Source: a virus. From it: a stretch of 25,967 nucleotides of DNA. Made by a program: the position numbers and the translations under genes. This document shows, piece after piece, positions 1 to 25,967 of this stretch. Numbering within the stretch: position 1 is the stretch's first letter; every line of letters starts with the position of its first letter. Under the pieces are notes generated by a model, which did no database searches, had not been told where the DNA came from, and saw nothing but the letters and a program-made list of their open reading frames with translations. The stretch covers positions 1 to 25,967 of IMG/VR virus record IMGVR_UViG_3300021197_000820. One strand, written 5' to 3'.

Positions 1-32
1 TGGCTGATACTTCCGCATTTCATGTCCTGATT

Positions 33-68
33 GGTTGCGCTGGTTGCGTCAGGTTGCACATTGCAACC
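33..68. repeat. GGTTGC repeat cluster with a perfect hairpin-type inverted repeat
   Basis: GGTTGC occurs in direct orientation at 33-38, 42-47 and 52-57 (9-10 bp spacing), inverted at 63-68, and again direct at 145-150. The copies at 52-58 and 62-68 form a perfect 7-bp inverted repeat with a 3-nt centre. No convincing gene covers 1-151. The cluster lies just downstream of the last visible gene of the leftward early operon. Short phased repeats of this kind can be protein-binding sites, replication iterons or an operator for a gene left of the window. Which of these applies cannot be decided here. Confidence 0.45.
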
Positions 69-151
69 ATATCTTGCGCCAGCATATCGAAACGATACCA
101 GATTTCGTGCCGTTGGCAACACCCTTGTCATAAAAAATCAACCAGGTTGCA

Positions 152-559
152 TCAGACCTCATATCGATACGCCCTTGCCCTGTAGTGCAAGCGCACCAGC
201 GCATCCATGTATCTGCGCTTTACCACCCTGCCATCCGTGCCTAGCTGCAACATCCTGGCAAGGCGTGTCCAGGGCGCACCTCTTGCCTTGAATGCAGCAC
301 TGTGTGCGACAGCCCAGACCAGCTTGCGGTCATCCTGATCCATCAGGATCGTTAGCTGCATGGCCCGATCATAGTCTGTGATCTGTCTGCTTGTAGGCTT
401 CAGTATTGTCTCGCCTTCCTGTGTCCAGCCATAACCGTGCCAGTCCAGCGGATAGTCTGGCCATGATGACAGCTTCTGTTTACGCATGGCCGGCGGCATG
501 CGCCTGTCCGTTTCGGCTGCTGTTAAGAACAGATCATGTAGTCCATTAACGTCGCTCAT
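152..559 (-). CDS. DUF6362-like phage protein
   Basis: This is a 135-aa protein with no signal peptide or membrane segment. Its layout resembles the phage/alphaproteobacterial DUF6362 family: an N-terminal 'AAETDRRMP' region, a central Trp-rich stretch and a C-terminal 'KLVWAVAHSAAFKARG' segment followed by a basic part that could be helix-turn-helix-like ('WTRLARMLQLGTDGRVVKRR'). Molecular function is unknown. The start at 559 is preferred over the longer frame from 580 because GGAG lies 7 nt upstream and the ATG overlaps the end of the preceding gene. It is the last visible gene of the leftward early operon. The family name is from memory of the motif pattern. Confidence 0.75.
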   Translation of the reverse strand: MSDVNGLHDLFLTAAETDRRMPPAMRKQKLSSWPDYPLDWHGYGWTQEGETILKPTSRQITDYDRAMQLTILMDQDDRKLVWAVAHSAAFKARGAPWTRLARMLQLGTDGRVVKRRYMDALVRLHYRARAYRYEV

Positions 560-833
560 GCGCCTTCTCCATCTGTTCAATGAACTGCCGCTGTTGAAAC
601 TGGTTCCATTTCCAGTAGCGCTGCCGTGCTTCTTTAAACGCCTCTACAGACCAATCTTGCCTGCATCGGCGCCATACTTTGTCCTGCCTGGATGCCCACC
701 TATCTGCCTTGAATTTGGTGGCGACACACCTGTAATTGAAATTTGTGTGTTTGACTGATTGGCTTATAAGTCGTTGTATCTGTTCAGCTTGCGATTTTGT
801 GCTTGACGGATTTTCGGCCATTGTTAAAATCAT
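546..833 (-). CDS. hypothetical early protein, basic and aromatic-rich
   Basis: I do not recognise this protein (95 aa, or 91 aa if it starts at the internal ATG at 821). It is hydrophilic and rich in Gln, Arg, Lys, Trp and Phe, with a C-terminal half such as 'RQRYWKWNQFQQRQF' that suggests nucleic-acid binding; that is inference. Its 3' end overlaps the DUF6362-like gene, consistent with coupled translation in the leftward early operon. No start is strongly supported: the ATG at 833 has an AAGAG element almost touching it, and the one at 821 has a better-looking N-terminus but distant Shine-Dalgarno bases. Confidence 0.6.
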   Translation of the reverse strand: MILTMAENPSSTKSQAEQIQRLISQSVKHTNFNYRCVATKFKADRWASRQDKVWRRCRQDWSVEAFKEARQRYWKWNQFQQRQFIEQMEKAHERR

Positions 834-856
834 CTCTTAGCGCAGGGCTATGCTGT

Positions 857-1081
857 TCAAGCATGGCCTTTTTTGTTTTCAACTTTTAATTCATGTATTC
901 GATAGCCTTCTGGCTTAGCGTCATGGCTTAGTTTAGTAACGTAGCTAGCTGTCGCGGACGGCTTCTCGTTGACAGCCAGGCCGCACGCCTGACACACCCC
1001 ATCAATCAATTTGATCTCACACCGCACGCACTGGCCCAGCTTCTCGCGCTTGGCAAACGTGCCATCACCTTGCTGAATCAT
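857..1081 (-). CDS. small zinc-ribbon-like protein
   Basis: This is a 74-aa protein with two CxxC pairs ('CVRC' and 'CQAC') about ten residues apart near residues 18-33, a layout typical of a small zinc ribbon. The rest is charged and ends in a lysine-rich tail. No family is recognised; such proteins in phage early operons are often nucleic-acid or RNA-polymerase binders, which is only inference here. The ATG overlaps the stop of the upstream gene (ATGA), which supports the start. About 23 nt separate its stop from the next downstream start. Confidence 0.65.
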   Translation of the reverse strand: MIQQGDGTFAKREKLGQCVRCEIKLIDGVCQACGLAVNEKPSATASYVTKLSHDAKPEGYRIHELKVENKKGHA

Positions 1082-1353
1082 GCTGCTTGCTCCGCATCCT
1101 GCACTGCTATGCCTTGCGCTATGTCTGCCAGCGCGTCACGCAGATAGCCAAGCGTCAGCGTTCCTGGCTGGCCTTGCAGATAGCCTGGCAACGCTAGGTG
1201 CGCTCTATCCATGCTGTCGAACCAGCGGCTGCTGTGACGCCTGACAGGCACGCCATACAATTCTGCAATATAGAAAAGACCGCGCCCGTCTTGGATCAGG
1301 CGGCTGATCTCACGATCTGCATCTGCCAGGGCTTCAGTGCGGGTCATAGCCAT
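1078..1353 (-). CDS. hypothetical early protein
   Basis: This is an unrecognised soluble protein of 91 aa, mainly helical in appearance, with 'EALADADREISRLIQDGRG' at the N-terminus followed by 'YIAELYGVPVRRHSSRWFD', which could be a small DNA-binding fold. It has no cysteine pairs and no membrane segment. It overlaps the upstream adenine-methyltransferase-like gene by 10 nt and shares an ATGA overlap with the downstream zinc-ribbon gene, so it belongs to the same leftward transcript. Confidence 0.6.
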   Translation of the reverse strand: MAMTRTEALADADREISRLIQDGRGLFYIAELYGVPVRRHSSRWFDSMDRAHLALPGYLQGQPGTLTLGYLRDALADIAQGIAVQDAEQAA

Positions 1354-1916
1354 TTCACCACCGTGTCGCCCTGATGACCCTTTTCCCAGATGAACCAGGC
1401 CAGAGCCATCATGCCGCCAGCACCACCGCTGTAATCGTCACCATTCTTCATCAGGCTTTGTCGGCTTGAGAAAACATGCACGCGCACAGGCGGTGTGTGT
1501 GCAAAGAATGCCTTGCGTTCAATGCCCTCAAGAAACTGTAGCTTCAACAGCATGGCCACCTTGCGGCTGGCCAACTGCGTGGCATGAGATGCCATTTGCA
1601 ACGCCAGCTTCCCATATGGCGGGTTTGTCACGATGTTGTCGCAACCCTGCGTCTCCATAAGGAAATCAACACGCGGCGTGCCGTAACCACGATCAACCAA
1701 GTCTGTGCTTTGCACTGTATAACCAGCATCTTCCAAAACACGGGAGATGTGGCCCTCACCACAGCAAGGCTCCCAGATATCGCCCTCAAACTGTTCGACA
1801 GACAGCAACGCCTCTGTGCTAGGCGCTGGTGTCGCATAAAAATCGTCCCTTTCACGATCACCGCGTTTGTTGTGGCCTATGATCTTCATACCGGCTTGTA
1901 GGGCTGCGTCATTCAT
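1344..1916 (-). CDS. N6-adenine-type SAM-dependent DNA methyltransferase
   Basis: This 190-aa class I methyltransferase carries 'EPCCGEG' at residues 49-55 (motif I, AdoMet binding), an acidic strand end 'TD' near 71-72, and 'TNPPYGK' at 97-103. NPPY is the catalytic motif IV of enzymes that methylate exocyclic amino groups, usually adenine N6. It is short and has no obvious target-recognition domain, as in many phage orphan methyltransferases. A role in protecting phage DNA from host restriction is likely from context, because a cytosine methyltransferase lies two genes upstream. The start at 1916 is chosen over 1925 because it has GAGG at reasonable spacing and overlaps the upstream stop. 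Confidence 0.85.
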   Translation of the reverse strand: MNDAALQAGMKIIGHNKRGDRERDDFYATPAPSTEALLSVEQFEGDIWEPCCGEGHISRVLEDAGYTVQSTDLVDRGYGTPRVDFLMETQGCDNIVTNPPYGKLALQMASHATQLASRKVAMLLKLQFLEGIERKAFFAHTPPVRVHVFSSRQSLMKNGDDYSGGAGGMMALAWFIWEKGHQGDTVVKWL

Positions 1917-2139
1917 CAGCCACATCCTCTACATAGCCCTGCCCGTCACAGGCAGGACACTCGCCGCTGCATGTGTCGATGTATCCGCTGCCAGTCCTGT
2001 AATCAGGCCGTCCATATTCAATCTCGCAGACGCCCTGGCCCATGCACTGTTGGCACTCCAGCAGTTCTTCCCATAAGCCTGGGTGGCGCATGACACGGAC
2101 ATAGCGCGGTGCATCGAACTGATCCCTATCCATGCTCAA
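1909..2139 (-). CDS. small DnaJ-type zinc-finger protein
   Basis: This is a 76-aa protein with two CxxCxGxG motifs ('CQQCMGQG' near residue 29 and 'CPACDGQG' near residue 61), the signature of the cysteine-rich zinc-binding region of DnaJ/Hsp40. Two further cysteines lie between them. It has no J domain, so it is not a full chaperone. Free-standing proteins of this type occur in phages, where their function is generally unknown. It sits between two methyltransferase genes and overlaps both, so it is co-translated with them. Confidence 0.75.
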   Translation of the reverse strand: MSMDRDQFDAPRYVRVMRHPGLWEELLECQQCMGQGVCEIEYGRPDYRTGSGYIDTCSGECPACDGQGYVEDVADE

Positions 2140-3214
2140 CCGCCTTGATCGTCAGGCCGATCTGCATGGCGATTTGCGGTACGATGGCGTTGCCCAGCCC
2201 CTTGAGCCGTGCTGCCCTTTGCTTCACGCCGGTTGCTACTCTTGGGATGTCTCTAGGTTCGTCCAACCAGGTGGATAACCCATCAGCCATTCCACCCATG
2301 CTGGGTTCAACGACCCGCCTGCATGAGTCGCCAAGGTCACGCTGTTCCTCGCTAATTCGGCTGGGCTTTGCCCGTTGTCCTTGTAATCTCTCGCCGTTGG
2401 CGTCGGCCACATCTTCACATCCTGTCGCAAGTCCCTGCTGCCGCCTCCCTTGCTGGGCGGTCTGGTCGTGCCTTGCGATATCGCCGCTGTCGGTGTGGCC
2501 CACATTTTGGGCTGGCCACTCTGCTGCGTTTCCTCGTCCGGCCAGAACCTTACGAACCGATCCAAGCTCACGCTCTTGCCGGTCAGTGGGTTGACCGCTT
2601 CCGTGCTGGTGCTGTTCCGCTCTATGTGATCGCTGGCTGTCGGTGTCGGAATCATTTGACGTGGGTTCGCCCAACTCCCAGCATCCCGATTCCGCATTGA
2701 TGGTGACATCTGGTTCGCCGTCGCTGTCGGTGTGTGCAGCAATAATCCAGATCCTGTCGCGTCGGTGCGGGGCATCAACGGCGCAAGCTGGAACAACAAA
2801 CGGTTGGACGGCGTAGTTTTCGCCTTCCAAGTCAGATAGCACTTGGTCGAGGCCCAAGCTGATGTGTCCAGAAACATTCTCGAAAACGCACCAGCGAGGG
2901 AGTTTTGCTTGCACAATGGTGAAAATTTCTGGCCAGATGTGACGGTCATCTGCCGCGCCTCGCTGCTGCCCGGCAACACTAAATGGCTGGCAGGGATACC
3001 CTGCTGTAAGGATGTCGCAGTCTGGAACAAGTCGTCTTGGGTCACTCGCTAACTCCTTCACGTCTTCTGCAATCGGCACGTCAGGCCAATGCTTGGCCAG
3101 CACCTGACGGCTCCATGCCTCAATGTCACAGAACAGCACCGGCTCTGACAGGCCAGCCCACTGAAAGCCCAAGGCAAAGCCGCCAATGCCTGAACACAAA
3201 TCAACATGACGCAT
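2126..3214 (-). CDS. dcm: DNA (cytosine-5-)-methyltransferase
   Basis: This 362-aa protein transfers a methyl group from AdoMet to C5 of cytosine in a specific site. Motifs appear in order: motif I 'DLCSGIGGF' (5-13), motif IV 'GYPCQPFSVAG' (72-82, catalytic Cys75), motif VI 'ENV' (112-114), motif VIII 'HRRDRIW' (150-156) and the C-terminal motif X-like 'GLGNAIVPQ' (339-347). Residues about 160-330, where the target-recognition domain should be, are unusually hydrophilic and low in complexity (many 'HTDS', 'VADAN' and Gln/Arg runs). That stretch coincides with a second long reading frame on the same strand. The ATG at 3214 follows directly on the VRR-NUC gene; the longer frame to 3274 runs into that gene. 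It probably guards phage DNA against restriction. Confidence 0.95.
   Translation of the reverse strand: MRHVDLCSGIGGFALGFQWAGLSEPVLFCDIEAWSRQVLAKHWPDVPIAEDVKELASDPRRLVPDCDILTAGYPCQPFSVAGQQRGAADDRHIWPEIFTIVQAKLPRWCVFENVSGHISLGLDQVLSDLEGENYAVQPFVVPACAVDAPHRRDRIWIIAAHTDSDGEPDVTINAESGCWELGEPTSNDSDTDSQRSHRAEQHQHGSGQPTDRQERELGSVRKVLAGRGNAAEWPAQNVGHTDSGDIARHDQTAQQGRRQQGLATGCEDVADANGERLQGQRAKPSRISEEQRDLGDSCRRVVEPSMGGMADGLSTWLDEPRDIPRVATGVKQRAARLKGLGNAIVPQIAMQIGLTIKAVEHG
2236..3045 (-). CDS. overprinted ORF inside dcm: PTPTA-repeat phage protein
   Basis: A 269-codon open frame lies entirely inside the cytosine methyltransferase gene, same strand, different phase. It begins with GTG at 3045, and AAGGAG (3053-3058) lies 7 nt upstream, a near-ideal ribosome site inside the methyltransferase coding sequence. 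The product has repeated PTPTA-type motifs at residues 104-109, 132-138 ('IPTPTAS'), 182-188 ('MWATPTA') and 212-219 ('MWPTPTAR'), a central 'CYLTWKAKTTPSNRLLFQL' and a C-terminal 'LNPAWVEWLMGYPPGWT'. I recognise this composite from phage proteins encoded next to dcm genes; their function is unknown to me. Under this frame dcm encodes its hydrophilic variable region. This could be real dual coding or a relic. Confidence 0.7.
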   Translation of the reverse strand: MTQDDLFQTATSLQQGIPASHLVLPGSSEARQMTVTSGQKFSPLCKQNSLAGAFSRMFLDTSAWASTKCYLTWKAKTTPSNRLLFQLAPLMPRTDATGSGLLLHTPTATANQMSPSMRNRDAGSWANPRQMIPTPTASDHIERNSTSTEAVNPLTGKSVSLDRFVRFWPDEETQQSGQPKMWATPTAAISQGTTRPPSKGGGSRDLRQDVKMWPTPTARDYKDNGQSPAELARNSVTLATHAGGSLNPAWVEWLMGYPPGWTNLETSQE

Positions 3215-3218
3215 GAGA

Positions 3219-3641
3219 TCAGCCACCCTCTGCCTCACACATCTGTCTGATGATGTCGGCCTGGCTGGTGCCACGCAGATGCAGCAACGGCTTTAGATAA
3301 GCCTCTACATGCGCCAGGCGCTTGGCAGTGACGCAGTACACACCGCAGCACTTCAGGCGCTCTTGTATGTCTTTCTGGTTTGCTGACAAGCTGCCGCCCT
3401 TGGGGCGCTTCAACTCAATCATGATCGGGCCTTGGTGCGTCGGGTCTTTCCAACCGTGTTGAGGTACAAAGATTTCCAGATCAGGCCAGCCAGCCGCCAT
3501 GCCCAGCTTCTTCAAGCGCAGTTTATATGCAACGTGGCGCTTGCCCTCGTTGGGCGAGTGATGAAACACACTGCCCAGCGGCAAGGCGACCTGGAGCCAA
3601 TGAACTACATATGTTTGCAGTTCATCTTCAGTCATCAGCAT
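3219..3641 (-). CDS. VRR-NUC domain nuclease
   Basis: This is a 140-aa PD-(D/E)XK-type nuclease of the VRR-NUC family. Visible elements are 'HHSPNEG' (about 27-33), 'GWPDLEIF' (51-58, containing the catalytic PD) and 'MIELKRPKGG' (73-82, the ExK motif), then 'LSANQKDIQERL' and a hydrophobic strand. Its length matches stand-alone phage VRR-NUC proteins. The family cleaves structured or branched DNA; the substrate here is not known. It is the second gene of the leftward early operon, overlapping the Cro-like gene by 14 nt and ending just before dcm, so a role in replication or recombination intermediates is likely. Confidence 0.9.
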   Translation of the reverse strand: MLMTEDELQTYVVHWLQVALPLGSVFHHSPNEGKRHVAYKLRLKKLGMAAGWPDLEIFVPQHGWKDPTHQGPIMIELKRPKGGSLSANQKDIQERLKCCGVYCVTAKRLAHVEAYLKPLLHLRGTSQADIIRQMCEAEGG

Positions 3642-3837
3642 AAAAGTCGTTGGGCGTCACCTCGCCAGCACTTAGCTGCACGATCTTACGCATGTTGCTG
3701 GCCTTGGGAATCAAGCGCTGATCATGGCCCACAGGCAGGCACCAGCGGCGCACCACAGTCGCGTGTGCAGCCCCTACAAGCCTTGCCAACTCGCTGTAAG
3801 ACCAGCCCTTACTCTCACGATATTCGTTTAATTGCAT
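3628..3837 (-). CDS. Cro-like HTH transcriptional regulator
   Basis: This is a 69-aa protein with an XRE-type helix-turn-helix: 'SYSELARLVGAAHATVVRRW' (13-32) fits the helix-turn-recognition-helix pattern. It is the first gene of the leftward operon and lies back to back with the larger HTH repressor, the classic position of Cro in a lysis/lysogeny switch. It has no C-terminal sensor or dimerisation extension beyond about 35 residues. It probably binds the palindrome at 3839-3870 next to its own start. Confidence 0.8.
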   Translation of the reverse strand: MQLNEYRESKGWSYSELARLVGAAHATVVRRWCLPVGHDQRLIPKASNMRKIVQLSAGEVTPNDFYADD

Positions 3838-3838
3838 T

Positions 3839-3870
3839 ACGTCATCCGTACAGAATATTTGTACTGACGT
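3839..3870. promoter_or_regulatory. nested palindromic operator in the cro/repressor intergenic region
   Basis: Outer arms ACGTCA (3839-3844) and TGACGT (3865-3870) enclose inner arms GTACA (3848-3852) and TGTAC (3860-3864) around an AT-rich centre. It lies directly upstream of the Cro-like start and between divergent repressor genes, as expected for a shared operator. The rest of the 106-bp intergenic region (to 3943) is AT-rich and shows no second copy of this palindrome. Confidence 0.6.
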
Positions 3871-3895
3871 TATATGACTTGACCTAATAAGACAA
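3869..3895 (-). promoter_or_regulatory. candidate leftward early promoter
   Basis: Read on the minus strand, TTGTCT (3890-3895) and TATAAC (3869-3874) resemble -35 and -10 boxes with a short 15-bp spacer. Initiation would fall inside the palindrome at 3839-3870, so a bound repressor would block it. On the plus strand TTGACC at 3879-3884 could be the -35 of the repressor promoter, but no good -10 follows. Spacing is not ideal, so these are tentative. Confidence 0.35.
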
Positions 3896-3943
3896 TAGGC
3901 TTACCTGTATCAGATGTTTGACTGTTTGCGACAAGGTGATACG

Positions 3944-4726
3944 ATGAATATGCACAAGACATTGAAGGCTGGGCCAGTGGCACCAAACAATTTGGACAAG
4001 ATGATCAGACGCAGTGGCCTGAAGAATAACATGGTCGCTGAACTGAAGGGCATCCAGCCTGCTACCTTGTCACGCCATAAATCCGGCGACATTGGTATAT
4101 CCCTTGGTGATGCGGAAGAGTATGCAAAGATACTGAACTGCACACCGAACCAGATTTTCTTTGTCAGCCCGCCGATTCCTGTTCTCGCAGCCGTTTTACA
4201 TTGGAATGACGATTGCACTGCGCAGGCCGAAAAAACATCCCCACGTTTGCTTGGCTCTCACGACGGCAAAAATCCAGAATTGATTTTAGGCCACCGGCTC
4301 GAACAACCACGGATGGCACCATACAAAGACAAAGCAATATACATACATGATTATTACGGCGTGGATACGATGTGCATTTACTGGGATCTTTCAGACAACC
4401 TTGATCACCCATCAGCTTGGCAGCACGGCAATCTGGACATAGTAAACATTGATCCCATGCAGCGAAATATCGTGAGCAAGGACTGCCTTGGCCATTACAG
4501 CATCGTCAAAACCAAAAACAATAATTTGCTTTATGGTGTTGTGTATCAATCAGGCAGGAATCGATATTCAATCCAAAGCAATAATTTTGGATGCCATGAA
4601 AATGTTGAACTTGAATGGGGATGCCCAATTATTAACATGATGTTGCGTCCAGAACTGCGCGAAATGCAGTGGATTGACTATGATGTCACAGCTTACCGTG
4701 AGAAAATGATGCCGCGAAATAAGTAA
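3944..4726 (+). CDS. CI-like phage repressor
   Basis: This is a 260-aa protein with an N-terminal XRE helix-turn-helix (about residues 15-60: 'NLDKMIRRSGLKNNMVAEL', 'PATLSRHKSGDIGISL', 'AEEYAKILNC'). The C-terminal half ('QHGNLDIVNID', then a beta-rich stretch) looks like a LexA/CI-type sensor fold. I cannot see the Ser-Met and Lys catalytic pair needed for self-cleavage. The start at 3944 is preferred over 3914 because AAGGTG lies at proper spacing. It is transcribed away from the Cro-like gene and heads the rightward operon. It is AT-richer than the genes around it. Assignment as the lysogenic repressor rests on size, HTH and position. Confidence 0.8.
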   Translation: MNMHKTLKAGPVAPNNLDKMIRRSGLKNNMVAELKGIQPATLSRHKSGDIGISLGDAEEYAKILNCTPNQIFFVSPPIPVLAAVLHWNDDCTAQAEKTSPRLLGSHDGKNPELILGHRLEQPRMAPYKDKAIYIHDYYGVDTMCIYWDLSDNLDHPSAWQHGNLDIVNIDPMQRNIVSKDCLGHYSIVKTKNNNLLYGVVYQSGRNRYSIQSNNFGCHENVELEWGCPIINMMLRPELREMQWIDYDVTAYREKMMPRNK

Positions 4727-4745
4727 TATTAAGTACGGTTAAAGA

Positions 4746-4781
4746 AAGTGTATTGACGGAATAAGTAAAGACACTTAAACC
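4746..4781 (+). promoter_or_regulatory. candidate promoter for the exonuclease operon within an inverted repeat
   Basis: TTGACG at 4753-4758 is a good -35 box; a weak -10 such as CTTAAA lies near 4774-4779. The element sits between AAGTGT (4746-4751) and ACACTT (4771-4776), a 6-bp inverted repeat that could be an operator. Transcription from here would start near 4786, inside the following hairpin, so these transcripts would lack part of its 5' arm. Confidence 0.35.
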
Positions 4782-4814
4782 TTAACAGGAAGCTATTTCT
4801 GTTGAGGTTTTTTT
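4780..4814 (+). terminator. 12-bp hairpin with T7 tail that also contains the exonuclease Shine-Dalgarno
   Basis: The arms 4780-4791 and 4796-4807 pair over 12 bp (two G-U wobbles) around a GCTA loop, followed by seven T at 4808-4814. This is a textbook intrinsic terminator for the repressor transcript. The GAGG at 4804-4807, the only Shine-Dalgarno for the exonuclease ATG at 4815, is part of the 3' arm, so the hairpin would also hide that ribosome site. It can therefore act as terminator, attenuator or translational lock. Confidence 0.85.
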
Positions 4815-5735
4815 ATGTCGCTACCACCGTCCATCAAATGGGCTGCTGACAAGCACTATTTTCATCATAGCAATCCTGCATCACGTCCAATCTGCCGGAC
4901 ATTGTTTGAAAAGTGCGTGATCCGTCCCAAGGTGTCCCAAGCGTGGGCGGTCGTTAAAGGCGACCAGGTGGGCGACGTACAGGCCGCCAAAGCTACAATC
5001 AACCTATACAAAGATGACAACGCCAACATGCTGGCAGGGCGTGTCGTGCAAGACTGCGCCAACCTTCATCTGATCGATGGCCACACCATTGAGGCTGTGA
5101 TCCGGCAGGGTATGAGCCGTCTGGATGAGTACAAGCCGCGCACCTGGGATGATGGCAAGGATGGGCGTAAGCTGGCGGTAAACCGCGCAGAGTTTGCGGA
5201 TGTGCTGATAAACGCCATTGAAGGCGTAAAAGAAGCGCACGCACACTACGGGCTGAACCGCATCGACGGTGAATCTGAAATCTTTACCAACTTGTCTGGC
5301 CTTGAACTGCCCTACTCCGGCTTTCCTGATTTTTCACGCCGCATCGAACTCAAAACCAAGTGGTCAAGTGCTGCTGCCAACACCAAGTCTGGCAAGCGCG
5401 CTGCCAGTCTGCCCACACAGCCCGACTGGTCACATACAAGCCAGGTTGCAGGATATTGGGCTGGCACCGGCCTGATGCAGACCATTGTGTATGCCAACGC
5501 CAAAGATTACCGCGTGATGCACGCTGACAACAGCGACAGGCTGTCCAACGAGGGGCTGCAAGCTGCCCTCAATCACATCACAGCCAAGTGCGCGATCCGC
5601 GAAAACATCCTGAAATCTGCCGATTCGGTGGAGCAAATGCTGCGCCTGATTGAGCCAGATTTCGGACATATGTGGGCGTGGGATATGCGCCCAGAGGTTT
5701 TGACAGAGGCGAAAAAACTATGGGGATTCAGATGA
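4815..5735 (+). CDS. PD-(D/E)XK exonuclease, RecB/Cas4/YqaJ-like
   Basis: This 306-aa nuclease shows the superfamily motifs in order: 'GESEIF' (152-157), 'GFPDF' (169-173, catalytic Asp172), 'IELKTKW' (177-183, Glu178 and Lys180) and 'QVAGY' (210-214, the QxxxY motif of RecB/Cas4 nucleases). No ATPase domain is present. Phage proteins of this size usually resect double-stranded ends to single strands. The ERF annealing protein in the same operon makes a Red-alpha/beta-like recombination pair likely. The start is fixed by the hairpin and T-run just upstream; its ribosome site lies in that hairpin. Confidence 0.85.
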   Translation: MSLPPSIKWAADKHYFHHSNPASRPICRTLFEKCVIRPKVSQAWAVVKGDQVGDVQAAKATINLYKDDNANMLAGRVVQDCANLHLIDGHTIEAVIRQGMSRLDEYKPRTWDDGKDGRKLAVNRAEFADVLINAIEGVKEAHAHYGLNRIDGESEIFTNLSGLELPYSGFPDFSRRIELKTKWSSAAANTKSGKRAASLPTQPDWSHTSQVAGYWAGTGLMQTIVYANAKDYRVMHADNSDRLSNEGLQAALNHITAKCAIRENILKSADSVEQMLRLIEPDFGHMWAWDMRPEVLTEAKKLWGFR

Positions 5736-5899
5736 GAAGAAACCTGTTGTGGCTCCACGTTGATGAAGCTGGCCGACCACTGCGGCCCTACAGCGTTTGG
5801 CGGGAAGCCTTGCGCGTGTGCGGCCTGATCATTGGCGCATTGTTTGGCGTCTTCAGCCTGTGGTGCTGCTTGGTGCTGCTTGACCTGGTGATGACATGA
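5732..5899 (+). CDS. small single-pass membrane protein
   Basis: This is a 55-aa protein with a charged N-terminus (about 28 residues) and one hydrophobic helix ('VCGLIIGALFGVFSLWCCLV') near the C-terminus. The ATG at 5732 overlaps the exonuclease stop (ATGA), and the stop overlaps the next ATG the same way, which fixes both ends. The same frame is open further upstream, but that part lies inside the exonuclease gene. Function unknown. Confidence 0.65.
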   Translation: MRRNLLWLHVDEAGRPLRPYSVWREALRVCGLIIGALFGVFSLWCCLVLLDLVMT

Positions 5900-6249
5900 A
5901 CGCCCAGCCCACACTGTTTGAGGCTATGCAGGCACCGCGTAACGAGCGTGAAGCACGGTTTCTGGCATTCCACCAGGCCAATCCTGTTGTGTACCAGCTT
6001 TGGGATCGCTTCACCCGTGAGGCGATTGCCAAGGGCCACAAGCGCGTTGGCTCACAGATGATCATGGAACGCATCCGGTGGGAAACCACAATCAACATCA
6101 TTGATGCACGCCCGGATGGCGAGGCGTTGAAGATCAACGATCATCACAAGCCGTACTACTCGCGGCTCTGGATGAAAAACAATCCTGCCCATGATGGGAT
6201 TTTTAACACTAGATCAGTTGAGGGAGATACTGATGCAAACAGCTATTGA
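5896..6249 (+). CDS. conserved phage protein of unknown function
   Basis: This is a 117-aa soluble protein with a pattern I recognise from many phages: 'FLAFHQANPVVYQLWDRFT' (23-41), 'ERIRWETTI' (58-66) and 'HHKPYYSRLWMKNNPAHDG' near the C-terminus. The family is common next to recombination or replication genes; its function is not known to me. The start overlaps the stop of the membrane protein. The end overlaps the start of the DGQHR gene by 17 nt, so it is part of the rightward operon. Confidence 0.8.
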   Translation: MNAQPTLFEAMQAPRNEREARFLAFHQANPVVYQLWDRFTREAIAKGHKRVGSQMIMERIRWETTINIIDARPDGEALKINDHHKPYYSRLWMKNNPAHDGIFNTRSVEGDTDANSY

Positions 6250-7099
6250 GATTTTGACGGAAAACGAATTTCGCAATCACATTTCGCGCCCACCTGAAGG
6301 CAGCGTGATAAACCAAATCACGCCAGAGATGGCTAAGTTCACGCTCAGTGAAACTAACAAAAAGAATCGGCCAATTAGTTCTGGGAAAGTCATCGATTAT
6401 TCAAAGGATATGTCGAACAGCAACTGGACTTTGAATGGCGAGACAATCAAGTTTGGGTCAGATGGTCTGTTGAAAGATGGCCAACACAGGCTTGAGGCTT
6501 GTGTCCGGGCAAACACCGCTTTCCCAACTCACTTGGTATTTGGAATCGATCCCGAAACATTCCAACACATCGATATTGGCAAGTTACGCAACGGCTCTGA
6601 CACTTTGAGCATGATGGGCGTGCCAAATTCCAAAGACGCATCAACCGTTATTAAGATGATCATTTCTTATGAAAACGGGCTATCCAGGTCACCAAGTAAT
6701 GGCGTCTCCAATGATTGGATGAAAGCAAAGTATAACAACGAAATTGACCACACGCTTTTGCAGGAATCTGTTTCAGTTGGCCGTAAATTATACACGACAA
6801 CAAAATGGCGTGTTGGCATTATCGGCGCGTTTTTTTACGTCGCCGTCCAAAAGGGTCAGAGAGAGCAAATCACCCAGTTTTTGGATCATATGTGCAAAGG
6901 CATTGGCACAAAGGCCCGTGCGCCCGTTCCTTACCTTTTAGAAAACGTAAACCGCATGCGGATAGATGCTGCATTCCATCTTACAGCGCATCACTACAGC
7001 GTGCTGTTAAGCCGTGCGTTTTACAATTTCAAGGTCAACAAGGCGTCTACGAAAGCTGACATCACCGTCAGCATGAATGACAAAATGGTGGCGTTCTAA
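6233..7099 (+). CDS. DGQHR/ParB-like nuclease-fold phage protein
   Basis: This is a 288-aa protein with 'WTLNGETIKFGSDG' followed by 'KDGQHRLEAC' (81-90), the conserved element of the ParB/Srx-like fold found in DndB-type and many phage proteins. A helical C-terminal region ('WRVGIIGAFFYVAVQK') follows. The biochemical role in phages is not established; DNA binding or nucleotide-dependent regulation is possible. The start at 6233 has GGGAG six nt upstream; the longer frame from 6191 is rejected. It is AT-richer than its neighbours, hinting at separate acquisition. Confidence 0.8.
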   Translation: MQTAIEILTENEFRNHISRPPEGSVINQITPEMAKFTLSETNKKNRPISSGKVIDYSKDMSNSNWTLNGETIKFGSDGLLKDGQHRLEACVRANTAFPTHLVFGIDPETFQHIDIGKLRNGSDTLSMMGVPNSKDASTVIKMIISYENGLSRSPSNGVSNDWMKAKYNNEIDHTLLQESVSVGRKLYTTTKWRVGIIGAFFYVAVQKGQREQITQFLDHMCKGIGTKARAPVPYLLENVNRMRIDAAFHLTAHHYSVLLSRAFYNFKVNKASTKADITVSMNDKMVAF

Positions 7100-7744
7100 A
7101 TGAGTGAACAGGCAAAGATCAACGCCGCAATCAATGCAGCTATGGGTCAAGTGCAGAAACTGGCCAAGGGTGATCGCAACCAGCACGGCAACTACAGCTT
7201 TGCGTCTGTGGATGCGTTTCTGGATATGTGCCGCCCGATCTGCGCTGATCACGGTCTGCACCCGCAAGTTGATAGCATCGGCACAGAGACGTTCAGCGCA
7301 GGCAACTCAAAACTGTGGGCCAAATTCAGCTACAAGATTGGCATGGGCCATGTGTCAGGCGAGAAGACCGATCCTGTCGGCATGGATGTCATGTTGCCCT
7401 TGACGGGCGCACAGACCAGCGGCAGCGCCCAGTCCTATGCCGTGAAGCAGTATCTGCGTGCGCTGTTGCTCATCTCAACAGGTGAGCGTGATGACCCTGA
7501 TTTCCATCAGCCAGCACCAAGTGACGGCGTAGGCGCAAAAGATGCAGCGCCAGCCGCTGATTACGATCTGGATGCGCTGATTGCCAAAATGAAAACATTC
7601 AAATCACTCACCAGGCTGAACACTTGGATCGGTGAGATGAACCCTGTGTTGGTTGCCATGCACTTGGCAAATGATACCGACTACAACCGCTTTTATGCGT
7701 TCTGGAAAAAACAAGAGAAGGACATTCAAAATGGCAGCACCTGA
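7100..7744 (+). CDS. erf: ERF-family single-strand annealing protein
   Basis: This is a 214-aa protein of the ERF recombinase superfamily (P22 Erf-like). The signature segment is 'GAQTSGSAQSYAVKQYLR' (103-120) followed by 'ALLLISTGERDDPDF'. The N-terminus ('MGQVQKLAKGDRNQHGNY') and 'ASVDAFLDMCRPICADHGL' fit the family, and a short helical tail follows a linker. ERF proteins anneal complementary single strands during phage recombination and genome circularisation. The exonuclease earlier in the operon would supply the single strands. The ATG directly follows the DGQHR gene stop. Confidence 0.92.
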   Translation: MSEQAKINAAINAAMGQVQKLAKGDRNQHGNYSFASVDAFLDMCRPICADHGLHPQVDSIGTETFSAGNSKLWAKFSYKIGMGHVSGEKTDPVGMDVMLPLTGAQTSGSAQSYAVKQYLRALLLISTGERDDPDFHQPAPSDGVGAKDAAPAADYDLDALIAKMKTFKSLTRLNTWIGEMNPVLVAMHLANDTDYNRFYAFWKKQEKDIQNGST

Positions 7745-8099
7745 ATACAAGGCCGGTAAAATCCAACTGGTTCGCGGTGTCGAAATTGACGACAACATGA
7801 GCATCAGTTTCTGGTTCAACATCACTGACCCTGATCTCAAGGCGCGTCTTGATGCGTACTATCAGGAGAACAAGGAAGATTTCAAACAACAGCCTGGTTT
7901 AGAAATCCAGGTCAAAGTTGGTGACACATATCACCGTGTGGCCAGATCACGGCTGTGGCTCAACGACGGCGCACCAGCGCAACAGCCAGTCGCTCCGGCC
8001 TATGCGCCACCACCACCGCCACCGGCACCGCCGCCCCATACAAGCGTGCCTGACGCACCGCCACCACCGGCTGGCTATGAGGCTGCAAAGAATGGCTAG
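7731..8099 (+). CDS. small protein with proline-rich tail
   Basis: I do not recognise the fold of this 122-aa protein. The N-terminal 80 residues look beta-rich and compact ('KIQLVRGVEIDDNMSISFW', 'LEIQVKVGDTYHRVARSRL'). The C-terminal 40 residues are a flexible Pro-rich tail with two PPPP-type runs ('YAPPPPPPAPPP' and 'PPPPAG'). Position directly after ERF (14-nt overlap) suggests a role in recombination, perhaps as a single-strand-binding or adaptor protein; that is inference. GAAGG upstream of 7731 supports this start over the longer frame from 7653. Confidence 0.7.
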   Translation: MAAPEYKAGKIQLVRGVEIDDNMSISFWFNITDPDLKARLDAYYQENKEDFKQQPGLEIQVKVGDTYHRVARSRLWLNDGAPAQQPVAPAYAPPPPPPAPPPHTSVPDAPPPPAGYEAAKNG

Positions 8100-8304
8100 G
8101 CAGGCTCTGCTGACGGTCAGAGAGGCGTGTGATGCCCTATTCGGTGAAGGCTACAGCGAGGCCAGCCGCAAGCGCGTCAGGCGCTGGATTAAGGATGGCC
8201 AGATAGCGGCCATTCAAGATGGTTCACGGTGGTTCATACCGCGTGCCGAAATTGTGAAATTAGGTGGGATTGATGAACAAACACAAAGCAGCATGGACGC
8301 CTGA
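8092..8304 (+). CDS. xis: excisionase-like HTH protein
   Basis: This is a 70-aa protein with a MerR/excisionase-type winged helix-turn-helix: 'LLTVREACDALFG' (6-18), 'SRKRVRRWIKDGQIAAI' (25-41) and 'DGSRWFIPRAEIVKL' (43-57). This is the usual layout of phage Xis proteins and helix-turn-helix 17 family proteins. It is encoded one gene before the convergent integrase, so a directionality factor for excision is the best guess. A regulatory DNA-binding protein remains possible. It overlaps the proline-rich gene by 8 nt. Confidence 0.75.
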   Translation: MARQALLTVREACDALFGEGYSEASRKRVRRWIKDGQIAAIQDGSRWFIPRAEIVKLGGIDEQTQSSMDA

Positions 8305-8431
8305 AAAGCGTGCCGCACACAGTAAGAAGATGAAACGGATATGGGCCGCGAAACGGCAGACGGTGAGTATTGAACCGCCGCCCAAGAACTGGGTGCAAAG
8401 AATCTGGGACATTGTGAGAGGGGCGCACTAG
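8273..8431 (+). CDS. 52-aa basic protein
   Basis: The reading frame from ATG 8273 encodes a 52-residue basic protein ('MNKHKAAWTPEKRAAHSKKM', later 'PPPKNWVQRIWDIVRGAH'). A GGTGGG site lies upstream and it overlaps the excisionase-like gene by 32 nt. Its stop codon lies in the loop of the operon's terminator hairpin. Function unknown; the N-terminal part resembles short DNA-contacting phage peptides. Confidence 0.6.
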   Translation: MNKHKAAWTPEKRAAHSKKMKRIWAAKRQTVSIEPPPKNWVQRIWDIVRGAH

Positions 8432-8445
8432 CGCCCCTTTCTTTT
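8420..8445 (+). terminator. intrinsic terminator of the rightward operon
   Basis: GGGGCGC (8420-8426), an ACTA loop and GCGCCCC (8431-8437) form a perfect 7-bp GC stem followed by TTTCTTTT. It ends the rightward operon and lies between convergent genes. On the minus strand it has no T-run, so it acts mainly rightward. Confidence 0.85.
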
Positions 8446-9589
8446 ATCCAAATATTGCATTGGCAGCGGCTGACCGCGCCTTTTCTTGCTTGGCCTCATT
8501 CTTGGAATAGTGACCATATTGGCGGTAAGTGAATGATGGGTTGCTGTGGCCCATCAAGGCTGCAACCTCTGCCCAATCCTCACCCAGTGCCGACAACTGA
8601 ACACTTGCAAAAAAGTGCCTCATGTCACCCCAGACCATGCGCTCAATACCGGCACGATTTGATGCGCGTTCGATCAATTCACGCAACGTCTTTTTCTGTT
8701 TTGGCAGGCCAGCGGCTGTAGCAAAAACCAGATCGTCATCGCTTGTGTGGCGGTTTTGCATTTTCAATTCACGCAGTAATTGCATTGTCTCACTTGGCAC
8801 GGGGATGGTGCGAAAACCGCGCTTTGTTTTTGGCTCACCAAGTTCACTGGTTTCTGTCTTGATAGCTTGCTCGATTCGCACCGTGCTTTCCTTGAAGTCA
8901 ACACAGCGCCACGGCAATGCACGCAGTTCACCTTGACGGATTCCAGACGACAACGCTGTCAGCACCATCGCACGGCTTGTCAATGTCTCGCCGGTCAAGC
9001 CCTTTGTCACAAGTTGCTGGACAGTGCTGGGCTGTATCTTTGGCGCACGATCAGCAATCTCTGTTGATAAACCAAAAGACACTTTGTCTAGCGGGTTGAT
9101 GTCAATCCACCCTTTTGCCTGGCAATAATTCAAAAACGCCTTTAACGACTTGATGCGTTTTTCGGCTGTTGCTTTGCTTTTGTTTTCGCTTTTGATCGCC
9201 CGTTTGAAAGCAGCAGCCAAATCATCTTTGTTCGCTTTTGTGATCAGCTTGTCCAGCGCGTGCTTACTGAACATCTTGCCATCAATTCGAATGGCCAATG
9301 CGAAATCCAAACCGCGTTTTGTTTCTTTGAAATGCGACAGTGCGATTTCCTTATCATCAACACGGCGCATTTGTGATTCTAAAAATGCGGCAGCAGCGTT
9401 GGCGCAACTTTTAATTTTCACGGGCTGGGCAATCATGCCTGTAAGGAACTTGGCCTTGAGCATTTCTGCTTCTGCTAAAGCCTCATCCCTTGTCGCAAAA
9501 CTACCATACTTGTCACTTCGACCTACGCGGCTTGCATTGATGCAATAGCAGTTGTTGTCGGCACGAAATCTTACTGGTAAGTCCTTCAT
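8444..9589 (-). CDS. int: phage tyrosine-family integrase
   Basis: This 381-aa site-specific recombinase has an N-terminal arm-binding part (1-60), a core-binding domain (about 65-165) and a catalytic domain. Catalytic residues seen are Arg218 ('SSGIRQGELRAL'), a likely Lys256 in the beta-hairpin, Arg324 and His325 ('WGDMRHFFAS'), His348 ('LMGHSN') and nucleophile Tyr358 ('YRQYGHY'). The first His of the usual HxxR box is Gly321 here. The start at 9589 has GGGAG upstream; the longer frame to 9682 would read through a direct-repeat cluster. It would integrate the phage into a tRNA-Asp gene using the att site at 9747-9794. Confidence 0.95.
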   Translation of the reverse strand: MKDLPVRFRADNNCYCINASRVGRSDKYGSFATRDEALAEAEMLKAKFLTGMIAQPVKIKSCANAAAAFLESQMRRVDDKEIALSHFKETKRGLDFALAIRIDGKMFSKHALDKLITKANKDDLAAAFKRAIKSENKSKATAEKRIKSLKAFLNYCQAKGWIDINPLDKVSFGLSTEIADRAPKIQPSTVQQLVTKGLTGETLTSRAMVLTALSSGIRQGELRALPWRCVDFKESTVRIEQAIKTETSELGEPKTKRGFRTIPVPSETMQLLRELKMQNRHTSDDDLVFATAAGLPKQKKTLRELIERASNRAGIERMVWGDMRHFFASVQLSALGEDWAEVAALMGHSNPSFTYRQYGHYSKNEAKQEKARSAAANAIFG

Positions 9590-9625
9590 TGCTTTGCTCC
9601 CATTTGATGTATCAACAAGAGCATA

Positions 9626-9642
9626 TTGACATAAAAAGTCAA
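9626..9642. promoter_or_regulatory. inverted repeat upstream of int
   Basis: TTGAC (9626-9630) and GTCAA (9638-9642) form a 5-bp inverted repeat with an A/T centre, 37 bp before the integrase start. Read leftward it includes TTGACT, a possible -35 box, but no convincing -10 at standard spacing was found. It is a candidate operator or promoter for int. Confidence 0.35.
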
Positions 9643-9653
9643 ACCCTACAAAT

Positions 9654-9677
9654 AAAACTGGACTGAAACTGGACTGG
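9654..9677. repeat. direct-repeat cluster A (candidate integrase arm site)
   Basis: Two copies of an 11-bp unit (ACTGGACTGAA type) lie in tandem. The same unit occurs three times in the same orientation at 9874-9908. The two clusters flank the tRNA-like att core at about 70 and 80 bp, matching the P and P' arm layout of phage attP sites. Confidence 0.65.
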
Positions 9678-9680
9678 CAC

Positions 9681-9716
9681 AAAAAAACAGCCCCCAGCCG
9701 GTTTAGGCCGAGGGCT
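9681..9716 (-). terminator. terminator of the late operon
   Basis: On the minus strand AGCCC (9716-9712) through GGGCT (9693-9689) forms a stem with an inner CGGCC/GGCTG part, followed by seven T (9687-9681). It would stop late transcription arriving from 9910 after it crosses the att region. On the plus strand a GTTTTT run also follows, so it may work in both directions. Confidence 0.75.
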
Positions 9717-9746
9717 TGTTTTTGAAGCTATGCTTGGACTTGGAGA

Positions 9747-9794
<48 letters not shown>

Positions 9795-9873
9795 CGATTT
9801 TACTGGTTTTTGACCAACAAAATTGGCTGTTTCTGGGGCATTTTGGGAAATGCTGGCAGGGGCTGGTAGCCAG

Positions 9874-9908
9874 AAAACTGGACTGAAACTGGACTGAAAC
9901 TGGACTGG
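9874..9908. repeat. direct-repeat cluster B (candidate integrase arm site)
   Basis: Three tandem copies of the same 11-bp unit as in 9654-9677 (ACTGGACTGAA type) lie just after the stop of the last late gene and about 80 bp from the att core. Same orientation as cluster A. Confidence 0.65.
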
Positions 9909-9909
9909 A

Positions 9910-10173
9910 TTACGCCCTTGCTTTACGCCTGTTTGCAAAGGTCGCCACGTTAGTCGGCTTGCCACCCACGCCCTGCTTTTTAGACCGCTTGCGTGACACA
10001 GCAGACTTGATCTGCGACTTGCTCATGCGCCCTGCCTTTGCGGCTGGCACGCACTTGGGATAGCCGCGTTTGTTTTGCTCTGAAGAGGTGCGGCCACACT
10101 TCTTGTAGCCGCCACCCTTCTTTGGTGCGCTGATATCAACCCAGTCTTCCTTGAACCATTTGGTCAGGCTCAT
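9910..10173 (-). CDS. small basic phage protein with conserved Cys
   Basis: This 87-aa protein is strongly basic. Its layout is familiar from marine phages: 'KWFKEDWVDISAPKKGGGYK' at the N-terminus, 'KCGRTS', 'RGYPKCVPAAKAGRMSKSQ' (38-56) and a Lys/Arg-rich C-terminus ending 'KPTNVATFANRRKARA'. Two cysteines about fifteen residues apart could bind metal. Its function is not known to me. It is the last gene of the late operon and overlaps its upstream neighbour (ATGA). Confidence 0.8.
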   Translation of the reverse strand: MSLTKWFKEDWVDISAPKKGGGYKKCGRTSSEQNKRGYPKCVPAAKAGRMSKSQIKSAVSRKRSKKQGVGGKPTNVATFANRRKARA

Positions 10174-10346
10174 GAGGGTTTTTTCCCGCTGTATTTGCCA
10201 CCTCGCTTTTTGTACTCACGCACCAGCCAAGCATTGGCATAAGCAGACGGATAAACATCAAACTTGCGCTTGGCCGCTGCTTTTACGTTTGAGTACAGCT
10301 TGGGGTTAGTTGGCTTTGGACCGGACGATTTTTTGCGCGGTGCCAT
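10170..10346 (-). CDS. 58-aa basic phage protein
   Basis: The frame encodes 58 residues, beginning 'MAPRKKSSGPKPTNPKLYSN' and continuing with 'AKRKFDVYPSAYANAWLV' and 'YKKRGGKYSG'. The 'FDVYPSAYANAW' element recurs in small phage proteins I remember, function unknown. Both ends are fixed by tight junctions with neighbours (ATGA overlap downstream; 3-nt gap upstream). Confidence 0.75.
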   Translation of the reverse strand: MAPRKKSSGPKPTNPKLYSNVKAAAKRKFDVYPSAYANAWLVREYKKRGGKYSGKKPS

Positions 10347-10349
10347 GAC

Positions 10350-10475
10350 CTACACCCTGCGTAGGCTGCGGCCACCCATGCGGCCACCCATTTTTTTCTT
10401 GGCCGCAACCTTCATTGGCTTTTTTTTCTTCGGACGGCCAACCTTGCTACCGTAAGTTCCTTTACCCATTGGCAT
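10350..10475 (-). CDS. 41-aa Gly/Lys-rich peptide
   Basis: A perfect AAGGAG lies 7 nt before ATG 10475. The peptide starts 'MPMGKGTYGSKVGRPKKKKP' and ends in Gly/Arg repeats ('MGGRMGGRSLRR'). The 'GKGTYGSKVGRP' opening is shared by tiny late-operon proteins of other marine podophages as I recall them. It is very basic and could bind DNA or RNA; no function is established. Confidence 0.75.
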   Translation of the reverse strand: MPMGKGTYGSKVGRPKKKKPMKVAAKKKMGGRMGGRSLRRV

Positions 10476-10488
10476 TGCATTTCTCCTT

Positions 10489-10746
10489 TTAACGACGTGA
10501 TTTTTTGCCAGCGCATTTCCAGCGCTTGCGCGATAGCCTCAACGGGCTATTAGGATTCTTTGCTGCTTTCGGATGCTTCTTCATCTGACCGGCTGACCTA
10601 GCGCAATAGCTGTCGCCTTTCGATGTGCCAGGGCGCACCCGTGGGCCACCACCCTTTGCCTTGCCAGCTTGTCCATAGCTGACGCGCTTGCCAGTGGCAG
10701 TGACCTTGACCTTGGCCTTGCCCTTGGACGGCGCTGCCCTAGCCAT
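10489..10746 (-). CDS. small basic phage protein (DUF6321-like)
   Basis: This is an 85-aa, strongly basic protein. The conserved part 'GPRVRPGTSKGDSYCARSAG' (34-53) followed by 'PNSPLRLSRKRWKCAGKKS' resembles a family found in cyanophages and other marine phages, which I tentatively recall as DUF6321. Two cysteines are conserved in that pattern. It is coupled to the lysozyme gene by an 8-nt overlap. Function unknown. Confidence 0.75.
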   Translation of the reverse strand: MARAAPSKGKAKVKVTATGKRVSYGQAGKAKGGGPRVRPGTSKGDSYCARSAGQMKKHPKAAKNPNSPLRLSRKRWKCAGKKSRR

Positions 10747-11191
10747 CAGCTACTGCCTTGATGCGGTCACTGATACGGTTGGCACGGTGGGGCGTCTGTT
10801 CTTGTGCCCAGCGGCTGTCCAAGATTTCATCTGCCAGGGACGACCAATCACCGTTATTTGCATAGGCCACAGATTTTCGAAACTTGGTCAATGTGGGCCT
10901 GCCAAGTTGGAATGCCATGTTTGCCAGGCAAAGCTGTATTTCCTCTGGCATGCCGTCAAAGTCATCAAAGATGATCCGGCAGTCTTCCAGCGTCACACTG
11001 ATGTCAGTGTCAAACGCCTCATTGACCCGATCTTCGCTCACCTCTGTGCCGATTGGCTGGCCATACTCCGGGTCGTCAGCCGTAATCAAATGACCGATTC
11101 CGACGGTGGGGTGATTTTCAGAACACAGGTACACTTCGTATTTCTTGCCCTCATCACTGGCAATCTGCTCACGCAAAACATCAATGTTCAT
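10739..11191 (-). CDS. T4-type lysozyme (endolysin, GH24)
   Basis: This is a 150-aa muramidase that cleaves peptidoglycan between N-acetylmuramic acid and N-acetylglucosamine at lysis. The catalytic signature is 'DEGKKYEVYLCSENHPTVGI' (13-32): Glu14 matches T4 Glu11, Thr29 matches Thr26, and Cys23 stands where T4 has Asp20. 'GIGHL' and a C-terminal 'MAFQLGRPTLTKF' also fit. No signal peptide, so it needs a holin. The start at 11191 overlaps the holin-like gene stop; the longer frame from 11254 is rejected. Confidence 0.92.
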   Translation of the reverse strand: MNIDVLREQIASDEGKKYEVYLCSENHPTVGIGHLITADDPEYGQPIGTEVSEDRVNEAFDTDISVTLEDCRIIFDDFDGMPEEIQLCLANMAFQLGRPTLTKFRKSVAYANNGDWSSLADEILDSRWAQEQTPHRANRISDRIKAVADG

Positions 11192-11565
11192 TTTTTGAAC
11201 CCTTTCAACCCACGCAATCCAAATGACGCACCGATGCTGGCGTACATTGCCCATTGAAACCAGTCGGGCGTTTTGCCCAAAGCGTCAAATCCACGCTCAA
11301 CATATGGCTGCAATGGCGGTATGAAACACATTGCGATGATGGCTATGAACAAGATTGTCCAAGCCTCATCTTTCCAAGATTCTTGGCTACCTTGAGCCAT
11401 AATCTTTTCCCAGCCCGCTTCATGTGTAGCGGCGACTTTCATTACCTCTGCTTCAGCCTCTGCTTTTGCTATGGCAACAGCCGACTTGCCTTTTTGTTCA
11501 GAAACTTTTTTCTCCATCCAAGAGCCTGCCAAGCTAGCTATCGGCCCTATCAATGCCTGTATCAC
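11188..11565 (-). CDS. holin-like membrane protein
   Basis: This 125-aa protein has a helical Ala/Glu/Lys-rich region (about 20-50) followed by two hydrophobic helices ('ILFIAIIAMCFIPPL' and 'WAMYASIGASFGL') and a basic end. It is immediately upstream of the lysozyme and coupled to it, which makes it the best holin candidate. The same arrangement is common in marine podophages. Its start is GTG, overlapping the upstream stop as GTGA, with GGGAG 6 nt before it. It could alternatively be a spanin-like or other membrane protein. Confidence 0.75.
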   Translation of the reverse strand: MIQALIGPIASLAGSWMEKKVSEQKGKSAVAIAKAEAEAEVMKVAATHEAGWEKIMAQGSQESWKDEAWTILFIAIIAMCFIPPLQPYVERGFDALGKTPDWFQWAMYASIGASFGLRGLKGFKK

Positions 11566-11882
11566 TTTTTATCTCCCATTTGAGTGAAGCCCATATATGC
11601 CCCCACCACCCCACTAAGAGAGAGGTAGAGCAACGGGCTAATTTCTTTGAGTAGGGCTATTCGGGCGTCTGGTATGAACGGCATAAACAGCAGGACTGTG
11701 TAAACGCCCATGCCTATGAGCGCGTAGCGTGCTAGGCGTAGTTGCGCCAAGTGCTTGCGGCTTTTGTCCTCTGTCTCACGAATTTCACGGGCGCGTTCAA
11801 TCTCTGCATCCGTGACAACGCCATCATTGTCGAGATCGTAGCGTGCAAACTCGCTCGACCTCTCCAGCTTTTTCTGGGCCAC
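11562..11882 (-). CDS. EF-hand membrane protein of the lysis cassette
   Basis: This 106-aa protein has a canonical EF-hand calcium-binding loop at 16-27 ('DLDNDGVVTDAE': Asp at 1, 3 and 5, Gly at 6, Glu at 12), a charged coiled segment (28-47) and two hydrophobic helices (about 50-70 and 78-100). It is encoded just before the holin-like gene and overlaps it. It may be a second holin or antiholin; calcium sensing is inferred from the loop only. The start is GTG at 11882, with no clear Shine-Dalgarno site, so it probably depends on coupling to the upstream ejection gene. Confidence 0.75.
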   Translation of the reverse strand: MAQKKLERSSEFARYDLDNDGVVTDAEIERAREIRETEDKSRKHLAQLRLARYALIGMGVYTVLLFMPFIPDARIALLKEISPLLYLSLSGVVGAYMGFTQMGDKK

Positions 11883-11885
11883 GGT

Positions 11886-14135
11886 TTATCTGATATTAGG
11901 ATTGACAGTGACGCGGCGCGTGTCACCGATTTCACTTTGTCCAGCAGCGCTAAACAACCCACCAGTCAAACCAGGGGGAATGCTCCGCTGATCAATGCCA
12001 CCCGATGCCATCACTTGCGCCCTGCCAGCCCTGTATGTGCTGACAGGTAATGCGATCAATCTGTTTGCGATAGCGGCAAGCTGTGGCCCAAAGGTTTGTT
12101 CCATGTTGCGAATGATTGGGGCGGCGCTGCCACTAAAGTTCTTTGCGCCAGGGACTGCCGTTGTGGCCAACTCTGCTACATTTGCAAACTGATTAAGTAG
12201 TGCTTGGTCTTCTTTGGTGAAAAGTGCGTTGAACAGTTCTGGCGTCCGGCGCTTCAAATTGGTCAGCGCTGTTTTGAAACCAGCACCAGAAAACGTTTTT
12301 ACACCAGCCTCACCAGCAGCAGACTTTTCAGCTTGCTCCACAATCCTCAAGAATGCGCCTTGCTTTAGCTTGTTAAAAGCCACGGGGCTAAGTGTTTCAC
12401 GCAGTTTTCTGACCGTGCCTGCTGCACCAGTTTTACCAGCGCCTGACAAAGTGAATAACAGGTTGAATTGCTCACTAGGCTCCAAAGCACTTTCAGGGTC
12501 AGAGATTTTTGCAATAACCGTATCGTCACTGAATTTTTCACGAAACGCTTTGTTTGCACGCCTTGCCTTCAGCCACGGTGTGAAAGCATCAGCGTTCCCT
12601 GTTGTTGCCAAATCGTCTAGCAGACGATCAACAAAACTATCATATTCTTTGATGACTGCTTTGACAGCGGCGTTTTGTGCGCCGTCGTTTGTGCGGGACA
12701 ACTGGGTTGTTCTTTGCCGCCATGCTTCAAGATCATTAACACTAAGCGTTTTTTTGTTTGTTATTTTTTGAAGGTCTTTGACAGCGCTCGCCGCGTTTGG
12801 GAAATTTTGCAAGTCAAACCCTGCTTCATAAACATCGTCGCTTATCGTTGCGATTTGTTGCCTGACAGCGCTTGGGTCTAAAGCAACGGTTCTGCCACGC
12901 CCTCTTGCCACTTTGTAAAGGCGGTCAACTCTACGTTTGGCTGCTACAAACTTTGCTGACAGTTCGCCGCCCACATCAATCATGGCGTCCGTTGGGCTGG
13001 TAACAGCCGTGCCGGTTGGCGCTATTTCTTCTGCTATCAACGGCACGTTTTCTGCCAGTTGTTCTTGCTGGCGCACCCTAGTCCCCGACATGATATTTCC
13101 AGCAGTGTCATTTCTGGATAAAATTTCATCTTCAGCAGACTGTGCGGCGCGTGTACGCAGCACATCACCTTGTGTCAGCCGGACAGGTTGCGGCAGAGTT
13201 TCGGCTGCTGCCATGCGTGCAGCCTGCGCCGGATCAGAAGCCGTTTGAGCAAGTTGATTGAATTGTTGCAGAAAGGCGGGTGTCACCTCATCAGGGTCTA
13301 AGCCTGCATTAGTAAGGGCTTTGCGTCCTCTTTTAGTGACGCCGGTTGCTGTTACAAATTCTTTATTTGCAATGAATTTACGCAGAAACGGGGACAGCAG
13401 TTGACCAGCAAGTTCACCGCCAACACCAAACACACTGGCAATTAGCGCAGATTGAGGGTCAACGCCCCGCACTGAACCAGCCTGTCCAGCGGCTAAATCT
13501 TGCGCTACTGACCCAGCACCAGCGCCAGCACCTGTGCCGACAACTTGCCCAGACTTACCACCAAATTTTTTGCCTAACTTACCACCAAGCCTTGCAAAAT
13601 ATATTTCAGTTAATGCAGTGGTCATAAAATCATCAAGGTCTTGGGGGCTTGCACCTGGCTTATTCAAATAGTACTCACCAGCCGTTATGTTAAACCGTTT
13701 GGCAAAGCTGTCATCCAAGGTGACATATGAGTTGCCGAACTTATCCAAGTTGGCTGGGACGTTTCCAAATATTTGCCGAAATATATCTGTCTTTCGTAGA
13801 TCATCACGGCCTAGTGATAGCCTTGTGCCTACCTGACCACTGCCTGGGATTATCGCCGTCCTTAAACTAGCCGGTATTTCTGGCATGTCAGGGAACTCTG
13901 TCGTTGCTTCACCTGTAACAATGTTTTTTGCGCCCTTCCCGACAGACGCCAAAAATTCAGTGGCAACAGTAGCCATGTCACCGATCACAGTGTCTTGAGT
14001 TGGTATCGTCCCGCGTTTAACAAGTTCATCAAACTTGGCTTGTTTAGTCGGCTCCAAGGTGCCTGCATATCCCGCCTTTAAAGTTTCAGGTGGAATGTCA
14101 ACAGGTTGCGGTAAAATTTGGGTTTGTTCAGCCAT
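11886..14135 (-). CDS. large internal virion / DNA-ejection protein
   Basis: This is a 749-aa, mostly helical protein without a signal peptide. A Gly/Ala-rich segment at about 180-215 with GxxxG spacing ('GQVVGTGAGAGAGSVAQDLA') could insert in a membrane. Position (last of three structural genes before lysis) and composition match the internal ejection proteins of P22-like and marine podoviruses, which leave the virion and form a channel for DNA entry. There is no obvious transglycosylase motif. It is AT-richer than the genes around it. Family-level assignment is by context. Confidence 0.7.
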   Translation of the reverse strand: MAEQTQILPQPVDIPPETLKAGYAGTLEPTKQAKFDELVKRGTIPTQDTVIGDMATVATEFLASVGKGAKNIVTGEATTEFPDMPEIPASLRTAIIPGSGQVGTRLSLGRDDLRKTDIFRQIFGNVPANLDKFGNSYVTLDDSFAKRFNITAGEYYLNKPGASPQDLDDFMTTALTEIYFARLGGKLGKKFGGKSGQVVGTGAGAGAGSVAQDLAAGQAGSVRGVDPQSALIASVFGVGGELAGQLLSPFLRKFIANKEFVTATGVTKRGRKALTNAGLDPDEVTPAFLQQFNQLAQTASDPAQAARMAAAETLPQPVRLTQGDVLRTRAAQSAEDEILSRNDTAGNIMSGTRVRQQEQLAENVPLIAEEIAPTGTAVTSPTDAMIDVGGELSAKFVAAKRRVDRLYKVARGRGRTVALDPSAVRQQIATISDDVYEAGFDLQNFPNAASAVKDLQKITNKKTLSVNDLEAWRQRTTQLSRTNDGAQNAAVKAVIKEYDSFVDRLLDDLATTGNADAFTPWLKARRANKAFREKFSDDTVIAKISDPESALEPSEQFNLLFTLSGAGKTGAAGTVRKLRETLSPVAFNKLKQGAFLRIVEQAEKSAAGEAGVKTFSGAGFKTALTNLKRRTPELFNALFTKEDQALLNQFANVAELATTAVPGAKNFSGSAAPIIRNMEQTFGPQLAAIANRLIALPVSTYRAGRAQVMASGGIDQRSIPPGLTGGLFSAAGQSEIGDTRRVTVNPNIR

Positions 14136-15277
14136 TAAAACAGCCCCCCTAGTAAGTCTGCGTCACTAGCATTAGCTATAGCTGGATCAGCGCTACTACC
14201 GCCTGGGGTCACTATTGTTTGGCCAGGTACGATCTCAGTCTTGTTTTCGCTGCCGTTACTAACGCTTGCCACTTGGTCAGTCGGGTTGAATATAAGGTTG
14301 TAGTAAGAGAAAGTATTTTGTGGCGTGAAACCAAGTTCAGTTATGTACGGAGTTGCATCGTTCACCGATGTCTGAAGCGCGGTGCGCCTCTGATTTACCA
14401 GTCCACGCATGACACTTAGAATTTCTTTTCTAGCGTCATCACCTAAAACACCGCCCCTAAATGCTTTAAATACTTGGGTCGTAAATTGATCGCTATACGA
14501 TTGTGCTGTCTGGGACATTTGCGCTTCACCGTCTGTCACTTTGCCGCCAGGGTCGAGTGTAGTGAAAAAGTTGTATATCAATGCTGTGTCTGACCCACCA
14601 GACGGGTTGGCAACAAAGTCTTGAGCATTTTTAAACGCAACGTCAGATTCAAACAACTTGGCTTCTTCTTTTTTAACCGACTTTACAAAACTATCGCGCA
14701 AAGTACGGGCCGCACTGCCGCCTGGTCTTACAACTTGCTGACCGTCTTCGGTGAACATAAATCCAGTGTCAGGATTCGGGAGGCTGCCGGTCTGATAACC
14801 AGATGCAAAAAGATTGCTTTGTTCTGGGCTACCTGGGACTGCTGATGTCACATCGCGGGTTTTCGGGTTCACCATTTGGACTGGTGCTGGCGGCGTCCTT
14901 CCGGCTCTTGTCGCCTCTGCACTTAAAAGCGCTGGCAAAGCAAGCTCTGGAAATTCTGGGGCAATGCCTGCGATTGCTGGGAACGCTTCTACGTTGGAAT
15001 TTGCTAGGGCACTGTCTAATCTTGTCCGATAATCTGTCTCACGCTCAACTTGTGCATCACCAGCCTTGCGCTGTAGATACGCGCCGACCAGTGCGCTAGA
15101 CAGCCTTCCAAGCCCTTGCAGGGGCGTCCTGACCGGCGCAGTGCTTGCACCCTGCCCCATCAGCGCTTGGCCCAGGATGCGGCGCGGGTCGGACTGGAAA
15201 GCCTGATTAAGCTGCTGGAACCGCATTGACGGCTGACGGCCAGCCTGTGTCAGACCGTGAAACGGAGTATGTACCAT
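14135..15277 (-). CDS. internal virion protein
   Basis: This 380-aa protein is hydrophilic and helical at the start ('FQQLNQAFQSDPRRILGQAL'), then contains a Pro/Gly-rich middle and a helical central domain ('TQVFKAFRGGVLG', 'VMRGLVNQRRTALQTSV'). No catalytic motif is seen. The ATG directly follows the upstream gene's stop, with a G-rich ribosome site. Position between two ejection-type genes suggests a second or third ejection component. Its sequence is not one I recognise. Confidence 0.6.
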   Translation of the reverse strand: MVHTPFHGLTQAGRQPSMRFQQLNQAFQSDPRRILGQALMGQGASTAPVRTPLQGLGRLSSALVGAYLQRKAGDAQVERETDYRTRLDSALANSNVEAFPAIAGIAPEFPELALPALLSAEATRAGRTPPAPVQMVNPKTRDVTSAVPGSPEQSNLFASGYQTGSLPNPDTGFMFTEDGQQVVRPGGSAARTLRDSFVKSVKKEEAKLFESDVAFKNAQDFVANPSGGSDTALIYNFFTTLDPGGKVTDGEAQMSQTAQSYSDQFTTQVFKAFRGGVLGDDARKEILSVMRGLVNQRRTALQTSVNDATPYITELGFTPQNTFSYYNLIFNPTDQVASVSNGSENKTEIVPGQTIVTPGGSSADPAIANASDADLLGGLF

Positions 15278-16462
15278 TTATGCAACCCCCCCTCTAAGCA
15301 GATAGGCTGAACCAAGATTGCCAGCCAATCCGAAAAGCCCGCCAAGGTCTGCTGATCGCGCGGCTTGAGCCTGATTAAAGGCGTTCTGCTGTGCAGCCAT
15401 CTGTGCGCCAAACGCGCCCTGCGTATCAATGCCGCCAGGTGCAAAGAAACTGCCCTGCTGTATTTGTGGGCCACCCAGCAGCGCTGCCAGTTCGTTAAAG
15501 TTTTGGCCGCGTAGGGCATTGCGTTCTGCAATATCTCGACTGCGTGCCTGGTTAGCGATTTGGTTAGACAGCAGTTGATTGGCCACAGTGTCTTGGCGTG
15601 AAGCGTTGGCAAGCTGTGCATTTGCTGCCGCCTGGCTAAATCCTTGGCCTTGTGCCGCCAGCCCAAACTCACCACCAGCCGCACGCTCACCAAACTGCTG
15701 CGCCCTGATGTTGCGTGCTTGGTTGACCAGCCGGTCAGATTCCTGCCCCGCTGTCAGTGTGGCCTGCTGTGCCAGCCGTCCTAGCTGTTCACCTTGCTGG
15801 CTCTCCAAGCGGTTCACAGCATCGTTGTAGCCCTGTGACGTGATGGGGATGCCACGGTCAGCCAGGTTCTGTTCAAGCGCCTCACGCTGCTGCGTAAACT
15901 CTGGCTGCAACAGCCCTAGCTGCCGGTTAAACAGTGTTTGCTCAATGTTGCTGCGAAACGCCTCTGGATCGCTCTGTAGGGCCGTCAGACCCTCAGTGTT
16001 GATGCTGGTGGGCATAGGCGTGGTTGTGCTGATCTGGCTTTGAAATGCAGGCAGGCCGGTGGTCGGGTCAATGTCCTGTGACTGCTGAACGCCAGCCAGT
16101 GTCGGGGCTGTTCTAAACGGGTTTTGGAAATCAGGATCGTCAGCAAAAATTGGCGATCCATCAGCGTTCTGACCAACCACTTGTCGGCCTGTGACACGGT
16201 TGAATGCCAGATTGCCCAGCCCCAGCCCAGTGCCTTCAGTGGCCGCACGCATCTGCGCCTGAAATGGCGTTTCCTGCGTGAAAGCTGCGGCCATACCATC
16301 TTCTGGTACTGCGCCCTGCACAAACTGACCTTGGTCGCCTACGGAGCCAAACAGCAGATTGCCATAGGGCGTGAACTGATTGATTCTGTTCGCGTTTGCC
16401 TGGGCGTTAATCAGTTCGTTTGGATTAGGAACTGGTGGTGGTGAAGGCGCTGACTTGCCCAT
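15278..16462 (-). CDS. Gln/Asn/Ala-rich ejection-type virion protein
   Basis: This is a 394-aa protein opening with 'MGKSAPSPPPVPNPNELINA', a start shared by many podophage internal virion proteins as I recall them. It then has 'NRINQFTPYGNLLFG' and a long Gln/Ala-rich helical region (about 150-360) and ends in a Gly-rich hydrophobic patch ('LGGLFGLAGNLGSAYLL') that could be membrane active. It is likely the first of three ejection proteins. It overlaps the acetyltransferase gene by 38 nt. Confidence 0.7.
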   Translation of the reverse strand: MGKSAPSPPPVPNPNELINAQANANRINQFTPYGNLLFGSVGDQGQFVQGAVPEDGMAAAFTQETPFQAQMRAATEGTGLGLGNLAFNRVTGRQVVGQNADGSPIFADDPDFQNPFRTAPTLAGVQQSQDIDPTTGLPAFQSQISTTTPMPTSINTEGLTALQSDPEAFRSNIEQTLFNRQLGLLQPEFTQQREALEQNLADRGIPITSQGYNDAVNRLESQQGEQLGRLAQQATLTAGQESDRLVNQARNIRAQQFGERAAGGEFGLAAQGQGFSQAAANAQLANASRQDTVANQLLSNQIANQARSRDIAERNALRGQNFNELAALLGGPQIQQGSFFAPGGIDTQGAFGAQMAAQQNAFNQAQAARSADLGGLFGLAGNLGSAYLLRGGVA

Positions 16463-16877
16463 TACTTTGACCCTTTATCCATTTACATTCGTCCTTCAAC
16501 ATTCCCCACAAGATGCCATCATCTGGCCCATGCAGATTCCGCAGCCTGCCCTCTTGCACAAAGCCAAGCTGCCTATTCATTTTCATTGCCTTGGCGTTTG
16601 CCTCATTGCACTGCACCAGCAGCCTGTGCGCCCCAACTTGCGTAAATGGGTAGGCAAACAATGTGTGCAGGACAGACCGAGTGGCCCAGCGCCGGGAGGA
16701 AGCAGCCAGGGACGCCTCGATCTGCCCTTCTCGTAAGTCATGGTAAATCGCGGCGCAGATGATCTGATTGTCACGCTGCACGCCAATCGCCACGCTTGGC
16801 CCAAACTGGTCAATGCCGATGCGTTTTGCCGCCCATGATTTCAAATAGTCGTCTGCACCGAAAATGATGCGGTTCAA
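16425..16877 (-). CDS. GNAT-family N-acetyltransferase
   Basis: This is a 150-aa protein with a GNAT pattern: beta strands 'SVAIGVQRDNQIICAAIYHD', an acceptor region and 'VGAHRLLVQCNEANAKAMKM' followed by 'NRQLGFVQEGRLRN' (about 104-117), the typical C-terminal acetyl-CoA/GNAT motif. Such genes sit in the structural operons of several podophages; the substrate is unknown and could be a virion protein or a host target. The frame opens with TTG at 16877, overlapping the upstream stop; no ATG is available nearby, so the TTG is probable. Confidence 0.85.
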   Translation of the reverse strand: MNRIIFGADDYLKSWAAKRIGIDQFGPSVAIGVQRDNQIICAAIYHDLREGQIEASLAASSRRWATRSVLHTLFAYPFTQVGAHRLLVQCNEANAKAMKMNRQLGFVQEGRLRNLHGPDDGILWGMLKDECKWIKGQSNGQVSAFTTTSS

Positions 16878-17578
16878 TTTTGGCTGTCCCTGATGCCTTT
16901 TAACGTCTCGTAAATGTCAGGCGGTGGTGGGCTATCTACGTTCCACTGACACAAATACTCGCGTGGCCGAAACTCACGCGGCGAGAACATCAGTGTTTCT
17001 TGTGTATTGTGAGCGCCCCTGTAGACGCACGCTGTAATGTCCAAGTCTACCTTCATGCACTTTACCAATCGGCACACCGTCAGATCATTCGCCCAGTCGT
17101 CAGCCTTTGCCGTATGCGCTTTGAGAAGAAGAATGAAAGCTGTCAGCGCTGCCATTCCAACAGCAGCGACCAGCACCCAAGCCACAATCTCTACAAATTT
17201 GCGGCGGCGCTCTCTTTGACGATACAGCGTTTCCTTGCGCCGCTTTCTAATCTGCCCTTCCATATGCACCAGCTCGTCCCATTTGGACTTGCCCATTGTC
17301 AGCGATATCCACTGCTGCAATTCGTAACGCATTTGCTGCGCCTTCTGCTTGTTTGCGAAAGCAGTCATCGCTTCCTGTTCGACAGACTGGCCGGAGAACA
17401 ATTTTTTGAAAATGGGTGGATGACGAGATTCCTTTTCCAGCATGTCGAGGTCACTCAGTGCGCCCATCCAGCGCCCCAAATCGGATGCCATGCTTTCAAT
17501 ATCACGCCCGATACTGATGCCCTTTTTGACTGCGTTAAACGCAGCCGTGGCTGTGGCCATTGCGGATATCGGGTCCAT
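16874..17578 (-). CDS. coiled-coil membrane protein of the structural operon
   Basis: This 234-aa protein begins 'MDPISAMATATAAFNAVKKG' and continues through a helical, coiled-coil-like region to a basic stretch ('RKRRKETLYRQRERRRKF', about 115-132) and one membrane helix ('IVAWVLVAAVGMAALTAFIL'). A Cys-containing domain of about 80 residues follows, presumably on the other side of the membrane. The N-terminal pattern matches proteins of cyano- and pelagipodoviruses; function unknown. The start at 17578 overlaps the upstream stop as TGATG; the longer frame is rejected. Confidence 0.75.
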   Translation of the reverse strand: MDPISAMATATAAFNAVKKGISIGRDIESMASDLGRWMGALSDLDMLEKESRHPPIFKKLFSGQSVEQEAMTAFANKQKAQQMRYELQQWISLTMGKSKWDELVHMEGQIRKRRKETLYRQRERRRKFVEIVAWVLVAAVGMAALTAFILLLKAHTAKADDWANDLTVCRLVKCMKVDLDITACVYRGAHNTQETLMFSPREFRPREYLCQWNVDSPPPPDIYETLKGIRDSQN

Positions 17579-17802
17579 CAATACAGCCTTTCGTTGGTGC
17601 CTTCCTGTATCTCTAAGGGTAGGCAATACGCCGTGATCTTTTCTGTGCCGGCGCGCGTGTACCCATAGTTTCCGTAAACACGAACCATGCGCGCGGCATA
17701 CCATTGGCAATCGACCAGACTGCGGAAAATCATTTTGTCGGAGTGTAGTTTTTCGTTATCGCCCAAGCCGATGTAGACCATCAGAACAAAGACGGTGATC
17801 AC
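17578..17802 (-). CDS. small protein with N-terminal hydrophobic segment
   Basis: This is a 74-aa protein. It opens with a short hydrophobic run ('MITVFVLMVYIGLG') that could be an export signal or membrane anchor, then a polar domain with two Cys ('DCQWYAARMVRV', 'TAYCLPL'), which suggests a disulphide outside the cytoplasm. It starts with GTG in a GTGA overlap with the upstream stop. No function recognised. Confidence 0.65.
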   Translation of the reverse strand: MITVFVLMVYIGLGDNEKLHSDKMIFRSLVDCQWYAARMVRVYGNYGYTRAGTEKITAYCLPLEIQEGTNERLY

Positions 17803-17969
17803 TGGCCTAAGATGATGCCAATCAGCAGCAGAATTGTTGTGCCAGCAGTGCCGATCATCAGCGTCTCAATACGCTTGATACGCAGGATGGTTTCCTTCCA
17901 CCGCTCAGCGCACACAGCTTCATGCGTGTCCACCTGTGCCTGTACAGATGTGACGGTGGGCTTGCTCAT
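17799..17969 (-). CDS. 56-aa XhlA-like tail-anchored membrane protein
   Basis: The frame encodes 56 residues: a charged helical N-terminal half ('VDTHEAVCAERWKETILRIK') and a C-terminal membrane helix ('LMIGTAGTTILLLIGIILGQ'). The layout resembles XhlA-type phage membrane proteins, which assist holins. Both junctions are ATGA/GTGA overlaps, fixing the ends. It lies away from the lysis cassette, so the role is uncertain. Confidence 0.7.
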   Translation of the reverse strand: MSKPTVTSVQAQVDTHEAVCAERWKETILRIKRIETLMIGTAGTTILLLIGIILGQ

Positions 17970-18238
17970 GACGCAGTGTATCCCTTGCCAGAAGTAATAG
18001 CTGCATTGGTAGCAGTCATGTCTTCGCTGCCCCAGTCATCCTTTGCAACCATCAGTTCGAGGTGTTCGACGTTGCGGTCAACTGTATCCTGCCTATCAGA
18101 TGCAGTCATTGCGCTGTCCTGATTTCCAGCAATAATGTCGTTAATGAGGGCAACGCTTGCACCCATACCGTCATAATCTTCTGCAATTTGGTCTGCGGTG
18201 CGGGAATTTTCTGCCATTTGCTCTGAAGTGAGGGACAT
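17966..18238 (-). CDS. small conserved protein following the tail fibre
   Basis: This 90-aa acidic protein ('SLTSEQMAENSRTADQIAED', then 'DRNVEHLELMVAKDDWGSED') ends in 'TNAAITSGKGYTAS'. I recall proteins of this pattern directly after tail-fibre genes in other marine phages. A fibre-assembly or adaptor role is possible; function is not known. It shares a 1-nt overlap with the fibre gene. Confidence 0.75.
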   Translation of the reverse strand: MSLTSEQMAENSRTADQIAEDYDGMGASVALINDIIAGNQDSAMTASDRQDTVDRNVEHLELMVAKDDWGSEDMTATNAAITSGKGYTAS

Positions 18239-20730
18239 TATTCAGCCTCCAGTGCTGCAACTTTTGTCTCCAGCGTTTCAATGCGGGTCATTGCTTCTTG
18301 CAAGGCTTTGACAGCTTTCATGTAGAGGATGCTGTATTTCACTTGCTTAGTTGTCGTTCCTGTATTAACCGGCTCCCCTTCTGAATCGAGGGTTTGGTCA
18401 TTAACAGTTTCAATTAAATTAGGAGAAATTAATTCAGCTTCTTGTGCAATCAAACCCAGACAGGTTTTAGCGTTATCTCCGTTTTCTGCGACATCGTTTT
18501 TGAACTTAAACTTGCGAACCTGCAAAGATTTGATGTCTTCCCATTGTGAAGAAGCATCAACAATATCTTGCTTCAGTTTAATGTCAGATATTGCTCCATA
18601 ACTGTTGTTTGTATTTGTAACGTTTCCATTCACGTTTACAGCAAAGTTTAAAGTCGTTTCTTTATATACCTGAAAGGTACTGCCAGATGACGTGCTTTTG
18701 CCTTGAATAATATGGTAGCCTTCGTGAGTTCCTCGCCAAATATTATGCCCTCTTGTGGACGAAGAACTTGTATTTATATCTCCAATTCTCCACCCGCCAT
18801 TAGCGCCATTATAGTACATTCGAGCATTACCCTCGCCATCCGACAGCACGATGTATGTGCTGCCTGTGCGTATGTCTAGGCCGTCTTGATTGCCGTTGTA
18901 GCTACCAATGATGGTGTTCTTTGCGCCAGTAGTCATTGCGCTACCAGAAGAACGGCCTAAGAAGGCATTAAAGTCGCCAGTAGTTGCTGCGCCGCCAGCA
19001 TTAGCACCTATAAATGTGTTGTAACTTCCCGTGGTTATTGCATCACCAGCTAATCGACCAAATGCAGAATTCTGAGTTCCGCTGGTATTTTCGAGCAAAG
19101 CAGCGTATCCGACTGCGGTATTGTTCGAACCAGTATTATCCTCAAGTGTCTGTTGCCCCACCGCCACGTTGTCATTGCCGGTCTGATTTGACCTCAGGGC
19201 ATTTTTTCCCACTGCCGTGTTGCTGGCCCCGCTAGTATTAGCGCTAAGTGATTGAGAACCCAAAGAAGAATTGTTATTGCCGGAGGTATTAGCGTCCAGA
19301 CTGTTCCATCCGACAGCCACATTTTCTTGACCGCCCTCGTTCTCACCAAGTGCAGCCTTTCCTACCGCCACATTATATCCACCAGACAACGAACCATCAT
19401 CAAGTGCGCCATCTCCCAAAGCAGTGTTATCTGTGCCTGTCGGGTAGTTGCCGTCCAGCTTGATGGTGCCGCCGTCTACAGACAGATTGCCAGCGATATC
19501 TACAGCACCGTCGATGTCTACAGCATCTAGGTTGGTGGTTCCGTCTACGTCTATGTCACCACTGATATCCAGTGACCCAAAGGAACCAACGCCTGTAGTA
19601 GTGATAGCGCTAGAACCATTATCAATGCTGCCAAAGCCACTGGTAATGCTGCCGCTGTTCAATGCGCCAGTCGTGACTATGTTTGAACTGCCAGCCGCTG
19701 GCGCTGCACCAATATCCGACAACACCTCTGATGTTGCTCTGCTTTCAAGACCGTTTGCCGTGAACCTAGCATACTCATCATCAGCCACTGAACTGCTGTC
19801 AATCTTGACGGCATTCGTATTGCTGATGCCGAATGTTAGACTGGCTTGACCGCCGATATCTGACAGCACTTCTGATGCAGACCGGCCTTCAATGGCCGTG
19901 CCAGCAACCCGCAGGAAATCATCATCTGCCACGCCGCTAGTGAACTTTGGCACGTTGTTGTTAGATATGCCTGTGTCGAGCGTGGCAGTCGCTGTGATCG
20001 CCGTGCCATTCAGCGTCATGGCATCCGCTTCCAGCGTGCCATCAATGTCGGCATCACCGCTGATGTCCAGTGACCCAGCATCAAGTTCGCCGGTCAGCGT
20101 CACGTTGCGGAAACTGGCAATGTCCTTGTTACTATCAACAATGACGGCCTTGGATGCCGCCACAGTGCCTGCTGTAACGCCGTCAATCGCCTCAAGTTCA
20201 GCCTCGCTGATGACAGCGCCTGACCCCAGCGTCAGGTCACCACCGACTGTCAGATTGCCTGCAACAGCCGTTGTGCTGCTGGCCACAGTGCTGTTGGGCG
20301 TGTGTGTGAGGTAGTTGACAAAGCTGCCGCTAATCTTGCTGCCAAGCGTCAGTGTGCCGCCGTCAGCAATGCTGACCTTGTGCTGGTCTGCGTTGTCATC
20401 GCCCTGGTCAGCCTTCAGCACAATGCCAAGCGCTGCGCCCTCTACATTTGCCGCGATCTCAAGGCTGTCATTTGTCGTTTCATCATACTGAATAGTGATG
20501 TCGCTGTTTGTACCAAGGATGATTGTTTTGTTGTCAGGTACAGTCAGACCTTCTGCAAACGGGATTGCCGCTGTGCATGTCTGTGTGCCGTCCTTCAGGA
20601 TGCAAGTGGACAGGCCCGTTGCAAACCCGTCTAGTTCTGTATCAAACTTTGATGCAAGGATTTTGACGCCATTGTCACGATCTGTCGTGCAATCAAAAGT
20701 CCGTGAAAACGTACCGCCGGAAAATGCCAT
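18238..20730 (-). CDS. tail fibre with YadA-head-type repeats and S74 chaperone domain
   Basis: This 830-aa receptor-binding protein has four parts. Residues 1-70: virion-attachment region ('FDTELDGFATGLSTCILKDG'). 70-440: Gly/Asp/Ser-rich beta repeats, including two similar units ending in 'SEVLSDIG'. About 440-610: tandem YadA-head-like repeats ('NTAVGYAALLENTSG', 'NTFIGANAGG'). 715-830: peptidase S74 intramolecular chaperone starting 'SDIKLKQDI' and ending in a coiled coil. S74 domains assist trimer folding and are cleaved off before the first Ser. The region after 19440 is AT-richer than the start of the gene, so the distal half is probably a swapped module. Confidence 0.92.
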   Translation of the reverse strand: MAFSGGTFSRTFDCTTDRDNGVKILASKFDTELDGFATGLSTCILKDGTQTCTAAIPFAEGLTVPDNKTIILGTNSDITIQYDETTNDSLEIAANVEGAALGIVLKADQGDDNADQHKVSIADGGTLTLGSKISGSFVNYLTHTPNSTVASSTTAVAGNLTVGGDLTLGSGAVISEAELEAIDGVTAGTVAASKAVIVDSNKDIASFRNVTLTGELDAGSLDISGDADIDGTLEADAMTLNGTAITATATLDTGISNNNVPKFTSGVADDDFLRVAGTAIEGRSASEVLSDIGGQASLTFGISNTNAVKIDSSSVADDEYARFTANGLESRATSEVLSDIGAAPAAGSSNIVTTGALNSGSITSGFGSIDNGSSAITTTGVGSFGSLDISGDIDVDGTTNLDAVDIDGAVDIAGNLSVDGGTIKLDGNYPTGTDNTALGDGALDDGSLSGGYNVAVGKAALGENEGGQENVAVGWNSLDANTSGNNNSSLGSQSLSANTSGASNTAVGKNALRSNQTGNDNVAVGQQTLEDNTGSNNTAVGYAALLENTSGTQNSAFGRLAGDAITTGSYNTFIGANAGGAATTGDFNAFLGRSSGSAMTTGAKNTIIGSYNGNQDGLDIRTGSTYIVLSDGEGNARMYYNGANGGWRIGDINTSSSSTRGHNIWRGTHEGYHIIQGKSTSSGSTFQVYKETTLNFAVNVNGNVTNTNNSYGAISDIKLKQDIVDASSQWEDIKSLQVRKFKFKNDVAENGDNAKTCLGLIAQEAELISPNLIETVNDQTLDSEGEPVNTGTTTKQVKYSILYMKAVKALQEAMTRIETLETKVAALEAE

Positions 20731-22277
20731 TAGATTGGCCCCCCTGGTGCAAAGGTGTAATGAGCGCTGATGAACGAGATTGTCTGCGTGCTGGTTGCAA
20801 CCTTGATCCGCAATGCACTTGAGTAGCCTAGCCGGTTGACCGCCTTGCGCCGCTTTGTAACGCCAGCGCCAGCCGTATCAGCCCAGAAAAAGTCATCATA
20901 AGTGGCGGTATCCCACGCCGCCAGATTTGATGCAAATGTGACAGGCGAGACATCAATGGCCGCAACGGGTGATTGATCGACGCCTACGCCGAAACTGAAA
21001 TCAACGTCTGTTTCGCCCTCAAGCATGGGCTGCACGCTGCTGAAGCGCTTCACACCGCCTCTGTCGCCAAAATAGTTGTAAGCCGTAGCCAAATCACCAA
21101 CAATGTTTTCGCCATTATCAGCATCACCAGTCACCTTGAATACAACGCCGGATGCGCTGCCGAAAAATGTATCGCCGTTAAACTGGCCCCAGACATGGGC
21201 TGGCAGATTCTCAAAGATGCACCAGGCGCGGATGATGGGGTTGAAGACATGCTGATTAAAGGGGTCAGGACTGTCACCAGTTGGGTAGTTGAAATAAACC
21301 TTGTCGCCGTCAGGGCTGACAAAGACTTGCCAGCCGGTTGATGAGCCAGTGGCCTTGACCTGGCCAATGACGGTTCCGCGTATCTTTTCTGATATGGCTG
21401 CTGCCTTGTTGCCCACGATGTCCTGTCGTACGACCTGGCTCAAAGGCAGATAGCCCTCTTTGGTCATCACGATGACATCGCCGCCCAACTTGGCAATGGC
21501 GCGTTTTTCATTGATCGGCTCTGCAATCCGAAACGTACCAACCAGGCTGAAATCACTAGCGGGGTTTGATCCTGAATACAGCAGCACCTCGCCGCTGGTC
21601 ATTATAATGCACAGAAGGTCATCAACGCCCTCACCGCCATCTATGGTGAGCGTGTTAATCATAATGATGTTGCCGCCGAATGTGCCGACCAGACCAACGG
21701 GAAACTTGGTAAAGTTGCCTTGGAAGGTGTCCACAGTGGCGCTGTGATAAAAGTTCTGGCTGTCGCCGGTCCAGTAATAAACACGGTTTTTGTGCGCGTG
21801 AACGCCGGTCAGTGTGTTTGCGTTAACGCTATCAGACAGCGTGATTGACAAATCGCTGGCGCTCGACCCGTCCCAGCTAAAAGGCACGTTCGCCCCTGAC
21901 GGCACAAAGATGGAGTTGTTGTTAAACTCAATGCTTTCTGCCCTGCCGTTTGCAAGGCCAGTTTTCTTGCTGACGGCTGTCCCGCTGTCAATCTGGTACA
22001 GCGTGCCGTTGCTGCCGATTGCCAAAAGCTGGCGGTTTGCACCAGCATTATGCTCAACCAGTGTTTCAACATTCCCGCTGCCGATCCCTGTGCAAAAACT
22101 GGTGTATCCGTCGCGCAGGGTCACTTTCTCCACAGTCGGGAAAAAGTTGGACATGATCAGCGCGTCTGTCGGTGCCATTGCATCGATGCTGTCACGGCTG
22201 TTTAGGCCGCCCACAGGGGCTGGCACGCTGACCGCCTTGACGCGGTAGCCTCTTGATGTCGGCAGCGCTTGCAGCAT
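20730..22277 (-). CDS. P22 gp10-like packaged-DNA stabilisation / tail hub protein
   Basis: This is a 515-aa beta-rich protein opening with 'VPAPVGGLNSRDSIDAMAPT' and 'LIMSNFFPTVEKVTLRDGY', a start shared with head-completion/tail-hub proteins of podophages. A series of propeller-like blades follows ('FVPSGANVPFSWDG', 'VLLYSGSNPASDFSLVGTF', 'DVIVMTKEGYLPLS'). P22 gp10 is similar in length (472 aa) and lies after gp4 in the same order seen here. It probably links the portal/adaptor to the tail. The assignment is from pattern and synteny. Confidence 0.8.
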   Translation of the reverse strand: MLQALPTSRGYRVKAVSVPAPVGGLNSRDSIDAMAPTDALIMSNFFPTVEKVTLRDGYTSFCTGIGSGNVETLVEHNAGANRQLLAIGSNGTLYQIDSGTAVSKKTGLANGRAESIEFNNNSIFVPSGANVPFSWDGSSASDLSITLSDSVNANTLTGVHAHKNRVYYWTGDSQNFYHSATVDTFQGNFTKFPVGLVGTFGGNIIMINTLTIDGGEGVDDLLCIIMTSGEVLLYSGSNPASDFSLVGTFRIAEPINEKRAIAKLGGDVIVMTKEGYLPLSQVVRQDIVGNKAAAISEKIRGTVIGQVKATGSSTGWQVFVSPDGDKVYFNYPTGDSPDPFNQHVFNPIIRAWCIFENLPAHVWGQFNGDTFFGSASGVVFKVTGDADNGENIVGDLATAYNYFGDRGGVKRFSSVQPMLEGETDVDFSFGVGVDQSPVAAIDVSPVTFASNLAAWDTATYDDFFWADTAGAGVTKRRKAVNRLGYSSALRIKVATSTQTISFISAHYTFAPGGPI

Positions 22278-22996
22278 CAGACGGCCCCGTATCCACTATC
22301 AGGCAAATTGTAAGAATAAGGGCTGACCAAAAGGCGTCTGGCATCATCCAGGCTGATGACCGGCGCACCGCCTGCGCGGCTGATGGCTTGGCGCAGTTCT
22401 AGCTGGTACTGCCTGAAATCCTCGTCATATGTCAGGCCGTGGTTCTGCTTGAAACGCCAGGTGACGCCCATCTCAATCAGTGTTTCATCTAGGATGCCGA
22501 CATCTGTGTCTGCTGCCATAGCGGCCTGTGATGTCCCGCCGCTGCTTTGATTCCAGTGGCTAGAGACATACTCAAAGCCAATAGATTCGGCTGATGTTGG
22601 TGTTGGGGTGATGTCAAACTTCAAGACATTGCTCGACGGCTTGAAGCGGAACTTTTGCGTGATGCCTGCGCTGGCTGTGCCGTAGCGATCCTGCTGGAAC
22701 TGCTGCGGCGTGATAGGCCCAACCATCTGATCCAGATCGGTGCGGTTGTACATTGTGCTGCCCACAGAGCGATCATAGTCAGTCGGAAGATCGTAACTCT
22801 GTGTGCCATTGACCGTGTTAAAGGTGTGTTCCTTCAGCAGCACCGGCCAGTTGTTTGAGCGCATCAGTTGCTTGCCCTCACGGTTGATGAAGGCAAATAG
22901 CTGGCGTGCAATCGGGTCTGTGTTGCCAACAACGGTTGACGGACGTTCAAACCCTGTGAAGTCAGCTACGTTCTGCGCTATCGTCAGCAGGCTCAT
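22277..22996 (-). CDS. head-tail adaptor protein (P22 gp4-like)
   Basis: This 239-aa protein has the familiar adaptor layout: 'LLTIAQNVADFTGFERP', 'QLFAFINREGKQLMRSNNWP', 'FNTVNGTQSYDLPTDYDR' (about 59-76), 'QQFQQDRYG' and a C-terminal 'LIEMGVTWRFKQNHGLTYDE' segment. Such proteins form the ring under the portal. GAGGTG before ATG 22996 supports the start. It shares a TGATG overlap with the tail hub gene. Confidence 0.88.
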   Translation of the reverse strand: MSLLTIAQNVADFTGFERPSTVVGNTDPIARQLFAFINREGKQLMRSNNWPVLLKEHTFNTVNGTQSYDLPTDYDRSVGSTMYNRTDLDQMVGPITPQQFQQDRYGTASAGITQKFRFKPSSNVLKFDITPTPTSAESIGFEYVSSHWNQSSGGTSQAAMAADTDVGILDETLIEMGVTWRFKQNHGLTYDEDFRQYQLELRQAISRAGGAPVISLDDARRLLVSPYSYNLPDSGYGAV

Positions 22997-23417
22997 GTGT
23001 CACCTCTTCTGCCAAGGTCTGGGCTGCTACAGCCACCTCGACCACTAGGTCTTCTTTTCGCTTTGTCGCTTCGACTTGCAGCGTGGCAATCTTGGCAAGT
23101 TCGACATAAGGCTCACCAATACCGCGCAGCGTTGTTTCTTCTGCTGCTGCCAGTGCTTCAATCGTTTCAATGTCGTGCAATTCAAGTTCAGTCCGGCGTG
23201 GCTCTGTCATGCCTGGTAGTTCTGCTAGGCCGGTGCCTTTGGTGCGCGGCTTTTTCTTTTTGCCTTTGTACGCCTTCCATTCAGCAGGAAAGCGCTGCAA
23301 ATCTTCTGGCCGCGCTGGTCCTTCCCAGATGTCCCGCACGCCTGCTATTTCAATCCGGCAAAAGTCACGCTTTTGGCCGTTAAGTTCTCGCTCGAAAAAG
23401 ATGCCCTTTTCGCTCAT
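22962..23417 (-). CDS. structural-operon protein with helix-hairpin-helix-like C-terminus
   Basis: This is a 151-aa protein. The N-terminus ('FFERELNGQKRDFCRIEI', 'RFPAEWKAYKG') matches a widespread phage protein found between capsid and adaptor genes. The C-terminal part ('LAELPGMTEPRRTELELHDI', 'LAAAEETTLRGIGEPYVEL') looks like two helix-hairpin-helix elements. The start at 23417 has GGGAGG upstream; the longer frame from 23528 would run through the terminator. Function unknown; DNA contact is possible. Confidence 0.8.
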   Translation of the reverse strand: MSEKGIFFERELNGQKRDFCRIEIAGVRDIWEGPARPEDLQRFPAEWKAYKGKKKKPRTKGTGLAELPGMTEPRRTELELHDIETIEALAAAEETTLRGIGEPYVELAKIATLQVEATKRKEDLVVEVAVAAQTLAEEVTHEPADDSAERS

Positions 23418-23439
23418 ATCAATCCTCCCGATTGCATAG

Positions 23440-23466
23440 AAAAAGGGGGCGAGTTGCCCCGCCCCC
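23440..23466 (-). terminator. strong internal terminator after the capsid/decoration genes
   Basis: On the minus strand GGGGGCG (23466-23460) pairs with CGCCCCC (23451-23445), followed by five T. It lies between the decoration-like gene and the rest of the late operon, so it would raise capsid expression relative to downstream tail genes, with partial readthrough. Confidence 0.85.
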
Positions 23467-23472
23467 GTGGTT

Positions 23473-23946
23473 TTACATTGGGAAATCGCAGATGATTTCC
23501 TTGTCGCTGATGTCGCCAGCAATGGCACAGACGTTGTCTGTCACATCTGCTGAAACATCCAGCTTGCCGTCTGCTGAACCAGTTGGCGTCAGCGGATCAC
23601 CGTCAGCGCCTGCTGTCAGGGCTGCGGCCATCGTTGCCATGCCTTTGATCTGCACCCAGCAATACTGGCCGTCAGTCGGCGCTGATTGCAGAATGCCTGC
23701 ACCGATCTCAATAGAGTCGGACAGATCAGACGTCACCTTGAACAGTTTGTAGCCATCCAAAGTGTAATAGTAAGCGGCGTTACCGCTTGCTGCCGCAACG
23801 CTTCCACTGCCAGTGTCATACTGGACATATTTGTAGATGCGTGTGCCGCTGGTGTCGTCAACGATGGCACCAAGCTGACCCAACTGAAATTCAGGGGTCG
23901 TGTGAACGGCGGTTGGGTCAATGCCCATTACTGCTGCAATTGTCAT
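23473..23946 (-). CDS. head decoration-like protein
   Basis: This is a 157-aa, small-residue-rich, beta-rich protein with no Cys cluster except near the C-terminus and no membrane segment ('FQLGQLGAIVDDTSGTRIYK', 'CWVQIKGMATMAAALTAGAD'). It follows the major capsid gene at 15 nt with a GGGGAA ribosome site and precedes a strong terminator, so it is made at high level like the capsid. Position and composition fit a capsid-stabilising/decoration protein. I do not know its exact family. Confidence 0.75.
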   Translation of the reverse strand: MTIAAVMGIDPTAVHTTPEFQLGQLGAIVDDTSGTRIYKYVQYDTGSGSVAAASGNAAYYYTLDGYKLFKVTSDLSDSIEIGAGILQSAPTDGQYCWVQIKGMATMAAALTAGADGDPLTPTGSADGKLDVSADVTDNVCAIAGDISDKEIICDFPM

Positions 23947-23961
23947 AACAGTTCCCCTTTC

Positions 23962-25665
23962 TTATGTATGGATCACGCCTTGGAGAGCGCGGTTTGAACA
24001 GGTCAGATTTCCTGACCAGAACATTGGCGTTACCATAGCGTCTTGGTTGACGGACATCTTTGCTTCACCTGGAACGAAATCCCGTGACGCTGCTACCTCA
24101 AGACGGAGATAGTCAGTGTTGAGGAAATACATCCGGTCAGTGTTACAAGATGAATCAAACACCACATCGCTGTTCAGATACTGGACGCTGGTGAAACCAG
24201 AGTTGGCCAGATCGTCACTGGTGATGCGCTGGATGGCCTGAAGGCTACCCAGAAATGCTTTATCGTTTACCTTCAATCAGGGTCGCTAGCCCTAACCCGC
24301 CTTTCGGCTGCCCTGTCTTTCGATATTCAGGGACGAGACTATATCATCACCCCGTTGGGGTGCTGTGCGCTTCGAGCCGCTTGGCTCTACTCCATAAAGG
24401 ATAGTCGTTGAACCTTCCCCGTTTGGGGCTTGGCTGCTGATTACCATATCTTTCGACTTAGGCTTCCCAGCAATTCACACAGTTTGCAATGCAGATTGCT
24501 CTGCAATGGCCCTAGTGCATTAAGGCATTTGTGCCAGCCATGATCAGATCAGGGCTGTCTGCACCACGAACCAGTTGCAGATACATATTATTCATATCTG
24601 CTTGGACGTTTGTGGTGCTGAACGCGCTTGACGTTGCAGTGGTTTGTACGTTTTGCCAAAACGTAAATGTGCTTGAGTTAATTCCACCTCGTTGTGTTCA
24701 CCTTGGTTCGCTAAACCAAAGCCGCTTTCGCTGCTGCATATCACTATGCAGACCAGATCATATCATAACCCCTGTGGGGTTCTCTGCGCTTCGGAACCGC
24801 TTGGCTCCTACTTCCTTTCGGAATGATCGTTGCACCTTCCCCTTTCGGGGCTTGGCTCAGGATTATCTCAGTGAGACTTCCCCTGAATTCACAGAGTTTT
24901 TCAAAATAGATTGCTCTATTAGGCCGCTAAATTAACGGTGCCGGTGCCTGCATCAGCCACGATTAGCTGAAGACCACCGATTTCTTTGCCACTTGATCCT
25001 GTACCATCAGAATAGATTGATGTGGACAGGCTGTTCATCATCGACTTTTCAAGCACGTTGATGCGTGCCTCAAGCAGATTGATGATGGCCTCTGTGCCAG
25101 AGTTTTTGACTTGCTCTAGACCAGAAATGGTGACGTTACCTGCAAGCTGGCGGTATTCGAATACGGCAGCCGAAAGCACGTCTGATGGTGAGACATCAAG
25201 TGTCTCATAGCCGCTATAGAACTGCACAGTCCCATTGTCGGCATACTCAAGTTCACGGACAATATCGCGTCCTGTTACAGACGTTTGATTGCCATTCTCG
25301 CGCAAGCGCCGCAACAGTGCGTTGTGGTTGCTTACGTTGTCAGAAAGGGTCCGACTCCTGTTTCTCACATTGCATTCAATCGACGTCGCTACTGCCGACC
25401 AGTTCTTCAATGAACTTCTGACACTCTCATGCCAGCTTGGACTATATCTTCACCCTGCATAACAGGGGCCATGCGCTTCGACTGGGCTTCCAGCCTACTC
25501 CTTTCGGATAGTCTCTGAACGTTCCCTCACGGGCTTCGCTGCTGATTGCGCTCGACTTGACGTTAGCGTGTTCCAGCAATTCACATGGTTTGCTTTTGTT
25601 TATTGCTAAACAATGACCCCGATTAAGGTAGTCGTGACGATTTCTGAAAGATTAGGACTAGCCAT
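23962..25665 (-). CDS. major capsid protein, four exons split by three group I introns
   Basis: Exons (minus strand): 25665-25626 (40 nt), 25367-24935 (433), 24689-24523 (167), 24263-23962 (302); total 942 nt, 313 aa plus stop. The joined protein begins 'MASPNLSEIVTTTLRNRSRT' and continues with 'RELEYADNGTVQFYSGYETL', 'VTISGLEQVKNSG', 'SIYSDGTGSSGKEIGGLQ', 'GTVGGINSSTFTFWQN', 'LVRGADSPDLIMAGTNAYKA', 'GSLQAIQRITSDD' and 'GNLTCSNRALQGVIHT'. It matches, end to end, a common podophage capsid family as I remember it. Unspliced, exons 1-3 run into stops soon after each junction. Ribosome site AAGGAG lies before ATG 25665. Junction positions are predicted from the U/G rule and reading frame. Confidence 0.93.
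24264..24522 (-). ncRNA. group I intron 3 of the major capsid gene (IA-type)
   Basis: 259 nt, no ORF. Exon ends GCCT, pairing with GGGC (P1, U-G at the splice site); P2 TGCAGA/TCTGCA with GCAA loop; P3 CTGTGTG (24482-24476) with CGCACAG (24369-24363); core GAATTGCTGG and AATCAGCAGCC; P6 CCCC/GGGG; P7 GACTAT (24406-24401) with ATAGTC (24342-24337); P7.1 TCC/GGA; P8 CACCCC/GGGGTG. Further hairpins after P7 (CCCTG/CAGGG, GCC-GAAA-GGC) are P9-like. It ends in G at 24264. Confidence 0.93.
24690..24934 (-). ncRNA. group I intron 2 of the major capsid gene (IA-type)
   Basis: 245 nt, no ORF. Exon ends CCGT, pairing with GCGG (P1, U-G at the splice site); P2 AATAGA/TCTATT with GCAA loop; P3 CTCTGTG (24896-24890) with CGCAGAG (24788-24782); core GAATTCAGG and AATCCTGAGCC; P6 CCCC-GAAA-GGGG; P7 GATCAT (24828-24823) with ATGATC (24761-24756); P7.1 TTCC/GGAA; P8 AACCCC/GGGGTT. 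P4 and P7 differ from introns 1 and 3 on both strands, keeping pairing. It ends in G at 24690. Confidence 0.92.
25368..25625 (-). ncRNA. group I intron 1 of the major capsid gene (IA-type)
   Basis: 258 nt, no ORF. Elements on the minus strand: exon ends ACCT, pairing with GGGT (P1, U-G at the splice site); P2 hairpin with GCAA loop (25596-25613); P3 CCATGTG (25588-25582) with CGCATGG (25475-25469); P4/P6 core GAATTGCTGG and AATCAGCAGC; P6 loop CCC/GGG; P7 GACTAT (25513-25508) with ATAGTC (25445-25440); the classic TTCAGAGACTA and AAGATATAGTCC elements; P7.1 TCC/GGA; P8 CCCTG/CAGGG. P7.1 and P7.2 place it in subgroup IA. It ends in G at 25368. Confidence 0.93.
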
Positions 25666-25668
25666 TAA

Positions 25669-25967
25669 CTAGCTCCTTCCATTTTCCAGTTGTCGGATTG
25701 ACGCATTGATTGTGTCGCGGATCGACGCATTCGCTGGAAGCGCTGGCGCGGCTGGTGTTGCACTGCCTCTGACTTTTGACCTGGCTGCTTTCTTCGCCTT
25801 TTTTACCGCCTCTGTCTTCACACTGTCTTGCGACTGTGCGGCGGCCATTGCCTTGACTTGCTCTTGACGCAGTTCTGGATCGGCATAGACCGCCATCTCA
25901 TACGCTGTGTTTAAGTCCTTGGCATTTTCAGAACTGATCAGCGTTCCCATGACGCCGCGCACTCTTT
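25669..25967 (-). CDS. scaffold-like protein (C-terminal part, cut by the window edge)
   Basis: The frame is open to the right edge, so only the last 98 codons are seen. It shows 'MGTLISSENAKDLNTAYEMA' and 'YADPELRQEQVKAMAAAQ', a Lys/Ala-rich stretch, a Pro/Ala linker and 'SIRDTINASIRQLENG' at the end. This C-terminal pattern is common in proteins encoded just before the major capsid gene in podophages and is usually taken as a scaffold or head-assembly protein. It stops 3 nt before the capsid ATG, whose ribosome site lies in its last codons. Confidence 0.75.
   Translation of the reverse strand, partial: RVRGVMGTLISSENAKDLNTAYEMAVYADPELRQEQVKAMAAAQSQDSVKTEAVKKAKKAARSKVRGSATPAAPALPANASIRDTINASIRQLENGRS

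Follow-up and report, generated by a model that had tools for sequence, protein, structure and literature searches.

RESULTS

A long open reading frame lies within a viral methyltransferase gene

Can a single stretch of viral DNA encode, in two reading frames, two proteins that complete one another? This question is raised by a dcm ORF at positions 2126–3274 on the minus strand of an IMG/VR virus record of 25,967 bases; this whole stretch was analysed and is called the window. The outer frame encodes a C5-cytosine methyltransferase, here called alpha (2126–3226, minus strand), whose start is either the GTG at 3226 or the ATG at 3214, the latter being the MRHVDLCSGIGGF consensus start. Alpha matched PF00145 at 4e-37, over residues 21–191 only, and phrog_363 at 3e-66. 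A second ORF, beta, lies in the +1 frame wholly within the dcm ORF (2236–3045, minus strand). It consists of 269 amino acids and begins with a GTG codon that is preceded by an AAGGAG Shine-Dalgarno (SD) sequence (3053–3058, minus strand) at a distance of 7 nt. The initial annotation had described a 269-codon gene inside dcm on the same strand and in a different phase, with this start and SD sequence, repeated PTPTA motifs and the C-terminal sequence LNPAWVEWLMGYPPGWT, and all of these features were confirmed. Beta matched the PHROG 1008 profile at 1.5e-35, and all 29 aligned relatives matched this profile too; searches of Pfam and NCBIfam gave no match.

Alignment showed that the N-terminal segment of beta (amino acids 1–102, 2740–3045, minus strand), which is conserved and contains ...GAFSRMFLDTSAWASTKCYLTWK..., overprints motifs IV–VIII of alpha. 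Further downstream, the alpha variable region (2201–2725, minus strand) is weakly conserved and predicted to be disordered (pLDDT about 35), and its substitutions peak at alpha codon position 1.

Two neighbouring genes on the minus strand were also noted. A VRR-NUC-like nuclease gene (3219–3641; weak Pfam match, phrog_824 at 5.8e-28) is directly upstream of the alpha start and overlaps it. On the other side, the 193-amino-acid product of 1344–1925 matched residues 198–379 of 458 in phrog_799 ('DNA methyltransferase'); from this profile match we infer a second putative methyltransferase adjoining the two-frame one.

The nested frame is kept open across homologous dcm genes

One explanation of the nested ORF is that it is an untranslated by-product of constraint on the dcm protein. 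Two observations favour this view: the +1 frame of the single gene is poor in stop codons, and some of the beta N-terminus is simply what conserved dcm motifs give when read in the +1 frame. When synonymous codons of the window dcm were permuted, a +1 ORF of this length or longer was found in 140 of 20,000 permutations (p 0.007), and shuffling the order of the codons gave one in 33 of 20,000 (0.17%). The claim that a random frame of such length would occur at a probability of roughly exp(-12.6) was therefore overstated, because the +1 frame of this dcm is stop-poor. Considered by itself, the window sequence makes the nested ORF only moderately surprising.

Comparison with homologues gave a far stronger result. 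The +1 frame was open in every one of 123 distinct complete homologous dcm ORFs, in which the longest +1 ORF had a median length of 255 codons (74% of the gene) compared with 50 codons for the +2 frame. Synonymous permutation of alpha predicted an average of 6.3 stops in the nested region, and none was seen in any of the 123 genes. In the mirror test, permuting the beta codons predicted 7.6 stops in the alpha frame, where again none was seen. A subset of 32 loci was picked solely by the dcm (alpha) N-terminus and was thus unselected for the nested frame; these loci gave the same stop-avoidance result.

The dcm genes with an FVEWMMGLP motif, which were first picked as 'ordinary' controls, turned out to bear a nested +1 ORF themselves, so plasmid-borne methyltransferases of ordinary restriction-modification (R-M) systems were chosen as negative controls instead. 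In three such genes the +1 stops were at the level expected by chance: 22 seen and 23.1 expected for one beside a HaeII-family endonuclease, 27 and 27.5 for one beside an NgoBV-family endonuclease, and 21 and 22.1 for one on a Lactobacillus plasmid. Thus, the check on stops in the nested phase of homologous dcm genes found them absent in the nested-type family and at chance level in the R-M controls. It is this conservation across homologues, rather than a single-sequence probability, that makes the overlapping gene certain.

Both frames are under selection

Substitution rates at the three codon positions of alpha were estimated from 29 independent pairs. Rates at positions 1/2/3 were.068/.034/.255 ahead of the overlap,.057/.028/.104 in the first 95 codons of the overlap,.201/.103/.121 in the variable region,.119/.061/.073 in the last 30 codons of the overlap and.032/.032/.228 past the overlap. 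The silent third-position rate of alpha was therefore 2.5-fold slower in the early overlap (0.255 to 0.104), where both frames are constrained. In the variable region the fastest-changing position was alpha position 1, which is the wobble position of beta. Position 1 exceeded position 3 in 19 of 25 informative pairs in this region (sign test, p 0.007) and in 0 of 28 outside the overlap. This substitution pattern identifies the nested frame as the main coding frame across the methyltransferase variable region, and the alpha variable region as mostly a by-product of the beta frame. We also found an SD sequence of at least 5 nt at 66% of the 123 nested starts, compared with 6.5% of internal start codons in the +1 frame.

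From these data we conclude that beta is translated and under selection, as shown by sequence evolution. The untranslated by-product reading was rejected and is all but ruled out: stops were absent from each of 123 genes where 6.3 were expected, alpha third positions are slowed, substitutions in the variable region peak instead at the wobble position of beta, SD sequences are enriched at nested starts, and ordinary dcm genes have chance-level +1 stops. Two claims of the initial annotation thus held. One was that this is a real overlapping gene, which is supported by stop avoidance, SD sequences, codon-position rates and hundreds of homologues; the other was that the nested frame dictates the odd variable region of the methyltransferase. 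The check on codon-position conservation that it had proposed gave a pattern that fits two translated frames.

Motif IX is encoded in the nested frame

Alpha met the criteria for a C5-cytosine methyltransferase in motifs I (DLCSGIGGF, 3176–3202), IV (GYPCQPFS, containing PCQ with the catalytic Cys, 2978–3001), VI (ENV, 2873–2881), VIII (HRRDRIW, 2747–2767) and X (LGNAIVPQIA, 2168–2197), all placed on the minus strand by alignment. Motif IX was not found in the alpha frame, either by alignment or when the beta C-terminus was compared with its own alpha frame, which at the place of motif IX reads WxxEPxVGRVAxGIPxRVDRLK. The end of beta has the consensus LNPxWVEWLMGYPxGWT, and hhalign matched it to the motif IX segment of in-frame dcm proteins (prob 95.6, E 1.3e-8, 24 columns). 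This places motif IX in beta at LNPAWVEWLMGYPPGWT, amino acids 246–262 (2260–2310, minus strand). The in-frame dcm proteins align there with M.HhaI 273–307 (motifs IX–X), an alignment of the second domain that is weak on its own. Thus, at the sequence level, alpha is without motif IX and beta has it. The suggestion that beta is a 'partner protein' therefore held and can be made precise, in that beta carries the motif missing from its host ORF; that the two form a joint enzyme is inferred.

AF2 modelled alpha confidently only at residues 1–166 and 343–366, with a pLDDT of about 35 for residues 175–342, and the catalytic lobe matched the structures of M.HaeIII, M.HhaI and DNMT enzymes. For beta alone the mean pLDDT was 57.9, and only a hairpin at residues 70–90 and a helix at 248–255 were interpretable. 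Foldseek found no match for the beta fold, and no solved structure was found for beta either. Since beta is poorly modelled and has no fold match, AF2 alone cannot say which frame holds the recognition domain.

Beta contains variable cassettes at the target-recognition position

Between its N-terminal segment and motif IX, beta is built of repeated cassettes (all minus strand): LHTPTATANQ... (cassette 1, amino acids 103–131, 2653–2739), IPTPTASDHIE... (cassette 2, 132–181, 2503–2652), WATPTAAISQ... (cassette 3, 182–212, 2410–2502) and WPTPTARDYKD... (cassette 4, which together with the C-terminus spans 213–269, 2239–2409). Nearly all relatives have such '(W/L)PTPTA' cassettes, of 30–45 residues, at the target-recognition position. 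We cut 226 beta proteins into 675 segments starting with a (W/L/F)xTP motif and found that beta grows by an average of 28.7 residues per extra cassette. The segments fell into 26 similarity families of at least three members, which occupy differing positions in different phages. These family counts are rough because one family obtained by single linkage is very large (361 members). The position of the cassettes, their variability and their fusion to single-chain enzymes, described below, suggest that they are exchangeable recognition modules. Recognition is inferred on these grounds because the AF2 model of beta is weak and Foldseek gave no fold, and the targets are unknown.

Natural rearrangements redistribute the motifs between the two frames

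Four arrangements were distinguished among relatives. In type A, which is the window type and the majority, alpha has motifs I–VIII and X, and beta has the cassettes and motif IX. In type B, found in actinophages, alpha includes motif IX, and the variable region is spanned by a +1 ORF with LPTPTA cassettes; several cassette families are common to types A and B. The type B variable region also changes fastest at alpha position 1 (.321/.208/.230 for positions 1/2/3 versus.157/.108/.381 after it). Because the actinophage-type alpha has motif IX, supplying this motif cannot be the only job of beta. In type C, represented by loci L193 (2744–4044) and L198 (2237–3522), alpha ends right after motif VIII, and a single beta frame encodes the cassettes together with motifs IX and X. 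Past that point stops accumulate in frame 0, such that the outer frame is no longer open over the variable region once it is not required to reach motif X. Type D consists of four single-frame genes (L267, L277, L287 and L311/L329) in which a beta-type cassette and the catalytic domain are fused as one frame, the cassette occupying the position of the target-recognition domain (TRD). Thus, it is shown at the sequence level that motif X can move to beta and that a single chain can include cassettes at the place of the TRD. At this level, in all four types the pair always adds up to one full set of methyltransferase motifs.

The type C loci bear on the possibility that programmed frameshifting from the alpha into the beta frame makes a single chain, which in the window type would also require a shift back for motif X. 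In favour of this possibility, L193 and L198 would need only one shift, near the alpha stop, to join motifs I–VIII to the cassettes and motifs IX and X. However, the window type would require two shifts, the beta start and its SD sequence are conserved (66% versus 6.5%), and selection acts on the amino acids that the beta frame encodes in its N-terminal segment, upstream of any such shift. We therefore consider frameshifting very unlikely.

The nested gene is widespread and accompanies a methyltransferase at all loci checked

A tblastn search with beta found 90 phage records at E < 1e-3. Beta homologues were present in at least 594 IMG/VR stretches and in 275 confirmed stretches of GTDB genomes, covering Firmicutes, Proteobacteria, Bacteroidota, Spirochaetes, Planctomycetes, Chloroflexota and others. 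The system also reaches Archaea, as plasmid pMETHO01 of Methanomethylovorans hollandica (L386, 1201–1992) carries a dcm with a nested +1 ORF ending in TLNPVWTEWLMGLPTNWTALK. The beta homologue was in the dcm +1 frame at all 85 of the first loci and at all 83 further loci from other genomes and phages, and no stand-alone beta gene away from dcm was found among them. Nesting is not always strict, since beta ends some bases past the outer stop at a few loci (e.g. L021 and L079). The proposed check for independent homologues of the nested protein therefore did find homologues, yet always inside or overlapping a methyltransferase gene.

These findings bear on whether beta, as a real overlapping gene, encodes an independent protein, such as an anti-restriction or regulatory partner, rather than a subunit. 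Its lack of a Pfam or NCBIfam match or of a recognisable fold, as well as its own start and SD sequence, would be consistent with such a protein. However, the motif IX of beta, together with motif X in L193 and L198, complements exactly what alpha lacks, the cassettes are fused into single-chain dcm proteins, and beta was never seen away from dcm at the 85 and 83 loci. An independent role is thus an unlikely alternative to a subunit.

The nested protein had been annotated before, as PHROG 1008 'DNA methyltransferase', as 'g55 internal gene' (gp56 of Paenibacillus phage Shelly) and as 'Mte8-like protein' (E. coli phage K1ind3). These annotations give it no function or call it a second methyltransferase, and neither motif IX nor a split enzyme is linked to it in those records. 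In the literature that we searched on overlapping or nested genes with a methyltransferase in phages, we found no description of the arrangement, only a passing mention of 'Mte8', no experiment on a phage alpha–beta pair, and nothing on how general it is, on cassettes or on the nested frame taking over the coding burden.

Some further loci were noted. In Mycobacterium phage Llama (genes 74/75; L087, 1028–1787), the annotation divides alpha between two ORFs that are not in the same frame, and the nested frame matches within the second; this could be a real split or a sequencing error. A dcm on a Clostridioides difficile plasmid (L383, 1201–2274) has an in-frame motif IX, yet also a 118-codon +1 ORF where 51 codons were expected. 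An ORF as long was seen in 0 of 300 permutations, and it ends in ...SLLDILEDEVHEKYFLSKEKVEKILSN, a different sequence type. A Bifidobacterium locus (L381, 1201–2646) is a weaker case of the same kind. The +1 ORFs of these last two loci may represent another overlapping family.

DISCUSSION

The locus is likely to encode one two-subunit C5-cytosine methyltransferase in two overlapping frames; assembly of the subunits, target recognition and an anti-restriction role are inferred. In this model, alpha (frame 0) would provide the catalytic, SAM-binding lobe with motifs I–VIII as well as motif X. Beta, made in the +1 frame from its own SD sequence and start, would provide an N-terminal segment that contacts alpha, motif IX and, at the target-recognition position, the cassettes. 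Together, both chains would form the complete enzyme and methylate the DNA of the phage itself, most likely as protection from host restriction, and exchange of cassettes would change or widen the sequence that is recognised.

A bolder reading is that, across phages, these genes make up a class of C5 methyltransferases whose specificity is written in the second frame by the beta cassettes, the alpha variable region being a frame-shifted by-product with no recognition role. We see no more reason to accept this reading than to doubt it. If it is true, such phages would have a stretch of DNA that is free to shuffle specificity while the catalytic gene is kept open to motif X.

In phages and bacteria, long, deeply conserved overlapping genes on the same strand are uncommon and difficult to demonstrate. 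The phage overlap described here is backed by several hundred homologues from many phyla, including one on an archaeal plasmid. It accounts for the apparently senseless variable region in so many phage dcm genes and for the inconsistent labelling of dcm fragments as methyltransferase or hypothetical protein. It can now be tested whether the second-frame cassettes set specificity, for which the single-chain genes L267, L277, L287 and L311/L329 are candidates, and why both frames stay together. Also testable is whether phage methyltransferases cloned as one ORF seem inactive only because recoding broke beta. As a practical matter, the second subunit is lost when such a gene is codon-optimised.

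One likeness to a single-chain system is to the multispecific C5 methyltransferases of Bacillus subtilis phages, which appear in reference titles in PMC4190342 and PMC4081073. Enzymes of this group have modular, exchangeable TRDs. They and the window system share phage self-methylation, which for the window is inferred, and a series of modules that follow motif VIII and precede motif IX; in the window these are four cassettes with a putative role in recognition. The Bacillus phage enzymes are single chains in one frame, whereas the window modules are of another sequence type and lie in a second, overlapping frame. The in-frame actinophage dcm genes (e.g. L274 and L262) have the same catalytic domain, and their variable region is likewise overlain by a +1 ORF encoding LPTPTA cassettes, but alpha itself encodes their motif IX (FVEWMMGLP), and the nested ORF stops before it.

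Two-subunit enzymes are also known. M.AquI has an alpha subunit with motifs I–VIII and a beta subunit with the distal variable region and motifs IX–X (PMC3404938). L193 and L198 show this split. In contrast, the window keeps motif X in alpha and does not meet the AquI-type criterion, and its overlap covers nearly the whole beta gene.

M.EcoHK31I (YGGCCR), from an E. coli R-M system, consists of two polypeptides that are both required, the larger having motifs I–VIII and X and the smaller motif IX (PMC3404938, citing Lee et al. 1995). Its beta ORF is reported to lie inside the alpha gene in another frame (Lee et al. 1995). The window pair has the same distribution of motifs, with motif IX in a smaller beta, and if the report is correct it shares the nesting of the beta gene within the alpha gene in another frame. 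By motif distribution and nesting, the window pair thus has an alpha/beta arrangement of the M.EcoHK31I type; homology and a requirement for both chains are not established. M.EcoHK31I is a precedent for the arrangement. The differences are that M.EcoHK31I is a single bacterial R-M enzyme with its TRD described in alpha, whereas the window system is phage-borne and widespread, being common in phages from most phyla of bacteria. Moreover, the TRD position in the phage system is occupied by beta cassettes, with beta as the main coding frame over that region, and in the phage family either chain can bear motif IX or X. We conclude that this is a probable split enzyme of a known kind, and that, relative to the literature that we searched, the new part is its wide spread among phages, its cassettes and the shift of coding to the nested frame.

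Follow-up and report, generated by a model that had tools for sequence, protein, structure and literature searches.

How group I introns that lack an endonuclease persist, and how they arrive at new sites, is an open question, and it is raised here by a phage major capsid gene that lies in four pieces between positions 23,962 and 25,665 of the window (the whole stretch of 25,967 nucleotides that we analyzed). The window is a 26-kb linear record and is perhaps a fragment. With a probability of about 0.9, we read this gene as being cut by three endonuclease-free, IA-like introns that most likely self-splice and that belong to a set spreading at six sites of the gene by recombination and by a guide-led route.

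The capsid gene and its three introns

On the minus strand, exon 1 (25665 to 25626; codons 1 to 13 and the first base of codon 14), exon 2 (25367 to 24935), exon 3 (24689 to 24523), and exon 4 (24263 to 23962, with TAA at 23962 to 23964) join into 942 nt that encode 313 amino acids and a stop codon. The peptide of exon 1 is found unbroken in relatives, and the other exons are placed by the joined reading frame and by uninterrupted relatives. In a profile search, the joined protein matched PHROG 9953, "major head protein," over residues 1 to 311 (E = 5.9e-97), and no Pfam family matched it. The best uninterrupted relative in IMG/VR is 99% identical over residues 1 to 313; thus, the junctions restore an existing protein. 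The initial annotation had proposed that four minus-strand segments make up a 313-amino-acid capsid protein, and this is borne out to the base; the PHROG match and related capsids, which are without the intervening segments, agree with it.

The claim that each of the three intervening pieces is a group I intron also held in a covariance-model search with cmscan, with scores of 80.0 to 91.7 bits against a gathering score of 50 for RF00028. Intron A (258 nt; 25368 to 25625, minus strand) follows the first base of codon 14 and gave 84.4 bits (match at 25418 to 25646; E = 2e-20), intron C (245 nt; 24690 to 24934, minus strand) follows the second base of codon 158 and gave 80.0 bits (24734 to 24964; E = 4.3e-19), and intron D (259 nt; 24264 to 24522, minus strand) follows the first base of codon 214 and gave 91.7 bits (24311 to 24532; E = 1.3e-22). 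No other Rfam match in the window exceeded its gathering score. As had been noted, all three introns are preceded by U and end in G, as do all 36 introns that we extracted from the clade, where 27 boundaries were found with a search bonus for U and G and the remaining 9 were fixed from codon and phase without it.

The clade introns are 205 to 271 nt long and contain no frame for a homing endonuclease of their own; the longest ATG-initiated frame in ten introns (those of the window and of contigs L093, L200, and L253) has 51 codons. The introns most likely leave the late mRNA by guanosine-started, two-step self-splicing, and the removal of all three in this way would therefore yield one 313-amino-acid capsid protein. 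The supply of capsid may hang on three or four such ribozyme reactions.

Elsewhere in the window, a tyrosine integrase gene (8444 to 9682, minus strand; phrog_1, E = 2.2e-43; PF00589) supports the temperate lifestyle that had been predicted for this phage. The alphaproteobacterial host predicted with it stands as a suggestion from distant relatives at 44 to 50% identity, which also include phages of Myxococcus and Stenotrophomonas.

Ribozyme fold and guide pairing

Covariation was analyzed in 13 introns from sites A, C, D, and E. Their consensus structure contains helices like P2 to P9, P7, and, in the position of P7.1/P7.2, two small helices; the helix names are our presumed assignments. In this structure, 98.5% of cells are paired, compared to 32 to 46% in controls in which the partners were slid, and 31 of the 53 pairs have changes on both sides. 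On four of five covariation measures none of 500 shuffles scored as high, and on the fifth the introns were not above the shuffles (155/500 as high). The group I core helices that had been claimed are thus recovered, with P3, P4, P6, P7, and P8 conserved and with compensatory changes among those 31 pairs. P7, written as a pseudoknot, has 5 pairs and is 100% paired, and helices 8 and 9, between P7 and P3, have 3 and 5 pairs with 100% of cells paired. We take one or two extra helices, P7.1/P7.2, between P7 and P3 to be the anatomy of subgroup IA, which is presumably common in phages, and by these extra helices the introns appear IA-like. Minimum-energy folding of intron A together with the 5' exon lent no support, the energy being unremarkable (z = -1.53; 14 of 200 shuffles did equally well).

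We propose an internal guide for each intron of the window, all on the minus strand: GGGU in intron A (25616 to 25619), which can pair with the 5' exon ACCU at 25626 to 25629; GCGG in intron C (24924 to 24927), which can pair with CCGU at 24935 to 24938; and GGGC in intron D (24509 to 24512), which can pair with GCCU at 24523 to 24526. The putative P1 is 4 bp long with a terminal U.G in all three, the proposed guides vary together with the exons between the sites, and intron E has the same guide and 5' target as intron D. At site A of contig L063, read by eye, guide and exon have both changed (GACUU/GAGUC). Random 8-mers of the capsid gene that end in T reach a 4-bp match in 112 of 224 cases with the guide of intron A, in 35 of 224 with that of intron C, and in 45 of 224 with that of intron D, and the guide pairing is therefore a weak argument when taken alone. 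Intron A could pair just as well with the exons at D and E; for introns B and F, the best stretch of 4 bp found is off the expected place, where only 3 bp form. A P1 guide pairing is nevertheless favored, given the invariant exon bases described below and the double change in L063.

Six sites, exon flanks, and routes of spread

In the capsid clade, 25 of 114 contigs bear 43 capsid-gene introns at six sites, A to F, and one complete capsid gene has four. Besides the window, introns are found at site A in nine other contigs (one cut by the contig end and one just 80% identical), at site C in six (one cut by the contig end), and at site D in five; site E is occupied in 14 contigs from 14 dataset numbers. 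All 37 RF00028 matches in the 23 scanned records are in the capsid gene, with one record having none, and intron B falls under the Rfam cutoff in three contigs (33.8, 39.7, and 43.5 bits). Intron presence is patchy on the capsid tree, with 5, 5, 6, 5, and 8 changes at sites A, B, C, D, and E for 8, 5, 6, 6, and 10 carriers, respectively. Judged from these sequences, the window gene represents one of the states of a system that is polymorphic at six sites, and the capsid gene looks like a favored home for these mobile RNAs because related phages have up to four introns over six positions.

Intron-bearing alleles have silent junction bases in common that are mostly absent from empty alleles. The last four exon bases are ACCT at site A in 8 of 8 intron-bearing and 0 of 87 intron-free alleles, CGGT at site B (5/5 and 1/97), CCGT at site C (6/6 and 5/100), GCCT at site E (13/13 and 0/98), and CGGT at site F (1/1 and 0/105). 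Site D is the exception, with GCCT in 6 of 6 intron-bearing alleles and a target that is common in empty ones (69/102). Independent tree pairs agree with the target in 5 of 5 cases at A, 5 of 5 at B, and 6 of 6 at E (sign-test P of 0.06, 0.06, and 0.03, respectively), and no pair opposes it at any site, the pairs at C and D being partly uninformative. Contig L063, whose intron ends were read by eye, was excluded from the flank tables and tree pairs.

When each intron-bearing allele was compared with its nearest intron-free allele, 152 of the 154 codon differences within 12 nt of the junction were silent (36 comparisons; six intron/site cases that lacked full flanks or a relative to compare with were omitted). 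Over the same distance, mean identity among intron-bearing alleles is 0.93 to 1.0 at A, B, and E and, at C and D, on the 3' side, compared to 0.63 to 0.87 against the five nearest intron-free alleles, except on the 3' side of E, where both values are 1.0; the 5' sides of C and D show little or no contrast. At site E, 24 nt around the junction are identical in all 13 intron-bearing alleles with full flanks, and these same alleles differ by a mean of 16 to 19% at 75 to 300 nt upstream of it. Contigs L145, which has intron D, and L039, which lacks it, differ at 5 of 939 capsid-gene nucleotides, three of which (639, 642, and 645) lie by the junction at 640.

We also found one intron at two sites. 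Intron B of contig L256 and intron F of contig L200 differ at 4 of 205 nt, and their sites are 228 nt apart; both lie after ACGGT and before ACAG, a common target of 9 nt. In introns D and E, the P1-P2 stretch is nearly identical and the cores are 67 to 69% identical, and in the intron tree D joins L117, whose intron sits in a different capsid gene, and E joins L160 and L106. Since the tree does not join D and E alone and their cores have diverged to this extent, we rejected them as sister introns, and a whole-intron copy at a second site therefore holds for B and F only. Guides and cores have apparently been mixed between introns.

On our reading, introns come and go at six sites of the capsid gene. 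Spread at a given site between phages most likely occurs by DNA recombination that carries just ~12 nt of exon, and an ERF-family single-strand annealing recombinase encoded in the window (7100 to 7744, plus strand; PF04404, E = 9.9e-12) is a candidate helper for such short-homology exchange. Guide pairing is the most likely way to new sites, the intron reverse-splicing into an RNA that has a matching short target. Such a step needs reverse transcription. As an explanation of how introns without an endonuclease last and move to new places, reverse splicing has been argued from phylogeny for fungal rDNA introns (PMC1299323; PMC3984707).

Collaborative homing offers another route, one that we regard as possible if short of probable: a free-standing homing endonuclease, encoded by the phage itself or by a co-infecting one and acting in trans, would cut empty alleles, and repair would copy the intron with a short stretch of exon, without reverse splicing. 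The shared flanks of intron-bearing alleles fit DNA-level conversion of this kind, GIY-YIG nucleases lie beside the intron in some relatives (L120 and L142), and the process has been described for T3 and a cyanophage, according to PMC10448857. However, HNH (PF01844), HNH_3 (PF13392), and GIY-YIG (PF01541) matched 0 of 22 records (15 intron-bearing and 7 intron-free) and LAGLIDADG_3 matched 0 of 24, many of these records being fragments; the same GIY-YIG search does detect L120 and L142. Nor is the near-identity of introns B and F, at two sites with 9 shared nucleotides, easily explained by homing. The matching exon flanks could also stem from selection after insertion, in that introns inserted wherever they were tolerated and silent mutations favorable to splicing were fixed later. 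The near absence of coding changes by the junctions and the ability of the proposed guides to pair with the changed bases speak for such selection, which we nonetheless consider unlikely: the 24-nt identity in all site-E alleles exists despite their upstream divergence, and some changed bases, such as 642 and 645 in L145, are outside the 4-bp guide pairing.

It is highly improbable that the intervening pieces are assembly artifacts, inteins, or the remains of a decayed capsid gene. Contigs L228, L253, and L260 end inside an intron, and assembly is therefore hard here, yet the same introns recur at the same sites in many separate datasets, as the 14 dataset numbers at site E illustrate. In each of introns A, C, and D, the continued exon frame meets stop codons, and they are therefore not inteins. 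The joined exons match whole genes at 84 to 99% identity (best 80 relatives listed), and, given these matches, the repeated datasets, and the covarying helices, we rejected both assembly error and a decayed gene.

The reading that we prefer, self-splicing introns spread by recombination and guide pairing, has a bolder extension that we put forward tentatively and think somewhat unlikely: an endonuclease-free lineage specialized on phage capsid genes that moves at the RNA level and exchanges guides and cores separately. The random 8-mer control of the guides and the count of host genes by clusters (below) made this extension slightly less probable. A freed intron, led by its short guide, would reverse-splice into capsid mRNA, the most abundant late message, of its own phage or of a co-infecting one; after reverse transcription and recombination, it would enter the capsid gene and sweep through alleles with a footprint of ~12 nt. 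Separate exchange of the guide (P1-P2) and the catalytic core (P3-P9) would re-aim cores at new sites. If this were true, the capsid gene would play the part for these phage introns that rRNA plays for nuclear group I introns. Natural alleles are available side by side, with the gene empty or occupied by between one and four introns, two near-identical alleles of which one has an intron, and one intron at two sites; gain, loss, and re-targeting are therefore testable in one short gene.

Related introns and known systems

Among relatives of these introns, 27 of 43 host-gene clusters are capsid genes and 6 are without an assigned host gene, where 28 loci were called capsid solely by containing a relative of a scanned capsid fragment. 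Clusters were used because the 52 scanned loci included near-duplicates; loci with host fragments of <58 amino acids (L177, L159, L178, and L162) were left unscanned, and the fragments scanned for L120 and L142 are nucleases, which do not show the host gene. A looser sample, drawn with a P7 pattern, has at least 77 loci, at least 80 distinct matches, and 71 host fragments of at least 60 amino acids, and it omits at least three capsid-gene loci already in the first set (L084 to L086). Among the matches listed for it, phrog_1328 is found in 8 of 71 host fragments, psbA in 5, and DNA polymerase phrog_262 in 3, and HNH families are frequent; five capsid families sum to 17 of 71 if non-overlapping (among 25 families listed, with 96 further). 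Relatives of these introns thus appear often to sit in other capsid genes, with a weaker capsid bias in the looser sample.

Mycobacteriophage LittleE has an intron in its major capsid gene that the authors of that work consider most likely group I and whose splicing was demonstrated both by RT-PCR and by sequencing the N terminus of the capsid protein; the same source mentions lactococcal phage Tuc2009 as having a capsid-gene intron (PMC3706429). As described there, LittleE has one 819-bp intron with an endonuclease-like frame, whereas the introns here number three per gene (four in a relative), are 205 to 271 nt long, and are without such a frame. The tape-measure gene of Vibrio phage ICP1 is reported to have four exons and three introns, with splicing shown and with intron content that varies between isolates (PMC10448857). 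It resembles our case in having three introns in one structural gene and differs in that, by that account, one or two of them hold an HNH nuclease; here the host is a capsid gene, no nuclease lies inside, and occupancy differs over six sites. The suggestion that the arrangement may be undescribed thus fails for a capsid-gene intron and for a three-intron phage gene, both in print (PMC3706429; PMC10448857), and stands for the rest: as far as a search of the open literature shows, the six-site polymorphism, the concentration in capsid genes, and the apparent mixing of guides and cores are new. Jug gut phages are described as having many short group I introns (mean, ~206 nt; ~18.5 per genome), with splicing reads for 37 of 76 introns in three samples (PMC12363816). 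For huge phages, that source names terL, nrdD, and DNA polymerase, in contrast to the capsid gene here.

In likeness to our gene, staphylococcal phage Twort has several group I introns in one gene. Two introns are described in its nrdE. Twort also has a three-intron gene; the genes are other ones, the host is Gram positive, and the likeness is one of description, not of sequence.

Capsid genes serve as markers for counting and classifying phages, and annotation can break those that bear introns. In phage C72C1 (OQ984150.1), a related intron, which matches 83% of intron D at 75% identity, splits the major head protein, which is annotated as two coding sequences; the capsid family (phrog_1328), the site, and the guide region are other ones.

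The gene next downstream of the capsid gene in the window (23473 to 23946, minus strand) encodes 157 amino acids and has no PHROG match. In contig L063, which was outside the 23-record scan, the gene at the corresponding place, as judged by eye, has a group I intron of its own.

Capsid gene and ribozyme fold

The major capsid gene of the window lies at 25665-23962 on the minus strand as four coding pieces, which join into 942 nt encoding a 313-aa protein when introns A (25368-25625), C (24690-24934), and D (24264-24522), all on the same strand, are left out. A match to PHROG 9953 (E 5.9e-97) identifies the joined product as a major head protein. Uninterrupted relatives are numerous in IMG/VR, and since they are up to 99% identical across residues 1-313, the joined sequence corresponds to a real protein, with junctions set by homology. 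We found stops in the exon-frame reading of every intron. When the 26-kb window was scanned with Rfam, the group I intron model RF00028 matched all three removed pieces and was the one family to exceed its gathering score.

We aligned 13 introns representing four sites (A2) and handled P7 as a pseudoknot; 98.5% of cells were paired in the consensus structure, and 31 of 53 base pairs showed changes on both sides. As a control, sliding the partners by 1-3 columns reduced pairing to 32-46%, and the observed covariation score was reached by 0 of 500 shuffles. One of five covariation measures, further pair types, did not exceed shuffled values (155 of 500), and intron A, folded as a single sequence together with its exon, had an unremarkable energy. 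The consensus also contains additional helices at the place of P7.1/P7.2, a feature of subgroup IA. A 2025 database paper assigns more than half of viral group I introns to IA2 (PMC11835236). As members of a family of known chemistry, the introns are predicted to self-splice.

Intron polymorphism and exon flanks

Our clade set contained 114 contigs: 98 found via protein similarity, 15 via intron sequence, and the window. The 15, two of which also appeared in protein searches, are intron-bearing by construction. At least one capsid-gene intron was present in 25 of the 114, giving 43 introns (40 full length) from an intron-state table of 44, after one in the gene next to the capsid gene of contig L063 was left out. 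Among contigs from protein searches, 11 of 100 were intron-bearing, a lower bound because interruption lowers the rank of a gene in such searches. Of the six sites, A is at codon 14 and occupied in 10 contigs, B at codon 60 (in 5), F at codon 136 (in 1), C at codon 158 (in 7), D at codon 214 (in 6), and E at codon 294 (in 14). The window combines A+C+D; other contigs hold A+D+E (L093, L128), A+B+C (L102), A+B+C+E (L253, its intron A cut by the contig end), and B+C+D+E (L263, a complete gene holding four introns). When 23 intron-bearing records, L063 not among them, were scanned with RF00028, all 37 matches, in 22 records, fell by position inside the capsid gene. Contig L063 has one group I intron at site A and another in the next gene, so the hot region may include one more gene downstream; this second intron (positions 3538-3818 of IMGVR_UViG_3300030328_001354, 82.7 bits, ends placed by eye) is in the small gene that directly follows the capsid gene. 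In L228, L253, and L260, contig ends fall within capsid introns, so these may be break points for assemblers, and the number of multi-intron alleles may be underestimated.

At each site, intron-bearing alleles agree in their last four exon bases. The exon end is ACCT in 8/8 intron-bearing versus 0/87 empty alleles at site A, CGGT in 5/5 versus 1/97 at B, CCGT in 6/6 versus 5/100 at C, GCCT in 13/13 versus 0/98 at E, and CGGT in 1/1 versus 0/105 at F; site D is the exception, with GCCT in 6/6 but also common in empty alleles (69/102). Within 12 nt of the junction, 152 of 154 changed codons were silent in 36 comparisons of an intron-bearing with the nearest empty allele. Over this distance, mean identity at A, B, E, and the 3' side of C and D was 0.93 to 1.0 among intron-bearing alleles and 0.63 to 0.87 between these and their five nearest empty alleles, with the 3' side of E at 1.0 in both comparisons. 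For C and D, the 5' side showed a reversed or slight contrast, and more than 45 nt from the junctions the order reversed in 24 of 25 bins. Two capsid genes, L145 with intron D and L039 without it, differ at 5 of 939 nt, three of them (639, 642, and 645) beside the junction at 640; identity in the two long flanking matches is 95.4% and 98.5%.

A tree of 107 capsid genes, built with the sites masked, shows intron presence changing 5 times at A, 5 at B, 6 at C, 5 at D, and 8 at E. The target accompanied the intron in every independent pair at site A (5/5, p 0.06), site B (5/5, p 0.06), and site E (6/6, p 0.03), and no pair opposed this link, those at C and D being partly uninformative. Proposed guides able to pair with the exon ends are GGGU in intron A, GCGG in intron C, and GGGC in introns D and E; at site A of L063 we identified, by eye, exon GACUU and guide GAGUC. 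A 4-bp guide match alone is weak, as 35 to 112 of 224 random capsid-gene 8-mers attain 4 bp, and introns B and F have only three guide pairs at the expected place.

Proposed spread within and between sites

Within a given site, introns most likely spread by an exchange of DNA that brings along a short exon footprint. An ERF annealing recombinase, encoded by the window phage, could favor exchange via short homologies. Same-site spread may instead be driven by a nuclease acting in trans, and in relatives L120 and L142 a GIY-YIG homing endonuclease does lie next to or within an intron, a possible donor of mobility. Against such a nuclease, HNH, HNH_3, and GIY-YIG were found in 0 of 22 records and LAGLIDADG_3 in 0 of 24, many of them fragments, while the GIY-YIG search was positive where expected. 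The window also encodes a C5-cytosine DNA methyltransferase (PF00145) at 2126-3274 on the minus strand.

In addition to exchange at existing sites, new sites would be reached by guide-led reverse splicing, which best explains introns B and F and the common target of D and E. Intron B of L256 and L259 differs from intron F of L200 at 4 of 205 nt, fewer than the 12 and 16 nt separating the L256 copy from the B introns of other contigs, and both are preceded by ACGGT and followed by ACAG. Three viral contigs share an exact 18-mer of this intron, in each case within the capsid gene of the clade; the B copies of L256, L259, and L263 carry variants and were found through other searches. The B/F introns (L102, L200, L253, L256, L259, and L263) are a second, shorter type, 205 nt long, that invaded the same gene and, by eye, seems to be without P7.1/P7.2 helices. 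Three of the six copies score under the Rfam cutoff, so general scans miss such introns.

Introns D and E have a nearly identical P1-P2 stretch and the common target GCCT|AT. Their guide regions are 75 to 77% identical overall, where 51 comparable pairs average 48% and reach 63% at most; their cores are 67 to 69% identical. The opposite holds for intron D and an intron in the unrelated capsid gene of L117 (cores 92 to 93%, guide regions 39%). By eye, the guide of the L117 intron, GCGCAAC, can form seven base pairs with the end of its own exon, GUUGCGU. These few cases suggest that guide and core are exchanged separately.

Host genes of related introns

Precedents exist in the literature: a capsid intron with proven splicing in LittleE and, cited in the same paper, a capsid-gene intron in lactococcal phage Tuc2009 (PMC3706429), one ICP1 phage gene with three introns (PMC10448857), and intron-rich phages (PMC12363816). 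In a search mostly of open-access literature, neither multi-intron capsid genes nor a capsid-centered intron lineage turned up. The introns themselves are a known kind, and what appears to be new is their arrangement and dynamics.

A pattern search with intron sequence retrieved 97 loci, of which 88 lie outside the clade. PHROG scans of intron-adjacent fragments covered 52 of these 88 (57 including five from other searches), and 40 of the 52 had major head protein hosts (families 1328, 3437, 267, 9953, 14242, 1357, and 10). The remaining 12 comprised three without a match, two nucleases, and one each of major tail, glycosyltransferase, RNR, unknown, DNA polymerase, terminase, and head-tail adaptor. 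Because the scanned loci include near-duplicates, all 88 were clustered at 80% protein identity, yielding 43 host-gene clusters (27 capsid, 10 other, 6 without assignment); counted by locus, capsid hosts number 68 (28 assigned through similarity only), other hosts 14, and loci without assignment 6. The capsid bias was weaker among the matches listed for a looser P7 pattern, so the capsid concentration is a trait of this intron lineage and is partly owed to the pattern used. Abundant capsid mRNA could underlie the preference. In the looser sample (alignment A3), at least 5 of 71 host fragments matched psbA (photosystem II D1), which, like capsid, is a strongly expressed phage gene.

Rfam also placed introns close together in L160 and L152 (three each) and in L106, L155, L097, L124, and L099 (two each). 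These adjoin capsid fragments of other families (phrog_1328, 3437, 267, and 14242), and by this proximity are candidates for multi-intron capsid genes, which may extend beyond the clade.

In an intron tree (SH-aLRT only, short search, some labels default), rows group by site, with support of 97 to 100 for A, C, and E and 77 for D. Intron D is closest to the capsid intron of L117, E to the capsid introns of L160 and L106, and C to rows with mixed hosts (tail fiber, tail sheath, unmatched, and capsid). Intron A is nearest to the same-site intron of L063, followed by that of phage C72C1 with the L063 next-gene intron. In C72C1 (OQ984150.1, 2153-3354), the intron-split major head protein is entered in GenBank as two CDS with small minus-strand ORFs annotated between them, and splicing would, by eye, restore the peptide E-V-A-Y-Q.
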